64,000 bases of DNA from Chloroherpeton thalassium ATCC 35110. Lineage in GTDB: Bacteria > Bacteroidota > Chlorobiia > Chlorobiales > Chloroherpetonaceae. A model generated the notes under the pieces. It was not told the origin of the DNA and made no database searches. It saw nothing but the letters and a program-made list of their open reading frames with translations. Made by a program: the position numbers and the translations under genes. The DNA is taken from positions 744,001-808,000 of the forward strand of contig NC_011026.1 of the NCBI RefSeq assembly GCF_000020525.1, given 5' to 3'. Numbering within the stretch: the stretch's first letter is position 1; each line of letters opens with the position of its first letter. Below, piece after piece: positions 1 through 64,000 of the stretch.

Positions 1-67
1 AAAGATAACAGTTGCCGGCTTCAAAAGAAACCCCACGGCAAAAAACATTACGCCTTAAATCGGCCAT
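1..67 (-). CDS. possible 5' end of a gene running off the window
   Basis: Two minus-strand ATG codons (near 67 and 48) open reading frames that reach the window edge. The one at 48 starts M-F-F-A-V-G-F-L-L-K, which would suit a membrane protein and would lie downstream of the 4Fe-4S membrane gene. Too short to identify; this may be nothing more than chance open frame. Confidence 0.2.
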   Translation of the reverse strand, partial: MADLRRNVFCRGVSFEAGNCYL

Positions 68-93
68 GAAAATAACACAAACATAAGCATTTT

Positions 94-717
94 TCAGCAT
101 TGTTCATGTTCCCTTGTTTTTCTTTTCACTTTTTCTTGTTCTTCTTTTAGCTGCCGATTCAATTTATGATTTCTCGAATAAGAGACCACCATACCAAATG
201 GGCAAAGATAATGACATGCGCCTCGCGGCCCGAAAATTGTCACCGTTAGCCCAACGGCAAGCAAAATGATAAAATGGCCGGCTTGGGCAAAAATATTTTG
301 ATTTGCATCAAGTGGGTTTTGCAAGGGCGAGCCTTTTTCTGCGAACATCGCGCCGTCGACCAAGAGCCACGCAAGTGGCGTCCAAAGTGTCACGATGATT
401 AAAATTGCCCATTGCGTAATTTTCGGCGAAAAGTTCACCCGTTTTTTTGCCCAACGATACATCAAATCTTGAATCCCGCCGAGCCAGCAAATTGAGACGC
501 AAACCCACTTGCCGCTTCGCACCGCTGCAAAAACCAAGCCGCCCCAAAAGAGCAAGCCCAAAACCGCCCAAAGCACATTCGGAATCGCGACCTTGATCAG
601 CAAGACATGCGCTAAAATAAACAGGGTTTGGGTGACAAATCGCCTGCCCAAAATTAAATTCCGCCGTTTGGTATGTGTCGAGTGTGAATTTGATTGCATG
701 GATGAAGTTTGATTCAT
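94..717 (-). CDS. 4Fe-4S-binding integral membrane protein (NapH/NosR-like fragment family)
   Basis: The 207-residue protein has about four hydrophobic segments and two cysteine motifs typical of membrane polyferredoxin-like proteins: KWVCVSICWLG near residue 71 and GPRGACHYLCPFG near 165. In NapH, NosR and RdxA families such CxxxCP motifs sit at the membrane face and are linked to electron transfer from quinol. This protein is shorter than those families and I see no full CxxCxxCxxxCP ferredoxin set, so it may bind a single cluster or none. The C-terminus is highly charged (K/E/R rich). It lies downstream of the arsA-like gene but is separated from it by a terminator, so it is probably transcribed alone. 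Exact role unknown. Confidence 0.6.
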   Translation of the reverse strand: MNQTSSMQSNSHSTHTKRRNLILGRRFVTQTLFILAHVLLIKVAIPNVLWAVLGLLFWGGLVFAAVRSGKWVCVSICWLGGIQDLMYRWAKKRVNFSPKITQWAILIIVTLWTPLAWLLVDGAMFAEKGSPLQNPLDANQNIFAQAGHFIILLAVGLTVTIFGPRGACHYLCPFGMVVSYSRNHKLNRQLKEEQEKVKRKTREHEQC

Positions 718-776
718 TCAACAGGAATGTATTTGCAAGGCAATCCATAACATTAATAAAAGCGTCACCTTAAAAT

Positions 777-812
777 AAAAAAAGGTAGACTTACACCTGT
801 CTACCTTTTTTG
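777..812 (-). terminator. rho-independent terminator of the arsA-like gene
   Basis: An inverted repeat AAGGTAGAC / GTCTACCTT with an 8-nt loop is followed, on the minus strand, by a T-rich run. It lies just past the stop codon of the ArsA-like gene. Confidence 0.8.
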
Positions 813-832
813 TCCTATCAATTGAAAATTGC

Positions 833-2137
833 TTAACCTTCCATTTTTCTGGATTGCCTGAGTTTGTTCAGCACGCCTTTGTCGACGTTCAGTTCTAAGC
901 GTGGCTTTTCGGACGAAGGAATTTCTTTGAAAAGCACACGGAGCGTGTCTTTTTCCTTCAAAAATTCCTGCATTTCAAGCCCGTAGAGCGCGCGCGGCAA
1001 GGTGATGATGCGCTGAAGCCGGTCTATCGTCACCACAATGTCCGTTCCCATCCGCAGGACTTTGACTTCTTCAGCGTCGTTTAAGAACGGCACATGAATG
1101 CAAAGCGTCTCGCGGTTCAAATTGGTGACAGGGTCTTTGCCGGTTTCGATCCAGAAATTTTTTCCGGTGTGGAATATCTTATCCGGCGCATCCTCTTTGA
1201 AGACGAATTTGCTGATGTCGTAAAGCGCGTCGGGGCCGATCGGCTCGCTGCGCTGAAGTTCGCAACGGAAAATCGGCGTGGGATAAAACGAATTGTCGAT
1301 TTCCATCAAATATTTCCGATGCAAATCCGACCAAAATTCGAAGTAATCACCAACGGTTTTGCTTGTTGGCAAAATCTTATTGATAACGATGCCGTCGATA
1401 TTGATGCCGTACAGATGCACGAATGTGTAGGCGCGTTTGGTCTCAAGAATGGAAAGCTTTTCGGGATTCAGCACGAGGCGGAAGGTGACTTCTGGGCGCA
1501 AAATGAACTGATTGATGTCCTCCATTTGCTTGAGCAGCACATTGACCTCGTTGAAAAAGTCTTGGTCGGGAATGGTGCTTGAATTGAACGGCTTGGCGAG
1601 CGCCGACATATTTTTAAACATCTTGAAAAACTGCTTGCCCATGTTGCCGCCGATAATGATTTCCGGGTAGGCCAAGAGGCGGAGCGTGTTGCCGGTCGGC
1701 GAAGTGTCTAAAACGAGCGCGTCCCATTTGCCGGAATGCGCCTCGTCGAGCAGGCGGTTGAGGGCGAAAATTTCGTCGAGGCCGGGCTGTGTGGTGAGTT
1801 CGGAAGCCATGCCGGAGTCCACGCCTTTATTTTTATAGGAATCAGCCACAAACTTCTGAAAGCCCGACATGTTTTTCTTCAGCTCATAAATCGTGTCGAC
1901 TTCCAAGCCGTAGAGGTTTTTCTCGATTTCCTTCGGATCGGTGCGGCTGAGTGACACGTCAAAAACATCCGAAAGCGAATGCGCAGGATCGGAAGACATT
2001 ACTAAGACTCTTTTCCCACTACGAGCTAAGGCAACCGCCGTCGAAGACGAAACCGTGGTTTTACCGGTTCCACCTTTTCCCGAATAAATAATCACGCGGG
2101 GCAGCTTTTGTTCATCATCAAAATCTCTTCCGAGCAT
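833..2137 (-). CDS. ArsA/Get3-family anion-transporting ATPase with C-terminal HSP20-like domain
   Basis: A 434-residue P-loop ATPase of the ArsA/Get3 (SIMIBI) class. The deviant Walker A GKGGTGKTT lies at residues 20-28, followed by the SSDPAHSLSDVF switch region that is a hallmark of the family. The last ~90 residues (from about 345) resemble the ArsA_HSP20-like domain often appended to these ATPases in phototrophic Chlorobi and Cyanobacteria. Family members either drive arsenite export with ArsB or act as Get3-like targeting factors; no arsB, arsC or arsR lies nearby, so arsenic resistance is not supported by context. In green sulfur bacteria such proteins have been discussed with chlorosome or membrane biogenesis, which is only a suggestion here. 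Confidence 0.85.
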   Translation of the reverse strand: MLGRDFDDEQKLPRVIIYSGKGGTGKTTVSSSTAVALARSGKRVLVMSSDPAHSLSDVFDVSLSRTDPKEIEKNLYGLEVDTIYELKKNMSGFQKFVADSYKNKGVDSGMASELTTQPGLDEIFALNRLLDEAHSGKWDALVLDTSPTGNTLRLLAYPEIIIGGNMGKQFFKMFKNMSALAKPFNSSTIPDQDFFNEVNVLLKQMEDINQFILRPEVTFRLVLNPEKLSILETKRAYTFVHLYGINIDGIVINKILPTSKTVGDYFEFWSDLHRKYLMEIDNSFYPTPIFRCELQRSEPIGPDALYDISKFVFKEDAPDKIFHTGKNFWIETGKDPVTNLNRETLCIHVPFLNDAEEVKVLRMGTDIVVTIDRLQRIITLPRALYGLEMQEFLKEKDTLRVLFKEIPSSEKPRLELNVDKGVLNKLRQSRKMEG

Positions 2138-2220
2138 TGGTTCTATTTCATTTAAAGTTTGGTTGAAAAACTATCGCTTGATAAAGCGCTATCCTAACGG
2201 TTTTTGCAAAAATTTCAATT

Positions 2221-2475
2221 TCACTCATAGTGAGTGTACATCCTCAAAACTTTAACGGTCTTTTTCTCATCGACTACTTGATACACAATTCTATGTTGAA
2301 TATTGATGCGACGAGAATATGCGCCAGCTAAATCCCCCACGAGTTTCTCATAAGGTGGCGAATTTTGAAAAGGGTCATTTTTTAAAATTTCAAGAATATC
2401 TATCGCTTTAGATTTAAGGTTGGAAGATGCCAATTTCTTTGCATCTTTCTGAGCCTGCTTTGTATAGACAAGCGT
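2221..2475 (-). CDS. yoeB: Txe/YoeB-family mRNA interferase toxin, apparently with an ACG start
   Basis: From codon ACG at 2475 the frame gives 84 residues, the usual YoeB length, beginning x-L-V-Y-T-K-Q-A-Q-K-D-A-K-K. The C-terminal half carries the family pattern SRRINIQHRIVYQV and ends YTHYE, matching the catalytic end of RelE/YoeB ribosome-dependent RNases. A stop (TAG) sits directly before the ACG, and the next in-frame start-like codon is TTG at 2433, which would remove 14 conserved N-terminal residues. The simplest reading is an ATG-to-ACG change at the true start: either a rare non-AUG start, a crippled toxin or a sequence error. The gene begins 5 nt after the antitoxin stop, the standard operon order. 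Confidence 0.8.
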   Translation of the reverse strand, partial: TLVYTKQAQKDAKKLASSNLKSKAIDILEILKNDPFQNSPPYEKLVGDLAGAYSRRINIQHRIVYQVVDEKKTVKVLRMYTHYE

Positions 2476-2480
2476 CTAAC

Positions 2481-2723
2481 TCACCAGTCCAATTTCTCCG
2501 AACAATTTTCAATCGAGGTATCCAAGCCTTCTTTTATCGATTCACGCATGTCTGGAATAGACAGTAGAAACAACTTTTCCTGAATTTCATTCCAGTCCTC
2601 CTCCGAGATGAGTACGCCTGTCGAGCGCTTTCCTGTAATTACTGCCGGTGTATGCGACTCGGAAACTTCATCCAAAAGCTTATATAGTTTTGCCCGCGCT
2701 TCACTAACGGTAAGTGTTGTCAT
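2481..2723 (-). CDS. yefM: Phd/YefM-family antitoxin
   Basis: An 80-residue protein starting MTTLTVSEARAKLYKLLDEV, the classical Phd/YefM DNA-binding N-terminal half, followed by an ITGKRSTGVLISEEDW segment and an acidic toxin-binding tail. It would neutralise the YoeB-type toxin encoded immediately downstream and autoregulate the pair by binding its own promoter. The clear antitoxin supports the identity of the toxin despite its odd start codon. The region upstream (2724-2854) should hold the promoter and operator, but I cannot define boxes. Confidence 0.9.
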   Translation of the reverse strand: MTTLTVSEARAKLYKLLDEVSESHTPAVITGKRSTGVLISEEDWNEIQEKLFLLSIPDMRESIKEGLDTSIENCSEKLDW

Positions 2724-2854
2724 TTTTCAATCCGTACAGATTAATTTGTCAGTTTTTCATTTAAGCCCACCAATTCTTAAAAGCTGATCGTGCGTTCAAT
2801 TTTTAGGCGGTAAACTTAAAAAAAACAAGCTGAAATTTCGACATCCGTATGGCT

Positions 2855-3460
2855 TTAAACAAATGCTGTGGGATTATAAATCGCTTTTTGCAAACGAGCC
2901 ATGTAATCGTCATGACTAATTTCAATAGCGCCGAACCGCTTGACATTTTCATTCATAAACTGCGAATCAAGCAGATCAAAATCGCGATCTCGGAGTCGCG
3001 AGACCAACGCATGGAGCGCGACTTTCGAGGCGTTTGGGACACGATAAAACATCGATTCCCCAAAAAAAACACCGCCAATAGAAACGCCATATAGCCCGCC
3101 AGCCAGTTCACCTTGATAATAGCTCTCGACGCTATGCGCAAAGCCACGATAGTGCAACTCGGTATAAACCGCCATGATTTCGTGGGAAATCCATGTTTGC
3201 TCATCGTCCTCGCGCGGCGCGGCGCAATTTTTAATCACCTGCTCAAAATTGCAGTTGATACGAACTTCAAATAAGCCTTTTTTTATTACTTGACGGAGAG
3301 AGCGAGCAACCTTGAATTCATCAAGCGGAATAATGGCGCGTTTTTTGGGAAGATACCAGCGAATTTCGCCGTTTGCGGAATCGGCCATCGGGAAAATCCC
3401 GATATGGTAGCCGTGAAGAATTACCTCAGGAGAGAGAGCATTCTTTCTTTGCCTTTTCAT
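2855..3460 (-). CDS. aat: leucyl/phenylalanyl-tRNA-protein transferase
   Basis: This 201-residue protein matches Aat, which adds Leu or Phe from aminoacyl-tRNA to proteins with N-terminal Arg or Lys and marks them for ClpS/ClpAP degradation (bacterial N-end rule). Visible family signatures are GYHIGIFPMAD near the N-terminus, RWYLPKKRAIIPL, then HSVESYYQGELAGGLYGVS and GESMFYRVPNASK. Length is slightly under that of E. coli Aat. The ATG at 3460 is preceded by a plausible ribosome site (GAGGTG). It is a single gene, with no clpS or clpA visible in the neighbourhood. Confidence 0.95.
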   Translation of the reverse strand: MKRQRKNALSPEVILHGYHIGIFPMADSANGEIRWYLPKKRAIIPLDEFKVARSLRQVIKKGLFEVRINCNFEQVIKNCAAPREDDEQTWISHEIMAVYTELHYRGFAHSVESYYQGELAGGLYGVSIGGVFFGESMFYRVPNASKVALHALVSRLRDRDFDLLDSQFMNENVKRFGAIEISHDDYMARLQKAIYNPTAFV

Positions 3461-3658
3461 AAAACACCTCGCTTATTCAACAAACCGTCTCAGCGCTCAC
3501 AAAGGAAGTTGTAACAACAAATTCATCTATCTCAATCAAGCTGAACCGCATTCATGAGAACTGCGTACGTCGTCATTTTCTTTCAAAAAATTTGTCACAA
3601 AATATCGTCTGCAATTATCAATTTAGTTTAAACGAACGGATTTCCCCACCGAAATCGG

Positions 3659-6600
3659 CTACAACCCGTCTTTTTCCAACGATTCGTAATAGCGCTGAAT
3701 CAGCTTGCGATAATCGTCCGAAAAGCCTTGTTCTTTCAAGCGGTTGATGGCGTCTTGCAAGCGACTGCGGCGGTCTTCCGACTGCAATTCTTGCGGCGTC
3801 TTTTTGAAAATATCTTTGCCCGCCAAGGCCTCGCGATTTTCCTCAAAACCTTGCTTGCGAAGCGCGGTCGTGGATTCAAGCATTCGGGAAAGAATTTGCT
3901 GCTGCCGCTTGATTAACTCAGACGATAAATCCTGTTGCTCGAGCTTTCGCGCGACTTGCTCCATGTCCTCCAACATTTTGCCCAAATCGCCCAACAGCTT
4001 GCTTTCGCCGTTTTTCATTTGCCGCTCTTGCAATTTGCGAAGTTGCTCTTGAATCATGCGCTGTTGGGCGGCAAGTTGAAGCATTCGCTCGCCCTGTCCC
4101 ATCTGCAAGCGCTCGCCCATCGCAGATTCCGTTTGTTGGTTCAGGCCACCTTGCTTGTCGCTGAGGTTGCGCATCTGCTGCATCATGTCGCTGCCATCGC
4201 CCTCGCCGCCGGACTGGCCTTGCTGCTGCATCATTTGCGAAAGCGTTTGCCCGGTTTGGTCGGCGAATTTGTTCAACGCTTCCATCGCGGCAGTCATTTC
4301 GGGTTTTGCCCGATAAGCATTTCGGCTGCTTGCAAGCGAAATGGCCTCTTGCATGTGCGTTTCCGCCCGATTGAGTTCGTGCGTCAATCGGCTGCCAAGC
4401 TGCGTGGATTTCTTGCCGACCTGCGTAACGATTTCCTTGAGCAATTGCACATTTTCCAAAATCGCCTGCTGCTCGCCGGCCTGCCGACGCATTTCGTCCG
4501 TCGTGGGAATGTCGCCGCGCTCGAGCGAAAAATCATCGCGCAAAAGCTCCTGCTCCATCGAAAGCACAATGGCCGATTGCGCCGCGTTCTTGAGCGCTTC
4601 CATCACCTGCTTTTTATTTTGAAGCTGCGCCATGGATTTCATTTCCGAAAGTTTTTCGCGCTGCTTCTGCATTTTGGCGATAGCCGACTGTTGTTTTTTC
4701 GCCGCCGCTTGCGGATTTCTCTTTTGCAAATTTTGCTCGGCCTGTTGCATGTCGCCCGGAACATCGTCGCGCTGTTGCATTTTCTTCAGGCTGTCCAATT
4801 CGGCGAGCGGCATTTTGTCGGCGCGTGGAAAATCGCGCAGCTTTTCCTCAAGCTCTTTGAACTCGCGCTCAAACGCCTCTTGCTCACGGTTCAGCGCCGA
4901 TTGTTCTTTTTCAAGCTCGCGAAGTTTTTCCGCGTCGTCCGGGCGCCCGCGTTCGGCCTGCTCACGAAGCGATTCCTCCTTTTCAATCATCTGGCTGAGC
5001 CGTTCATTTAGCTCATCAAATTTGCGCTCGATTTGCACACGCTTCAAAAGCTCCAGCGTGCGTTCCAAGCGCTTGCGAACTTGCTCTTCGTTGAACGAAA
5101 AATTTTTCAGCGCCTCGCGAATTTGCGCATCGTTCATTTTTTTGAGCGCCTCTTGCATTTTTTGCATCGCCTGCTGCAACTCCGGCGAATTGATTTCCGA
5201 CATGAGCCGCTGCACTTCCATATATTTTTGCAGCGTTTCGTCGGAGGCGAGCTTGTCTTTTTCAAGCGACTTCATAAGTTTCTCAAGCTCTTGAGCAAGC
5301 GACTCGACATTTTTTTCAAGTTCGGCTTGTTTTCGCAGCGTCTCCTCGATTTGCTTTCGGTCTTGCCAATCAGCCTCGCGTTTTTGGCGCAAGTCGTTTT
5401 GCACCGTCTCCAATCGCCGCTGCACGGCTTTCGTTTTTTCAATCTGCTTTTCAACCTCGTCAAACGCGCTGTCCTCCTTTTTTTCCACATCGGTAAAAAG
5501 CTCGTCCAAAGTGGGCAGGCGCAGGCGATAAAGCTCGGTTCGCGCGGTTTTGAAACCGGAAACGGCGTCGTTGTCGGTCACTTCGCCATAAAATTCGATT
5601 TCATCGCCAGCGGAAAGCAAGCGGCGGCTTAAATCCCAATTGTAAGGAACGGTTAGGATAAGCTCCGAACCGGATTTTTTGCGAGACGACGAAATCCCGG
5701 ATTTGAGCGGAATCAAGGTTTCGGAAAAATTTTCCGACGGCTTAGCGAACTCAGATTTTGCAAGGCGCGAGCGAATGGCTAATTTTTTAAACCCGTAATC
5801 GTCCTGAATTTGCACGACGAACAGAATCGCAAGCGAGCGCGGCAAATCCACCTGTTTTTCTTCCGGCTGAAGCACGCGAATTTCCGGCGGCTCATCATAA
5901 AGCGCCCGAAGTTGATAGGTTGCGCTTTTTTCCGACTCAAATCCGAGCGAATCTTTTAACCAAAATTGATAGGATAAATCATTTTTTAGTGAAAAACGAA
6001 CCGTTGCAACCGAGCCGTTTGCGCTCATCGGCTGCAAAAGCGAGTCGTTCAAAATCAAACGCGCGGTTTCAAGCGGCTTGGAGGCTTCGGCCTCGATGAG
6101 AATTTTTGAACCGACGAGCGCCGACGCATCGCCGAAATTTTCCTCGAGCCGCAAACGCGGGCGACGGCTATATGCAGGTGGAAAAATGCTCACGCGAAAA
6201 TTTTCCACGCGCGGCCTATCAACCACATTGACTTGATATTTTTCACTTTTAATCAGCCTATCGCCATTTTCCTTCGACTCCGCAAAATAGACGACCGATT
6301 TTTTTTGACTTCGAAGTTTATAGGAAAAATGTCGCGAACTATCAGCAAAAAGTGTCAATTTTTGAAGCTCAAAGCCTTGTAAATCAACGAGTTTTAGATT
6401 TAACTTGCGCACTTCTGGCGCATCGTCTTCGTCTTTGAATAACGAAGAATCCGGCGCAATTCGAAATCGCAGCAAAGCGTCGTTGCCCTTTGTGATTTCA
6501 ATATTTTTTGATAGGGAAATAATTTTAAACGGATCGGGTAAAATAAATTCTTTATCGAAATACTGAAGCCGATGCACCGCCGCGCCCAAATCGGCATGAA

Positions 6601-7141
6601 ACATCGCAAAGCAAACAGAAATCACGAACAGAATCGCGCCCGAAAAAACGGCGTTTTTTTTCAACTTTTCATCACCGACGGCCTCCAGAAAATCCAAGTT
6701 CCGCGCCGATTTTTCCACGCGCTCAAGTTCGGCTTCGGCAAAAGGATTGGATTTTTCGGCGTCCTGTGTGTCGTGAAAAATTTGTAAGGCATTGAGCAAT
6801 TTATCGTGCAACACAGGAAATTTTACCCCAACCTTTTTTGCGATGTCTTCAAGATGAAATTGATGGCGAAAAACCGGCCAGAGCGTCAATCCGCCAATCG
6901 CAAACAACACGCCCGACGCGAAAAAAACGAGCAATCTGAGCCGTCCCGCGCCGGAAAACCGAAAAATCGATTCCGAAAGCGCCACCGAAAGTGCCAGCCC
7001 GAAAATCGCCGCCAGCGCGCGCATCGCTCCGCCGAGCAACATAAATTGCTGCTCTTTGCGAAACACCGCCCGAAGTCGTTCGGTAAGCACGGCGTAAATG
7101 TCGTTGCGAGTTTCCGGCATAAAATTTCGTTTTTTATTCAC
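3659..7141 (-). CDS. large DUF4175-type membrane and coiled-coil protein
   Basis: A 1160-residue protein. The N-terminal part has two to three hydrophobic segments (about 40-85 and 160-185), followed by a predicted beta-rich extracytoplasmic region with PPEIRVLQPEE near residue 420. From about residue 560 to 1110 it is a very long, charged, Gln/Glu/Arg-rich coiled coil (many EEQVRKRLE-, QQRMIQEQL-like heptads) with a short Gly/Ser/Met-rich break near 980. This arrangement fits DUF4175 proteins of Bacteroidetes/Chlorobi, whose function is unknown. It stands alone, divergent from mtnA. A long open frame on the opposite strand is a compositional shadow. Role not inferable; an envelope-spanning scaffold is possible. 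Confidence 0.75.
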   Translation of the reverse strand: MNKKRNFMPETRNDIYAVLTERLRAVFRKEQQFMLLGGAMRALAAIFGLALSVALSESIFRFSGAGRLRLLVFFASGVLFAIGGLTLWPVFRHQFHLEDIAKKVGVKFPVLHDKLLNALQIFHDTQDAEKSNPFAEAELERVEKSARNLDFLEAVGDEKLKKNAVFSGAILFVISVCFAMFHADLGAAVHRLQYFDKEFILPDPFKIISLSKNIEITKGNDALLRFRIAPDSSLFKDEDDAPEVRKLNLKLVDLQGFELQKLTLFADSSRHFSYKLRSQKKSVVYFAESKENGDRLIKSEKYQVNVVDRPRVENFRVSIFPPAYSRRPRLRLEENFGDASALVGSKILIEAEASKPLETARLILNDSLLQPMSANGSVATVRFSLKNDLSYQFWLKDSLGFESEKSATYQLRALYDEPPEIRVLQPEEKQVDLPRSLAILFVVQIQDDYGFKKLAIRSRLAKSEFAKPSENFSETLIPLKSGISSSRKKSGSELILTVPYNWDLSRRLLSAGDEIEFYGEVTDNDAVSGFKTARTELYRLRLPTLDELFTDVEKKEDSAFDEVEKQIEKTKAVQRRLETVQNDLRQKREADWQDRKQIEETLRKQAELEKNVESLAQELEKLMKSLEKDKLASDETLQKYMEVQRLMSEINSPELQQAMQKMQEALKKMNDAQIREALKNFSFNEEQVRKRLERTLELLKRVQIERKFDELNERLSQMIEKEESLREQAERGRPDDAEKLRELEKEQSALNREQEAFEREFKELEEKLRDFPRADKMPLAELDSLKKMQQRDDVPGDMQQAEQNLQKRNPQAAAKKQQSAIAKMQKQREKLSEMKSMAQLQNKKQVMEALKNAAQSAIVLSMEQELLRDDFSLERGDIPTTDEMRRQAGEQQAILENVQLLKEIVTQVGKKSTQLGSRLTHELNRAETHMQEAISLASSRNAYRAKPEMTAAMEALNKFADQTGQTLSQMMQQQGQSGGEGDGSDMMQQMRNLSDKQGGLNQQTESAMGERLQMGQGERMLQLAAQQRMIQEQLRKLQERQMKNGESKLLGDLGKMLEDMEQVARKLEQQDLSSELIKRQQQILSRMLESTTALRKQGFEENREALAGKDIFKKTPQELQSEDRRSRLQDAINRLKEQGFSDDYRKLIQRYYESLEKDGL

Positions 7142-7393
7142 TGTAAAAATAAGACCATTTTTGCGCTGGCTGTTAGCAAAAGCCTATTTTTTTCGTCCCA
7201 AAAAGCAGTGTCTGTCTTTTTATTTCGCCGCTATTTTATGAACCATTTCCTGGCTTAGGCGGCGGCAACATAATTTGCTAAAAATCGCCGTGTGGTTTTT
7301 CGCCCTCATGTTGCTTTTGTAAATTCCTCCCCGACTTTCAGTTTAAGTCTCAGTTACCAAATTTTTTAACGGCTTTGAAACAAAAAACCGATA

Positions 7394-8494
7394 ATGATTG
7401 ACGCAATATCCTTCGGAAATAACAAGCTGAGATATCTCGATCAGAGATTTCTTCCATTACAAGAAAATTATGTAGAAACCGCTGACTACTTACAGGCGAT
7501 TGAAGCCATTAAAACGCTCGCCGTGCGCGGTGCACCGCTGATCGGTGTTGCTGCTGGCTACACGGTTGTTTTGGCAGTGCAATGCTTCGATGGCGAAAAA
7601 GATAGCTTCAAAGCGTACTTCGATAAAATTATTGCTGAAGTTGAAGCCTCAAGACCGACTGCGGTGAACTTGTTTTTTGCAACCGCAAAAATGAACGAAG
7701 TTGTTGCCAAACGCTTTGCGGAATCCAGCATGGCCGAGCTCAAAGAGCACATTCTGAACGAAGCGATTTGCATCCACAACGAGGAAATCGCAAACTGCGA
7801 AAATATGGCTCGTCATGGCGTGGCACTTATCCAAAAAGATCTTGGCCACATTTTGGAAAAGCGCAAGCTAAATGTTTTAACCCACTGCAACACGGGCACG
7901 CTTGCCACTGGCGGACTTGGCACCGCACTTGGCGTTATCAAACAAGCTTACAAAGACGGCCTAATTGAAAAAGTTTATACTTCTGAAAGTCGCCCACTTT
8001 TGCAAGGCCTTCGCCTAACGGCTTGGGAACTTGAAAAAGAAGGCATACCATTCTTTTCACATGCCGATTCATCTTCTGGCATTTTGATGCAGCGCGGCAT
8101 GGTCGATTTTGGCATTGTTGGCGCTGATCGCATCGCAGCCAATGGCGACACGGCAAACAAAATCGGAACATTCAACCACGCCGTGCTTTGCCACGAGCAT
8201 GGATTGCCGTTCTATATCGCTGCTCCGATTTCTACCGTTGATATTACCATTCCTGATGGCACTTATATTCCAATTGAAGAAAGAAACGCCGATGAACTTC
8301 GCGCGATTCATGGAACCAAAGTTGCCACAGACACCACGCCAGTTGTGAATTTCGCGTTCGACATGACACCAGCCAAATACATCAATGGCATTATTACCGA
8401 TAAAGCCGCACTGACTGGCGACTATGTCAAAGCGCTAAAAGAAGTTGTTCCAGCCGCTGCAGCTTCCGACAAAGGCCTTTCCAGCGTTTGCTAA
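7394..8494 (+). CDS. mtnA: S-methyl-5-thioribose-1-phosphate isomerase
   Basis: A 366-residue member of the eIF2B-like family. MtnA isomerises methylthioribose-1-phosphate to methylthioribulose-1-phosphate in methionine salvage. The substrate loop VRGAPLIG lies at residues 44-51, the catalytic cysteine is C165 in LTHCNTGTLATGG, and the catalytic aspartate is D245 in VGADRIAANGDTANKIGT; spacing matches characterised MtnA enzymes. No other methionine-salvage genes are adjacent, although a purine nucleoside phosphorylase lies at 25.9 kb. A strong terminator follows, so the gene is probably monocistronic. No SAM riboswitch was seen in the 250-bp upstream region shared with the divergent DUF4175 gene. 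Confidence 0.95.
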   Translation: MIDAISFGNNKLRYLDQRFLPLQENYVETADYLQAIEAIKTLAVRGAPLIGVAAGYTVVLAVQCFDGEKDSFKAYFDKIIAEVEASRPTAVNLFFATAKMNEVVAKRFAESSMAELKEHILNEAICIHNEEIANCENMARHGVALIQKDLGHILEKRKLNVLTHCNTGTLATGGLGTALGVIKQAYKDGLIEKVYTSESRPLLQGLRLTAWELEKEGIPFFSHADSSSGILMQRGMVDFGIVGADRIAANGDTANKIGTFNHAVLCHEHGLPFYIAAPISTVDITIPDGTYIPIEERNADELRAIHGTKVATDTTPVVNFAFDMTPAKYINGIITDKAALTGDYVKALKEVVPAAAASDKGLSSVC

Positions 8495-8533
8495 TTCCAT
8501 AGCCGATTCTCATTTTTTTGAAGCACAATCGAC

Positions 8534-8567
8534 ATAGGGCGAGAAATGTTCTCGCCCTATTTTTTTA
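8534..8567 (+). terminator. rho-independent terminator of mtnA
   Basis: A perfect 12-bp stem (ATAGGGCGAGAA / TTCTCGCCCTAT) with a 3-nt loop is followed by seven T residues. It is 40 nt past the mtnA stop. Confidence 0.92.
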
Positions 8568-8827
8568 CTTGCAAGACGTGCAAGTTCCTCAATCACGCCC
8601 CTTTTTGCTCCGGCCAGAAAATTCTATTTTTAATCAAAATTAAACCCATGTTGCCGCCGTCCTGTCTATTTATCATCGGAAGGGCAGCATCTCTGGCTTA
8701 CGAGCGATGCAAGCAACGCGGCTATTTTTAGCTTTTTCAGGAATTTTTACCAAAGATGAACGATGTTTGCCTTTTCGTTGCAACACAAAAATTTCTAAAA
8801 CTCACTTGGGATATTTCTTTTAAAACT

Positions 8828-10267
8828 ATGCGTTATCCATTTAAGGCTTCTGTTTTAGTCGGTTTTCTGCTCTTTTTTTCCACGCAGGCGTTTGGGCAAT
8901 CGCCGAGCGCAGCAAAAACACTCACGCTAAAAGAATGCATTCGAATTGCGCTCAAAAACGCCACTTCCGTCCAAAAAGCTGAAAATAGCTATGCACTCAC
9001 CGGGGCACAAGTCCTTAGCAGCTATGGCCAATTTTTGCCTTCCTTGAGTGTGAGCTCTTCTTATACGTTCTATTCCAACAGCAATGATCTCCAACAAACC
9101 GCCCTCAATGAAGTGGTAGCCGGCGATACGCTAAGCACCATTAGCACCTCCGTCGTTAGCACAAAAAGCCGAAGCGCTCGCTATTCCATTAGCAGCTCGC
9201 TTAACCTTTTCAATGGATTTTCGGATTATGCGTCGCTTAAACAATCGCTTCGTAATGAAGATGCTGCAAAATATTCCTTAGCGCGCGCCAAAGAACAAAT
9301 CGCGTTTGATGTTGCACAGGCGTATTTGCAGGTTCTTCTCAATCAGGAATTGCTCAAAATTTCACAAGAAACGTATACCTCTTCGCAGGAGCAGTTGCAA
9401 CAGATTGCAGCACAAGTGAAAATTGGGGCAAAAGCAGAAGCGGATTTGTATCAACAAGAAGCGGAAGTGAGCTCCGATGAACTTTCCGTGATCGATGCAG
9501 AAAATACGTTGCGCAGCAGCAAGATCGATTTGCTCGTCAAGCTGCGATTAAACCCAAGAGAGAATTATGAATTTTTCGTCCCAGCTACCGACACCACCGA
9601 GCTCGACTCGCAGTATCGCAGTTTGGATTGGCTGGTTGCAGAAGCCATTGAAAGTCGCTCCGACCTGAAAAGCGCGAAGTTCAGCATGGAAGCCTACGAT
9701 TGGTCTATCACGGGCGCGAAAAGTGACTATTATCCATCGCTGAACTTGAACTTCAGCTACGGCTCAAGCGGCACATTAATTGACGATCAAACAATTGATG
9801 GCACTGCTGTGGATAATCCGTCGCTCGCAAATTTGTTCGATCAGCTTAAAGAGCAAACTTCTACGTCGATTGCGTTGGGCTTAAGCTGGACTATTTTTGA
9901 TGGATTTTCAAGAAACTTAAGCGTTCAGCAAGCAAAAGTGAATTACCAAAACAGCCGCTTGGATTATGAAGATTTGAAATTAGATGTCATTTCTGAAGTC
10001 ACCCAAGCCTTTGGCGATTACAACGCCGCGCTCAAAAAATTAGAATCCACTCGCAAAGGCCTGACTTCTGCAGAAAAAGCTTACGAAACGGTCAATGAAC
10101 GCTATAAAATTGGTTCGGCCACGTTTGTAGAACTGTCAAGCTCGCGCGCTACGCTGGTAACGGCGCAAGCAAACCGCGCACAAGCGGAATTTAATTTCAC
10201 GTTCCAGAAAAAAATCTTAGCCTACTACATCGGCGCGGTTGATATCGATACCTACTTCCCTGAGTAG
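8828..10267 (+). CDS. TolC-family outer membrane efflux protein
   Basis: I place the start at 8828 because MRYPFKASVLVGFLLFFSTQAFGQ is a clean Sec signal peptide; a start at 8756 would put 24 unlikely residues in front. The mature protein (about 455 residues) shows the duplicated outer-membrane-factor pattern: LTLKECIRIALKNATSVQKA at its start, long Ala/Gln-rich helices, and a second half starting AEAIESRSDLKSAKFS. Such proteins form trimeric channels spanning the outer membrane and periplasm for tripartite export. The next gene is a membrane-fusion protein, so the two probably form part of one exporter; the inner-membrane pump must be encoded elsewhere. Confidence 0.9.
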   Translation: MRYPFKASVLVGFLLFFSTQAFGQSPSAAKTLTLKECIRIALKNATSVQKAENSYALTGAQVLSSYGQFLPSLSVSSSYTFYSNSNDLQQTALNEVVAGDTLSTISTSVVSTKSRSARYSISSSLNLFNGFSDYASLKQSLRNEDAAKYSLARAKEQIAFDVAQAYLQVLLNQELLKISQETYTSSQEQLQQIAAQVKIGAKAEADLYQQEAEVSSDELSVIDAENTLRSSKIDLLVKLRLNPRENYEFFVPATDTTELDSQYRSLDWLVAEAIESRSDLKSAKFSMEAYDWSITGAKSDYYPSLNLNFSYGSSGTLIDDQTIDGTAVDNPSLANLFDQLKEQTSTSIALGLSWTIFDGFSRNLSVQQAKVNYQNSRLDYEDLKLDVISEVTQAFGDYNAALKKLESTRKGLTSAEKAYETVNERYKIGSATFVELSSSRATLVTAQANRAQAEFNFTFQKKILAYYIGAVDIDTYFPE

Positions 10268-10288
10268 AAACGCATTTGTGCCTTTTTT

Positions 10289-10331
10289 ATGTTTCTCTCT
10301 TTCTATTACGTTTAGGAAAAGAGAGAAACAT
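10289..10331 (+). other. intercistronic hairpin between the tolC-like and membrane-fusion genes
   Basis: ATGTTTCTCTCTTT and AAAGAGAGAAACAT form a perfect 14-bp stem around a ~15-nt loop. There is no T-run after it, so it looks more like an mRNA processing or stability element than a terminator. Confidence 0.6.
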
Positions 10332-10355
10332 TATTAGGCAAAAAAAATATCAACT

Positions 10356-11699
10356 ATGCAAACACCGCTAAGCAAGGGAACCCACCCAAAGAAAGCCAAA
10401 AAAAAATTTACTACTTTCCACTACATCCTTTTTGTAGCGGGGCTTATCGGATTAGGCGTTGCTGCCAAATTCATATTTTTCAACAACAAAGACGAAGTCA
10501 TTGAGGTTAGCACCGAAAAAGCCATTGTCAAAAACATCACGCAGATCGTTTCTGCTACGGGAAAAATTCAGCCCGAAACGGAAGTCGTTATTTCGCCAGA
10601 CGTTTCCGGTGAAATTATTGCCTTACCGGTGAAAGAAGGCCAGCATGTCGAAAAAGGCGCGCTGCTATTTCGAATTAAGCCCGAATTGCTTCAAGCTGAA
10701 GTCGAGCAACAGGAAGCATCTTTGAGCGCAGCGAAAGCCAAAAGCCTTCAGTCGAAAGCGCAACTGTTGCTCGCCGACGATGAGTTTCGCCGAACAAAAG
10801 AGCTGTTTGAAAAAAAGCTGGTTTCGGAATCTGATTTTATTACCGCCAAAACCAACGCCGACGTCGCCAAGGCGACTTATGAAGCCTCCCTTTTTGAAAT
10901 CAATCGCGTTGAAAGCCTTTTAAAACAAAGTCGCGACCAGCTCTCGCGAACAACCGTTTATGCGCCGATGAGCGGCACCATTACGGTTCTCAACAACAAA
11001 CTTGGCGAACGCGTGGTTGCCACCAGTCAATACACCGGAACGGAAGTCCTGAAAATTGCGGACTTAAGCAGCATGGAAATCATGGTGGAAGTCAATGAGA
11101 ACGACATCGTCAATGTGAAGCTGGCCGATACGTCGCGCATTTATGTGGATGCGTACCCCGACCGAACCTTCATGGGCACGGTCACCGAAATTGCCAGCAC
11201 AGCTGTAACCACCTCTGAAGGCACGCAGGAAGAAGTCACCAACTTTGACGTGACCATTCGCATTTTAGACCACGAGCAGCTTCTGCGCCCGGGCATGAGC
11301 GCCACAGCCGATATTGAAACGGCCACCGTTCACGATGCGATTGCCGTACCCATTCAAAGCGTTACGGTTCGTTCGCCGAAAGCTGAACCTGAAAAAACAG
11401 AGACGAACACCAAACAAAAAGATGAAAACGACACAAAAGTTATCGGTGAAAATGAAGCATCTGCAAGCAAAAAGCTGCGTCAAGATGAGCTTGTGAAAGT
11501 GATTTTTATAAAAAAAGGCGACAAGGCCGAAATGCGCCGGGTTGAAACGGGCATTGCGGATAATACTCACATTCAAATCTTAGCTGGCATTGAATCCGGT
11601 GAAGAAGTGATTTCCGGCAGCTACCGCGCCATTAGCCGCGACCTTTCAGATGGCTCGCTTGTCAAAATTCCAGAACGGAAGGGAAAAAAGAAGGATTAA
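10356..11699 (+). CDS. periplasmic adaptor (HlyD/MacA-type membrane-fusion protein)
   Basis: A 447-residue protein with a cytoplasmic Lys-rich leader, one N-terminal transmembrane helix (about residues 22-42), a lipoyl/barrel-sandwich domain (SATGKIQPETEVVISPDVSGEI-like region, VKEGQHVEKGALLF), a coiled-coil hairpin (about 110-190), the second lipoyl half (TTVYAPMSGTITVL) and beta-barrel domains. This is the layout of MacA/HlyD-like adaptors that couple an inner-membrane transporter to a TolC channel. A charged low-complexity insertion near residues 345-375 (many K/E/T) is unusual. No MacB-like or RND pump follows: the next gene is the convergent fccB. Confidence 0.9.
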   Translation: MQTPLSKGTHPKKAKKKFTTFHYILFVAGLIGLGVAAKFIFFNNKDEVIEVSTEKAIVKNITQIVSATGKIQPETEVVISPDVSGEIIALPVKEGQHVEKGALLFRIKPELLQAEVEQQEASLSAAKAKSLQSKAQLLLADDEFRRTKELFEKKLVSESDFITAKTNADVAKATYEASLFEINRVESLLKQSRDQLSRTTVYAPMSGTITVLNNKLGERVVATSQYTGTEVLKIADLSSMEIMVEVNENDIVNVKLADTSRIYVDAYPDRTFMGTVTEIASTAVTTSEGTQEEVTNFDVTIRILDHEQLLRPGMSATADIETATVHDAIAVPIQSVTVRSPKAEPEKTETNTKQKDENDTKVIGENEASASKKLRQDELVKVIFIKKGDKAEMRRVETGIADNTHIQILAGIESGEEVISGSYRAISRDLSDGSLVKIPERKGKKKD

Positions 11700-11751
11700 A
11701 CTCATGAGCTCGCTGCCAAATTAGCGGCAAAAGCCTCATTTCGTTTGATCA

Positions 11752-11785
11752 AAAATAAAAAACCGGCAGTTTTGAAACTGCCGGC
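11752..11785 (-). terminator. rho-independent terminator of the sulfur cluster (after fccB)
   Basis: CCGGCAGTTT TG AAACTGCCGG is a near-perfect stem followed on the minus strand by TTTTTTATTTTT. It ends transcription of fccB. Confidence 0.88.
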
Positions 11786-11814
11786 TGACAGAAGGGAGAA
11801 GAATTTGATATGCC

Positions 11815-13107
11815 TCAGCCCCAAATATCTTTGGAAAGAGAAGCATACCAACCTTCGGCATAGGCGGCTTCTGCACTCAAGAAATTCTCATCGGCATCGT
11901 TCGGCGTGAGCCCACCTGCGCCTTTAATGCTAACAATTTTATTTTCCTTATCGTCGTACTTATACACAGCAGCAACAGAAATCCCGTATTTGTCGCCAAT
12001 CAAGCTATAACAGGTATTTGCAAGTGATGGCGGTTTTGGGGTGCGCCCGTGCAAAATATCCACGACGGCCAGCGCGGTAACTTTTGCCTGACTGCTTGCG
12101 GCAAAACCGGATTTTGGCATTGCGCCTGCCAGTGCGGCATCACCAACCACATGAATATTGGGATGGAGTGTGGACTCAAACGTTTGCTGATTAATCGGGC
12201 ACCAACCGGATTCATCCGTAAGGCCTGCATCGCGAGCAATTTTTCCAGCCCACTGCGGCGGAATGAAGTTGATGACATCAGCTTTTTCAGCGCCAAATTC
12301 CGTTTCGAGCTTCATAGTTGCGGCATCAACACGAGTGACCGCACCGCCAGCCGAACCCGGACGCCATTCAACCATATCGCCATAAAGCTTTTGCCATCCT
12401 TTTTGGAAAAGCATTTGTTTGGAGAATTTCTCCTTTTCATCCAAAATGAGCACTTTGGCTTTTGGATTGTTCTTTTTCAAGTAGTTTGCAAAAAGGCTTG
12501 CGCGCTCGTAAGGTCCGGGCGGGCAGCGGAACGGATTTTGCGGCGCATGGATAATCACTGTGCCACCTTGCTTCATGGAGCGAAGTTGATCGCGCAAAAT
12601 CTCTGTTTGCTTTCCAGCTTGGAAGGCATGTGGAATTTTTTCGCTGGTTGCTTCATCATACCCTTCAACGGCGTCCCATTTAAAATCGATTCCTGGCGAA
12701 ACGATGGCTCGATCATACTGAATGGTTTTTCCGCCTTGGGTTTTAGCTGTTTTATTGGCTGCATCAATTTCAACCACCAAGTCGTGAATGACATTGATAT
12801 GATGTTCGTTTTTTATGGCACTGTATCCATGCCCAATGTCTTTCATTTCACGAAGGCCGCCCATCACCCAGTTGCTGAACGGACAGGTATAAAAGATTTC
12901 CTTTGGCTCAACCAAAGTGACATCAATAGACGGGTCAAACTTCTTGACATACTTTGCCGCAGCTGCGCCACCAAAACCGCCGCCAATAACGAGGACACGA
13001 TACGTATTGGCGCGTAAGATAGCCGGTGCGCCAAGTGCGCCAATAGCTGAACCCGCCAAACTTGCAACAAATAATTTCCCGAATTCTCTACGAGTCATTT
13101 TGCTCAT
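11815..13107 (-). CDS. fccB: flavocytochrome c sulfide dehydrogenase, flavoprotein subunit
   Basis: A 430-residue periplasmic flavoprotein with a twin-arginine signal ([15 protein letters not shown], residues 5-19). The FAD-binding glycine motif VIGGGFGG is at 40-47. C75 in [10 protein letters not shown] matches the cysteine that holds FAD covalently in flavocytochrome c, and C195 ([11 protein letters not shown]) and C366 (ANTCYSL) match the redox-active pair that attacks sulfide. It oxidises sulfide to sulfur species and passes electrons to the cytochrome subunit encoded 21 nt upstream. It is homologous to SoxF, and its place behind soxYZ fits that name too. It is the last gene of the cluster. 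Confidence 0.94.
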
Positions 13108-13128
13108 TTTCTGAGACCTCCCTATGGT

Positions 13129-13464
13129 TTATTTAAGATTTCCAAAATATTCAGCGATTAACTTGATTTCCTCTTCTGTGTAGCCTTTCGCAATGCGATC
13201 CATCACTGTTGGCCGACCTTCACCTTTTTGGAAACCAAGGAGGCGCTCTTGAATGTAAGCAGTTTCTTTTCCATAAAGCGACGGCATGATGCCTTCACTT
13301 TTTCCGTCTGGGCCATGGCAAGACGTGCAAGACAACGCCAAAATCATCCCTTTCGGATATGGCTCTTCGTTCTCTGCATGTTTTTCCGTTTTGCTACCAC
13401 AGCCAGCCATCGTGCCGGTTGTGAGTGCAACCGCCAGTATCATAAATCCGATTTTTTTTATCAT
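13129..13464 (-). CDS. fccA: monohaem cytochrome c, flavocytochrome c haem subunit
   Basis: A 111-residue c-type cytochrome with one haem site CTSCH at residues 46-50. The N-terminus (MIKKIGFMILAVALTTGTMAGC) ends in a lipobox-like MAGC, so the mature protein may be lipid-anchored at C22. A single haem matches the FccA of green sulfur bacteria rather than the dihaem subunit of purple bacteria. It is followed directly by fccB, and together they would form the sulfide-oxidising FccAB (SoxEF-like) complex. The name rests on context plus size; on sequence alone it is a small class I-like cytochrome. Confidence 0.87.
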   Translation of the reverse strand: MIKKIGFMILAVALTTGTMAGCGSKTEKHAENEEPYPKGMILALSCTSCHGPDGKSEGIMPSLYGKETAYIQERLLGFQKGEGRPTVMDRIAKGYTEEEIKLIAEYFGNLK

Positions 13465-13523
13465 GGATTCAATCCCCCAAAATTGATTTAAATTATGTTT
13501 TTTGCGAATTGAGCTGCGAGCAC

Positions 13524-13841
13524 TTACGCGCTAACAACTTCTGTATCTGCTGTGAAAACCTCATTTTTATTATCCTTAAACAAGACATGCAGCTTATCGC
13601 CTTTTTTGCCCAAAAATTGGAATGAAATCAGCGGGTTTTTGGCAATCGATGGGCCTAATTGCATTTGCATGAGCCGTTGCCCGTTGAGCTTTGCCTCCGC
13701 TTCGGTCAGGTGATGCGCAGGAACAAAATTGCCATCTTCGTCTTTTCTAAACCCAGATTCATTTGGATGATTGATCACCGCTTTAACCGTGACAATCCCG
13801 TTTGCTTCTTTCGCAACCATTCGAATTTTATTTGCCGCCAT
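13524..13841 (-). CDS. soxZ: SoxZ, sulfur-carrier partner subunit
   Basis: The start at 13841 (MAANKIRMVAKEANGIVTVK) is chosen over 13871 because an AAAGGAGAAG ribosome site lies at the right distance before it and SoxZ proteins begin near here. The 105-residue product is a single immunoglobulin-like domain with the SoxZ pattern NHPNESGFRKDEDGNFVPAHH. SoxZ binds SoxY and together they present the sulfur-carrying cysteine to partner enzymes in the periplasm. SoxZ has no signal of its own and is expected to be co-exported with Tat-dependent SoxY, whose gene ends 24 nt upstream. Confidence 0.92.
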   Translation of the reverse strand: MAANKIRMVAKEANGIVTVKAVINHPNESGFRKDEDGNFVPAHHLTEAEAKLNGQRLMQMQLGPSIAKNPLISFQFLGKKGDKLHVLFKDNKNEVFTADTEVVSA

Positions 13842-13864
13842 GTATTCTTCTCCTTTTTGCTGAT

Positions 13865-14305
13865 TTAGCACGCTTGTGCGTTGACTTTGACCTTTTTTGA
13901 AGTGATGTAATATTTCCCGTTCGCTTTCACAACCACAGAAACATTTGAGGTTTCACGCATTTTAATTCTCGTTGAAAGAAACGGAATCATTTTTGGCGTG
14001 AACTCGGTGAAAAGTGTTAGCGGCGCTTTGTTTTTTTCAACAAAAAACGCCATCGATTGCACGCCTTTTAAATCCGTTTTGGCTGAAATCGGAACGGTAG
14101 CGCTGTTGGTTGCCACATCAGGCACGTCTATGGCAATTTTATCAGTGGTGATAAAATTTTGATTGCCATAAACCGCTTTCAACGCTTCTTGAAAGTCGTC
14201 GGCGCTAAACGCTTTTTTATTCCAAAGCGCAAACAACTCTCCTGGAACAAAACTGGCCAAAGCAGCCGAAGCAAGTGCTTTTTGCAAAAATTCCCTTCTG
14301 TTCAT
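13865..14305 (-). CDS. soxY: SoxY-like sulfur carrier with atypical C-terminus
   Basis: A 146-residue protein with a Tat signal (MNRREFLQKALASAALASFVPG) and the SoxY domain (DVPDVATNSATVPISAKTDL, TPKMIPFLSTRIKMRETSNV). Normal SoxY ends in a flexible GGCGG arm whose cysteine carries the sulfur intermediate. Here the protein ends K-V-K-V-N-A-Q-A-C, so the only candidate carrier is a fully C-terminal C146 with no glycines. No alternative frame at the 3' end encodes GGCGG. It is followed by soxZ. No soxX, soxA, soxB or soxC is in the window. It probably still carries sulfur, but perhaps with different partners such as FccAB. Confidence 0.88.
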   Translation of the reverse strand: MNRREFLQKALASAALASFVPGELFALWNKKAFSADDFQEALKAVYGNQNFITTDKIAIDVPDVATNSATVPISAKTDLKGVQSMAFFVEKNKAPLTLFTEFTPKMIPFLSTRIKMRETSNVSVVVKANGKYYITSKKVKVNAQAC

Positions 14306-14420
14306 GTCTGTCAGATTTTTCGTGTTAAGAGATTTTTTCGTTTATAAAAAACGCCTCAGCGCTGAGGCTTTAAAGGCCGGTGCCGCCAAGCCCACCTTCA
14401 AAGCTTCCGCGCTTTTTTTG

Positions 14421-14876
14421 CTAAATAAAAATGATGGAGCCGCCGTCGGCAATTTCAAAGAATTCCGGCGCAGTGATAATGTCTTCGACACCTTCATGCA
14501 AATTTTCCTTCTTCAATTCAAACATTTCCGCCGCCAACGCGCACGCATACATTTTTGCGCCAGCGTCGCACAGCGTATCCAAAAATTCGGGAACATCGGG
14601 CACATCCAATTTTTCAAGCGATTTTTTCATTTGCGATGTCGCAAACACATCCATTCCTGGAATCGACCCAACCAAAGTCGGCACGCCCATCGATGGGTTT
14701 CCAACGGTTGCAAGTCTCAAACCGGCCATCTTTTTCTTGTTGATGATGTCCATTCCCCAAAATGTAAAAAACAAATTTACCTCTATTCCGACCATACGAG
14801 CCGCGTTGCCCATAATCAGCCCGGGGTAAGCCATATCCAGCGACCCTTTCGAGCAGATGAATGAAATCTTTTCCAT
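14421..14876 (-). CDS. DsrE-family (DsrE2-like) sulfur-relay protein
   Basis: A 151-residue protein of the DsrE/F fold, closest in appearance to the DsrE2 group: it starts MEKISFICSKGSLDMAYPGL, contains the VNLFFTFWGMDII segment, and has the conserved cysteine C112 in KMYACALAAEMF. Further cysteines are C8 and C103. DsrE2-type proteins transfer sulfane sulfur between rhodanese, TusA and DsrC/TusE proteins in the cytoplasm. It lies 33 nt downstream of the tusE/dsrC-like gene and upstream of soxY. No membrane segment is obvious, although some DsrE2 proteins are membrane-bound. Confidence 0.87.
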   Translation of the reverse strand: MEKISFICSKGSLDMAYPGLIMGNAARMVGIEVNLFFTFWGMDIINKKKMAGLRLATVGNPSMGVPTLVGSIPGMDVFATSQMKKSLEKLDVPDVPEFLDTLCDAGAKMYACALAAEMFELKKENLHEGVEDIITAPEFFEIADGGSIIFI

Positions 14877-14909
14877 AGTTTCCCTTTCGTTCAGTGTTTA
14901 GAGGTTGGG

Positions 14910-15221
14910 TTATAAACAACCTTTTGGCTTCGGCAATCCGCCGATTTTGGCCGGAAATTTTGCCGGACCGCCGGGAAACAGGGCATAAATTTCTTTGGTG
15001 TTGGCAATGTTGTTCTTCGTGATTTTCCGAACGGTCGGGGTTTGACCCGTCGCTTTATAATCATCGCGCATGAAACGAATGACTTTCCAATGGGCATCGG
15101 TCAGTTCAATGCCATCTTGACGCGCAATCTCGGCGGCAATTTCTTCCGTCCATTCATTCGGATTCACTAAGAAACCGTCTTTATCAATCTCAACCGCTTT
15201 TCCTGCTATGGTTGCCGGCAT
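14910..15221 (-). CDS. DsrC/TusE-family sulfur-relay protein lacking the second cysteine
   Basis: A 103-residue protein ending GLPKPKGCL, the family C-terminus with the penultimate reactive cysteine (C102, CysA). True DsrC has another cysteine 11 residues earlier (CysB); here that position is A91 (KFPAKIGG). That places it in the TusE/DsrC-2 type that can accept and pass a persulfide but cannot form the intramolecular disulfide or the trisulfide cycle used with DsrAB and DsrMKJOP. This agrees with the absence of dsrAB nearby. An AAGGAGG ribosome site precedes the ATG, with a CAA-rich leader before it. The next gene is dsrE-like. Confidence 0.93.
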   Translation of the reverse strand: MPATIAGKAVEIDKDGFLVNPNEWTEEIAAEIARQDGIELTDAHWKVIRFMRDDYKATGQTPTVRKITKNNIANTKEIYALFPGGPAKFPAKIGGLPKPKGCL

Positions 15222-15223
15222 AT

Positions 15224-15305
15224 ATCCTCCTTGTGTTGTTGTGTTTTCAGGTTGTTGTTTTGTTGCTAATGTGCTTGAATTGTTGTTGTTGTAATGTGCT
15301 TTTAA
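15224..15305 (-). promoter_or_regulatory. CAA-rich leader of the tusE/dsrC-like gene
   Basis: On the minus strand the ~80 nt before the gene are rich in CAACAA/ACAACA tracts with two AGCACATTA words (the pair spaced ~29 nt), ending in an AAGGAGG ribosome site. Such unstructured CA-rich leaders often favour efficient translation. No promoter boxes are certain. Confidence 0.4.
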
Positions 15306-15377
15306 AATCCTGTGCGTTTTATCGCATTTCGCCGCCGCTCAACCCGGGGCACGGCATTTTCCAACATGGCGTTATGT

Positions 15378-15453
15378 TTTTGTCATGCTGAACGCATTGA
15401 AGCATCCATCCTGCTAGTGTCTGGATTCTTCGCTAAGAAGCTCAGAATGACAT
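15378..15453. repeat. dispersed palindromic repeat, single copy
   Basis: A ~75-bp element runs from GTCATGCTGAACGC through GAAGCATCC and GGATTCTTCGCTAAGAAG to CTCAGAATGACA. Its ends are imperfect inverted repeats. The same core words occur at 51.6 kb (three copies) and 61 kb (eight copies, opposite orientation). Here it lies inside the sulfur cluster, between the DUF1641 gene and the tusE/dsrC-like gene. Confidence 0.85.
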
Positions 15454-15493
15454 GATCTTTTTTATCATCGGCAGCGAAGACGAAGGTCATCCA

Positions 15494-16006
15494 TCAATTC
15501 CCTTCTTTATTATTCCCCGCATTGGTGAAAGCTTGAATGCCTTCAAACACGGCGCTTAAATTTGACGCCATCGCATCAAGATCAGACTTTTTCGTATTGG
15601 AAAACGCGTTGTCCAACGCTTGTCCGGCGGCGGCAAAAAATCCGAAGTAGCCTTTTTGCTGCATGCCTTCAAGCTGCTCGACCACCGAGAGCGTCACATC
15701 GTTTAGCATCGGCTGGGCGTCGGTGAGAAACTCGTTTGTGGCCATTGCACGGTCGAGCATTTCCTCCAGCGTGCGCGTGTTCATGGCCACTTTTTTTACA
15801 AGGCGAAAGAAATCTTCCATCGTGAAGGCGGAAGAAACCTCTTGAAGCTCATCGATGGCGACCATCGTCATTTCGTTGAGGACAGGCATCAAGTCGTCTT
15901 TGAGGTCTTCGATCATCTGAACGCGCATTTCCATGTCTTCGGAGCGTTCGAGCAGCACGTCCAATTTCCGATTGATTTCGGCAAGTTGCATTTCCTGTGT
16001 CATCAT
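15494..16006 (-). CDS. DUF1641-type protein, partner of the sulfide:quinone reductase gene
   Basis: I start the gene at 16006 (MMTQEMQLAEINRKLDVLL; the second ATG at 16003 is equally possible) because a GGAGG lies just upstream, between the sqr stop and this ATG; an upstream extension to 16141 would overlap sqr. The 170-residue helical protein has repeated acidic/hydrophobic heptads (QMIEDLKDDLMPVLNEMTMV, FLTDAQPMLNDVTLSVVEQL) typical of DUF1641 proteins, which are commonly encoded beside SQR-like flavoproteins or formate dehydrogenases. The function is unknown; a membrane-peripheral partner of SQR is a reasonable guess. Confidence 0.8.
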   Translation of the reverse strand: MMTQEMQLAEINRKLDVLLERSEDMEMRVQMIEDLKDDLMPVLNEMTMVAIDELQEVSSAFTMEDFFRLVKKVAMNTRTLEEMLDRAMATNEFLTDAQPMLNDVTLSVVEQLEGMQQKGYFGFFAAAGQALDNAFSNTKKSDLDAMASNLSAVFEGIQAFTNAGNNKEGN

Positions 16007-16023
16007 GTTCCTCCTTCTTCGGC

Positions 16024-17268
16024 TTAAGCGACGTGGTGCAATGCGTTCTTGCCAGCCATCATCATTTTTGCCGGAATCGGCAAATCGACGCCGCGCAGGA
16101 GCATGTTGAAGTAAATCCACCGATACATCATTTTCCCCCAATGGTTTGCTTTGGATTCTTTCAGGAGCGAAAACGGGCCGATGCCGGGAAGCGGAAATTC
16201 GCCGGGAAGCGGCTCAACCTCGTAGTTGAAGTCGATAAGCAATCCTTTGCCAAAACCGGATTCGATGTAGCAATTGGCGTGGCCGTCGAAGCTCGGCTCG
16301 GGGTCAAGCCCTTCGATGACGCGCAAGAAATTTTTCGTCAGCGTTTCCGACGCGAAGTGTGCGACGGAGGCCGCCTTTGAAGCCGGTATATCGGAAGCGT
16401 CGCCGACGACGAAGATATTGTCATGTTCTTTTGAACGAAGCGTTTTGCCGTCGGTCGGCACAAAGTTCAACTCGTCGCCCAAACCGGATTCGCCGATAAA
16501 CTCCGCGCCCATGTTTGTGGGAATGGTGATGAGCAGATCGTAATCGATATTTTGCTCGTCAAACGAACTGATTTTATTGCCTTCGGAATCCACCTCGCCG
16601 AGATTGAACTCGGTGGTGACATGAATATTTTTTTGCTCGAGAAAATGTCCCAACTCCGCAGCGGCGACCTTTTTCGTAAAGGCGCTGCTAAGCGGGGTAA
16701 CATATTCGATATGCACATCTTCGCGAATGCCTTTGTCGGAAAAATACCAATCGGCGAGGAAGGAAAATTCCAGCGGGGCAACGGGACATTTAATCGGCAT
16801 CTCGGCAATGTTGATAACCATTTTGCCGCCCTTCCAGCCGCGCAGAAATTTGGCCAATTTCGTCGCACCTTCAAGCGTGTAAAAATCAAAGATATTTTGA
16901 TGCCAGCCTTCGCCCGTCATGCCTTCGTTTTCTTCGGGATGAATCGTGCAACCGGAAGCAATAATCAAAAAGTCATAGTCAATTTTGCTTCCGCTTGCAA
17001 GATGCACCTTGTTTTGCTCGGCATCAACGGATTGAATTTCGTCGTGAATAAAGCGAATATGTCGACTGAGATAATTTTTGCGCGGACGAACAACGTCCTT
17101 CGGCAGATACATGCCGAACGGAATGAATAGATAGCCCGGCTGATAATGATGGTCTAAAGTCTTATCAATGACCGTAATTTGCCAATCTTTTTCCTCAAGA
17201 TTGGTGGCCAATTTATTTGCCATCATCGTGCCGCCGGCACCTGAACCCAGAATCACAAGTTTTTTCAT
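16024..17268 (-). CDS. sqr: sulfide:quinone oxidoreductase
   Basis: A 414-residue flavoprotein of the SQR family, oxidising sulfide to polysulfide/sulfur at the membrane and reducing quinone. The FAD-binding motif VILGSGAGGTMMANKL is at residues 5-20. Three cysteines expected of SQR are present: C107 (IASGCTIHPE), C161 (MPIKCPVAPLEF) and C333 (HANCYIESGFG). A second nucleotide-binding region ends with the NIFVVGDASDIPASK segment at about 284-298. There is no signal peptide; the C-terminal amphipathic helices (RWIYFNMLLRG) would anchor it in the membrane. It heads the sulfur cluster and is followed 17 nt later by the DUF1641 gene. Confidence 0.95.
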   Translation of the reverse strand: MKKLVILGSGAGGTMMANKLATNLEEKDWQITVIDKTLDHHYQPGYLFIPFGMYLPKDVVRPRKNYLSRHIRFIHDEIQSVDAEQNKVHLASGSKIDYDFLIIASGCTIHPEENEGMTGEGWHQNIFDFYTLEGATKLAKFLRGWKGGKMVINIAEMPIKCPVAPLEFSFLADWYFSDKGIREDVHIEYVTPLSSAFTKKVAAAELGHFLEQKNIHVTTEFNLGEVDSEGNKISSFDEQNIDYDLLITIPTNMGAEFIGESGLGDELNFVPTDGKTLRSKEHDNIFVVGDASDIPASKAASVAHFASETLTKNFLRVIEGLDPEPSFDGHANCYIESGFGKGLLIDFNYEVEPLPGEFPLPGIGPFSLLKESKANHWGKMMYRWIYFNMLLRGVDLPIPAKMMMAGKNALHHVA

Positions 17269-17278
17269 AATAGCACTC

Positions 17279-17757
17279 TGTTTAAAACATTGGCATTACT
17301 TGTCAGGAGAAGTTCTCATCAGGCGAATGCGCGACTAAAAACCGTTTTCACGGAAATTGTCGGGGAAGCCGAGCTCACCTGAACTTCATTCACAGACAAG
17401 GCATCGTTTGCAGAGACTGCTGTTTTGTACCTTATTGCAATGGTGAGGAAGCTTGATCATCGATCGCGCTGTCGGAGAAAATCCCCTATCATCGAAGGCC
17501 AATTTATCCGCGAAATATCACGATTTTATCACACCTTGTGATTTCTTGACGGATTTTGAAAAATTTGTTAGGAGTGAGAAAAAACATCAATTTCAAATCT
17601 GATAGGAAAAGGAATCATTTAGAATTAACGAACGGAAATGGGGTTTTAATTAAAACAGAAAAGCTCAGCGGGATTTCAAATAAAAAAGAGGATCTAACTC
17701 AAAATAATGCAGGAAATTTACAGCGGGATTTCAGTCATGCTTAGATTGAAAAAAAAC
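17279..17757. other. intergenic region, no gene recognised
   Basis: About 480 bp between the sqr start and the rplI terminator. The sqr promoter should lie at its left end. A 62-codon open frame at 17556-17744 has no family resemblance, a Lys/Asn-rich composition expected by chance, and no good ribosome site. Confidence 0.5.
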
Positions 17758-17791
17758 CTAAAAAAAAGGCTTGGTGCTTTTACCAAACCTT
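17758..17791 (-). terminator. rho-independent terminator of the rpsF-rplI operon
   Basis: A stem of AAGGTTTGGT with ACCAAGCCTT (one G-T pair) and a 6-nt loop is followed on the minus strand by eight T residues, 30 nt past the rplI stop. Confidence 0.85.
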
Positions 17792-17820
17792 TTCTTTAAA
17801 AAATCGGATGCGGTCATTAT

Positions 17821-18276
17821 TTACCCTTCAACAGCTTCGCCTTCAACTTCGAGCTTTAGCGTAGCAACCACATCAGTATAAAGCTTAATGGAAACTTCGT
17901 ATTTTCCTAAAGCTTTGATTGGCTCTTCAATGGTAATCTGTTTGCGATCGACGTCAAACCCTTTTGTTTTGAGGCCATCAGCAATCATTTGAGGCGTTAC
18001 CGTACCAAAAAGTTTTCCAGATTCACCGGCTTTAACGCAAACCGATAACGAAATGCGCTCAATGCTATCAGCAAGCTCGCGAGCAGCTTTACGCTCTTTT
18101 TCTATCTTAAAAGCGCGTTGCTTTTTTTCTGTCTCAATGGCTTTAATTGCACCTTCTGTTGCACGAATGGCAAGACCATTTGGGATCAAGAAGTTTCGAG
18201 CATAGCCATCTTTGACCGTCACCACTTCTCCCTGAAGACCCAGACTGCTAACTTCTTTTCTTAAAATAATTTTCAC
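17821..18276 (-). CDS. rplI: ribosomal protein L9
   Basis: A 151-residue protein with the bL9 N-terminal domain ([36 protein letters not shown]), a long connecting helix rich in K/E/R (about 45-80), and the C-terminal rRNA-binding domain ([17 protein letters not shown]). Length is the family norm. It is the last gene of the conserved order rpsF-ssb-rpsR-rplI and is followed by a terminator. Confidence 0.98.
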
Positions 18277-18300
18277 GGCTAAACTTTCCCCCTAAAATGA

Positions 18301-18573
18301 TTAACGAATCTGATTTGACACAAATGGAATGATAGCAAGATGACGTGCCCATTTAATTGACTTCGTGAGAAGACGCTGCTCTTTGGCTGAAAGGCCAGTG
18401 ATACGGCGAGGAATAATCTTTCCTTGCTCATTAATAAAGCGTCTTAACTTTCGATCATCACGATAGTCAAAAAAGACAACTTGATTTCTTACTTGCTTCT
18501 TTTTAGCATTTTGTGCCACTCGCTGTACTGGGCGAGATACTGTTGTTTTCGGCTTGAGTTTACTAAATGACAT
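18301..18573 (-). CDS. rpsR: ribosomal protein S18
   Basis: I place the start at 18573 ([11 protein letters not shown]) rather than five codons upstream. The 90-residue product carries the bS18 core [21 protein letters not shown] and [29 protein letters not shown]. It binds S6, encoded by the first gene of the same operon, on the 30S platform. The cysteine-type zinc motif of some S18 proteins is absent. Confidence 0.97.
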
Positions 18574-18676
18574 ACTTAATAACACCAATCTTCTTTTTTC
18601 ATCAAAAAATAAAAAACACTAAAGCAAGCAATATTTAAAAAAATATTGCTTGCCCCAAAACTTATTTCCTTAAATC

Positions 18677-19165
18677 TTAGTGAGATGAATGATTATCTTC
18701 CCCGTTGCCTATTGGGCCTTCGTCGTTGGAGAGATAGCGGTATTCATACAGATCATTAGAATTCACTTCTGAATCTTCCGAAATTTCTTCAACCACGCTG
18801 TAGTCATCACCGCCGCGTTTTCTTTTATTTAAAAACTGAATGCGCCGCGCCTTAATTTCAACAACGGTTCGGGTTGAACCATCTTGTGATTTCCAGGTAC
18901 GACTTTGCAGCTCACCATCCACTAATACCGCGCTACTTTTATGCAGGTTATCGCGACAACTTTCTGCTAATTTATTCCAAGCAACAACGCCAACATAGCA
19001 CACATCTTCCTGCCACTGATTATTACTATCACGAAAACGCCGATTACATGCGATTGAGAAATTTACGACCGGTGTACCTGTGGTCGTTTGACGAAAAATC
19101 GGATCCTTAGTTAAATTCCCTGCTATAACGACGCTATTAATTTCCGGCATTTTCAAGTCTGCCAT
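18677..19165 (-). CDS. ssb: single-stranded DNA-binding protein
   Basis: The ATG at 19165 (MADLKMPEINSVVIAGNLTKDPIFRQTTTG) is preceded by a GGAGG at good spacing, so I prefer it to an ATG four codons earlier. The 162-residue protein has the OB-fold SSB core (VNFSIACNRRFRD, WQEDVCYVGVVAWNKLAE, VLVDGELQSRTW). The C-terminal third is acidic and ends GNGEDNHSSH; it lacks the canonical DDDIPF-type tip that recruits partner proteins in many SSBs, which is a mild oddity. It lies in the rpsF-ssb-rpsR-rplI operon. Confidence 0.95.
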   Translation of the reverse strand: MADLKMPEINSVVIAGNLTKDPIFRQTTTGTPVVNFSIACNRRFRDSNNQWQEDVCYVGVVAWNKLAESCRDNLHKSSAVLVDGELQSRTWKSQDGSTRTVVEIKARRIQFLNKRKRGGDDYSVVEEISEDSEVNSNDLYEYRYLSNDEGPIGNGEDNHSSH

Positions 19166-19253
19166 ATCGTCCTCCATTTAGTTGTTTTTCAAGAAATCAA
19201 ACCTATTACGAAACAGAAACGTATTCACCCTACCATCGCCAAATCCACGCTTA

Positions 19254-19655
19254 TCACTCGGATGATTTCTTTTCTTCAACAAATTCCTCACCTTCCGAAG
19301 AATTATCTTCAGAAGTTTGCGGCGGAGCGCCATACTTCAGAACCCGCTCTCTCATTTCCAAAAGCCGCTTATCTAAAATAATTGTTAAAAAGCGAATAAT
19401 TGATTCGTTTAACCGATACTGACGCTCGAGTTCTTTGAGCGCTGTACCATCTGATTCAAACTCAATATGTACGTAGTAACCAATGGTTGCTTTTCCAATT
19501 GGATATGCCAAATTTTTTCGCCCTACATCCAACACTGTTTTCACCTCACAACCAAGCGATGTAATAAGGCCTGTAACTTTTTCAACTGTAGCAGCAATAA
19601 CACTTTCATCAAGACCACCGTCTACGACTATGGTCGTTTCATACAACTTTTTCAT
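19254..19655 (-). CDS. rpsF: ribosomal protein S6
   Basis: A 133-residue bS6 protein: the fold spans [18 protein letters not shown] to [17 protein letters not shown], followed by an acidic tail ([18 protein letters not shown]) like the glutamate-modified tails of other S6 proteins. It is the first gene of the operon and partners S18. The gap to ssb is about 90 bp. Confidence 0.97.
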
Positions 19656-20146
19656 TATTTGTGCTAAAAAAATTTACTTGCCAGAAAGCCTTTCAAAAAT
19701 GGGCTTTGGCAGTTTTGTTAAGATAAATCCTCATTTATTACATTGCGAGGGCAGCGAGCCAACTCACATTTTCCAAACTTATTGACCGTATCATCTTTCA
19801 TAACCACGACATACCGTCCCTTAAGAGAGAGGGCAAAGATACAAGTCCCCTTTCTTTTTTCCAAGTAAAAACTGCTTTTTTGGCTTTCTATCTTAGGGTG
19901 ATGATAAACCTTATTTTCCTGGAAATATATGCTGAAAAGTCGTTAGCACTCTGCCTCAAACTTTCCATAAACCGTTGAAAGAAACTTGGCTAATATGATA
20001 AATTTTCACGATTTTTCAATAAAAATCTTGCATGCAAATTGTGATAAATAAAAGCACCTCGTTTTCTTTTTCTTCTATTTTTGGCGAACCTAACGCGCTA
20101 TTGTGTATTTTCAGCCAAAAGACACGACATCTAAATCCCAATTTTT
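19656..20146. other. divergent intergenic region, no gene recognised
   Basis: About 490 bp between rpsF and the FetA-like gene, A/T-rich. It must hold both promoters. I see no RNA gene, convincing hairpin or repeat. Confidence 0.5.
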
Positions 20147-20800
20147 GTGATAGAACTCAAGCAAGTTTATGTGAATCGTGGCGGGGAAACCATCCTTAGC
20201 GCGATTTCATGTCGAATTGGCGAAGGGGAAAAAGTGGTTTTTCGCGGAACATCTGGCTCTGGCAAAAGCACTCTTTTAAAAACGCTTATCGGCGGACAAA
20301 AAATATCCTCTGGCCAAATGCTTTTTCAAGGTCAACCTGTTGAAAAGAAAAACATTTTTAGCGTGCGCAATAGCATGTCGTACATTGGCCAGGAACCTAT
20401 TTTGGGTGCGGAAACGGTTCGCGAAGCACTGCTTTTGCCATTTTCGTTCAAAGCCCATCGCCACGCAAAACCATCAGAAGAACAAATTTTTTTGCAGCTT
20501 GAAAAAATGCACCTCCGCCGCGACATTATAGAACGAAAAAGCGCTGAAATTTCTGGCGGGGAAAAACAGCGCATCGCCATTGCCCGAGCGCTTTTGCTCA
20601 GAAAACGCGTTTTTATTGCTGACGAAATCACCTCTGCGCTTGATCCTGAAAGCAAAGAAGCTGTCATGCAATGCCTTTTTAAGCCGGCTCACACGGTTAT
20701 TTCTGTTTCGCATGATCCCGACTGGATCGCTCGCTGCTCACGAATTCTCACCATTGAAAATGGTCAATTGAAAGAATCTTCTGCCCATGGAAATGATTGA
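20147..20800 (+). CDS. fetA: FetA-like ABC transporter ATP-binding protein
   Basis: A 217-residue ABC ATPase. Walker A GTSGSGKST is at residues 34-42, the signature ISGGEKQR near 134, Walker B VFIADEIT followed by SALD near 155, and the switch histidine in VSHDPDW near 187. Its size and the overlapping downstream permease match FetAB (YbbL/YbbM), an exporter linked to iron homeostasis and oxidative-stress resistance in E. coli. The gene overlaps the permease start by 14 nt, indicating translational coupling. The substrate is inferred only from homology. Because the permease is frameshifted, this ATPase may be without a partner. Confidence 0.85.
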   Translation: MIELKQVYVNRGGETILSAISCRIGEGEKVVFRGTSGSGKSTLLKTLIGGQKISSGQMLFQGQPVEKKNIFSVRNSMSYIGQEPILGAETVREALLLPFSFKAHRHAKPSEEQIFLQLEKMHLRRDIIERKSAEISGGEKQRIAIARALLLRKRVFIADEITSALDPESKEAVMQCLFKPAHTVISVSHDPDWIARCSRILTIENGQLKESSAHGND

Positions 20801-21577
20801 TATTTCTCTGAGCACCCTTGCGCTGCTCTACACAACCCTGCTGCTTCCACTTTGGCTTATTTATCGTTATACCGACGGACTTTTAAAAGATGCTGCCATC
20901 GCTGTGGTTCGCATGACCGTACAGCTTGTATTTGTTGGCGTATATTTAAAATACATTCTTGAATGGAATCACTTTTGGCTAAACACACTTTGGATTCTCG
21001 TAATGCTCGCGATTGCCAATACAACCACGCTTAGCAATGCAGGACTTCGGAAGAGAAAGTTCTTTTTGGCCACATTTTTTGGCATTTCACTCAGCACACT
21101 GAGCATGACCGCCATTTTGCTATTGATTGTTATTGAACCAGATCCCCTTTACGACGCACGCTATTTAATTCCGCTCACAGGAATGATCCTCGGCAATAGC
21201 CTTCGTGGCAATGTGCTGGCACTCGAGCGATTCTACTCGGCAATCCGCAAAAATGAAACCGAGTTTATGACCTATTTAATGATGGGCGCAACGCTGAAAG
21301 AAGCTATTCGACCTTATATGCGCGACGCCGTCAAAGCGTCGCTTAGCCCTATTGTGGCGACAATGGCGACCGTCGGGCTGTGGTTTCCTTGCCCGGCATG
21401 ATGACAGGCCAGATTCTCGGCGGTTCGTTTCCGCTGGTCGCCATCAAATATCAATTGGCGATTATGATTAGCATTTTCTTTAGCATGACACTCACCGCTG
21501 TGCTCAATATCTTCCTGAGCTTACCCATCGCTTTTGATGAATATCAAATGCTTCGCGAGGAGATATTCCGCCAGTAA
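20787..21577 (+). pseudogene. fetB: FetB-like ABC permease, frameshifted
   Basis: Two reading frames together encode a full FetB-like permease of about 262 residues. The first (20787-21401) holds four to five hydrophobic segments and the GMILGNSLRGNVLALERFYS region; the second (21380-21577) continues with VSLPGMMTGQILGGSFPLVA and the last membrane segments. The join is at 21379-21382, where TGTG occurs in place of an expected TG: dropping one TG gives A-T-V-G-L-V-S-L-P-G-M-M-T-G, the family sequence. A GTG at 21380 could in theory restart translation, but a two-piece permease is not known. Either a recent loss-of-function mutation, slippage-prone phase variation or a sequencing error. Confidence 0.85.
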
Positions 21578-21742
21578 GTTTTCTCTTTAAGTAGATTGGA
21601 TTTTAGGGAAGTTAATAGTAACATTGCTCTTAGTTAAATGACCAATTCAGTTCGCACCCTTTGAGATGAACGCGATGAAAGGTGCTTTTGGACGGGTTTT
21701 CTTATCATCCATTCGCAAGAATTAAAATCGGAGATTTACTTT

Positions 21743-22096
21743 ATGAGCAAAATAGTTCAGGCTGTAAGAAAAATGGCAGCCAATGCTGAAAGCATTATCG
21801 AGCATAAACATGACGATCATAAATTCTTTTTCACTTACATGGAAAAATATCTTTGGTCGCTCGAGTATGACACAAATGAAGACTATTACCTTCTACAATT
21901 TTACCCCAATTTAGAGGAATTCATGCACTTCTTAGAAAATGGGCAAGCTCAACAGATCTCATCGATTTCAACGATTTGCTTCAGCACAAAACAGCTTGAC
22001 TCTCAAGAAGCCTATGATTCTTTCAAAGACTTGTTCCAGCTATTGAAATCCAGAAAATACGACTTCGACAAAGTGCTTGATGAAATTATTGGATAA
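21743..22096 (+). CDS. hypothetical protein, 117 residues
   Basis: I do not recognise this protein. It begins MSKIVQAVRKMAANAESIIEH, is acidic with many aromatic residues (FFFTYMEKYLWSLEYD, DYYLLQFYPNLEEF), has no signal peptide or membrane segment, and ends in a charged helix (RKYDFDKVLDEIIG). Codon use looks like its neighbours, and a GGAGATTT ribosome site lies about 10 nt before the ATG. It stands alone between the FetAB-like genes and a convergent permease gene. Confidence 0.65.
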   Translation: MSKIVQAVRKMAANAESIIEHKHDDHKFFFTYMEKYLWSLEYDTNEDYYLLQFYPNLEEFMHFLENGQAQQISSISTICFSTKQLDSQEAYDSFKDLFQLLKSRKYDFDKVLDEIIG

Positions 22097-22148
22097 GTCC
22101 TGACTTGTTTTCGAAGAAAGTGAGTCGAAGCGAAATCAACTGCGGCTT

Positions 22149-23396
22149 TTAGGAATAACGCAGCCACTTCAACATTTCCGTGAGTTTTGGCTTTTTTCCG
22201 TACATGAGCACGCCAATTCGATAAATTTTAGCCGCGGCAAGCGTAATGCTGATAATTGTTGCGCTCATGAGAACAAGACTTCCCACCACTTGCCACATAG
22301 GAACATAACCAAGTGACATACGGGCAATCATCAAAATAGGCGAAAAAAACGGCACCATGGAAAGCATTATGGACACAATAGAATCTGGCGTTTTCATAAT
22401 AAATGACAACAACAGCACAGGAGTGATGATTAACAACGTCACAGGTGTTTGCAATGGCTGTGCGTCCTGCGAGTGCTCGACAACCGAGCCAATGGCGGCA
22501 TAAATGCTGGCATAGATCAAATAACCCATGAGAAAAAAAACAACGAACAAAAATCCCAAGCCAGGTGGAAAATGCAAGCTGAAATCGGTGTGAAGCACCT
22601 GACTAAGCTGCGCCAGACCTGGAAAAAGAAACAGTAGACCGGCCAAAATCCAAATAAAATATTGGGTTAAAGCCACCAATCCCACGCCAAGAATTTTTCC
22701 CACCATCAGCTGATAGGGTTTCACAGAAGAAATTAAAATTTCCATTACCCGCGACGACTTTTCATCAATGACCGCATTCATAACTTGCAATCCATAAATC
22801 AAGGTGGTTCCGTAGATGAGAAATACCATCAAATAGCTAATCAGCAATTGCGCTTCTGCCGAGTTTTCATTGCTTTCGCCATCCGTCAATCGAAATGTCT
22901 TCAACTCCAATGGCTCTTGAAATTGGCGAATTTGGGTTTCGCTCAAACCGATGGATTTTAGAGTTAGCGTCAAAATGGCGTCTTTAAGCGCTTGTTTTAA
23001 AAGCTTTTTTAAGCGCGGATCGACTGAACTTTGCGAGGTATAAAACGCAGAATATTTTCCATCTACTTTCTCGACTCGTAGATAGCCACTGAGCGCGCGG
23101 CGCTCCAAATCTTGCCTTAGTTGAAGTTCGCCCGCGTCGCCAATCACTTTTACCGGAAAAATCAAAATATCCTCTTCCGTCGAAAGCGAGTTCATGAAAG
23201 AAGTCTGCAAATGCCCGGTTCTGTCGTCAAACGCAATGATGACTTTCGATGAAGCGGAACTTCCGTCCGCAACCACGATGGGAATGAGAATTGAACTGGC
23301 CAGAAATAGTGGAATGAGCAACGTAGAAAAAAGAAACCCTTTGCTTCTAATGCGCTCAAGATATTCTTTTTGGATGATGATGAAAATTTTATGCAT
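22149..23396 (-). CDS. ABC-2/NatB-type ABC transporter permease
   Basis: A 415-residue membrane protein with the NatB-like arrangement: MHKIFIIIQKEYLERIRSKGFLFSTLLIPLFL at the N-terminus (first helix), a large extracytoplasmic domain (about residues 45-185), then five or six helices including AVIDEKSSRVMEILISSVKPYQLMVGKI, the typical ABC-2 signature region. NatB with the ATPase NatA exports Na+ in Bacillus; other members export drugs or lipids. No ATPase gene is adjacent, so the partner must be encoded elsewhere and the substrate is unknown. Confidence 0.88.
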   Translation of the reverse strand: MHKIFIIIQKEYLERIRSKGFLFSTLLIPLFLASSILIPIVVADGSSASSKVIIAFDDRTGHLQTSFMNSLSTEEDILIFPVKVIGDAGELQLRQDLERRALSGYLRVEKVDGKYSAFYTSQSSVDPRLKKLLKQALKDAILTLTLKSIGLSETQIRQFQEPLELKTFRLTDGESNENSAEAQLLISYLMVFLIYGTTLIYGLQVMNAVIDEKSSRVMEILISSVKPYQLMVGKILGVGLVALTQYFIWILAGLLFLFPGLAQLSQVLHTDFSLHFPPGLGFLFVVFFLMGYLIYASIYAAIGSVVEHSQDAQPLQTPVTLLIITPVLLLSFIMKTPDSIVSIMLSMVPFFSPILMIARMSLGYVPMWQVVGSLVLMSATIISITLAAAKIYRIGVLMYGKKPKLTEMLKWLRYS

Positions 23397-23842
23397 GCCG
23401 AAGGGCTTAACCCTGATTGAACTTTACTGAAAAATAAATGTACAAAACACTATAAAATGCTAAGTTATTTCTTGATACGCTAAGACAGTTGCTTGCTGAA
23501 CGCCATTTTTATAATGGCGCAAAAAATACAACTAAACCAATATTTTTTTTAGTTAACCTTGCCATTCGAACCATTAATTAAATAAATTGCTCGGGGGAAA
23601 ACGCGGTGAAACGTTATTGGCAAGGCGCTTTCAGATAACACCATGATATCAAAAGCATTTTACACAAAAGGCCTATATCTCCTACTACTTTTTATTCTTA
23701 AGCGCTTATATTTAAGAATTTCATTTCCTTGAAATTTTTTGAAATGCAATATCCGCGAATCCATTTTGGGGAAAAATTCCCCGTATTTCTTGACATTATT
23801 AGTAGATTTCAGGTCGTGTATATCCATATTTGAATACACTTT
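23397..23842. other. divergent intergenic region, no gene recognised
   Basis: About 445 bp, A/T-rich, between the NatB-like permease and the hybrid kinase. It must hold two promoters; I see no RNA gene, strong hairpin or repeat. Confidence 0.45.
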
Positions 23843-25750
23843 ATGCGAAACGGCACTTTAGGGCTTATTCGAAAGTTTTTTCTGATCGATCTACTTCATG
23901 ACGGAAAAGAGATTGAAGAAGCCCGTAAATTATTTCTAATCAATTTTGTTGCGATTTTTGCCGTGCTGGTTTTGTGCGGCATTAGCAGCTATTCCTTTTT
24001 GACTGGCAATGTTTTAGTTGGCAGCATCGACATCCTTACTGCCATTTTCATCTCTGCAAGCCTAACGTATCTGCGAATCACAGGCAAACAAACCGTTCCA
24101 CTTTTCATTGGCCTTGCTTCTATCGGAAGCCTTTACTTCTACCTTTTCCTAACTGGCGGCGCAAGCAATACCGGATTTTTATGGTATTACACTTTTCCTG
24201 TTTTTACCATTTATTTGTTAGGCATGAGAAACGGCCTTTTTGCAACCATGGCGCTGTTTCTACCATCCTTTATTTATTTAATTTATAGCGTTTCACAACC
24301 AGACTCGCTCTACTCACTTGATTTTGCGGTTCGCTTTATCCCATCCGTTTTTTGCGTGTTTATTTTTGCCTACCATTTTGAGCGCACGCGCGCAAATGCC
24401 TACGTCAAACTTGAACAAAAAAGGCTGGAGTTGGAGAAAATGATCGAGGCGCTTGTTGCAAAAGAAAATGAGCTCACCAAAGCACATAACGAACTTGAAA
24501 TAAAAATTGCAGAGCGTACCCAAGAATTGCAATCATCAAATGAGCAGCTTGCCAAAGAAGTCGAAGAGCGCAAAAACGCCGAGCAAGATCGCCAAAAACT
24601 TGAAGAGCAACTGGTTCGTGCTGAAAAAATGGAAGCAGTGGGAACATTGGCTGGAGGAATTGCCAATCATTTGAACAACCTTTTAAGCGGGATTGTCACA
24701 TATCCCGAGCTGCTGTTAAACGATTTGCCGCCAAATAGTCCACTTCGTGAGCCGCTTATGCTCATTAAAAGCTCCGGCGAGCGCGCGGCAGAAATCGTTC
24801 AAGATTTGCTCACGCTTTCCAGACGCGGCGTCACTTACAAGCAAAATCTGAATATCAATCAAGTCGTTATAGAAATTTTCCAAAGCAAAGAGTTTGAGCG
24901 GATCAAAAAGCATTTTCCGGACGTTAAGTTCAATTGCAAGCTTTCGCATAATTTATTCAACATGAAAGGCTCTTTTTTGAACCTTCAAAGAGCCATCACC
25001 AACTTGATGTCGAACGCCGCAGAATCGATTTTAAATGAAGGGGTTGTTTCTGTTTCAACCGAAAACCGGTATGTGGATTCGGTTATTCATAGTTTCGAGA
25101 TTATTCAGGAAGGCGAGTATGTTGTTATCGAGGTTGAGGACAGTGGGCAAGGCATTCCGATGGAAGAGCACGATCGGATTTTTGAACCTTATTATACCGT
25201 CAAAAATCTTGGAAATACCAGCATTGGCTTGGGACTTTCGTTAGTTTGGGGTATCGTCAAAGATCATGACGGATACATCGATGTGAAAAGTGTCCCAAAT
25301 AAAGGCTCTCGCTTCACGCTATACTTTCCCGCAAAGCGCCAAGAACCGGCTGCCAATATCGATGTTATCACCCCGGTCATGGGAAATGGCGAATCCATTT
25401 TAATTGTGGATGATATTAGCGAGCAGCGATTGATCACCAAAAGCATTTTGGAAAAACTTGGCTACGACACGCTTCTGGTAGAAACCGGCGAAGCGGCGGT
25501 TGCCTTTGTCCGGCATCACAAAGTCGATCTAATCATTTTAGACATGATCATGTCGCCAGGAATGGACGGACTGGATACGTTCAAGGAAATTAGAAAGATA
25601 AACCCCAAGCAAAAAGTGCTGATTACAAGCGGCCACCCATCTAATCCGCGCGTGAAAGAAGCGCAAGAACTCGGCGCTGGCGAGTATATCAAAAAGCCGT
25701 TTAGCATTTTAGCGATTGGAAAAGCTATTCGTGAAGCGCTGATGAAATAA
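23843..25750 (+). CDS. membrane hybrid histidine kinase with atypical H-box
   Basis: A 635-residue protein. Residues about 25-185 hold six hydrophobic helices; 190-265 is a coiled coil (ELEIKIAERTQELQSSNEQL); then a HisKA-like helix, an HATPase_c domain (N-box NLMSNAAESI, G1 VEDSGQGIP, G2 GLGLSLVWGIV) and a C-terminal receiver with phosphoacceptor D567 (LIILDMIM) and the conserved Lys in IKKPF. The usual GGIAHDFNNLL H-box reads GGIANHLNNLL, so the phosphoacceptor position is N275 and the only histidine is H276, one residue later. ATP-binding motifs look intact. It may use the shifted histidine, act as a phosphatase, or be a degenerate kinase. Confidence 0.88.
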   Translation: MRNGTLGLIRKFFLIDLLHDGKEIEEARKLFLINFVAIFAVLVLCGISSYSFLTGNVLVGSIDILTAIFISASLTYLRITGKQTVPLFIGLASIGSLYFYLFLTGGASNTGFLWYYTFPVFTIYLLGMRNGLFATMALFLPSFIYLIYSVSQPDSLYSLDFAVRFIPSVFCVFIFAYHFERTRANAYVKLEQKRLELEKMIEALVAKENELTKAHNELEIKIAERTQELQSSNEQLAKEVEERKNAEQDRQKLEEQLVRAEKMEAVGTLAGGIANHLNNLLSGIVTYPELLLNDLPPNSPLREPLMLIKSSGERAAEIVQDLLTLSRRGVTYKQNLNINQVVIEIFQSKEFERIKKHFPDVKFNCKLSHNLFNMKGSFLNLQRAITNLMSNAAESILNEGVVSVSTENRYVDSVIHSFEIIQEGEYVVIEVEDSGQGIPMEEHDRIFEPYYTVKNLGNTSIGLGLSLVWGIVKDHDGYIDVKSVPNKGSRFTLYFPAKRQEPAANIDVITPVMGNGESILIVDDISEQRLITKSILEKLGYDTLLVETGEAAVAFVRHHKVDLIILDMIMSPGMDGLDTFKEIRKINPKQKVLITSGHPSNPRVKEAQELGAGEYIKKPFSILAIGKAIREALMK

Positions 25751-25812
25751 GCGCCCCAACCAAATTACCTGCATAAAAACATCCCCAGAAAGAGAAATAA
25801 AAAGATCGAAAC

Positions 25813-25845
25813 AAAAAGAGCGCTTTCACAAGCGCCCTTTTTGGA
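25813..25845. terminator. bidirectional terminator between the hybrid kinase and punA
   Basis: AAAAAGAGCGCTTTC ACA AGCGCCCTTTTT forms a stem with A-runs on one side and T-runs on the other, between two convergent genes. Confidence 0.8.
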
Positions 25846-25872
25846 AATTTAACAGCATGTTCGACGAGATTC

Positions 25873-26694
25873 TTAAATCCGCTCGATTACAGTTTTCAAG
25901 ATCGTGGTCAATTTCGGTTCAGCTTGGTTAGCAGCTGCAACCACTTCGTCAATGCTCACAGGCTGAAGCGATTCAGGGAAACACTCATCGGTAATGATGG
26001 AAATACCGAACACCTCCGTGCCTTGATGCACCGCCGCAATAACTTCAGGAACAGTAGACATGCCAACCACATCGGCTTGCAACATGCGAAGCATCCGATA
26101 TTCAGCACGCGTTTCTAAGTTTGGCCCTGGAAGTGCAATATACACACCACGATGAACTTTGATTTTGTTCTCCATCGCGACTTCTTCCGCCAACTCGATA
26201 ACACGCTTTGAATACGGCTCGCTCATATCAGGGAAACGTGGACCAAGTTCTGAATCGTTTGGCCCGATCAGTGGATTGTGCCCCAACATGTTGATATGAT
26301 CATCAATAATCATGATGTCGCCTTTGCGATACATCGGGTTTAAACCGCCTGCCGCATTGGAGATAAACAGATTTTTGACGCCAAGATATTTCATCACGCG
26401 AACCGGAAACGTAATTTGCTGCATCGAGTAGCCTTCATAAAAATGAAAACGACCTTGCATAGCCACCACGCGTTTTCCCGCAAGCGTCCCAAAAAGCAAG
26501 CGGCCTTGATGAGATTCGACCGTTGAAATCGGGAAAAACGGAATGTCGCCATATTCAAGAGAGAAATCCACTTCAATTTCTTTGGCAAGCGCCCCTAAAC
26601 CTGTTCCAAGAATAATGCCAATCGGATATTCCTCTTGGGTTTTCTTGCGAATATGCTGAACAGCCTCTTCAATTTTTGAGCGTAAATCGGTCAT
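25873..26694 (-). CDS. punA: purine nucleoside phosphorylase (trimeric PNP family)
   Basis: A 273-residue enzyme splitting purine (deoxy)nucleosides with phosphate. Family motifs are IILGTGLGALAKEI near residue 28, VESHQGRLLFGTLAGKRVVAMQGRFH (phosphate and ribose site), ISNAAGGLNPMYRKGDIMIIDDHIN, and GMSTVPEVIAAVHQG with the base-binding ITDECFPE region. This is the low-molecular-mass class specific for guanosine/inosine-type substrates; use of methylthioadenosine cannot be excluded. It is the last gene of a run divIVA-aminotransferase-punA, 20 nt after the aminotransferase, and ends at a bidirectional terminator. Confidence 0.94.
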   Translation of the reverse strand: MTDLRSKIEEAVQHIRKKTQEEYPIGIILGTGLGALAKEIEVDFSLEYGDIPFFPISTVESHQGRLLFGTLAGKRVVAMQGRFHFYEGYSMQQITFPVRVMKYLGVKNLFISNAAGGLNPMYRKGDIMIIDDHINMLGHNPLIGPNDSELGPRFPDMSEPYSKRVIELAEEVAMENKIKVHRGVYIALPGPNLETRAEYRMLRMLQADVVGMSTVPEVIAAVHQGTEVFGISIITDECFPESLQPVSIDEVVAAANQAEPKLTTILKTVIERI

Positions 26695-26713
26695 TGGTTT
26701 TTGTGTTTAGAGT

Positions 26714-27964
26714 TTAAATGCTGATGGCCGAAAGTTTGGATTCACGATAGTGCACCACAAATTCACCCAACCGTTTGTAGACATCGGTCAAGATATTTTT
26801 GTCGGGCAAAAAGACCAGCCGGAAAAAGCCTTCGTGCGGCTTTTTACCAAAGCCAGAGCCGTGAACATAAAGAATTCCAGTAGCTCGAAGCAAGGCCAAA
26901 ATAAATTGTTCATCCGTGCCCAGTTCGCCGTTTTGCAAATCAATCTGCGCCATGGCGTAGAACGCACCTTCCGGTTTGTTGCAAGTCATCCCATCAATGC
27001 TATTGAGCATATCATAGGTCAAATCGCGCTGTTCACGCAACCGATCCATGACCTTTCGGAAAAAGACCGGATTGAGATGCATGGCCTCTTTAATGGCGTG
27101 CTGCGATGGCATTGGCGCACAAAGACGCGCATCAGCAAGTTTATAAATAGCTTGTTTTAATTCCTTAACCAAATGGCTGTTGGTAATCGTTAGCCAGCCA
27201 AGCCGCCAGCCTGGCGCCATATAATTTTTTGAAATGCTTTCAATGGTAATGACCGGCACATCGTTGCCTGCCAAACTGGCAAGCGGCACGTGCTTCCGCT
27301 CATAGGTCAAATGATGATAAACCTCATCGGAAACAATGAGCAGCTTATACTCGCGAGCCACTTCTATAATAGCAGAAAGCGTTTCCGGCGGATATAGTGC
27401 CCCCGTCGGATTGTTCGGGTTAATCACCACGATCGCCCGTGTTTTAGGCGTAATAGATGCACGAAGCTCTTCAATATCTAAATGCCAACCGTTTTCCGGT
27501 TTTTGATTGTACTTAATCTCTATGGCTTCCAGTTTCGCCGCAATGGCTGTATAAAGTGGATAGCTTGGCGCTGGAACTAAAACCGCATCGCCTGGCTCAA
27601 GCAAGGCAGTAAAAACCAAATCGGCGGCTTCAGAGGCGCCGTAAGTAATGGCCACATCGGCTGGCGAAGTTTGAATGCCGCGCGAAAGGGCTTCTTCGGC
27701 GATGGCTTTTGTAACTTCCGGCGCTCCGGTAGATGGAGAGTAGCCATTGTAGCCTGCGCGCAAGGCTCTAATTTTTGCTTCAATCAGTTCTTCTGGCGGC
27801 TGAAACCCGTAGAGAACAGGGTCGCCTATGTTCAAGTAGGTAACTTCACGACCTTCAGCTTCCAGTTTTTTCGCCTCGGCTACAATGTTGCGAATAGCAT
27901 ACTTGTAATTTTCAACACGCTGAGCGGGATGAAATGGAGACGATTTCAAAGATATTTGATCCAT
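26714..27964 (-). CDS. class I pyridoxal-phosphate aminotransferase (AlaA/AspB-like)
   Basis: A 416-residue fold-type I aminotransferase. Visible landmarks are LNIGDPVLYGFQPPEE at the N-terminal arm, NGYSPSTGAPEVTKAIAEE, VVINPNNPTGALYPPE, SDEVYHHLTYE, the PLP-lysine region ESISKNYMAPGWRLGW and the C-terminal arginine in GFFRLVF. The subgroup resembles AlaA (glutamate-pyruvate transaminase), though aspartate or aromatic specificity cannot be excluded. It lies between divIVA and punA with short gaps and is probably co-transcribed with them, without an evident metabolic link. Confidence 0.88.
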   Translation of the reverse strand: MDQISLKSSPFHPAQRVENYKYAIRNIVAEAKKLEAEGREVTYLNIGDPVLYGFQPPEELIEAKIRALRAGYNGYSPSTGAPEVTKAIAEEALSRGIQTSPADVAITYGASEAADLVFTALLEPGDAVLVPAPSYPLYTAIAAKLEAIEIKYNQKPENGWHLDIEELRASITPKTRAIVVINPNNPTGALYPPETLSAIIEVAREYKLLIVSDEVYHHLTYERKHVPLASLAGNDVPVITIESISKNYMAPGWRLGWLTITNSHLVKELKQAIYKLADARLCAPMPSQHAIKEAMHLNPVFFRKVMDRLREQRDLTYDMLNSIDGMTCNKPEGAFYAMAQIDLQNGELGTDEQFILALLRATGILYVHGSGFGKKPHEGFFRLVFLPDKNILTDVYKRLGEFVVHYRESKLSAISI

Positions 27965-28007
27965 AGTCGCTTGAATGATTGTTTAATGCACTTAATCTTA
28001 GCTTGTG

Positions 28008-28982
28008 TTATTCCAAACTGTCTAAAATATCATCAATATTCAGCCTTCGATGCGTTTGGGAAGTCTTTTTCAGCTCTTCAAGCGGAACTTCAACGCGTGT
28101 AGTCTTTGGAGCGTGGTCATCTGTGGCTTCTGCCGGCTTATTTGATGATTCCGGCATTTTCGATTGCATCAAGTCTTTGGCAATTGCAGGCGAGCCTGCA
28201 TTGCGCGTTGCATCAGCCGATGGCAGTTGAGAATTTGGCACCGGCTGAAAGACCATATCGGGATTTTCCTCTGTATCTAAATCGGTGAAAAGCGCTTCAA
28301 GCTCTTGAACTTGAAGAAATTTCACATTTTCCTGTTTGTCTGGTGCTTTCATTGTAGCACTCGTTTGCGGCTTCGATGCAGGAGCTTGAGGAGGCACGGG
28401 CACGCTGGTGGGCACTTGCGAAGTCATCTTCGCGGGAACACTTTTCGATTCTTGCTTAATCGTTGTTTCCTGAACTTCAATTTTTTTTTGAACCGTTTCT
28501 TTTTTTAGCTCGCTAAATCCTTTTTCTAAGCCACTATCTTTACCGAGCGATTCGAGCAGTTCGAGCTGAGAAGTTAGCAGCAATTTCAGCTTGCTAATAA
28601 TCTCATGGCGTTGAAGCTGTAACCGCTGAATGTTATCCTTAATTAAATTCGATTCGTTTTTGGCCTGCTCGATCATCTTTTCCGCGATCATTTGCGCTTC
28701 TTGCTTGATCAGCTGCGCTTCTCGTTTCGCATTTTCAACCGCCGCTGTTGAAGACTGTTGCGCCTGTGCCAGCGTTTGATGCAACATATTTTCAACCTGC
28801 TTAAATTTTTGAATTTCCATTTCTGTTTCTTGAACGCGGCGGGTTAATCGCTCTTTTTCTTCGAGCAAATCTTCCCACTGTTTGGAAAGCGTTTCAAGAA
28901 AAGCATCAACTTCCACGCTATCATATCCTCTTAGCGAACGCTTAAACTCTTGCTTTTTTATATCGAGCGGTGTCAGTCTCAT
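28008..28982 (-). CDS. divIVA: DivIVA-domain coiled-coil protein
   Basis: A 324-residue protein starting MRLTPLDIKKQEFKRSLRGYDSVEVDAFLE, the membrane-curvature-binding DivIVA N-terminal domain with its Arg/Phe loop. A coiled coil follows (about 35-145, KERLTRRVQETEMEIQKF), then a Ser/Pro/Gln-rich low-complexity linker (about 175-225) and an acidic C-terminal segment. DivIVA proteins mark cell poles and division sites and recruit partner proteins. The domain is found in Chlorobi as well as Gram-positives. It is the first gene of a three-gene run with an aminotransferase and punA. Confidence 0.9.
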   Translation of the reverse strand: MRLTPLDIKKQEFKRSLRGYDSVEVDAFLETLSKQWEDLLEEKERLTRRVQETEMEIQKFKQVENMLHQTLAQAQQSSTAAVENAKREAQLIKQEAQMIAEKMIEQAKNESNLIKDNIQRLQLQRHEIISKLKLLLTSQLELLESLGKDSGLEKGFSELKKETVQKKIEVQETTIKQESKSVPAKMTSQVPTSVPVPPQAPASKPQTSATMKAPDKQENVKFLQVQELEALFTDLDTEENPDMVFQPVPNSQLPSADATRNAGSPAIAKDLMQSKMPESSNKPAEATDDHAPKTTRVEVPLEELKKTSQTHRRLNIDDILDSLE

Positions 28983-29240
28983 GTTGTTTTTATAACAGGC
29001 AAAATTGAAAACGCCAGTTCTGAATCTTGTTAAACTAAACTTGCTAAGATAATTCTAAAATTATTTTATCGGAAATGCTGGCCGCCGTTACCAGTATAAA
29101 GTTTAAAATTTATTAGAGCAATATAACCGTTATGAGCAGATTTAAAAAGAAACGGTTTGGGGCGAAACCAATCCTTGCAGCGCTTGTGAGAAAAGGAAAG
29201 TGCGTGAAACGATCTGAATGGCGTGGCTTATTTTCATAGT
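28983..29240. other. intergenic region upstream of divIVA
   Basis: About 260 bp that should hold the divIVA promoter. Nothing else is recognisable. Confidence 0.4.
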
Positions 29241-29276
29241 AAAAAAGGGAGATTTTCCATAAAAATCTCCCTTTTT
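29241..29276 (-). terminator. rho-independent terminator of the fadL-like gene
   Basis: AAAAAGGGAGATTTT CCATA AAAATCTCCCTTTTT is a perfect long stem, followed on the minus strand by a T-run, about 20 nt past the stop codon. Confidence 0.92.
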
Positions 29277-29298
29277 CTGACGCTATCGAAATATTTGC

Positions 29299-30618
29299 TC
29301 AAAGCTTATAGGTGAGCCCTAAACAAAAAACGCTGACTTTTGGGGAATCAAACGACCCGGTTACATTTCCGAGATAAGCCTTGCCAAAGCTTTCCGCGTA
29401 GTTGCCAACATTATTATTAAACTCATCGGCATTGTCAAGCACCAGCACGTACGCAGCATCGATGGTAAAATTACTGAGTTCGATGCCCGCACCGAGCGAC
29501 ATTAACCATCTGTCTTGAGAAGGAACCAGCGGATCTAACGTAGAAAGTGGTGCGGTTGCGGCATCGTAGCAAACGCCTGCGCGAAGATCAAGCGTTTCGG
29601 TGAGGCCATACTGTGCGCCAAGCTTATAAGCCCAAGAATCTTCCCAGTTTTTTGTTGATGAAATCTTTTTCTGTGTCACGGCTTCCAATGTTGGCGATTC
29701 GACTTCCAGCTTATCATACGTCGACCAGCCAACCCACTCAACATCAAATTCAACTGTCCACTTTTCATACATCCACGCTAATCCCATTGTGAAAAACGGC
29801 GGCAACTCAACCTTTGCCGTGGCGTCGTGAGAGCCAATCAGCGAGGTTTGAAGCGGAGCATATACATGCGTGCCGCTAATATCTACCGCGCCTTCAATTT
29901 CCTGCTCAATCGCCGTTTGATAACTGGCGCCCAATTTCAAATTTTCGGTAATCCAGTAAAGAACAGCAAAGTTCAATCCGGTATTCCAGCTATCGCCATT
30001 TAATTTCGCATGAAGATCTTTCCCAACATTTGCGGAATTGGTTGGATCTACATTTAGAATCTTATGTTCCAGCGTGACTTCAAAATTTTGAATATCCGCC
30101 CCAACTGCAATGCTCAGGTTTTTGAGCGGCTGATAGGCAATGACGGGTTTCAGGTTGATCGTTTTTACTTCCGCATTCACACCGCCAGTAATGTAGCGGC
30201 CTTCCCAATCGTCTGGCCAAGTTGTGCCGAGTCCGAAATTGGTGTATTCGCCAAAGCCAAAACTCCAGCATTCGTTTAACTTGTAAGTTGCATAAACATG
30301 CGGAACTAAAATGACATCGTCATCGGCACTTGTGGTTTCGCCATTAGTTCCCCAGTAAGAAGTGCCGGCACTTTTAAATGTAACAGACGAAGAGAAAGCA
30401 GAAACACCTGTTTCAAACTGAAGCCCGTTTAATTGAGTGATTCCAGCAGGATTGTAATACACCGCCGATGGCTTATCGGCTTGCGCCGTAAAGGCATTTA
30501 CCATTCCTGAAGCTTTGACGCTTTGTTCTCCAATTTTAAAACCGTCTGCATAAGCTGCGTGCGTTAGGGAAACGACAAGTAGCAGCACCAGCCAAAATAG
30601 TTTTTTTGTGCTTATCAT
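29299..30618 (-). CDS. FadL/OmpP1/TodX-family outer membrane channel
   Basis: A 439-residue beta-barrel protein with a Sec signal (MISTKKLFWLVLLLVVSLTHAAYA). The mature part starts DGFKIGEQSVKASGMVNAFTAQADKPSAVYYNPAGITQL, the N-terminal hatch and the NPA motif of FadL-type proteins that admit long-chain fatty acids or hydrophobic compounds by lateral diffusion. The C-terminus (VSVFCLGLTYKL) has the aromatic/hydrophobic alternation of an outer membrane strand. It stands alone with its own terminator. The substrate is unknown; in an autotroph it may be a lipid or another hydrophobic molecule. Confidence 0.92.
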   Translation of the reverse strand: MISTKKLFWLVLLLVVSLTHAAYADGFKIGEQSVKASGMVNAFTAQADKPSAVYYNPAGITQLNGLQFETGVSAFSSSVTFKSAGTSYWGTNGETTSADDDVILVPHVYATYKLNECWSFGFGEYTNFGLGTTWPDDWEGRYITGGVNAEVKTINLKPVIAYQPLKNLSIAVGADIQNFEVTLEHKILNVDPTNSANVGKDLHAKLNGDSWNTGLNFAVLYWITENLKLGASYQTAIEQEIEGAVDISGTHVYAPLQTSLIGSHDATAKVELPPFFTMGLAWMYEKWTVEFDVEWVGWSTYDKLEVESPTLEAVTQKKISSTKNWEDSWAYKLGAQYGLTETLDLRAGVCYDAATAPLSTLDPLVPSQDRWLMSLGAGIELSNFTIDAAYVLVLDNADEFNNNVGNYAESFGKAYLGNVTGSFDSPKVSVFCLGLTYKL

Positions 30619-30994
30619 TGCGGTTCAATGGTTTTTGGGTTAATCAAGTATATGAGATGCGATATTAAAAACGCCGTTTTGGTTAAATGAAATGCGCTGT
30701 TTATAAACGAAGGTGAGTGAGATGTACTGAATTGCAACACCATAGCTCATTTTCAACGATAGGTGTCATTTTACAATTTTCTTTTAATATTAAAAAAGAG
30801 AGCACGGAAAATAACGATTCGTTTTATGGGGATTTTATAGAATTACAGATACGAAAATCTCATATTGAAAAATTTTCTAATTTTATCTATTTGTTAAATC
30901 CAGCATAAGATTGGTGCGACTCCGACCCGAGTTTCTTATACTTGCCCGCAAAGCATCACACTTGACACACGCCCTCCGAAAATCAAACAGCTCA
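30619..30994. other. divergent intergenic region, no gene recognised
   Basis: About 375 bp between the fadL-like gene and the PAP2 gene. A 63-codon open frame at 30717-30908 shows no family features. Two divergent promoters should be here. Confidence 0.4.
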
Positions 30995-31714
30995 ATGACA
31001 CAATTATTAGGTTCTGCTAAGAAAAAGCACAACATATTAAAACATACTGCGCCTGAAGCGCTGAAAGTAAAAGACGAATCGTGGTTTTATATTCAGCTCT
31101 ACGCGCTGTTTCTGGCCATTGGATTTGCGCTGACAACCTTCATTCCAAAAGGGGACTTAGAACTTGCTGTGAATGCCAATCATCAACCGCTGGCCGATAC
31201 TTTTTTTAAATACGTCACGAATTTAGGCGATGGGCTTATCCTGGCATTCGCTGCAATGGCGCTACTTTTTATCAGATATTACTACGCATTTGTGCTGGTC
31301 ATCATCAGCTCGGTTCATGGCATTCTCATTCACCTGTTCAAGAAAGTTTGGTTTCCAGGCACACTTCGCCCAAAAGCTTTTTTTGAAGATCTGGCTGATT
31401 TACACTTTGTCGAAGGCGTTAAAGTCCATAGTCACAATACCTTTCCTTCTGGCCATACTGCTACTATTTTTGCCCTAACGGTTTTTTTAGCCCTAATTAT
31501 TAACAAAAAAAGTTGGTCGCTTGCACTCATTTTAGTCGCTGTGCTGGTTGGTTTTTCGCGTGTGTACTTGATGCAACACTTCTTTTTTGATGTGTATGTG
31601 GGTTCAATGGTTGGCGTGCTATCCACTTGGCTGTCGGTTTATTTGGTCGAGCGATTTACGAATTTTACAGAAAATAGCTTGATGAGCCGATCGATTCTTC
31701 GCAGAAGCTTCTGA
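30995..31714 (+). CDS. PAP2-superfamily membrane phosphatase
   Basis: I prefer the start at 30995 (MTQLLGSAKKKHNIL), since an upstream start at 30911 adds a non-conserved basic stretch; both are open. The 239-residue protein has about six membrane helices and the PAP2 signature: a KXXXXXXRP-like KVWFPGTLRP, the PSGHT box, and SRVYLMQHFFFDVYVG with the catalytic histidine of SRX(5)HXXXD. Such enzymes dephosphorylate phosphatidic acid, phosphatidylglycerophosphate or undecaprenyl diphosphate on the outer side of the membrane. Downstream, convergent, lies a GT39-type glycosyltransferase that also works on lipid carriers. Confidence 0.88.
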   Translation: MTQLLGSAKKKHNILKHTAPEALKVKDESWFYIQLYALFLAIGFALTTFIPKGDLELAVNANHQPLADTFFKYVTNLGDGLILAFAAMALLFIRYYYAFVLVIISSVHGILIHLFKKVWFPGTLRPKAFFEDLADLHFVEGVKVHSHNTFPSGHTATIFALTVFLALIINKKSWSLALILVAVLVGFSRVYLMQHFFFDVYVGSMVGVLSTWLSVYLVERFTNFTENSLMSRSILRRSF

Positions 31715-31728
31715 TTTTAAAATAACGC

Positions 31729-33306
31729 TCAGTTGTCGCACATAGGCGTTTTTGGCGTAACGACCATCGTAACTGGGCGCTCAAATGTGTCTTTGCGTTC
31801 CATCAAAATTTCAAAATCGGCGACCTCCGAAATTTCCCTGAAATCTCTTCGCGATGTAATAATGTAGGCCTTCGGGTGTTCTTCAAGATAATCGCGAACT
31901 TCTTTTTCCGTCTCCAACTTCGGAATCGGCTTTCTCAAATAAAATGCAAACGAAGGGTTCAGGCGTTTGTAATACGCGATGGGTTGCTCGGTGTCCATTT
32001 TCGGCAAGCTGCGCGCGACCGGATTTTCCATGTAAATCCGCGGAAAAACGACGTAGAAAAATAGCAGCGTGGTGAGCATAAATGAGCCCGCCATCACGCG
32101 GTTGGCCATCGCAGGATTTTTTTTGAGGTAAAAAACACAGGCGAACGCCGCGCCAAACGGAAGCAAAAGGAAAACCGCCGCCAAATATTGCAAACCGGCG
32201 AGCGCCTTTTCAAGCGGCAACGCAAAATACGCGGCAGCCGGCACAAGCAACATCAGAAAAAGATACGCGCCATAGCTGATTCCCAATTTTTGCGACTTTG
32301 CCGTTTCGCCATTTTCCAACGACGCGAGAAAATTTCCCAAAATAATTGCAAGGAACGGATAGGACGGCACAATGTAGTTTGGCAATTTAGTTTGCGAAAC
32401 GGAAAAAAATCCGATGAAAACCGCTGAAATGATGAGCGAAAAAAGCAGCAAATCAGTTTCTCGTGCTTGCCAACTTTTTCGAATTGCCTGAACCAAAAAG
32501 ATGGAAAAAGGCAAAAGCCCAACGAATGCAAAAATCGGCGTAATCAGGAAAATGCCACCATGACCTTCCATCGTTTCGGTAAACCGCCCGACATTATGCT
32601 TCAGGAAAAACGAGTTTGTCCATTCAAAATCGGTCGCCAGGCCAACCATCACATACCAAGGCACGGCAATGAGCAAAAACAACAAACCGCCGGAAATAAG
32701 CCGCATCCCGAAAATGCGTTTGAGCGTTAGGTCTTTTTTCAACAAGAGATAAATCAGCAAAATGAGACCCGGCAAAGCAATCGCGACAGGTCCTTTGCTC
32801 AGCGTTCCAAACGCCAGCGCAGCATAAAAAAGGTAGAAAAACTTCGGCGCAGATTCTTTTACCGCCGCAAAAAAAGAAAAGAAGGCAAGCGTGAGAAAAA
32901 AAATCAAATACGGATCGGGCACAGAAAAATGGAACTGAAGATTGTAGTGCAGCGAGGAAAGCAGCACCACCGCTGCCCAAACCGCTGCCGATTCACTGAG
33001 GTATCGCCGCGAAAATCCGTAAGTGATGAGAACGCTTAAAACACCGAACACGGAGGAAAAAAATCGTGCGGCAAATTCATTCACGCCGAACATGGAATAC
33101 GAGAGCATCATAAAATAATAATGCAGTGGCGGTTTGTCGGTGCGCAGCGAGTAGTTAAAGGTCGGGACAATCGGGTTTTCGCTTTCGAGCATTTCACGCG
33201 CGCAGGAGGCATTTTTGGCTTCGTCCAAAATGTAGAGCGGCTGTCCCCAAATGTTGGAAAAAAGTAAAATCGCACTTGCAAGGAAAAGCAGGAGGTAGTT
33301 TTTCAC
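31729..33306 (-). CDS. ArnT/PMT-like membrane glycosyltransferase (GT39/GT83 type)
   Basis: A 525-residue protein with about eleven to twelve membrane helices. After the first helix comes LYILDEAKNASCAREMLE, containing the catalytic Asp-Glu of GT-C enzymes, and then the TFNYSLRTDKPPLHYYFMML motif shared with ArnT. A soluble domain occupies the last ~110 residues. These enzymes move a sugar from a polyprenyl-phosphate carrier to lipid A, protein or glycan on the periplasmic side. Acceptor and sugar are unknown. It converges with the PAP2 phosphatase, 14 bp apart. Confidence 0.87.
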   Translation of the reverse strand: MKNYLLLFLASAILLFSNIWGQPLYILDEAKNASCAREMLESENPIVPTFNYSLRTDKPPLHYYFMMLSYSMFGVNEFAARFFSSVFGVLSVLITYGFSRRYLSESAAVWAAVVLLSSLHYNLQFHFSVPDPYLIFFLTLAFFSFFAAVKESAPKFFYLFYAALAFGTLSKGPVAIALPGLILLIYLLLKKDLTLKRIFGMRLISGGLLFLLIAVPWYVMVGLATDFEWTNSFFLKHNVGRFTETMEGHGGIFLITPIFAFVGLLPFSIFLVQAIRKSWQARETDLLLFSLIISAVFIGFFSVSQTKLPNYIVPSYPFLAIILGNFLASLENGETAKSQKLGISYGAYLFLMLLVPAAAYFALPLEKALAGLQYLAAVFLLLPFGAAFACVFYLKKNPAMANRVMAGSFMLTTLLFFYVVFPRIYMENPVARSLPKMDTEQPIAYYKRLNPSFAFYLRKPIPKLETEKEVRDYLEEHPKAYIITSRRDFREISEVADFEILMERKDTFERPVTMVVTPKTPMCDN

Positions 33307-33605
33307 CGGTGTTCAAGTTTGAATTTCCCGCGTTATTTCAGGTCATGAAAAATACGAAGATGCGAATTTTTCGCAAATATTTTCCACCGACGAAAAAATC
33401 AAGCTGCGCTTCTTTACGTAAGGACTTAAAACATGCTCGGTCGAGATGAAAAAGAAACGGTTAGAGAATTTATCAATGCATTATCTAACTGCGTACTTTA
33501 AAATTAACTTTGAAAAGTAATTTTAAAACTGCATATTTTTTTTAAACAATCTAACACATTGTTTTCATTGACTTAGCTTTTATAACCCCACATTAGAAAA
33601 GCAAC
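33307..33605. other. divergent intergenic region
   Basis: About 300 bp between the glycosyltransferase and the TenA-like gene. No thiamine-pyrophosphate riboswitch, which might be expected for a real TenA, is visible. Confidence 0.4.
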
Positions 33606-34310
33606 ATGAAAAACCCCAGAAGGCTTGTCCTAACGGCTGAGTTCATCGCAAAACATGGCCTTTCTACCGCACCACCGCCAGAAAACTCGCTATTTTGGAA
33701 AATGTGGAATGCTTGCGAAAGCATCGCACAGGCTTCATTAAACACTGATTTCATTCAGGGAATTAAAAACGGCACGCTTGATCCGGTAAAATATGGCGCA
33801 TTCAATGTCAGCGACGCATACTATTGCTTCAATGGCGCACAGGATTATCTTGCCGCAGAAAGCCGTGCCAGCGACCCGACCTTGCGCGCGTTTCTCTACG
33901 AAAAATATAATAGCTATCAAACATACAACGAGGAATTTCCTGACACCTGGCACATCAGAGATGCTCGCGGTGTGATTCCGCTTGAGATTTGCGAGGAATA
34001 CTCAGGTTTTGAAAAAACCGTCGCTTCACATGAAAATCCTATCTACACGTTAGTTGCTATGATTCCTTGCGAATATCTTTGGTATTGGTTAGCTCACGAG
34101 CTTTATCCGCCAGCATCTGGCAATTTATACGCACCGTGGATCGACGGGAACAACTATCCTGATGGCGCTTATGCGATGGGAAATTTTTTGAATGACTATC
34201 AAATCGCGCACCCTGACGAAATTGATGAAAACACAGCGATTGAGATATACACGCAAGCAATGACGTACGAGCAGAGAAATTTTTCTGCGGCCACCGCGTC
34301 GCAGTCATAA
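33606..34310 (+). CDS. TenA/PqqC-like haem-oxygenase-fold protein
   Basis: A 234-residue helical protein. The pattern FIQGIKNGTLDPVKYGAFNV, then YYCFNGAQDYLAAESRA and later PLEICEEYSGFEKTVASHEN and AMIPCEYLWYWLAHEL follows the order of the TenA/THI-4 family (thiaminase II and PqqC share this haem-oxygenase-like fold). TenA proteins hydrolyse pyrimidine breakdown products of thiamine; diverged members have other or unknown roles. No thi genes are adjacent, so a thiamine role is unproven. It is followed 25 nt later by a small unknown gene that is probably co-transcribed. Confidence 0.7.
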   Translation: MKNPRRLVLTAEFIAKHGLSTAPPPENSLFWKMWNACESIAQASLNTDFIQGIKNGTLDPVKYGAFNVSDAYYCFNGAQDYLAAESRASDPTLRAFLYEKYNSYQTYNEEFPDTWHIRDARGVIPLEICEEYSGFEKTVASHENPIYTLVAMIPCEYLWYWLAHELYPPASGNLYAPWIDGNNYPDGAYAMGNFLNDYQIAHPDEIDENTAIEIYTQAMTYEQRNFSAATASQS

Positions 34311-34335
34311 CACAAACCCCTAAATCTAAATTATC

Positions 34336-34713
34336 ATGGCAAAGAAAACCTTCCACATCGACTCGTTTCAAAAGGGCTATTTTATGTCGTGGTTCGTCAC
34401 CACGCAAGCCGCGTTTTTGGTCAAGGCAAAACTCTATGATAGCAGCAAAGTGTACTTTGAAGCGCAAAAACAAAGCGTGAATATTGAGCCGCCTCTTTCA
34501 ACAGGATACGGCACCATTATGGGCAATAGTTTATGCTTGGATATTGATGAGCCCCAATCGGCAAATTTGGACAGTAGCATTAACACCTACAACATTACAA
34601 CAGACACAGGCGCGATTGTTGGATATGGCTATAACATTTGCATTGAAGACCAAAACGACCGAGACTACAACGATGTGAGTATTTCGTTAGTCGCTTGGAA
34701 ACATCGCGGATAG
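34336..34713 (+). CDS. small unknown protein with C-terminal DRDYND motif
   Basis: A 125-residue protein I do not recognise. There is no signal peptide; the sequence is beta-rich with many Thr, Ser and Tyr. Its end, CIEDQNDRDYNDVSISLVAW, resembles the D-x-DYND calcium-type motif near the C-terminus of DUF4114-like and some secreted lectin-like domains. It follows the TenA-like gene by 25 nt and is followed by a terminator, so the two form a transcription unit. A role in binding (sugar, metal or a small ligand) is a guess. Confidence 0.7.
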   Translation: MAKKTFHIDSFQKGYFMSWFVTTQAAFLVKAKLYDSSKVYFEAQKQSVNIEPPLSTGYGTIMGNSLCLDIDEPQSANLDSSINTYNITTDTGAIVGYGYNICIEDQNDRDYNDVSISLVAWKHRG

Positions 34714-34741
34714 CGAGGGAAAAGCATTACATCCAATTACC

Positions 34742-34771
34742 AAAAAGGAGCGCTTTTTCGTGCTCCTTTTT
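34742..34771 (+). terminator. rho-independent terminator after the TenA-like gene pair
   Basis: AAAAAGGAGC and GCTCCTTTTT pair around a short loop and are followed by a T-rich stretch, 30 nt past the stop of the small unknown gene. Confidence 0.8.
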
Positions 34772-34812
34772 GCTTTATAAAACCTGATTCATTTCATCCG
34801 ATTTAGCTTCGC

Positions 34813-36474
34813 TCATGGCACATCCACATTCTTTTCCAAACGGTGTTCCAAGTTCGCCACACGCCAAAGTAGCGAAAATGCCAGGCGAGAAATTTTTGTC
34901 AATTTTTCAAAATCGATTTTCTCGATGGTGTCCGTCGGCTGGTGATAATCATCGTGCAGTCCGGTGAAAAGAAACAGCGATGGAATGCCGTGTTTGGCAA
35001 AACTGTACTGATCACTTCGGTAATAAAACCGATTTGGATCGTCTTCCCGATTGAATGTATAATCAAGCTCGAGATTCACGCTTGCTTGATTCGCTTCGCG
35101 AAGCAGGCGGTCATATTCCAAGCTGATTTTATCCGAACCGATTGCATACACATAATCAGTTTCGCCCGATGCTTCATGTTTTCTGTCGGAACGGCCAACC
35201 ATATCCAAATTCACATCCGCGACAATATTTTCCAATGGAAACATTGGTTTAGACACAAAATGCTTTGAACCCAACAAGCCTTTTTCTTCACCCGAAAAAA
35301 GCATAAAAATAATGCTGCGACGCGGTTTTATGCCGTTTCGAGCAAAGGCTTCGGCAAGCGAAAGCACTGCGGCTGAACCGGAGCCATTATCATCAGCGCC
35401 ATTATAAATATTGCCGCGCCGATCAATGCCAAGATGGTCGTAATGCCCACAAACCACAACGGCTTCATCTTTTTCCTCGCAGCCTTCTATCATGGCGCAA
35501 ACATTTTCCGTCTTTAATATTTCTTTTTGAATATCAATCACAATGTTTGCTCGTGTGTTTTCAATTTGAAATGAAAGCGGTTTTCCCGTTCGATCGATTT
35601 CCGCTTGAAGTTCATCCAGTTTTTTTCCAGAAGCGACAAGCAAACTATTGGCAATTTCAGTGGAAATGTAAATAGAGGGCGGCAAGGGAGAAGCCAGAAA
35701 TTCATCGTCGGGGGCTGCTGTTGCAAGATTCACGGAGCTTTGTGTGATGTAGCTTGCGAAGGCTTCAGCTTGTTCTTTCACGGGCGGCATGGGCGGTTGA
35801 TCGGAAACAATCAGAAGCGCCTTGACCCCCGCATCGATCGCCGCTGCACGCTTTTCGCTGTTTCTGCTCCAGCGAGTCGGATTTACGCCATTAAAAATGC
35901 TACTCGAATCGTTGCGCTGCGGCTCGCCGTGCATCACCAGCACGATTTTTCCTTCAACATCCATATTTTTATAATCGGAATAGTCATACTCGCTCTCGTC
36001 ATGAATGCCATAACCCAAAAAAACAACCTCGCCAGAAAGCGTATCGGAAGCAGAAAATCGTCTCGGAAAAAAGTAAAAATCTTGAAGAAAACCGTCCCAA
36101 ACTGCTGTTGGCTCAGCGCTTTGCGCATCGTTCGTCTGCGAATACACCAGAATTTTATTTTCAATACCCACGCACGACTGGCAAACCGAAAATTCCTGAA
36201 AATACGAGCCGTCTTTTCCCAGAGCTTTCAAACCCAATCGTTTGAAATTTGAGGCAATATATTCGGCGGCAATTTTTTGACCGTGCAAACCAGTTTCTCG
36301 GCCTTCGAGCGCATCGCTGGCAAGAAAGTGAAGATGGGCGCTCAAAAGGGACGCATCCAGCAGCGCATAGCCTTTCTGTTCGGTTGCCGAAGCCTTGGGA
36401 TTTTTGCGTGCGCCCGCGTCGGGGGAAAGCAAAAAGAAAAGAATTGCGATGAACAGAATTTTGGAGAGTCGCAT
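34813..36474 (-). CDS. secreted M28-family zinc peptidase with PA domain
   Basis: I start at 36474 (MRLSKILFIAILFFLLSPDAGA, a clean signal peptide) instead of the in-frame codon at 36600, which would overlap the upstream symporter. The 553-residue product has a protease-associated (PA) insert (about 110-260) and a co-catalytic two-zinc peptidase core: CGHYDHLGID, YNGADDNGSGSA, FSGEEKGLLGS, DVNLDMVGRSD and GLHDDYHQPTDT supply the expected His/Asp/Glu ligands and general base. M28 enzymes of this type are aminopeptidases or glutamate carboxypeptidase-like. It follows the symporter gene by 23 nt and is likely co-transcribed: external peptide breakdown beside amino-acid uptake. Confidence 0.92.
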   Translation of the reverse strand: MRLSKILFIAILFFLLSPDAGARKNPKASATEQKGYALLDASLLSAHLHFLASDALEGRETGLHGQKIAAEYIASNFKRLGLKALGKDGSYFQEFSVCQSCVGIENKILVYSQTNDAQSAEPTAVWDGFLQDFYFFPRRFSASDTLSGEVVFLGYGIHDESEYDYSDYKNMDVEGKIVLVMHGEPQRNDSSSIFNGVNPTRWSRNSEKRAAAIDAGVKALLIVSDQPPMPPVKEQAEAFASYITQSSVNLATAAPDDEFLASPLPPSIYISTEIANSLLVASGKKLDELQAEIDRTGKPLSFQIENTRANIVIDIQKEILKTENVCAMIEGCEEKDEAVVVCGHYDHLGIDRRGNIYNGADDNGSGSAAVLSLAEAFARNGIKPRRSIIFMLFSGEEKGLLGSKHFVSKPMFPLENIVADVNLDMVGRSDRKHEASGETDYVYAIGSDKISLEYDRLLREANQASVNLELDYTFNREDDPNRFYYRSDQYSFAKHGIPSLFLFTGLHDDYHQPTDTIEKIDFEKLTKISRLAFSLLWRVANLEHRLEKNVDVP

Positions 36475-36497
36475 AAGCTTTCGGTTGAAAATTTTTT

Positions 36498-37721
36498 TTA
36501 GGGAGTTGAGGGATTCTTGGACAAAAAACGCGAGACCACCGCTGCGCCGACCGCGTCGCCCCAAACATTTGTGGCCGTGCGGAATCTGTCCAAAAACCAA
36601 TCAACGGCGAGCAAGAGGCCGACGCCTTCGAGCGGCAAATGAACCGCCTGAAGCACAATCACCATTGTGACGAGGCCGGCTTCGGGAATGCCCGCCGCGC
36701 CAATGGCAGCCAGCGTGGCCGTAATGAAAATAATCGCTTGCGCGCCAAAGCTCATATCGATGCCGTAAGCTTGCGCAATAAACATGACGGCGGCGGCTTC
36801 GTAGAGCGCCGTGCCGTCCATATTAACCGTGCTGCCAAGCGGGATTGTAAATTCCACCGCGCGCTCGTCGATACCATTTTCGCGCGTACATTCCATCGTG
36901 AGCGGCAAAGTGGCCGACGAACTTGCCGTGCCAAACGCCGTGAGCAGCGCACGCATCATATTTGCCAAATAGCCGCAGCCTTGCTTTCCGATAAAAATTA
37001 AAATCAGACAAAGCACCATAAAATGAATAGTTAGGCCAGATAAAACCGTGACCACATGCAATCCAACTGCCTGAATTTGATTCCAAAAAGCTTCACCGCC
37101 GCCCGCTTCGCCCATGCGACTGGACACCAACGCAAAAATACCGACCGGCGCAAAATACATAAGCCACACCACCATTTTCATCAACGCATCATTGACCGTG
37201 TGGAACAACGCCAAAACCTGACGGCCTTTGTCACCAAGCGTGGTGAGCGCGGCGGAAAAAACAATGGAAAAAAGAATGATGGGCAAAAGCTGCGTCTCGG
37301 ACGCCGACGCGACAATATTCGGCGAGACAAGCGAAAGCAAAATGTCGGAAATTCCGGTGTTTTCTTTTCCCACAATTTTATCAGGAATTGCGCCGCCGGA
37401 AATGTCAAGCCCGACGCCAGGCTGAATCAAATTTACCATCACCAAGCCAATGAACACGGCAATGCCTGTGGTTATCGTGTAGTAAGCGAGCGTTAGGCCA
37501 CCGATTTTTCCCAATTTTCGAACATCGCCCATCGAGCCAACACCGCTCACAACCGCAGCCACAATCAGCGGGACAATCAACATTTTCAGGCCATTTAAAA
37601 ACATTTTTCCCAGCCACGCAACTTCCGTCATCGCTTCGCCAAAATACCATCCGGTTATTAGGCCGAAAAGAACGCCCAGAACAATGAAATAGAGTAAAAA
37701 AACAGCGGCTTTATGAGACAT
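36498..37721 (-). CDS. dicarboxylate/amino acid:cation symporter (GltP/DctA family)
   Basis: A 407-residue DAACS-family transporter with eight membrane helices and two re-entrant hairpins. The serine-rich motif AFGTASSSATLPLTMEC and the NMDGTALYEAAAV motif, which form the substrate and Na+ sites in GltPh-like proteins, are intact. It imports glutamate, aspartate or C4-dicarboxylates with Na+ or H+; the sequence alone does not decide which. The M28 peptidase gene follows at 23 nt. Confidence 0.93.
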   Translation of the reverse strand: MSHKAAVFLLYFIVLGVLFGLITGWYFGEAMTEVAWLGKMFLNGLKMLIVPLIVAAVVSGVGSMGDVRKLGKIGGLTLAYYTITTGIAVFIGLVMVNLIQPGVGLDISGGAIPDKIVGKENTGISDILLSLVSPNIVASASETQLLPIILFSIVFSAALTTLGDKGRQVLALFHTVNDALMKMVVWLMYFAPVGIFALVSSRMGEAGGGEAFWNQIQAVGLHVVTVLSGLTIHFMVLCLILIFIGKQGCGYLANMMRALLTAFGTASSSATLPLTMECTRENGIDERAVEFTIPLGSTVNMDGTALYEAAAVMFIAQAYGIDMSFGAQAIIFITATLAAIGAAGIPEAGLVTMVIVLQAVHLPLEGVGLLLAVDWFLDRFRTATNVWGDAVGAAVVSRFLSKNPSTP

Positions 37722-38005
37722 GAAAAACTCCTTACCAAAAAAAGCGTTAACCGAGCCTTGTTGATTTTTGACTCGGCCATTTCACAAAATTGATTTGAAT
37801 CAAAATAGGGGAAATATAAAACTTATAAAACGCACCTCGTGCAACCTCCTTAGGGAAAAGCGGCTCGGCTTTATTGAAATGAACGGGTTGCAAAATTTTT
37901 AAAAGAGATGCCGCCAACAAAAATTCTTTTAAACCTCCGTTGCTCGCCAAATGTCTTTATCGATGTTAGGGCTCAAGTTTGGATGAAAACTCAATTACCA
38001 GAACA

Positions 38006-38392
38006 ATGAATATGAAATCTGCCAGACCCTTCGTTACAGCAACCGTTACGATGAGCTTTGTGATTCTTTCTATTACCGGTGTGCTCATGACCTTTCATGT
38101 TTTTCCAAGAGAGCAAACGCACATGCTCAAAGGCATACATGAATGGTTGGGTTACCTTTTCATCATCGGTGCTGGATTTCACTTGTACTTTAACTGGTCT
38201 GCCATTCTTGGCTATTTCAAACAACGACACAATCAGTTGCAATGGCTCGTAGCCGGATTGGTTTGTATTGCCTTATCAATTGGCGCTTTTGTGTTCAATC
38301 CTGATTCGAAGCGAGGCCAAGGAGAAGGCAGACATCGTGCGCAATTCGAGAATTTCGAACGGCATCATTCATCTGACTTACCAAAAAACTAA
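38006..38392 (+). CDS. DUF4405-type membrane protein (cytochrome b-like)
   Basis: The start is uncertain: ATG at 38006 or 38012 seems better than 37979. The ~128-residue protein has three membrane helices (FVTATVTMSFVILSITGVLM, LGYLFIIGAGFHLYFNW and LVAGLVCIALSIGAFVF) with histidines H at the HEWLGYL and GAGFHLYFN positions that match the haem-ligand pattern seen in DUF4405 and FrhB-type cytochrome b domains. The last 30 residues are charged and His-rich (RHRAQFENFERHHSSD). It precedes a lipoprotein gene by 12 nt. Confidence 0.75.
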   Translation: MNMKSARPFVTATVTMSFVILSITGVLMTFHVFPREQTHMLKGIHEWLGYLFIIGAGFHLYFNWSAILGYFKQRHNQLQWLVAGLVCIALSIGAFVFNPDSKRGQGEGRHRAQFENFERHHSSDLPKN

Positions 38393-38404
38393 ACATGACA
38401 CAGC

Positions 38405-39286
38405 ATGACGATTCACAAAATCTTCGGTGCGCTGGCGCTTGTGGCCATAGGTTCCGGGTGCAGTGGCACAGAACTGATTCAAAGCAGCCGAACGGCGGAC
38501 AGCGTTGCCATCGATGGAAACGACGCTGAATGGCGAACACACATGAAATATTTTGAGGACGAAAAAATTGCCGTCGGTGTGAAGCACGACGACGAGAACC
38601 TCTATGTGTGCATTGGAACACAAGACAAAAGCACCAGCCAGCAATTGACGAGAACCGGCTTAACCGTTTGGTTCGATGCAGAGGGCGGCTCAAATGAAGC
38701 CTTCGGTGTTCATTTTCCCGTAGGTCAGCAAGGCGGCATGATGCCACCACAAGGCCAAATGCCAGATAGAAGCACAGAAAAACAAAGCAGCAGCACCTCG
38801 TCGATGGACAAACCGCTGGAGCGCAAATTCGCCAAGCAACAGCAAGATGAATTGGAGCTTTACACTTGCTCAGACGATCAAAAAGATACGCTGCGAATCA
38901 ACTTCAAAGACTTGAAAGGAATCAAAGTCTGCACGGGAGAAGCCAAAGGCGCATTCGTTTATGAACTTCAAGTTCCGCTTCAACAAAGTGAAGCCCACCC
39001 TTATGCCATCGGCAGCGATGGAAAAAACCCGATTGGAATTGGAATCATAACGGATGAACAACCCGAAATGCCAAGTGGCGGCATGGGCGGCTCTGGCGGC
39101 GGCATGGGTGGCCCTGGTGGCGGCATGGGCGCGCCTCCGAGCGGCGGCATGGGGGGGGCACCACCAAGTGGTGGCATGGGCGGCCCTGGTGGCGGCATGG
39201 GTGGCCCTGGTGGCGGTGGAAGACCTGGCCAAATGCAAGAAGATTCAGTTGAGATCGAGCTTTGGCTAACCGCAGAGCTGAAATAA
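38405..39286 (+). CDS. lipoprotein with CBM9-like domain and Gly/Met-rich repeats
   Basis: A 293-residue protein. The N-terminus (MTIHKIFGALALVAIGSGCSG) ends in a lipobox, so it is probably a lipoprotein. Residues about 33-110 (SVAIDGNDAEWRTHMKYFED to GLTVWFDAEGG) resemble the CBM9-like/DOMON-related domain found in sugar- or haem-binding secreted proteins. A linker of PPQGQMPDRSTEKQSS follows, then a second beta region, and residues about 222-276 are GGMGGPGGGMG-type repeats. The final segment (DSVEIELWLTAELK) completes the fold, so the repeats sit as an inserted loop. It follows a putative cytochrome b gene and is closed by a terminator. Function unknown. Confidence 0.8.
   Translation: MTIHKIFGALALVAIGSGCSGTELIQSSRTADSVAIDGNDAEWRTHMKYFEDEKIAVGVKHDDENLYVCIGTQDKSTSQQLTRTGLTVWFDAEGGSNEAFGVHFPVGQQGGMMPPQGQMPDRSTEKQSSSTSSMDKPLERKFAKQQQDELELYTCSDDQKDTLRINFKDLKGIKVCTGEAKGAFVYELQVPLQQSEAHPYAIGSDGKNPIGIGIITDEQPEMPSGGMGGSGGGMGGPGGGMGAPPSGGMGGAPPSGGMGGPGGGMGGPGGGGRPGQMQEDSVEIELWLTAELK
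39074..39232 (+). repeat. in-frame GGCGGCATGGGT-type minisatellite
   Basis: The DNA coding the Gly/Met-rich loop of the lipoprotein consists of imperfect 9-18-bp repeats of GGCGGCATGGGTGGCCCT. Length variation by slippage would keep the frame when in multiples of three; there is a run of eight G at about 39150-39157 that could slip out of frame. Confidence 0.8.
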
Positions 39287-39319
39287 CTTTATTTTTTTGA
39301 TAGACTGGCCGAACGAAAG

Positions 39320-39351
39320 AAGCCGCTTCATTTTTCGAAGCGGCTTTTTTT
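39320..39351 (+). terminator. rho-independent terminator of the lipoprotein operon
   Basis: AAGCCGCTTC and GAAGCGGCTT form a perfect 10-bp stem with a 7-nt loop, followed by TTTTT. Confidence 0.92.
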
Positions 39352-39404
39352 ATGCGATTTGAATCGCTAACACACCAAGCAGACTCGCACTACCGCGCGA
39401 TTCA

Positions 39405-40025
39405 CTACCGCGCGATTATCCAATGAGAAACCTCTGACTTTTGTAAAAAATATGGAAGCTCTTTATAAGTTTGCCCTGTTTGCAATTTATTTTCCGATAT
39501 GACTGCCAAACCCACAATATTTCGATAGGATTTCTTGAGGTCTACAGAGAGCATCGACATGCTCCAGTTTCCGGTAAAATCATCCCCATATCTCATTGAC
39601 TCGCCAGCGCACCACCATTCTTCGCCACCCGACACTTTTAGCAATATCGATAGGTAATCACCTTTTTTCAAGCCTGACGCCAAACCCGTTGCTGTGAAAA
39701 AGCCCTTATTTCCTTCCGTATAATCATACCGAATTATACTTTGATTTTGCGGCTTCTCTATTGTGACACGACGGCTGAGCTGACTTACCGATTGCGCCAA
39801 AGACTTCATGTTTTCTTCCATTGCAGGGAGACGATTTGCCCACATTTGGAAATCATCGTATCGCGCTTTTAGAATATCCACTTCTTTCCGAAGCTGCGCC
39901 ACCTCCTCCTGATACTTCATCGGCGCTCCAACAAAATAGGAGATTACCGCAAACAGAACACTGCCAATAATAGCGCCAAGAGCGCCAATCATAATCTCGC
40001 GAGAAAAACTGCTGCCGTTCGACAT
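39405..40025 (-). CDS. hypothetical single-pass membrane protein with coiled coil
   Basis: A 206-residue protein not recognised. One membrane helix (about 11-31, IGALGAIIGSVLFAVISYFVG) follows a short N-terminus; residues 35-95 form a coiled coil (YQEEVAQLRKEVDILKARYD, ENMKSLAQSVSQLSRRV). The rest looks like a compact beta domain that could lie outside or inside the cell. The gene is isolated from its neighbours by over 100 bp on each side. A tandem 15-nt duplication covers its stop codon, so the present C-terminus may be recent. Confidence 0.6.
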   Translation of the reverse strand: MSNGSSFSREIMIGALGAIIGSVLFAVISYFVGAPMKYQEEVAQLRKEVDILKARYDDFQMWANRLPAMEENMKSLAQSVSQLSRRVTIEKPQNQSIIRYDYTEGNKGFFTATGLASGLKKGDYLSILLKVSGGEEWWCAGESMRYGDDFTGNWSMSMLSVDLKKSYRNIVGLAVISENKLQTGQTYKELPYFLQKSEVSHWIIAR

Positions 40026-40243
40026 TTTAATTTTCCTTTCTCTGAGTTCTTTATTTCAAAATTAGCCGTGTCTGCGATGTTTCTGCCTAACGCTTATCTA
40101 AAACAAAGAACAACGCGATTTAATCATCTAACCATTTTGAACAGATCATGCTGAAATCACAACTATGGAATTTTGAATGACGAGATCTGGAGGATCGATT
40201 TGCGCAAGGCAAAAATCAATTTCAAACTAACGTTTAAAATCTG

Positions 40244-40288
40244 AAAAAAAAAGCAGCAACGCATGTAGGCCTTGCTGCTTTTTTTTTT
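40244..40288 (-). terminator. rho-independent terminator of the fab operon
   Basis: AAAAGCAGCAA and TTGCTGCTTTT pair around an 11-nt loop; T-run on the minus strand after the stem, about 20 nt past the fabG stop. Confidence 0.9.
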
Positions 40289-40308
40289 GAGAAAAGAAGT
40301 TATCCGCG

Positions 40309-41058
40309 TTACATCGCCATGCCGCCGTCTACGCGGAGCGTTTCGCCAGTGATGTAATCCGAAAGTGGACTGGCGAAAAAGAGCACAGCATTAGCCACGT
40401 CTTCGGATTTGCCAGCGCGTTTTAGCGGAATTGCTTCGGCATATTCTTTGCGTTGCGCTTCTGGCAAGGCTGAAGTCATCTCGGTTTCGATCCAGCCGGG
40501 AGCAATCGCATTGACCAAAATGTTGCGCGAGGCGAACTCTTTCGCGATGGATTTGGTGAAGCCGATAATGCCCGCTTTGGACGCGGCGTAGTTGGCCTGC
40601 CCTGCATTTCCACTTAGGCCGATAATCGAGGTGATGTTGATGATTCTTCCAGCGCGCTTCGACATCATCGGACGCGCAGCAGCTTTCGTGTAATTGAAAA
40701 CGCTTTTCAAGTTGCTTGAAAGCACATCGTCCCAATGCGCTTCCGACATTCTGAGCAGCAATGTGTCGCGCGTGATGCCTGCATTATTGACGAGAATATC
40801 CAATCCGCCAAGCGATTTCGTGACTTCATCAATGGTGGTTTGCGCTTCGGAAAAGCTGGCCGCATCGGCGCAAATCGCGAGCGCCCGAACGCCCATCGCT
40901 TCAAGTTCAGTTTTAAGCGCGAGGGCTTTTTCCTCTGATGATTTATAAGTGAAAGCGACGTCGCTACCAGCGCCGGCAAGCGCAATGGCGATTGCTTTGC
41001 CAATGCCGCGTGTCGCGCCGGTCACGAGAGAAATTTTTCCTTTTAAGTTGATCTCCAT
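40309..41058 (-). CDS. fabG: 3-oxoacyl-[acyl-carrier-protein] reductase
   Basis: A 249-residue short-chain dehydrogenase that reduces 3-oxoacyl-ACP with NADPH in fatty-acid elongation. The cofactor motif TGATRGIGKA is at residues 14-23, NNAGITRD near 90, and the catalytic S...Y...K set lies in NITSIIGLSGNAGQANYAASK. The end VDGGMAM is typical of FabG. It is the last gene of fabH-fabD-fabG, 17 nt after fabD. acpP is not found next to it in this window. Confidence 0.96.
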   Translation of the reverse strand: MEINLKGKISLVTGATRGIGKAIAIALAGAGSDVAFTYKSSEEKALALKTELEAMGVRALAICADAASFSEAQTTIDEVTKSLGGLDILVNNAGITRDTLLLRMSEAHWDDVLSSNLKSVFNYTKAAARPMMSKRAGRIINITSIIGLSGNAGQANYAASKAGIIGFTKSIAKEFASRNILVNAIAPGWIETEMTSALPEAQRKEYAEAIPLKRAGKSEDVANAVLFFASPLSDYITGETLRVDGGMAM

Positions 41059-41075
41059 TTTAAAATTATTTTTAG

Positions 41076-41999
41076 CTATGAGGAACTAACCGTTAGTAAG
41101 TTAGCCATATCTTCTGCCGTATCAACACCGGAAAGTTTGGCGCTGCGGTCAATGCGCTTGATTAAGCCTTGCAACACTTTTTGAGGCCCGACTTCCAAGA
41201 ATTCGCGTACACCACCGGCCACCATGTGCATGATGGATTGCTGCCACAAAACAGGGCTGGTGAGCTGATGAATTAAATTTTCGCGAATCTCATCCGCATC
41301 GGTAACGGGCTTTGCCACCGTGTTCATACAAACAGGAATTTCTGCGCGCTTGATTTCAATGTTGGCAAGCGCTTCAGCGAGTTCTTTTTCCGCCGGTTTC
41401 ATCAAAGCTGAATGAAACGCGCCTGAAACCACCAGCTCTTTGGCCAATTTAGAGCCTTTTGCTTTTGCAATTTCAACGGCTTTTTTTATCGCTTCTACTT
41501 CCCCCGAAATAACAACCTGCCCTGGAGAATTAAAATTAGCGGCTTGAACCGTGCCAAACGTGTTTGCCTCAGAAAGGACATCTTCCAGAACTTTTTCATC
41601 AAGACCGATGATTGCCGCCATTGAACCCGGATTGGTTTCGCCGGCCTTTTGCATCAGCTCGCCGCGTTTGGCCACAATGCGCACGGCATCTTCAAAAGCA
41701 ATCGATTTGGAAAAACAAAGTGCACTGTACTCGCCAAGGCTGTGTCCGGCGGTCATGACCACATCCGATTCGTCAAGAAAATGAGCTGCCATCATGCTAT
41801 GAAGAAAAATGGCAAGCTGTGTGTAGCGGGTTTGCCTAAGCGCCTCTTCACTTCCGTCAAACATGATGTCGGAAATTGAATATCCAACAATTTGATTGGC
41901 TTTCTCAACCAGTTCCTGACATTCAGGATAGCGCTCGCAAATATCTTTGGCCATGCCTTTGTATTGCGAACCTTGCCCGGGAAAAACAAGTGCTTTCAT
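41076..41999 (-). CDS. fabD: malonyl-CoA:ACP transacylase
   Basis: A 307-residue enzyme that loads malonyl groups onto acyl carrier protein. FPGQGSQ is at residues 6-12, the nucleophile S87 lies in [11 protein letters not shown], and the malonyl-binding arginine and catalytic histidine regions ([21 protein letters not shown]) are present. It sits between fabH (140 bp upstream) and fabG (17 bp downstream). Confidence 0.96.
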
Positions 42000-42139
42000 A
42001 GGCCCGAAAATTTAAATTGAAAGAAACATATTAGTACAACAAAAAAAATTGAACGGCCTTTGCTCAAAACAACCAGCAAAGCGCCGTTATCGATTTTGCA
42101 TGTATGCAAAAAAACTCGCTCGATAGGTTTTGCGACAAA

Positions 42140-43126
42140 CTATTGCCACTTCACATAAATGCCGCCCCAAGTGTAGCCAGCGCCAAAGCTCACAAAAATG
42201 AGATTATCACCCGATTTGAGCTTGCCTGATTCATCAAGTTCGGCGAGACAGAGCGGAATGGTAGCTGCCGTGGTGTTGCCATAACGGTCAATATTAATTC
42301 CAACCTTATCCATGCTGATGTTCATGCGCTCAGCTGTGGCCATAATGATTCGGTGATTGGCCTGATGCGGAATAAGATATGTAATATCATCGGCGCTGAG
42401 ATTGTTGCGACGCATCATCTCGACGGCAGAATTAGCCATTTCTGTTACCGCCGATTTGAAAACGACGCGTCCATCTTGACGAATGGCGTGCATTTTTTTG
42501 TCGACGGTCTCGTGTGACGGTGGCCGAAGGCTTCCGCCAGCGAGCATATATAAATGATCTTTGCCATTCGCGCCATCAGCATAAAGTTTGGCGTCCAACA
42601 CGCCATAGCCGTCTTTTGCTGGCTCCAGCAAGACACCACCGGCGCCATCACCAAAAAGAACCGCCGTGTTTCGGTCAGTGAAATCCGTAATGGCAGACAT
42701 TTTGTCAGCACCCAACACCAAAACTTTCTTGTGCATCCCCGACTCAATAAACTGCGAGCCAACGACCAGCGAGTATAAAAATCCCGAACATGCCGCTGAA
42801 AGATCAAATGCCCAGGCGTTTTTTGCACCAATCATGCCTTGCACCAAACAGCCTGCCGCTGGAAAAATGGTGTCAGGCGTAACGGTGCCAATAATAATCA
42901 GGTCAATTTCTTCGGCGCTAATGCCTCTTTTTTCAAGAATTTGCTTTGAGACCTCTGCGCACATGTAGGCGGTTGCCTTATCAGGATCTTTTAAAATCCG
43001 GCGCTCTTGAATACCAGTTCGCGTGCGAATCCATTCGTCATTGGTATCCAGTATCTTTTCGAGATCAAAATTGGTTAGTTTATCCGGAGGTGTATACTTT
43101 GCGGTTGCGGTAATAGCAGCTTTCAT
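42140..43126 (-). CDS. fabH: 3-oxoacyl-ACP synthase III
   Basis: I use the ATG at 43126 ([19 protein letters not shown]); three extra codons upstream are possible. The 328-residue thiolase-fold enzyme starts fatty-acid synthesis by condensing acetyl-CoA with malonyl-ACP. The triad is complete: C113 in [14 protein letters not shown], His in [10 protein letters not shown] and Asn in [12 protein letters not shown]. It is the first gene of fabH-fabD-fabG; plsX, often upstream, is not present here. Confidence 0.96.
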
Positions 43127-43135
43127 TACACACAA

Positions 43136-43509
43136 AAAGGTTTTTTACTTTGTTTGCCCGATTTTAGCCAAAGCTTCAACGCGGGTTGTCATTAACTAAA
43201 AATCAACCGCACGGTTGATGTTTCAACATAGAGAGAAAATATGAGAATCCAAAGGAAACAACCGCATCCCGACTAATTTTGTCTCGCGCTGCTTTCGGAT
43301 GGCAAGTCATTTTTTCACAATGGCTTGCAGCCACATCTGATACGAGTTGCAACAAAGCCGCCTTAAAAACTCACTCAGGCAGAGATATGATTTACTGAGA
43401 AATGGAATGAACAAATTTTAAAATTGTGAGGCGTTATTTGATAAAAAGATTTTGGGGTTTTTTATCAACGCATAAAACTTTGGAAATTGCCTCGAATTTG
43501 ATAAGACGA
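43136..43509. other. intergenic region, no gene recognised
   Basis: About 375 bp between the small-GTPase operon end and fabH. It must hold the fabH promoter. No clear terminator for the GTPase gene, RNA gene or repeat is seen. Confidence 0.4.
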
Positions 43510-44061
43510 TCATGAAAAATTAATATTTTCTTTTTTCATAATCTCATTCATTAAGGCAATTAAAACGTTTTTAACTTGTTCTTTTTCCGTCGCTTGGCAG
43601 GGAATAATAACTTCATCATTCAAATTCAGCAACATTTGAATATCTTCAAAACTAATAGCGTTCTCTAAGTCGAGTTTCGTTACCGCCACCACGGAAGGAA
43701 GATTAAATTTTGCGCTGAAATAATCATAAATTGATAGCGTTTCAAGAATACTTTCCTCACTCGAACTATCCACCAGAAAAATAACCCCAATAGCCTTCAC
43801 CGCTAACGCATCCCAAACAAAATTAAACCTGGCCTGGCCTGGCGTCCCATAAATATTTAGAACATACTCATCATCAATTGTCAACCTGCCATAATCAAAA
43901 GCGACTGTCGTCATTTTTTTTATTTTTTGAACTTTGGCTTCGCTGACAGGGGCTTCCGTGGAAATCGGTTCTATTTCGCTAATTGCTTTTACAAATGTTG
44001 TTTTACCAGAATTGACCGCTCCAGTAATAATGAGCTTAAAATATTTTTTACTTAAGTCCAA
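43510..44061 (-). CDS. small Ras-like GTPase (CvnD/MglA-type)
   Basis: A 183-residue single-domain GTPase. G1 is GAVNSGKTT (residues 14-22), the switch region reads TTVAFDYGRL, G3 is YGTPGQARF (71-79), and G4 is TKLD (128-131). The GTPGQ G3 motif, in place of DxxGQ, is typical of the bacterial CvnD/conservon and related roadblock-associated GTPases. Such GTPases switch polarity or signalling states with a roadblock partner (MglA with MglB in gliding bacteria). The gene follows the unknown 234-residue gene with a 1-nt gap and belongs to the roadblock-CZB operon. Confidence 0.9.
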   Translation of the reverse strand: MDLSKKYFKLIITGAVNSGKTTFVKAISEIEPISTEAPVSEAKVQKIKKMTTVAFDYGRLTIDDEYVLNIYGTPGQARFNFVWDALAVKAIGVIFLVDSSSEESILETLSIYDYFSAKFNLPSVVAVTKLDLENAISFEDIQMLLNLNDEVIIPCQATEKEQVKNVLIALMNEIMKKENINFS

Positions 44062-44062
44062 T

Positions 44063-44767
44063 TTAGATATCCCTTATCTTTTTAAGCAACTTTTCCAAAA
44101 AGGTTCTTTTTTGATCAGCGTGTTCGAAATGTGCTCGCTGCTGCTTGATTTGCGATTCTTGCAGATAGTTAGCGCGGGCACTAACAGCCGACTCACTTAA
44201 GGCTGCGTGGTTGCCTGTAGAAACACTCAAGTAGCCTAATATAGTTAAGCGAATCACCGAACAAATTAACGCATCTCTATTAATTTTGGGAAATTTTTCC
44301 CCAAAGTCACACATCGGCCTTGGTGAATTAAAAAAGAAAATAAATAAATATAGGTCTTCTCTTGTTCTTGACTTTACATCTAAGCTGGATAAATTATTCA
44401 TTCCATGCCCAAGCCATAATTGGTTAATATTTGCCAAAAATGCTTGCTGAATAAGAAAATCAACATCTTTGAGTGTAGCACAAATAAAATCTTTTAACTC
44501 ACGTTTTTCATGAAAACCGTCTACTTGAATTTCTTCAGAATCTAAAACATTGAGCGCATATAGCCCCAATAAATATTTATTGATGCAATTTTGCACATCC
44601 GTTTTATGATCAATCAAAACATATCCATTTTGCAGACTGAGTCTACCGGCTACATCGCCATAATAGTCGCTAAAGACCAGTGTATTACACGATTGACTAT
44701 CTAAGCGAGAGAATATCTTTGAAATACTGGTGACTCGTTTTAATATCGGCTGAAGTTCTGTGTTCAT
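44063..44767 (-). CDS. unknown protein of the roadblock-GTPase operon
   Basis: A 234-residue protein I cannot assign with certainty. The N-terminal ~80 residues (CNTLVFSDYYGDVAGRLSLQNGYVLIDH) loosely resemble DUF4388-type domains that occur with bacterial GTPases and regulators. The middle is helical, and the C-terminus is a basic/Gln-rich coiled helix (QESQIKQQRAHFEHADQKRT). There are no membrane segments. It occupies the position of the CvnC protein in actinobacterial conservons but does not look like DUF742. Tight coupling to the GTPase gene (1-nt gap) suggests a direct partner, perhaps an effector or exchange factor. Confidence 0.7.
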   Translation of the reverse strand: MNTELQPILKRVTSISKIFSRLDSQSCNTLVFSDYYGDVAGRLSLQNGYVLIDHKTDVQNCINKYLLGLYALNVLDSEEIQVDGFHEKRELKDFICATLKDVDFLIQQAFLANINQLWLGHGMNNLSSLDVKSRTREDLYLFIFFFNSPRPMCDFGEKFPKINRDALICSVIRLTILGYLSVSTGNHAALSESAVSARANYLQESQIKQQRAHFEHADQKRTFLEKLLKKIRDI

Positions 44768-44787
44768 GGTAATAAAGATGTTAAAAT

Positions 44788-44828
44788 GTCCCCAGCCGGC
44801 GTGTTGTCAGATTTAACTGGCTGGGGGA
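44788..44828 (-). other. intercistronic hairpin inside the roadblock-GTPase operon
   Basis: CCCCAGCC and GGCTGGGG pair around a ~21-nt loop in the gap between the CZB gene and the unknown gene. No T-run follows directly. It may protect or separate the upstream roadblock-CZB mRNA part. Confidence 0.55.
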
Positions 44829-44839
44829 ATTTATAAGAA

Positions 44840-45166
44840 TTACATTAGCTTATTCAAAATATTCAGTAGCTGATTGGACTTCTGATATAACTTGGTGAGT
44901 TCCTGCTGCGCATCGTATGCGCTGTTTTCCTCATGATGTTTTAAGGCATTTCGTCCAAGTTCGTGAAACTCTTTATGAAGCGTTTTGAGCTCAGGAAGTT
45001 TCTCTTTAAATGTAGGATCTTCTACATTTTCCGCCTCATTGTGAAGCCACTGACCAAAGGAACAGTCCTCGTACGCTACCCCCTTAAAGTCCGCTTTACC
45101 ATTCAATGTGTTTACCACTTTTCTTAAATACTGCGAATGGTCATTCATCGCTTTGACTAAGTCCAT
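44840..45166 (-). CDS. stand-alone CZB (chemoreceptor zinc-binding) domain protein
   Basis: A 108-residue four-helix protein. The zinc-ligand set of CZB domains is visible: H10 in MNDHSQYL, C35 in EDCSFGQWL, and H64 and H68 in TLHKEFHEL. CZB domains normally sit at the C-terminus of cytoplasmic chemoreceptors or diguanylate cyclases, where zinc binding and oxidation of the cysteine tune signalling. Here the domain is the whole protein and lies 24 nt after a roadblock gene in a GTPase operon. A zinc or redox input to the GTPase switch is an inference. Confidence 0.85.
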   Translation of the reverse strand: MDLVKAMNDHSQYLRKVVNTLNGKADFKGVAYEDCSFGQWLHNEAENVEDPTFKEKLPELKTLHKEFHELGRNALKHHEENSAYDAQQELTKLYQKSNQLLNILNKLM

Positions 45167-45190
45167 ATGACACTCCTAACGTTTTAACAT

Positions 45191-45562
45191 TTATGATTGT
45201 AGGATTGCCGGTGCAATTGCCTGGCCAGCGCGTTTTAGTTCAAGAAAAATCAACCCCAATTTGACTTGTGAATTACACGAGACAGCAATGACTGCCTCTG
45301 CGCCTGCGCTACCCAAAATGACATAACCATGCTTACCTTTTACCAAAACTTGCTCCAAATCCCCTTTTTTCATCTCAGCGCTCACCCGCTCGCCGAGCGT
45401 CAAAATTGAAGCAATCATGGCGCCGACACGCGACTCATCAAGGTTTGACGGCAATATGTCGTCGATAATTAAGCCATCAAAATTCACAACTGCCACCGCT
45501 TCGATATCTGGAGACGAAGATTTAATTTTTTCAAGTTCTGCATGAACTGCTCCTATATTCAT
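45191..45562 (-). CDS. roadblock/LC7-domain protein (MglB-like)
   Basis: I start at 45562 (MNIGAVHAELEKIKSSSPDIEA), where the ATG overlaps the stop of a short upstream frame (TAATG). The 123-residue protein is one roadblock/LC7 domain: AVAVVNFDGLIIDDILPSN, then GAMIASILTLGERVSAEM and a KGKHGYVILGSAGAEAVIAV strand. Roadblock proteins dimerise and act as activators or co-regulators of small GTPases, here the CvnD/MglA-type GTPase at the end of the operon. Confidence 0.9.
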   Translation of the reverse strand: MNIGAVHAELEKIKSSSPDIEAVAVVNFDGLIIDDILPSNLDESRVGAMIASILTLGERVSAEMKKGDLEQVLVKGKHGYVILGSAGAEAVIAVSCNSQVKLGLIFLELKRAGQAIAPAILQS

Positions 45563-45843
45563 TACAACCCCCATTTTTTTACTTTTTGAAAATCAGTTGC
45601 TGGGACGCTTTTTAAACTCATTGGTTTAATCGTTGAAGGGACCATTTGATACCCAAGGGATCTTTCAAAAATGACTATGATTATTTCGTTAGTTTTTAAA
45701 AGAAGAAGAAGTCTTTCAAACAGATTCATGTTAAAAATGCCTATCAGAAATTCTATAACCATTTTCTCAATCTTCAACATTACAAAGGTACTGGCAGATG
45801 ATAAACACTTAATAAATCCATGATAAGTTTTTGATAAAATCAT
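45562..45843 (-). CDS. possible short gene upstream of the roadblock gene
   Basis: A frame of up to 93 codons; a more likely start is 45729 (MNLFERLLLLLKTNEIIIVIF, 55 residues). It is A/T-rich, partly hydrophobic, and I recognise no family. In its favour, its stop overlaps the roadblock start as TAATG, the usual mark of translational coupling. Against it: weak ribosome site and unusual composition. It may be a leader peptide or chance. Confidence 0.35.
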   Translation of the reverse strand: MILSKTYHGFIKCLSSASTFVMLKIEKMVIEFLIGIFNMNLFERLLLLLKTNEIIIVIFERSLGYQMVPSTIKPMSLKSVPATDFQKVKKWGL

Positions 45844-46583
45844 TTACCATTTTTCATCCCAAAAACAATTAATTTTTCGCTAAAAAACGATAAAAAAACA
45901 TTTTACCGTTATAAAAACAGCTCAAACAAACCTTGTTTTTTTTCAAAAATCACAACGCTTTCAACGATAACAAACTGACTAAAAATCAAAACATAACAGT
46001 TAAAAAACTCACTTTGTGCTTTTTAACTTTATTCCAATACCCATTTTCTCCTCTTATCCTTTCAAGCCTCACAACATAGCAACAAATATCCATGAGATTC
46101 CCCATACGAAACTCGTGGCAAAAACCAAATCAAGCTCTTATTATTATTAATTTATATGAAAATTATCAGGAGGAAATTAGTGTTATGAACTGAGGAAAAA
46201 TCTCAATCTGAAAATTAAAATAAAAAAAAAGAAGTGACTATTGAATACAGGATAAGAATACAATCACTTATCGAACGAATGACAAATCATTATATAACTA
46301 ACAAATACTTTATTCTTACTAAAAACCAACAACTCTCACAAAAAGAAACATTTTATAAATAGCTTGCAATAAAAAATATGATACACACTCGTTTTTAAAA
46401 TAACAGATTCGTCTATCTAATTAAATTAGAATTACTTATTAAAGCACTTAAAAAAGTCTTTTCTTTTTATTTCTTACACAGTTATCAATAAATCGATTGT
46501 TATTTAAAAAGATTAATATATTTAACAAGACTATTCTTTTTTTACTTAGAAAAACTATAATAATGTTTAAGGATAGAGGAACA
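45844..46583. other. very A/T-rich gene-free region
   Basis: About 740 bp of markedly A/T-rich sequence with runs such as AAAATAAAAAAAAAAG and no open frame of note. It lies upstream of the roadblock-GTPase operon and downstream of the DUF2214 gene. It probably holds the operon promoter; the rest could be a nucleoid-protein binding region or decayed sequence. Confidence 0.5.
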
Positions 46584-47042
46584 TTACGGGCATAGTGCAA
46601 ATCCAGTCGCCATTAGTGGGGCGGCAACTACTACAATGCTCAGACAAGCAAGCTCAAACAGAATCAGCCGCTTGATAAGTTTTTCTTGAGTCACTGTTAT
46701 TTCTGGCAACTGACCTTCTTTAAGGCGTTTGCTCCACGAAAAAAATTGAATGGTTGGGTAAATGGATAAGCCGCCCATGGCACTAAACGCAAGCATTTTC
46801 ACCCAAAAAAACACATTTCCGATGTAGAAATCCACGCCTTTTGTAAAGGAAACAACCCGAAGAATGCCAACGACAATGATAAAAATGGAGGCAATGCCGT
46901 AAGTCATATCGGCAAGCTGTATTGCTTTTGCGCGTTCCGCAGTTATAGCCCTGCTAAATGTGGCAAATTCGACGGCAAGCGCTGCGGCAATTGCAAAAGC
47001 AGCCAAATGGTGCATTGCTGCGATAAGGCTACTCAGAAGCAT
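46584..47042 (-). CDS. DUF2214-family membrane protein
   Basis: A 152-residue protein with four membrane helices (MLLSSLIAAMHHLAAFAIAAALAVEF, MTYGIASIFIIVVGILRVVSF, VFFWVKMLAFSAMGGLSIYP, LILFELACLSIVVVAAPLMA). The HHLAAF motif in helix 1 and the overall plan fit DUF2214, a small integral membrane family of unknown function. It follows ptsH by 18 nt and is probably the last gene of obg-ptsH-DUF2214. Confidence 0.85.
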   Translation of the reverse strand: MLLSSLIAAMHHLAAFAIAAALAVEFATFSRAITAERAKAIQLADMTYGIASIFIIVVGILRVVSFTKGVDFYIGNVFFWVKMLAFSAMGGLSIYPTIQFFSWSKRLKEGQLPEITVTQEKLIKRLILFELACLSIVVVAAPLMATGFALCP

Positions 47043-47060
47043 CTTGTAAGACCGATAGAA

Positions 47061-47327
47061 TCAAGGTTCTCCAAACCCATCTTCAAACAATTTAGCAATG
47101 GCTTCGACCGCTTCGTTTTCATCTTCGCCATCGAGCTTAATTTTTAACTTGGTGCCTTTTGGCGCCGCCAATGTCATCACGCTGATGATGGACTTGGCAT
47201 TGATTTCCATGCCATCTTTCTCGATAAAAAAATCTGACCGGAAACGAGAGGCCAGCTTCACAAGTGCCGCTGCTGGGCGGGTATGCAAGCCGGCCCGATT
47301 CCGAACTGTAACCTTTCGGATAATCAT
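47061..47327 (-). CDS. ptsH: HPr-family phosphocarrier protein
   Basis: An 88-residue HPr. The phosphoacceptor H15 is in [12 protein letters not shown] and the regulatory S46 is in [12 protein letters not shown], both at canonical positions. It would carry phosphate from enzyme I or be phosphorylated on serine by HPr kinase; green sulfur bacteria lack sugar PTS permeases as far as I know, so a regulatory role is likelier. Its start overlaps the obg stop (ATGA-type), so the two are translationally coupled. Confidence 0.95.
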
Positions 47328-48325
47328 GTTATGGATTCTTCTTGCTGGTTTGACTCTTGAATAATTCGCCAGAGCACATCTTTTAGCTCTTGGAGCCCCG
47401 TGCCAGTCACACTTGAAATTTGAACAACTTTTTCTCCTTCAAATGCTGGGACTTCAAAACTTGCATCCTCTAAAACCAAATCCATTTTGGACAGCACAAC
47501 AATTCTGGGTTTCAAACAAAGCGATTCATCAAATTTTCTAAGTTCTTCTATTAAGGTGTCATATTCAGCCTGAACGTCCTCCGTGTCTGCCGGAATGAGA
47601 ATGGCCAAAACTTTCGTGCGCTCTATGTGTTTTAGAAATTTCAAGCCAAGGCCTTTGCCTTCTGAAGCGCCTTCAATAATGCCGGGAATATCGGCCACGA
47701 CAAATGATTGATATTCCGCATAGCGAACAATGCCCAAATTCGGCTCAAGCGTGGTAAATGGATAATTTGCAATTTTAGGCCGCGCGGCGCTAATCGTGCT
47801 AATCAAGGTTGATTTTCCGGCATTTGGAAACCCGACCAGCCCAATATCGGCCAGCAGCTTTAATTCCAAGTCGATGTTTCGTTCTTCGCCCACGCCGGCG
47901 GGTTCTGAATAGCGCGGCGCTCGGTTGGTTGGCGTCGCAAAATGCTGATTGCCTTTGCCACCGTGACCGCCTTTCGCAATGAGAACTTCCTGTCCCGCAT
48001 ACACCAAATCCGCAAGCGGCTCTCCTGTTTCACTATCTTTCACGATGGTTCCAACGGGCACTTTTATGATTACATCTTTGGCTGAACGCCCAGTTTTGCG
48101 CGACCCTTGGCCGTGCTCGCCGCGTTCAGCTTTATAATGCCGCTGATAACGAAAATCAAGCAACGTTGCTAAATTCGCATCTGCTTTTACAAAAATGCTG
48201 CCGCCCGTTCCGCCATCGCCACCGTCTGGGCCGCCTTTGGGGACAAACTTTTCATGGCGAAAGCTTACACAACCTTTCCCGCCATCGCCTGCCTTCACAT
48301 AAATTTTTGCGCTATCTATAAACAC
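47324..48325 (-). CDS. obg: Obg/CgtA GTPase
   Basis: A 333-residue ribosome-associated GTPase. The glycine-rich Obg fold ([33 protein letters not shown]) occupies residues 1-155, followed by the G domain with G1 [10 protein letters not shown]3 [16 protein letters not shown], and G4 in VLSKMDLV. It acts in 50S subunit assembly and stress signalling. The C-terminal domain found in some Gram-positive Obg proteins is absent. It is followed by ptsH, overlapping by 4 nt. Confidence 0.97.
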
Positions 48326-48730
48326 TTCTAAACTTCACTCCTAACCAATTTTACTTTCGAAGTCGTAAATATATGAAAATCTATTCGCCTTACGAACGGC
48401 TTTTGCCAAATGCCTTTTTCCCAAAAAACGACCGCGCTATTTGTAAAGCCCTTTTTACGTCTCTCAATTGCTTTTCAACATTTTCTAATTTGTATTTCAT
48501 GGCGTAAAAACGAAATCCTCATGTGTTCAGAAAATAGGAGAAAACGGACTCTGCTATCTGATATGTGAGTGTTTTTTTTGGTTTAATCATTGCGCGATGT
48601 GGTTGCCATTTTACATCGATGCTGAATTAAAACGGTTGTTCCTTAAATCAATTTTAGTTACTATGGGCGTTCTTTTTTTCAGGGAAATCCATTTCCTTAA
48701 ATGAACCGTAGATCCGCCAAGTTTAGTTGT
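48326..48730. other. divergent intergenic region, no gene recognised
   Basis: About 400 bp between obg and the riboswitch-like leader of nrdD. Promoters for both directions should be here. No RNA gene seen. Confidence 0.4.
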
Positions 48731-48840
48731 ATTGCTACGCCGTTGGGGAAGTCCTGTGAGAATCAGGCACAGTCGCGCTACGGTATTGAGTTGCCGGCGA
48801 TCCTGGCACGCTAAGTCCGAGTACCAACATAGCAAGCAAT
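48731..48840 (+). promoter_or_regulatory. cobalamin-riboswitch-like leader of nrdD
   Basis: The segment contains the B12-box-like core GGGGAAGTCCTGTGAGAATC, then CACAGTCGCGCTACGGTA, and near the 3' end AAGTCCGAGTACCAAC, in the order and spacing of cobalamin riboswitches. The outer stem pairs TTGCTA (near 48732) with TAGCAA (near 48830) and GTTGG with CCAAC. At ~110 nt it is a compact form. It ends about 30 nt before the AAGGAG ribosome site of nrdD, which suggests control of translation. Repressing a B12-independent class III reductase when B12 is available would make sense if a B12-dependent class II enzyme exists. Confidence 0.75.
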
Positions 48841-48879
48841 TGGCTCAAATTTTGTCGCGTAAACAAAAAAGGAGTTACC

Positions 48880-50979
48880 ATGCAAAAGACTTTTCAACAA
48901 ATCGTCAAAAGAGACGGAACGCTTGTAGCGTTCGATTCGGAAAAAATCACACATGCCATTCTCGCTGCCGGCGAAGCCACTGGCGAATTTGGCGCTGAAA
49001 CAGCGAAAAATTTAACCAACCTCGTCATCAACCTTGCGCGAAAAACGCTTGGCGAAAAAACGCCCAGCGTGGAAGAAATTCAAGACCTTGTCGAGCGCGT
49101 GCTGCTTCAGTCGCCTTACATGAAAACCGCGAAAGCCTATATTCTTTACCGCGATCAGCATCACAAAATTCGAGAAATCACCACAAAAGCCAGCATCAAT
49201 TTAATTGATCAATATATCTCGCAAAGCGACTGGCGCGTTAGCGAAAACAGCAACATGTCGTATTCGCTGCAAGGGCTGAATAATTATATCTCCTCCGAAG
49301 TCAGCAAGGTGTATTGGCTGAATAAAATTTATCCGCCGGAAATTCGCGAGGCGCACATCTGTGGCGAATTTCATATTCACGATTTGAACTCGCTTTCGGT
49401 GTATTGCGTCGGCTGGGATTTGCACGACCTGTTGGTGAAAGGTTTCGGCGGCGTGAGCGGCAAAGTGGAAAGCAGTCCAGCAAAACATTTCAGAACCGCG
49501 CTCGGCCAAGTCACGAATTTCTTCTACACGCTGCAAGGCGAAGCGGCGGGCGCACAGGCGTTTTCCAGCTTCGACACGCTGCTTGCACCGTTCATTCGCT
49601 ACGATCATTTGACTTACAAGGAAGTCAAGCAAGCGATGCAGGAATTTGTGTTTAACATCAACGTGCCAACGCGAACGGGATTTCAGACCCCATTTACAAA
49701 TGTCACGATGGACTTGCAGCCATCTTCGAACTACGCAAACGAACCGGTGATTATTGGCGGCGAGCCGCAACCGGAAACTTACGGCGAATTTCAGCATGAA
49801 ATGAACCTCCTGAACCGCGCGTTTTTTGAGGTGATGACCGAAGGCGATGCCAAAGGCCGCGTCTTTACGTTCCCGATTCCAACCTACAACATCACGAAAG
49901 ATTTTGATTGGGACAATCCCGAATTGGATTTGCTTTGGGAGGTCACGGGAAAATACGGCATTCCGTATTTCTCCAACTTCGTCAATTCCGATATGAACCC
50001 TGAGGATGCGCGCTCGATGTGTTGCAGACTTCGCTTGGACAACCGCGAGCTGCGCAAACGCGGCGGCGGACTTTTCGGCGCAAATCCTTTGACCGGCTCA
50101 ATCGGCGTTGTGACGCTGAATTTGCCGCGCGCCGCGTATCAGGCGCAAGATGAATCGGCGTTTTTTGAGCGGCTCGGAAAATTGGCCGACTTGGCAAGCA
50201 ACAGCCTCGAAATCAAGCGCAAGGTTTTGGAAAACTACACGGAAGGCAACTTTTTCCCGTATTCAAAATTTTACCTTGCCGACATCAAATCGCGGTTTAA
50301 TCGTTATTGGGAAAATCATTTCAGCACCATCGGCATCGTTGGCCTGAACGAGGCTTGCTTGAACCTCCTCGGCGAGGACATCGGCAGCGCCAAAGGCAAT
50401 GAATTTTCGGTGAAAGTGATGGACTTTTTGCGCGAAAAAATTTCGGCCATCCAAGAGCGAACCGGCAACAATTACAATCTTGAAGCCACGCCCGCCGAAG
50501 GCACGGCCTATCGCCTGGCGAAGTTGGACAAAAAAACGCTGGCGGGCATCCAATGCGCCAACGAAACGCGTTATCAAAAGGGCGACGAGCCGTACTACAC
50601 CAACTCGGCGCAGCTTCCCGTCAATTACACCGACGATCCATTTGAGCTGTTGGATTTGCAAGACGAACTCCAAACGAAATTCACGGGCGGCACGGTGGTG
50701 CATGTCTTCGTCGGCGAGCGGATTCATTCGAAGGAAGCCGTCAAGCAGTTTGTCAAAACCGTGTGCATGAATTACAAATTGCCGTATTTCAGCCTAACGC
50801 CGACCTTCAGCGTTTGCCCGACGCATGGCTACATCGCAGGCGAGCACGAAACTTGCCCGTCCTGCGGCACCGAATGCGAGATTTATTCGCGCGTTGTGGG
50901 TTATCTGCGTCCGGTTAAGCAATGGAACAACGGCAAGAAGTCGGAGTATTCAAATCGCCGAATGCTCAGCGTGGTTTAA
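48880..50979 (+). CDS. nrdD: anaerobic (class III) ribonucleoside-triphosphate reductase
   Basis: A 699-residue glycyl-radical enzyme making deoxyribonucleotides without oxygen. Residues 1-~95 form an ATP-cone (QQIVKRDGTLVAFDSEKITHAI), giving allosteric activity control. The C-terminal zinc site is formed by CPTHGYIAGEHETCPSCGTEC, and the radical glycine is G674 in SRVVGYLRPV. It is followed by the activase gene 30 nt downstream and preceded by a cobalamin-riboswitch-like leader. An AAGGAG ribosome site lies before the ATG. Confidence 0.97.
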   Translation: MQKTFQQIVKRDGTLVAFDSEKITHAILAAGEATGEFGAETAKNLTNLVINLARKTLGEKTPSVEEIQDLVERVLLQSPYMKTAKAYILYRDQHHKIREITTKASINLIDQYISQSDWRVSENSNMSYSLQGLNNYISSEVSKVYWLNKIYPPEIREAHICGEFHIHDLNSLSVYCVGWDLHDLLVKGFGGVSGKVESSPAKHFRTALGQVTNFFYTLQGEAAGAQAFSSFDTLLAPFIRYDHLTYKEVKQAMQEFVFNINVPTRTGFQTPFTNVTMDLQPSSNYANEPVIIGGEPQPETYGEFQHEMNLLNRAFFEVMTEGDAKGRVFTFPIPTYNITKDFDWDNPELDLLWEVTGKYGIPYFSNFVNSDMNPEDARSMCCRLRLDNRELRKRGGGLFGANPLTGSIGVVTLNLPRAAYQAQDESAFFERLGKLADLASNSLEIKRKVLENYTEGNFFPYSKFYLADIKSRFNRYWENHFSTIGIVGLNEACLNLLGEDIGSAKGNEFSVKVMDFLREKISAIQERTGNNYNLEATPAEGTAYRLAKLDKKTLAGIQCANETRYQKGDEPYYTNSAQLPVNYTDDPFELLDLQDELQTKFTGGTVVHVFVGERIHSKEAVKQFVKTVCMNYKLPYFSLTPTFSVCPTHGYIAGEHETCPSCGTECEIYSRVVGYLRPVKQWNNGKKSEYSNRRMLSVV

Positions 50980-51009
50980 TTTTGTGCGAAATCAACTGAC
51001 CGAGAAAAC

Positions 51010-51624
51010 ATGAAAATCGGTGGGTTTCAGAAATTTTCCTTGATTGATTTTCCGGGTGAGGTTTGCGCTGTGGTTTTCACGCAAGGCTGCAATTTCCGCT
51101 GCCCATACTGCCACAATCCCGAGCTAGTCTTGCCGGAGCAATTCGGCAAGACCCTTTCGCCTGCGCTTGTTCTTGATTTTCTAAAAACGCGCAAAGGCCG
51201 CCTCAGCAGCGTAACCATCACTGGCGGAGAACCTGCGCTCCAACCCGCGCTTTTAGATTTTCTTCAAGCAATCAAATCGATTCCGTTAAAAATAAAGCTC
51301 GATACGAACGGCGCTTTTCCCGAAACGCTTGAGCAAGCTTTTTCGCAAAATCTGCTGGACTTTGTCGCGATGGACATCAAAGCGCCGCTTGAGGCGTATG
51401 ACCGCATTTGCGGCTGCCCAGTGGAGATTGAAGCGATAGAAAAAAGCATCGCGCTTATTTTGGCGTCGGGCGTGCGCTATCAATTCAGAACCACGCTTGT
51501 GCCCAAACTTCATTCTTCAGAGATGAAGGCGGAAATTGAACGATGGATGACCGAGCTTGGCGCAACGCATATTTTTCAAGAATTTGTTCCGGCGAAAGTT
51601 TTGGATGCGTCGCTTCGCGTGTAA
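51010..51624 (+). CDS. nrdG: radical-SAM activase of anaerobic ribonucleotide reductase
   Basis: A 204-residue radical S-adenosylmethionine protein with the cluster motif C27-x3-C31-x2-C34 in TQGCNFRCPYCHN and the SAM-binding TGGEPALQ. It installs the glycyl radical on NrdD, encoded directly upstream. It is longer than E. coli NrdG and resembles the second (NrdG2, TIGR02495-like) subgroup that starts IGGFQKFSLIDFPGEVCAVVF. The stop lies 7 nt before a tandem palindromic repeat array. Confidence 0.93.
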   Translation: MKIGGFQKFSLIDFPGEVCAVVFTQGCNFRCPYCHNPELVLPEQFGKTLSPALVLDFLKTRKGRLSSVTITGGEPALQPALLDFLQAIKSIPLKIKLDTNGAFPETLEQAFSQNLLDFVAMDIKAPLEAYDRICGCPVEIEAIEKSIALILASGVRYQFRTTLVPKLHSSEMKAEIERWMTELGATHIFQEFVPAKVLDASLRV

Positions 51625-51631
51625 GTTTTCC

Positions 51632-51905
51632 TGTCATGCTGAGCAGAGCGAAGCATCCTCTCGGCTCATTTGGATTCTTCGCTAAGAAGCCAGAGAATGA
51701 CATTTTTTTTCACGCCAGGCGCTGTTTTTCCTGTCATGCTGAGCAGAGCGAAGCATCCTCTCGGCTCATTTGGATTCTTCGCTAAGAAGCCAGAGAATGA
51801 CATTTTTTTTCACGCCAGGCGCTGTTTTTCCTGTCATGCTGAGCAGAGCGAAGCATCCTCTCGGATCATTTGTGGACTCTTCGCTGAGAAGCCAGAGAAC
51901 GACAA
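51632..51905. repeat. three tandem copies of the dispersed palindromic repeat
   Basis: Units start at 51632, 51732 and 51832, an exact 100-bp period. Units 1 and 2 appear identical; unit 3 differs in its second half. Each has a ~70-bp core from TGTCATGCTGAGCAGAGCG through GAAGCATCC and GGATTCTTCGCTAAGAAG to CAGAGAATGACA, then a 30-bp spacer with CACGCCAGGCGCTG. It lies between the convergent nrdG and alkaline phosphatase genes. Confidence 0.93.
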
Positions 51906-51943
51906 AGCATGCCTCAATTCAGCTAACATTCATTAACAACCGA

Positions 51944-53491
51944 CTACTTTTCGTAACCCGTTGCCATGTCGCCCTTCGCTTTTTTCCACGAAGCGACTTT
52001 TTCGCCGAACTCCTCAAACGAAATTTTTTGATGATTCAAAATTTGAAAGGTTGAGTTGTAACCCGTTCCGGCAAAACCGAGCGTTAGGCCGCCGCATTCG
52101 TGGTCGCCGGTGACAACAATGAGCGTTTCCTTTTTGTGAGACTCGTAAAATTTGATCGCCTCGCCGATTGCTTTGTCAAATTCGGCCACTTCACGAACCG
52201 CACAAACGGCGTCGTTTGCGTGGCACGCCCAGTCGATTTTTCCACCTTCAACCATCATGAAAAAGCCGTTAGGCTGATTTAGCAGGCGAATGCCTTCGCT
52301 GGTAAATTCAGCCAGGGAAATTGTTCTAGCAGATTTATCCTCATCGATGTTGTAATAAAGCGCGGCGTCTTTGTCGTAACTCGTATAAGCCCAGCATTTT
52401 TTGCCTTTCGGCGTTGCCTGAAGCGCGACTTTCGTGCTCACGATTTGATAACCCGCGTTTTGCATTTCCTTCACAATATCTTTTCCGTCGCCTTCGGGGT
52501 CTTTGTCACGATAATGCTGAAAATAGCCTTTGGCAAAACCGCCAGCGAAATAGTCAAATCCGCTGAGCGCCATTTGAGCCGCAATATTATTGTAATTGCC
52601 GCGTTCGTTTTCGTGCGCATAAAAACAGGCTGGCGTGGCGTGATCGATGCTTACACTTGAAATGATGCCGACTTTCATGCCTGTTTCGTGCGCCATTTCA
52701 GCAATGGTTTTCAAGTTTTCGGAATGATCGGCGGTTTTGGCAATCGTCCCAATGCTGGTTTTGTGGCCAGTTGCAAGCGCGGTTGCAGCTGCAGCAGAAC
52801 CCGTGATGAACCGGTTTGCGGCCTGCGTATTGGCCATGCCCGCTGCGGCAAATGAGGTCATGTTCAGCGAGCCTAAATATTTGGCTTTTTGGTTGCGCAA
52901 GCTATCCGTTCCGAGAAAGGCTTCCGAAGCATTGATTTGCGCAATGGCCATCCCGTCGCCAATAAATAGGAACATATATTTGACTGCGCGCTGGCTCGGG
53001 TTGTTGAGGCCGGCAAGCTTGATGATTTTTTTCGGAATGTCGGTGTTGTCGTAATAGCCGTTAAAATCTTCCGCACCGACACCTTTGGCAAAAACTGGCA
53101 CCGGCACGCCCGTGTGCGAAAAACTGCTCCACGCCAGTCCGGCTTTTTGATTCAGCAAATGCGTGACCGTCACGGTAAACGGATCGCGGCTGCCATAAAG
53201 CAATTCGTTTTCTTCTTCGGACAACCGATTTTCGCCGGTCATGCTTTTCAAATACGCATTGAAAAGGGAAAGCGAATCGCCATGCGACAAGCCGAGCGTT
53301 GCACCGGCCAGCGTATCGCCCAAGCCAAAATAAAGCTTTGCGCTATCGAGCGCCATGTTGAATGCCACATCGGTTTTGGAGCTAAGCGCTTCCGAAGAAA
53401 AATCAGACGCCGCATTTTGTTTATTCTGACTGCATCCCCAAACCGTTAGCAATATTGAAAGGAAAACCACGAGACCCATTCGCTGACTCAT
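51944..53491 (-). CDS. phoA: alkaline phosphatase (PhoA family), lipoprotein
   Basis: A 515-residue protein. The N-terminus MSQRMGLVVFLSILLTVWGC ends in a lipobox, so it is likely lipid-anchored. The metal-binding D179 is in FLFIGDGMA, the nucleophile S232 is in ITGSAAAATALATG, and C-terminal metal ligands are seen in MVEGGKIDWACHAND and VTGDHECGGLTLGF. The residue before the nucleophile is Gly (G231) where E. coli PhoA has Asp101. It would release phosphate from monoesters in the periplasm. No Pho box was identified, and no Pho-regulon genes are adjacent. Confidence 0.93.
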   Translation of the reverse strand: MSQRMGLVVFLSILLTVWGCSQNKQNAASDFSSEALSSKTDVAFNMALDSAKLYFGLGDTLAGATLGLSHGDSLSLFNAYLKSMTGENRLSEEENELLYGSRDPFTVTVTHLLNQKAGLAWSSFSHTGVPVPVFAKGVGAEDFNGYYDNTDIPKKIIKLAGLNNPSQRAVKYMFLFIGDGMAIAQINASEAFLGTDSLRNQKAKYLGSLNMTSFAAAGMANTQAANRFITGSAAAATALATGHKTSIGTIAKTADHSENLKTIAEMAHETGMKVGIISSVSIDHATPACFYAHENERGNYNNIAAQMALSGFDYFAGGFAKGYFQHYRDKDPEGDGKDIVKEMQNAGYQIVSTKVALQATPKGKKCWAYTSYDKDAALYYNIDEDKSARTISLAEFTSEGIRLLNQPNGFFMMVEGGKIDWACHANDAVCAVREVAEFDKAIGEAIKFYESHKKETLIVVTGDHECGGLTLGFAGTGYNSTFQILNHQKISFEEFGEKVASWKKAKGDMATGYEK

Positions 53492-53974
53492 AACTCAAGC
53501 TGTTTTAAAAATTGAAAAGATGAGCTAAAGCTAAAAATTTCATCGCAATAAAAACGGCCTGCGACATAACACTTTTGTTAAATCAATTCCGGCATGTGAG
53601 GTTGAAGATCGCCACTTTCCTGTTAAATAAGATTTGACGCTATTCTGCTCACACATTTCAGATCTAAAAAACACTTTTTTATCATTTATGAATTGATAAA
53701 AAAGCAGTTATTTAGGAACAGATTTTGTTGAAAATTCTTGGTTGGAAATCCGAGTTTTTCAATAAATTTCTTCAGCAAAAAAGAAATGAGTGTAGCTCGC
53801 TCATTGTTAGAACGAACAACTTAGACGCCTGTACAAAGTAGCTGAACAACACACACCCTGCACAAGTATTTTCACAGGTGCATTCACATAAGAAACAAAT
53901 TTAGAGAAGGACTCGCGATGTGCAGCAAGCCTGACTTGCACGGTGTCCTGTTTTAACTATGGAAGAGATTTTAT
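53492..53974. other. divergent intergenic region, no gene recognised
   Basis: About 480 bp between phoA and the multi-PAS kinase. Promoters in both directions are expected; nothing else is recognised. Confidence 0.4.
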
Positions 53975-56900
53975 ATGTCAAGTACTGAGTCTTCCCGTGT
54001 TTATGAGCGTTTAGAGCGTCTCAATGCCATTTTGAAAGCGATTCGCCATGTTGGCCATCTGGTAAATCGGGAAAAAGATGCGCACAAACTGTTGCAACAA
54101 GCCGTCGATATTTTAATTGAAACCAGAAAATACGAAGCGGTTTGGATCGCCTTGCTGCAAGAAGCCAAAATCAACGCGATCTTTCATGCCAGCAAAGGAA
54201 AGAATTACGGGACTTTCTTTGAAAAACTTCAAGGAAAATCACCGCTTTTTTGTACGCTCGAAGCGCTTCGGCATGAAAACGCCATTTCTATTTGCCATCA
54301 CAACACCGCTTGCAAAACTTGCCCGCTTTTTTCTGATTTTCCCTCGGGAGCCGCTATTGCCGCCAAAATTTTTCACAACGATGTGCTATATGGCGCTCTC
54401 ACGGTCTATGTTTCGTCCGCCACGCTGGCTGATCAAGAAGAATTAGATCTAATCACCGGAATTGCTGGCGACATTGGCTTTGCGCTTTATAGCATCGAAA
54501 TGGAATTAAAGGCCACGCAAGCCACCAAAGCCATGAAAGAGCGCGAAGAGAAGTATCGTAGCCTTTTTCATTTTTCAACGGATGCGATTGTTATTTATGA
54601 TGTTCATGGCGCGCTGCTGGAAGCCAATCAAAAAGCAATTGAAATGTTCGGCTACGAAAACGAAGCTGAAATCAAAACGCGCCGTTTGATCGACCACCAC
54701 CCGAGCATTGAAAATGAATTTTTAGAAAGTACCTGTGCTGCGCTAAAAAAAGAGGGCCTGGTTCATTTGGAGATTTCGGCGCTACGAAAAGACGGCGCCA
54801 TGTTTCCCGCTGAAATCTCAGCCACGCTGATCAAAATTGACGAGAAAAAATACATCCAGTGGATTGTCCGCGACTTGGTCGCTAAAAAACAAGCGGATGC
54901 GGCTTTATTAGAAAATGCGGCGCACTATCAAGCGCTATTTGAAAATTCGCCGATTCCACTTTGGGAGGAAGACTGCTCAGAACTGGTGGAATATTTTCGG
55001 CATTTGACAGCACTTGGCATTTCAGATATTCCAACTTATTTGGAGGAAAATCCCGAAGCTGTCTATCAAAGTATTTCGCTTGTTAAAATTGTCGATATGA
55101 ATCGCGCGGCGCTGGCGCTTCACCGCGCCGCTTCAAAGGAGATTTTGACGCCGGTATTTCCTTCCATTTTAGTCAACACGTCAATTGAAGCCATCAAAGA
55201 AATTTTAATTTCCATCGCCCAAAAAAAGCCCAAAAGCAACATCGATGTAAAAATCACCACGCTTGACGGCGAGGATAAAGAGATCCTTCTGAGTTGGGAC
55301 ACGGTTCCAGGCTACGAGCAAACATTAAAGCGCGTTTTCGTCAGCACCATCGATATTACCCCGCTCAAGCAAGCCCAAACTGCCTTGCAAACGCAAGAGC
55401 GATTTTTAGACGATGTGTTCAATTCGATTCAAGATGGCATTAGCGTTCTTGACGCCAACTTGAATGTGATACGGGTAAATCGGAGCATGGAAAATCGCCA
55501 TGCGAATCAAATGCCCCTTGTTGGGAAAAAGTGCTATGAAGCTTATCGGGATCGCTCGACCCCTTGCCCGCACTGCCCAACCATGAAAGCGCTTCAGACG
55601 GGAAAGCCTCACACCGACACGGTTCAAGTTCCACATAATAAAATTGGAGAAACCGGGCCATCGTGGATTGAGCTCAGAGCCTTTCCAATCAAGTCGGACG
55701 ATGGGAACATTACAGGTGTTATTGAATATATCAAAGACATTACCCTTCAGAAGCAAATTGAGGAGCAGCATCTCATCAGCGAAGAGCGATTAAATTTGGC
55801 CGTTTTGGGCGCTGGCGTTGGACTTTGGGATTGGCATGTGACTTCCGATGAATTGATCACCAACGAGCGATGGGCGGAAATTATCGGCTATACGCTCGAA
55901 GAGCTTCAGCCGATAACAAGCCAAACGCGCCGGTCATTGGTGCATCCAGAAGATTTATCGCACTCAGCGATTTTGCTTAAAGAACATTTCAAAAAACGCA
56001 CCAGCCAATATGAGTGCGAAGTTCGCATGAAGCACAAAACTGGCGAATGGGTTTGGGTGCTCGAACGCGGCAAAGTCATGGAATGGGATGAAAACCGCTT
56101 GCCTATTCGCATGGCTGGAACGCTTCTCGATATTAGCCTGAGAAAGCTCACCGAAGAAACCCTTCGCAAAAACGAGCATTTTCTCCAAACCATTACGGAT
56201 TGCACGCCCAGCTTCATTTATATCTATGACTTGATCGAAGGCCGAAACTTCTGGGTGAATCCGACTCACCAACAAATTTTTGGAGAGATTTTTTATAAGG
56301 ACACGTCGACTTTGGCATTTCACGACATCATGGAGCGCATGCACCCTGATGACAAAAGCAAGATGAGCAAATGCATTCCCTCTTTGCAAAATAAACCGGA
56401 TGGGGAAATTTTTGAAGTTGAGTTTAGAATGATCGACGATGATGGCGTTTGCCACTGGTTTGACGATAAAGTCTCTGTTTTTGAACGGAATGAAAAAGGC
56501 GAAATTACCAAAATCATTGGCGCTGGAATTGATGTTTCTGCACGCAAACGCGCCGAAACGGCGCAGCAGGAAAGCCGAGCGCAGCTGCTTTCTGTGCTAA
56601 ACAATTCTCCGCTTCAAATTTGGGCATTTAATGGCGAGGAATATCTCTTTCTCTCCGAAGAATGGTATCGCTACAGCGGCCAGCAAAGAACGCCGCATCC
56701 GGGCATTGATATTTGGCTTGAAGCGGTACCAACTGAAGATCTCGGCAGAGCCGGCGCGGTTTGGCAAAAAGCGTGGGCGGAGAAAAGCGCGCATGACAAC
56801 TTTTTCCGTCTGCGAAACTTCAACGGCGAGTACCGCTATTTCCAATGCCGAGCCGTTCCAATTTTCAACCACGATGGCGAATTCCAATATTTCATTGGCT

Positions 56901-58438
56901 ACAACGTCGATATTAGCGATAGAATTCGCGCAGAAGAAGAACTGCGTAAATTCTCGAAGGTCGTCGAACAAAGCCCCAGCTGCGTACTCATCACCGATTT
57001 GAATGGCAATATCGAATATGTAAATCCGTTTTTTACGAAGCTCACGGGCTACTCGGCAGAAGAAGTTCTCGGAAAAAATCCAAAGATTTTAAAGTCCGGC
57101 GAAATGAATGAAACGGTTTATGATACGCTCTGGAAAACCATTACGGCGGGTGGCATTTGGAATGGCGAGCTGCACAACCAAAAGAAAAACGGCGAGCTTT
57201 TTTGGGAAGAAGTCAGCATTTGCCCGCTTTTTGATGAAGAGGGCTACATCACGCATTATTTTGCCGTTAAGCAAGATATTACGTCCAAAAAGAAGATCGA
57301 AGAGCAACTTCGCCAATCGCAGAAAATGGAAGCCATTGGACAATTGGCCGGCGGCGTTGCACACGATTTCAACAACATCTTAACGGTCATTCTCGCCAAC
57401 AGCGAAATTGCCTTGGCAAAACTCAAAGATCAACCATCGGCGCAGGACAATATTCAACAAGTCAAAAAAGCCGCCAACCGAGCCGCCTCATTAACCCGCC
57501 AATTGCTTGCTTTTAGCCGCAAGCAAATTTTAGAGCCGAAAATTCTGGACTTAAACGATCTGATTCAAAATCTGCAAAAAATGCTCGCTCGGCTGATTGG
57601 CGAAGATATTTCATTGATCATCAAATACGCTCCGAATCTGAAGCAGATTAAAGCTGACCCGGGGCAAATCGAGCAAGTGATTGTCAACTTGGCCGTCAAT
57701 GCGCGAGATGCCATGCCGTCGGGCGGCAACTTGATTATCGAGACGGAAAATGCCCACGTTGATGAGTCGTTTTTTAAGCATCACAATTGTTTAGACCACA
57801 GCGAATTCGTGCTGATGACCATTACCGACACCGGCTTAGGCATGGACAAAGCAACCCTCAAGCGAATTTTTGAGCCATTTTTCACCACAAAAGGGCAATC
57901 CAAAGGAACTGGCTTGGGACTTGCAACGGTCTATGGAATTATTCGGCAGAGCGGCGGCCTGATTCAGGTTTATAGCGAACCGGAAATGGGAACGGTCTTT
58001 AAAGTGTATCTGCCGGCCATCAGCGAAAAGACGAAGCCGGAAATCGAACACGAGGAATTTTGTGAAGATTTAACCGGCACAGAAACCATTTTGCTTGTGG
58101 AGGACGAAGCCTTTATCCGCGAAGTGATCTCCAAAGGACTCACCGATTTGGGCTATACCATTTTCGATGCGGCAAACGGCGAAGAAGCATTGGATATTAG
58201 CAAAAAATATGGCCAGAAAATTGATTTGCTTTTAACCGATGTTGTGATGCCAAAAATGAGTGGCAAAGAACTTTCCGATAAAATTATGGCCGATCGCCCG
58301 AACTTGAAGGTGGTTTACATGTCAGGCTACACTGATACGGCGATCGTCAATCACGGCGTTTTGGAGGAAGGAACGCTATTTATTCAGAAGCCTTTCGCCA
58401 TTCCAATGCTGGCAAAATTCATCCGTGAAGTGCTTTAA
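53975..58438 (+). CDS. multi-PAS hybrid sensor histidine kinase
   Basis: A 1487-residue soluble sensor (no membrane segment). Domains in order: GAF-like (about 25-170, with a cysteine cluster in CHHNTACKTCPLF), seven PAS units (about 190-300, 310-465, 475-590, 605-725, 735-860, 870-985, 990-1105), HisKA with H1130 in GGVAHDFNNIL, HATPase_c (about 1225-1340; DTGLGMD, GTGLGLATVYGI) and a receiver with D1422 in LLTDVVMP and Lys in IQKPF. The third PAS contains STPCPHCPTMKAL, a CxxC form seen in some sensory PAS domains. Inputs could be redox, light or small ligands; none can be named. It is followed by a terminator and stands alone. Confidence 0.93.
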   Translation: MSSTESSRVYERLERLNAILKAIRHVGHLVNREKDAHKLLQQAVDILIETRKYEAVWIALLQEAKINAIFHASKGKNYGTFFEKLQGKSPLFCTLEALRHENAISICHHNTACKTCPLFSDFPSGAAIAAKIFHNDVLYGALTVYVSSATLADQEELDLITGIAGDIGFALYSIEMELKATQATKAMKEREEKYRSLFHFSTDAIVIYDVHGALLEANQKAIEMFGYENEAEIKTRRLIDHHPSIENEFLESTCAALKKEGLVHLEISALRKDGAMFPAEISATLIKIDEKKYIQWIVRDLVAKKQADAALLENAAHYQALFENSPIPLWEEDCSELVEYFRHLTALGISDIPTYLEENPEAVYQSISLVKIVDMNRAALALHRAASKEILTPVFPSILVNTSIEAIKEILISIAQKKPKSNIDVKITTLDGEDKEILLSWDTVPGYEQTLKRVFVSTIDITPLKQAQTALQTQERFLDDVFNSIQDGISVLDANLNVIRVNRSMENRHANQMPLVGKKCYEAYRDRSTPCPHCPTMKALQTGKPHTDTVQVPHNKIGETGPSWIELRAFPIKSDDGNITGVIEYIKDITLQKQIEEQHLISEERLNLAVLGAGVGLWDWHVTSDELITNERWAEIIGYTLEELQPITSQTRRSLVHPEDLSHSAILLKEHFKKRTSQYECEVRMKHKTGEWVWVLERGKVMEWDENRLPIRMAGTLLDISLRKLTEETLRKNEHFLQTITDCTPSFIYIYDLIEGRNFWVNPTHQQIFGEIFYKDTSTLAFHDIMERMHPDDKSKMSKCIPSLQNKPDGEIFEVEFRMIDDDGVCHWFDDKVSVFERNEKGEITKIIGAGIDVSARKRAETAQQESRAQLLSVLNNSPLQIWAFNGEEYLFLSEEWYRYSGQQRTPHPGIDIWLEAVPTEDLGRAGAVWQKAWAEKSAHDNFFRLRNFNGEYRYFQCRAVPIFNHDGEFQYFIGYNVDISDRIRAEEELRKFSKVVEQSPSCVLITDLNGNIEYVNPFFTKLTGYSAEEVLGKNPKILKSGEMNETVYDTLWKTITAGGIWNGELHNQKKNGELFWEEVSICPLFDEEGYITHYFAVKQDITSKKKIEEQLRQSQKMEAIGQLAGGVAHDFNNILTVILANSEIALAKLKDQPSAQDNIQQVKKAANRAASLTRQLLAFSRKQILEPKILDLNDLIQNLQKMLARLIGEDISLIIKYAPNLKQIKADPGQIEQVIVNLAVNARDAMPSGGNLIIETENAHVDESFFKHHNCLDHSEFVLMTITDTGLGMDKATLKRIFEPFFTTKGQSKGTGLGLATVYGIIRQSGGLIQVYSEPEMGTVFKVYLPAISEKTKPEIEHEEFCEDLTGTETILLVEDEAFIREVISKGLTDLGYTIFDAANGEEALDISKKYGQKIDLLLTDVVMPKMSGKELSDKIMADRPNLKVVYMSGYTDTAIVNHGVLEEGTLFIQKPFAIPMLAKFIREVL

Positions 58439-58448
58439 AAAGCCCGAC

Positions 58449-58485
58449 AAAATAAAGGCGTAGAATCTTGCTACGCCTTTATTTT
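58449..58485 (+). terminator. rho-independent terminator of the multi-PAS kinase gene
   Basis: AAAATAAAGGCGTAG and CTACGCCTTTATTTT form a perfect 15-bp stem around a 7-nt loop, 11 nt past the stop. Confidence 0.92.
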
Positions 58486-58751
58486 CCCGCCCATTTCGTC
58501 TCCAAAATGATAGAGAAATTATTTTCGCGCCTGTATTAAAAAATTTTAAAAACAGCATATAAATTGTAATTTGATTTTGCTTTTTTTGCATGGTAAAAAA
58601 ACAGTTGCCTTGCAAATGTTCTTTTTTGCTTCACAAAACCAAAACTATTTCGGCCATCATCCGCTCTCTGGCTGACTATGTAGTTTCTTTCGGCACCAAG
58701 CGCCTGATGTCGCTGAAATCCATTTCTTAAAAACCAAACTGCAGAAAGAAC

Positions 58752-60821
58752 ATGGATACACTCATTTATGCCATTCCCGCCGCAGGGGTCATTTCCTTGC
58801 TTTATGCCTCACTAAAAACTTCATGGGTCACCAAGCAACCAACCGGTACACAAGAAATGACAGAAATTGCCGGGCACATTGCTGAAGGCGCCAAAGCGTT
58901 TTTGCAACGCGAGTATCGAATTCTGATCATTTTTGTGGTGGCCGTTGCGGCACTTTTGGCTTTTGCTAACATGGGGCGCACTGACTCGTCGTGGCTTGTT
59001 GCTGTTAGTTTTGTGATAGGGGCGCTTTGTTCTGCGGGCGCTGGATTTATTGGCATGACGGTTGCCACAAAGGCCAACGTGCGCACCACGCACGCAGCCA
59101 GAACTGGCCTTGCGGAAGCGCTCAATGTCGCGTTTTCCGGCGGCTTGGTCATGGGGCTTTCGGTTGTGGGTTTAGGTGTTTTAGGGCTTTCGGTGCTGTT
59201 TATTGTATATAGCAACCTTTTTGACGAAGTTGGCCGGGTCATTAATGTCATTTCAGGTTTTTCGCTCGGCGCATCGTCCATTGCGCTGTTCGCACGCGTT
59301 GGCGGCGGCATTTATACCAAAGCGGCAGATGTAGGCGCTGACCTCGCCGGAAAAGTCTATGAAGGCATTCCCGAGGACGATCCGCGCAATCCAGCAACCA
59401 TTGCGGATAACGTGGGCGATAATGTGGGCGACGTGGCAGGCATGGGCGCTGACCTTTTTGAAAGTTACGTCGGCTCGATTATCGGCACCATGGTTTTGGG
59501 CGCAGCTTTTGTCCCCGTATTTCAAGAAATGGGCGTTATGCCAACAGCTGCAGTCTTGCTTCCACTGGTTTTGGCTGGTGTTGGAATTATCGTTTCCATT
59601 CTCGGTTCGTTTTTTGTAAAGGTCAAAGAAGGCGGCAACCCACAAACCGCGCTCAACACGGGCGAGTTTGGCGCATCGGGCGTCATGGCCGTTCTCAGCT
59701 ATTTTATCATTACGATGTTTCTCCCTGAAAAATGGGAGTTGGATGGCATGACTTACACCTCACAAAATATCTTTTTTGCAGTGCTTATCGGACTCGTTTC
59801 TGGCGTGCTTATCGGCATCATCACAGAATATTATTGCTCCACACACAACAAACCGGTGCTTGGCATCGCGTATCAAAGCGTGACTGGCGCGGCGACAAAC
59901 ATCATTGCAGGATTGGGCGTTGGCATGTTTTCGACCGGCTTCCCAATTATCGTGCTTTCTATCGCAATCGTGGCTTCGCATTATTTTGCCGGCCTGTTCG
60001 GCATCGCGATTGCCGCGCTCGGCATGCTTTCCGTTACAGGCATTCAGCTTGCCGTTGATGCTTATGGACCGATTTCCGACAACGCGGGCGGTATCGCCGA
60101 AATGTCGGGCATGCCACCGGAAGTTCGCGAGAGAACCGACACATTGGACGCCGTCGGAAACACCACTGCCGCCATCGGCAAAGGCTTTGCGATTGGCAGT
60201 GCTGCATTAACCGCACTCGCACTTTTTGCCGCGTTCATGCAACAAGCGAATATTTCTTCGATCGATATTTCGCATCCGGTAATTATGGCCGGTTTATTAA
60301 TCGGTGCAATGTTGCCGTTTGTCTTTAGCGCCATGGCAATGGGCGCAGTTGGCCGCGCAGCTCGCGACATGATTACCGAAGTTGGCCGCCAGTTTCGCGA
60401 AATCAAAGGCTTGCGCGAAGGAACAGCCAAAGCGGAATATGCCAAGTGCGTGGATATTTCCACTAAAGCTGCGCTTCGCGAAATGATTTTGCCCGGCCTG
60501 ATGGGCGTATTTGTTCCGGTCATCGTCGGCTTTACGTCTAAGGATATGCTCGGCGGCCTGCTGGCCGGCGTCACGAGTTCCGGTGTTTTGATGGCGATTT
60601 TCCAATCCAACGCGGGCGGCGCTTGGGACAACGCGAAAAAACGCATCGAAGGAAAGTTGGAAATCGACGGCGTCATGTATGGCAAAGGTTCCGATGTGCA
60701 TAAAGCTGCCGTCGTGGGCGACACTGTCGGCGATCCGTTCAAAGACACCAGCGGCCCAAGCCTCAACATTTTGATGAAGCTTATCGCGGTGGTGGCGCTC
60801 GTTATTGCACCGCTGCTTTAA
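58752..60821 (+). CDS. hppA: membrane-bound ion-pumping pyrophosphatase, K+-dependent type
   Basis: A 689-residue protein with about 16 membrane helices that pumps H+ or Na+ using pyrophosphate hydrolysis. The substrate loop [20 protein letters not shown] and [15 protein letters not shown] are intact. The cation determinant reads [11 protein letters not shown]473 and G476 stand where K+-independent enzymes have Lys and Thr, so this belongs to the K+-dependent class, which includes Na+-pumping enzymes. It recovers energy from PPi made in biosynthesis, useful in an anaerobic phototroph. The ion pumped cannot be fixed by eye. A terminator follows. Confidence 0.95.
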
Positions 60822-60867
60822 CTTTTCGCCCTGTTTTTTTGACAAAGAAAATTCGTCTTTATATTTT

Positions 60868-60898
60868 GCGGCCTCTTTTTTAGAGGCCGTTTTTTTTC
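60868..60898 (+). terminator. rho-independent terminator of hppA
   Basis: CGGCCTCT and AGAGGCCG pair around a T-rich loop and are followed by eight T residues. Confidence 0.9.
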
Positions 60899-60957
60899 AC
60901 CTGTCGCCTATTTTGGCTGATACAGATAAAAAATGTCCGGCCTGAGCGCAGACGAAA

Positions 60958-61608
60958 CGCGTGGATGCTTCACTGACTCGTTCCCGAGTCGTTCAGCATG
61001 ACATCGTTTTGTCATTCTGAGCTTCTTGGCCAAGAATCCACAAGTTATCCGAATGGATGCTTCACTGACTCGTTCCCGAGTCGTTCAGCATGACATCGTT
61101 TTGTCATTCTAAGCTTCTTGGCGAAGAATCCAAAAATTATCCGAGTGGATGCTTCACTGACTCGTTCCAAGTCGTTCAGCATGACATCGTTTTGTCATTC
61201 TGAGCTTCTTGGCCAAGAATCCACAAGTTATCCGAATGGATGCTTCACTGACTCGTTCCCGAGTCGTTCAGCATGACATCGTTTTGTCATTCTGAGCTTC
61301 TTGGCCAAGAATCCAAAAATTATCCGAGTGGATGCTTCACTGACTCGTTCCAAGTCGTTCAGCATGACATCGTTTTGTCATTCTGAGCTTCTTGGCCAAG
61401 AATCCACAAGTTATCCGAATGGATGCTCGCTGCTCAGCATGACATCGTTTTGTCATTCTGAGCTTCTTGGCCAAGAATCCAAAAATTATCCGAGTGGATG
61501 CTCGCTGCTCAGCATGACATCGTTTTGTCATTCTGAGCTTCTTGGCCAAGAATCCAAAAATTATCCGAGTGGATGCTCGCGGGCGTTCAGCATGACAAGA
61601 AAAAAATT
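60958..61608. repeat. array of eight tandem palindromic repeat units
   Basis: The word GCATGACATCG or its last-copy variant starts at 60997, 61088, 61179, 61271, 61362, 61437, 61512 and 61590, giving periods of 91, 91, 92, 91, 75, 75 and 78 bp. Units contain GGATGCTTCACTGACTCG, TTCAGCATGACA, TTTTGTCATTCTGAGCTTC and TTGGCCAAGAATCC; the later units lack a ~16-bp CACTGACTCGTTCC(CG)AG-type piece. This is the same family as the 15.4- and 51.6-kb repeats in opposite orientation. It fills the space between hppA and pth. Open frames inside it are artefacts. Confidence 0.95.
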
Positions 61609-61637
61609 TGATTCATTCTAAAAAACGCTATTTGATT

Positions 61638-62216
61638 GTGAAACTAATTGTGGGGCTGGGAAATCCCGGCAGTAAATACGACGGGACAAGACACAATATT
61701 GGATTTGAGGTTGTGGATGCGCTGGCCGCGCGGTTCGGCGAGGACTTTCGCAGCGGCAAAGGCGAATACGATTTTTGCAAAACGAAACATCGCGGCGAAG
61801 AAGTGCTGCTTGTCAAGCCAACGACTTACATGAATCTTTCTGGCAAAGCCGTTCGGCACGCGATGGCTTTCTACAAAATTTCCATCTTGGATATTTTAGT
61901 CATTTGCGACGATTTCAATTTGCCGCTTGGCGCAGTTCGAATTCGTCCCAGCGGCACGGACGGCGGACAAAACGGTTTGAAAAATATCATTCAACTTGTT
62001 GGCCGAAATGATTTTGCCAGACTGCGCGTCGGCATTGGCGCGCCGAAAGTGCAAAATGCGTCGTCGTTCGTCTTGGGAAAATTTGGCGAAAGCGAACTGC
62101 CAATTGTGGAAGAAACCGCCCGGTTTTGCGCGGATGCTGCCTGCTCATTTCTCGAAACCGATTTAAGCAAAACCATGACGAAGTTCAACCGCAAAGCGCC
62201 TGAAGTCACTACTTGA
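61638..62216 (+). CDS. pth: peptidyl-tRNA hydrolase
   Basis: The start is most likely the GTG at 61638, giving (M)KLIVGLGNPGSKYDGTRHNIGFEVV, exactly the Pth N-terminus; TTG codons at 61608 and 61632 are the only upstream options and no ATG exists. The 192-residue enzyme releases tRNA from stalled peptidyl-tRNA. Asn and His of the active site lie in LGNPGSKYDGTRHNIG, and the motifs TYMNLSGKAV, DDFNLPLGAVRIRPSGTDGGQNGLK and FARLRVGIG are present. It begins about 30 bp past the tandem repeat array, which may therefore hold or border its promoter. Confidence 0.95.
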   Translation: MKLIVGLGNPGSKYDGTRHNIGFEVVDALAARFGEDFRSGKGEYDFCKTKHRGEEVLLVKPTTYMNLSGKAVRHAMAFYKISILDILVICDDFNLPLGAVRIRPSGTDGGQNGLKNIIQLVGRNDFARLRVGIGAPKVQNASSFVLGKFGESELPIVEETARFCADAACSFLETDLSKTMTKFNRKAPEVTT

Positions 62217-62269
62217 CGATCACGCTGCGCTTTCTTCGATTTTTAAATTATTGTAGCCATTTGCCTTAC

Positions 62270-62375
62270 GATTTTTCTGACGTAGATATAAGGCATGCAA
62301 AATTTCTGTTTTGAGGAACACTTTTTGCCCCATCCGATTTTTCTGACGTAGAGACAAGGCATGCCTTGTCTCTAC
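62270..62375. repeat. 28-bp perfect palindrome with a degenerate copy upstream
   Basis: GTAGAGACAAGGCA and its complement TGCCTTGTCTCTAC form a perfect palindrome at 62348-62375. A related half-copy begins CGATTTTTCTGACGTAGA at about 62269 and continues ATATAAGGCATGC, so the two loci share a ~30-bp direct repeat. It lies between the pth and Roco genes, which converge, and may act as a terminator-like hairpin or be a small mobile repeat. Confidence 0.85.
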
Positions 62376-62404
62376 TTTTTCAAAAACGGTGCGGGGACTT
62401 GCGG

Positions 62405-64000
62405 CTATGCAAAAAACGGCGCAAAGGAATTATAAGCGTCGATTAAATCTTTCACAATCTTTACGCCGTTTCTTACGCCTTTAACCGTTTTGTTTAAATC
62501 CGACTTGTCGTCTTGCAAATCGTGGATAAGCCGCTTTACCTTATTGAAAACGCCTTTTTTCTTTAACTCCTCCGGCGAGTTGCTCTCTTTGGGTTGATCC
62601 AATGCGTTGGCCGCATTTTCCAACTCTTTGGCTTCTTCCTTTTTCCCGTTCTCCGCAAGCAAGCCCGCAAGCTCGTTCAAATGGCCTTGCAGGGTTATGT
62701 TGCAGTTATGAAAATTAAAGGTGTTTTTAACAATTTGATGTCCTTGCCCGCCTTGTATGAATGTCTCTATGGTAATGTTATAGTTAATAATAACCGGCTG
62801 CATCGGTATTTCCTGACCGGTGATGTCATCCCAATACGGCCGTTGATTGCGATAATGACTTAAGATTTTTCTATCGGATAACAATAGCGGCTTTTTGGTT
62901 TCCAGCGCTTCGGGGCGTTTGTCGGACGGCTCGATTCGGTATTGCAGTTCCGGTTTGTCGCTTTTGTAGCTTTGAAAAATAGCGTTGAGCGTTTCTCTTA
63001 AGCGGCTCAGGTAGTCGGTTCTATGCGTTCCTTTCACCTCCACGCTGATGGCGTGGTCTTTTTCGCGCACCAAGGCGAGGCTGCCTTTGCCGTCTTGCAA
63101 AATGACGCCGTAGCGCCATACCGAATCGGACTTGTCGTTTCGGATTTCTTTGTTGTGCCGGACGATGAAGCGCGAAATGGTATCGGGCGGCAAGGGCTGC
63201 TCGGCCTGATAGCGCAGCATCAAGCTTTCGCCGACCGGAAAATAGGGCAACGCTGCCGGACGATCTTCCTTTAAAAGATGCGGGATGACAAGTTCCCCGC
63301 CGTCCTCCGATTCATAAGCCAGTTCGTAATGCTTCATCAGCTTGAAAAGGAACGCATGTTTATCCTCGGGGTAACGCTTTGCATTTATCTGAAAAGCGCT
63401 TCGAAATTCGCTTAAAGCGACCCGATGCCCCCCTTTTTCATTTCGCACCCAATTGATGATTTGATAAACCCCATGGCTAATCCATTCCGGGTTCAGGACT
63501 AAGGTCTTGAACTCTTCCATCTCTTTATACCACAAACTCACGCCGAGCGCATGAAGTCGTATTAGGAGTTCCTCCACATTTTTTACGTCATGGTCTTCGG
63601 CTATCTTAATAAATTCATCCTTGTGATATGCTCTTTTCCATTTTCTTTATCACCTTTGACAAAAATATCCTCCAACGCTTCTTTGACTTCGTAGTTGCTC
63701 TCGGGTATTTCTTTGTTCCATGACGGATTGCTGTTTATATAATCGGCAACCTGCGCTCTGAAGGTTTCCAATTCCTCTTTATCGTCCCGAATGGAAAATT
63801 CATAAACGCCTTGAATCGGATATTTTTCTTTTAGTGTGTTCAGGGGGATTTCAACTTTATTCCGGTCGCGGCGGTTGATGAAAATCATGGCTTGAGAATC
63901 GCCGCCGTAGTTTTTCATGTGGTTTAGCCAATAATCCAAGCGGTTTCGCTCCTCCGTTCGCCCGTCATAGACCATGATGTAAAGGCAACGTTCCGAAAGG
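62405..64000 (-). pseudogene. Roco (Roc-COR) GTPase, frameshifted and cut by the window edge
   Basis: The 5' part (from the window edge to about 63620) encodes the end of a Roc GTPase domain: CLYIMVYDGRTEERNRLDYW and AMIFINRRDRNKVE. It then shifts frame: at 63617-63624 the minus strand reads ACAAGGAT, where one more A would continue the protein as H-I-T-K-D-E-F-I-K-I-A-E-D-H-D-V-K-N-V-E-E-L into the second frame. The second part (to 62405) encodes the COR domain (LNPEWISHGVYQIINW, FLFKLMKHYELAYE) and a C-terminal region with an INYNITIETFIQGGQG beta stretch and charged helices. The Chlorobium tepidum Roco protein is a model for human LRRK2. The N-terminal repeats, if any, lie outside the window. 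Confidence 0.85.

Follow-up and report, generated by a model that had tools for sequence, protein, structure and literature searches.

Genome surveys take SoxYZ as evidence of thiosulfate oxidation, and the C-terminal arm of canonical SoxY reads GGCGG. The Sox thiosulfate-oxidising multienzyme system is represented in Chlorobiaceae by soxJXYZAKBW. Among the closest described systems is the soxYZ-fccAB cluster of green sulfur bacteria, which has already been published (PMC10158934, citing Gregersen et al. 2011); the parts of that paper drawn on here describe its SoxYZ as only about 30% like the SoxYZ of the Sox system. The same parts indicate that some green sulfur bacteria have fccAB without soxYZ of the kind discussed below, so FccAB can work without this carrier, a point against the dedicated pair proposed below.

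We analysed a window of 64,000 nucleotides from Chloroherpeton thalassium ATCC 35110 (contig NC_011026.1, positions 744,001 to 808,000), and searched the whole genome (one contig, 3,293,456 bp, 99.86% complete). All eight minus-strand genes listed by an earlier sequence-only reading were found, with good Pfam/NCBIfam matches for each except the DUF1641 gene. That reading made no mention of the published soxYZ-fccAB cluster, of the missing GGCGG arm in the SoxY of the window or of an sHdr-type cluster in the genome.

The eight genes form two adjacent modules, soxYZ-fccAB and sqr-DUF1641-tusE-dsrE2. The first matches the published cluster in its four genes and their order, also without soxXAB, but in the window an unrelated sqr-tusE-dsrE2 module adjoins it and FccA has a lipobox-like signal. 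The linkage itself is already known, and the new point is a SoxY carrier arm that ends at cysteine, which those parts of the paper do not mention.

The soxYZ-fccAB module in green sulfur bacteria

The order soxY-soxZ-fccA-fccB is kept in 24 named chlorobial loci as well as in the window, which bears out the earlier proposal that SoxYZ and FccAB belong together. The fccB gene was found in 24 of these 25 loci, the remaining one ending at a contig edge, and soxZ, fccA and fccB are present in every complete locus. SoxB was found in none of the 25 loci. No additional partner gene beside soxYZ-fccAB is common to Chloroherpeton and Chlorobiaceae. Inside Chlorobiaceae, the conservation of the flanks reflects general synteny.

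The fccB gene (11815-13107, minus strand) encodes the FccAB flavoprotein subunit (PF21706/PF09242) with a Tat-type signal (TRREFGKLF). Its full-length alignments to 1fcd (E 4e-134) and 5n1t (E 2.5e-151) demonstrate that all catalytic cysteines are kept, namely the flavin-attachment cysteine (YTCPFSN) and the redox cysteine pair, whose roles we take to be those established for 1fcd. The neighbouring fccA (13129-13464, minus strand) encodes a monohaem cytochrome c (PF00034) with the CxxCH motif as SCTSCHG and TMAGC as its lipobox-like signal, and its orthologues adjoin fccB in the chlorobial soxYZ-fccAB loci. Such a flavoprotein with its cytochrome c subunit is also characteristic of the flavocytochrome c sulfide dehydrogenases (1fcd, 3vrd, 5n1t), whereas here a SoxYZ carrier adjoins the pair and FccA is monohaem. 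The carrier subunit gene soxZ (13524-13841, minus strand; PF08770) scores 105.8 bits with TIGR04490 against a cut-off of 76. Its start is an ATG after AAGGAG, where the ORF caller had placed it at GTG 13871.

A SoxY arm that ends at the carrier cysteine

The product of soxY (13865-14305, minus strand) belongs to the SoxY domain family (PF13501, 99.8 bits) and has a Tat-type signal. Its C-terminus reads VNAQAC followed by the stop codon, so that the carrier cysteine is the last residue and GGCGG is absent. This terminal cysteine aligns with the carrier cysteines of the SoxY structures 2nnc and 4uwq, both of which are matched by the predicted model (TM-score by target length of 0.85-0.87 for 2nnc). 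A frameshift concealing GGCGG was rejected, as there is no in-frame Gly-Gly past TGC-TAA and the 24 other loci share the ending.

All 25 SoxY proteins from soxYZ-fccAB loci end in [QE][AG]C. They form a single clade (support 100/99) in a tree that also holds 43 SoxY proteins with the GGCGG tail, so the ending is a conserved motif rather than a product of decay. Both SoxA and SoxB are encoded in 12 of 12 genomes with GGCGG versus 0 of 13 genomes with cysteine-ended SoxY only (Fisher p 2e-7, which overstates independence because the genomes are related). One genome has both SoxY types, the GGCGG type in its soxB locus and the cysteine-ended type with fccAB. The cysteine-ended arm therefore occurs only where SoxA/SoxB are absent or have a separate carrier of their own, and SoxYZ with this arm probably has a role in sulfide rather than thiosulfate oxidation.

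Since this SoxYZ class tracks FccAB and not SoxA/SoxB, many green sulfur bacteria annotated with 'SoxYZ' should be left out of counts of thiosulfate oxidisers; the C-terminal residue of SoxY provides a one-line rule that separates the two carrier types. The idea of functional SoxY classes defined by arm sequence is shared with a 2024 survey that distinguished swinging-arm variants S1-S4 (PMC11237559), in which the cysteine-ended class could not appear because sequences without 'GGC' had been removed.

Proposed sulfide oxidation and its alternatives

The absence of soxX, soxA, soxB, soxC and dsrA, noted earlier for the window, extends to the whole genome. SoxA, SoxX and SoxC have no match anywhere in the single contig, and the sole match for SoxB in the genome is sub-threshold and nucleotidase-like (67.7 bits versus a cut-off of 550). 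The sequence-only reading had named a soxXAB set at another place in the genome as evidence that would count against it; the genome-wide search found none. DsrA also has no match in the genome, which distinguishes C. thalassium from bacteria with the reverse dissimilatory sulfite reductase pathway; the same search was positive in Chlorobiaceae controls, and the absence of dsrA is also given in PMC8232776. The locus shares with the Sox multienzyme system the SoxY and SoxZ folds and a nearby FccB homologue (SoxJ/SoxF), but SoxXA, SoxB and SoxC are missing from the genome and the SoxY arm differs.

Our preferred reading, to which we assign a probability of roughly 0.55, is that SoxYZ-FccAB forms a dedicated periplasmic sulfide-oxidising pair beside a separate sqr/TusE/DsrE2 relay, with sHdr-LbpA as the end-point for sulfur; the transfer steps, the direction of flow and the transcription units are all inferred. 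FccAB would oxidise sulfide at its flavin/disulfide site and pass the electrons out via the cytochrome FccA. SoxYZ would accept sulfane sulfur from FccB on its cysteine-ended arm, as a persulfide or chain, and the loaded carrier might deliver it to polysulfide or extracellular sulfur or to an importer, and would not act as a substrate carrier for SoxXA/SoxB. On the cytoplasmic side, type III SQR, the short DUF1641 protein, the single-cysteine TusE and DsrE2 would constitute a persulfide-forming relay unit, which probably feeds its sulfur into a type II sHdr-LbpA system standing in for the missing Dsr system. For genomes of this kind, this reading offers a testable answer on the role of SoxYZ, namely a sulfide enzyme with its own sulfur carrier. 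More tentatively, at somewhat less than even odds, the cysteine-ended SoxYZ could be a functional class of its own, the persulfide carrier of FccAB without thiosulfate enzymes, with a single origin of the pair in green sulfur bacteria; the loss of the two glycines that follow the cysteine would then be what switched the carrier from SoxB/SoxXA to FccAB.

A rather unlikely alternative is that FccAB serves SoxYZ, oxidising or reactivating a carrier loaded by some other, unrecognised enzyme, much as Paracoccus SoxF/SoxEF has reportedly been proposed to oxidise or reactivate SoxYZ. The homology of FccB to SoxJ/SoxF and the occurrence of SoxJ-type FccB inside canonical sox clusters of Chlorobiaceae are consistent with such a role, and the invariant soxYZ-fccAB linkage is compatible with either direction; however, the genome lacks a SoxXA/SoxB loading enzyme, and no further gene is conserved alongside the four. 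Less probable still is a continued role of the cysteine-ended SoxY in thiosulfate chemistry, alongside enzymes that escaped recognition, or its survival as a relic of a Sox system that has been lost. The window SoxY does score just above the cut-off of the NCBI 'thiosulfate' SoxY family TIGR04488 (127.6 versus 125), and one genome without SoxA/SoxB (G014) has its canonical tail shortened to GGCG, as drift after loss would give. Yet the G014 tail is different and its SoxY remains within the canonical clade, whereas [QE][AG]C is the invariant ending throughout a deep clade whose complete loci all keep the partner genes.

Returning to the proposed sulfide-oxidising pair, its neighbourhood had been read from sequence as a single eight-gene pathway. 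Such a transcription unit and pathway, in which periplasmic FccAB/SoxYZ hands sulfur to cytoplasmic TusE/DsrE2, has in its favour eight adjacent genes on the same strand with several short gaps, but is the least likely alternative, as sqr-tusE-dsrE2 occurs without soxYZ-fccAB across the phylum, soxYZ-fccAB occurs without sqr-tusE-dsrE2 in the sister family and in Chlorobiaceae, the gap between the modules has a terminator-like hairpin, and the cluster contains no importer gene.

The adjoining sqr module and a candidate sHdr-LbpA cluster

The soxY gene is separated from dsrE2 by a gap of 115 bp, which folds with a z of -2.9 versus shuffles. The terminator-like hairpin in this gap (GCCTCAGCGCTGAGGC-GTTTTTT, 14353-14368, minus strand) and another 3' of fccB (11761-11786, minus strand) are weak evidence, as the terminator scan gave about as many matches in shuffles. 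That the two modules adjoin may, on the other hand, point to shared regulation.

The genes sqr, tusE and dsrE2 occur together in this order at each of the 30 loci inspected across the Bacteroidota phylum, and the module is missing from the sister-family genome, which does carry soxYZ-fccAB. The type III sqr (sulfide:quinone reductase; 16024-17268, minus strand; NF049943, 661 bits, cut-off 525) is 68% identical to a non-Chlorobiales gene versus 45-48% to Chlorobiaceae sqr, and the whole module was probably acquired horizontally. Selenocysteine in SQR, prompted by the NCBIfam name 'selenoprotein subtype' and by an in-frame TGA in another locus, was rejected: that TGA is an ordinary stop, and the window gene has none. 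The dsrE2-like sulfurtransferase gene (14421-14876, minus strand) matches PF13686 and lies below the cut-off of NF047629 (107 versus 210 bits). The tusE/dsrC-like gene (14910-15221, minus strand; PF04358, TIGR03342 over cut-off) encodes only the penultimate cysteine (PKPKGCL), the CysB position not being cysteine, and nearly all homologues from sqr-tusE-dsrE2 modules have a single cysteine in the aligned stretch. Compared with DsrC, which has two C-terminal cysteines (CysA and CysB), the window protein is thus of the TusE-like single-cysteine type.

The DUF1641-type gene (15494-16006, minus strand) is C-terminally short, encoding 170 aa versus 230-233 aa in homologues at the equivalent position. 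PF07849 has no match in the window protein and in related loci falls in the C-terminal part of the homologues, the part that is absent here. A dispersed repeat with 43 copies in the genome has one copy at 15424-15449 (minus strand), after the stop of this gene, in the spacer that in related loci is occupied by the 3' part of the DUF1641 gene. A lost gene between DUF1641 and tusE was rejected, as the equivalent stretch in relatives is the remainder of the DUF1641 gene.

About 600 kb from the window cluster, an sHdr-type gene cluster was found at ~148-165 kb of the contig, encoding HdrC, HdrB, HdrA, a fused Fer4+CCG protein, EtfBA, two LbpA-like proteins, LplA, LipS1 and DsrE. Within it, the HdrC-, HdrB- and HdrA-like genes are followed by a gene for a 251-aa protein without a Pfam match, the Fer4+CCG fusion and the EtfB/EtfA-like genes, EtfAB being named by sequence start and position and the sHdr type by gene content and order, not by a tree. 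A search of the C. thalassium genome gave no TusA, with which DsrE-type transferases usually work, and this leaves an unfilled step in a DsrE2/TusE-to-sHdr relay. Type II sHdr is defined by a syntenic cluster that combines shdrC1B1AHB3 with etfAB (PMC11582611); the order found here fits a candidate type II sHdr-LbpA system, with putative hdrC1-B1-A, a fused C2B2-type protein and etfBA clustered with LbpA-like and lipoylation genes, but lies outside the window in a genome without a detected TusA. One review (PMC8232776) regards the way in which the Dsr-less green sulfur bacterium slowly oxidises its sulfur as unclear, with a RuBisCO-like protein as its favoured explanation; the sHdr cluster provides another candidate route.

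Gene content and division of the sulfur cluster

All eight genes of the cluster (window 11815–17268) were found on the minus strand. Genome-wide searches of the single 3,293,456-bp contig extended the absence of soxX, soxA, soxB, soxC and dsrA, previously noted for the window, to the whole genome: SoxA, SoxX and SoxC gave zero matches, the sole SoxB match was nucleotidase-like and far under the cut-off, and DsrA gave none, with 36 relatives above the DsrA cut-off as controls. The absence of Dsr in Chloroherpeton thalassium is already in the literature (PMC8232776, PMC8066431).

The sequence-only reading had treated the eight genes as one pathway, in which SoxYZ may accept sulfur from FccAB, with TusE/DsrE handling it inside the cell. 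As judged from comparison with related loci, the cluster is divided at the dsrE2/soxY gap into module A (type III sqr, a DUF1641-type gene, tusE and dsrE2) and module B (soxY-soxZ-fccA-fccB); the SoxYZ-FccAB pairing is supported and the single pathway is not. Among the named chlorobial loci, module B has an identical order in 24/24, with fccB in 23 (the remaining locus stops at a contig edge) and SoxB detected within none. This linkage itself is already known, being described as conserved in green sulfur bacteria (PMC10158934). Module A recurs separately: in each of the 30 sqr loci examined (the window's own and loci from genomes across the phylum), sqr is followed by tusE and dsrE2 as a unit. 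The window sqr shares 68% identity with a gene found outside the order, versus 45–48% with Chlorobiaceae sqr, and the sister-family genome has none at the threshold used; horizontal gain is the simplest, if unproven, reading. The 115-bp dsrE2/soxY gap holds a terminator-like hairpin, GCCTCAGCGCTGAGGC-GTTTTTT. The segment containing it outranks 199 of 200 shuffled versions in how well it folds; the hairpin counts as supporting evidence only, since the terminator scan overall was at chance level. Among the literature searched, the two-module nature of the cluster appears to be new.

The SoxY carrier arm and its partners

Canonical SoxY ends in GGCGG; the window SoxY ends in VNAQAC-stop, and in alignment this last cysteine falls at the position of the carrier cysteine in the solved SoxY 2nnc. 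The predicted fold of the window protein is that of SoxY, with the last stretch less certain (pLDDT 66 at residues 141–146). Among SoxY proteins of the order and of the named genomes, cysteine is the last residue in all 25 from soxYZ-fccAB loci (window counted), with position –3 being Q or E in 25/25 and position –2 being A in 24/25. These form a single clade (support 100/99) in a tree that further contains 43 GGCGG-ending SoxY and 15 with other GGC tails. A profile search of 394 genomes of the phylum found SoxY confined to Chlorobiales, with scores in two well-separated groups (198–252 versus 54–113 bits) that agree with the tails read so far. The NCBI 'thiosulfate' SoxY model still passes the window protein (127.6 bits, cut-off 125), so automatic annotation will name it a thiosulfate carrier. 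In a 2024 survey of SoxY arms, sequences without 'GGC' were dropped as poor quality, which would make the cysteine-ended class invisible there (PMC11237559).

SoxA and SoxB occur in 12/12 GGCGG genomes versus 0/13 genomes with the cysteine-ended type only (Fisher p 2e-7, an overstatement because the genomes are related). The sole genome with both types, G042, has each beside its own partners and is a within-genome control for this association. Full-length alignment of FccB with the flavocytochrome c sulfide dehydrogenases 1fcd and 5n1t shows that it retains both the cysteine for flavin attachment and the redox pair. By sequence, FccB and SoxY have Tat-like N-terminal signals; FccA has a single CxxCH, and its Chloroherpetonaceae form also carries a lipobox-like signal.

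Most likely, FccAB would oxidise sulfide and pass sulfane sulfur to SoxYZ, a carrier probably specialised by losing the glycines that follow the cysteine. The GGCGG arm of canonical SoxYZ has to reach into SoxB (4uwq is the structure of SoxB in complex with SoxYZ), so an arm of reduced length would suit a shallower or different site. The direction of sulfur flow and the partners are put forward as proposals. The cysteine-ended arm, and how closely it tracks with FccAB and with SoxAB absence, appear new among the literature searched.

Other tails were also seen. In the Chlorobiaceae genome G014 (C15:116376; L021/L063), which has neither SoxA nor SoxB, a canonical-clade SoxY ends in GGCG, perhaps a carrier drifting after partner loss. 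Gammaproteobacterial SoxY with GGCA, GGCV or GGCG tails (L142, L145, L153, L155, L156, L159, L160, L163, L164), including those of the sponge symbionts 'Porisulfidus', may possibly be another arm class; no SoxZ was detected beside the Porisulfidus-type SoxY with the queries used.

The cytoplasmic side

Module A would form a persulfide on the cytoplasmic side and relay it towards sHdr. The window TusE has the penultimate cysteine only and is thus not a two-cysteine DsrC. A genome-wide search for TusA (PF01206) found none, although 11 of 14 control genomes have it; this is unusual for a genome carrying DsrE2 and TusE. Outside the window, the same contig (C1) carries an sHdr-LbpA-like cluster at ~148449–164537 (L190 1450–17538; broadly C1:~148–165 kb), comprising DsrE, two LbpA-like proteins, a thioredoxin-like protein, HdrC, HdrB, HdrA, a 251-aa protein, a Fer4+CCG fusion, EtfB/EtfA-like proteins, a membrane CCG protein, an LplA-like protein and radical SAM proteins, among them LipS1, which scores above the cut-off. 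Judged by gene content, the cluster appears to fit the type II sHdr system, defined as shdrC1B1AHB3 with etfAB (PMC11582611). It is a candidate sulfur-to-sulfite route in this Dsr-less species; a review favours a RuBisCO-like protein for that route in the Dsr-less green sulfur bacterium (PMC8232776). As a 2018 LbpA paper mentions Chloroherpeton at least once (PMC6067878), its sHdr cluster may already be known.

The DUF1641-type gene and a dispersed repeat

The DUF1641-type gene (15494–16006) encodes 170 aa without PF07849, ~60 aa fewer than its same-place homologues in related loci (230–233 aa, with PF07849 near the C-terminus), which marks it as short and perhaps non-functional. The spacer past its stop codon holds a copy (15424–15449) of a dispersed repeat (consensus TCATTCTGAGCnnCTTAGCGAAGAATC) with 43 copies genome-wide, seven of which lie towards the window's right-hand end (61013–61554), spaced by 75–92 bp.
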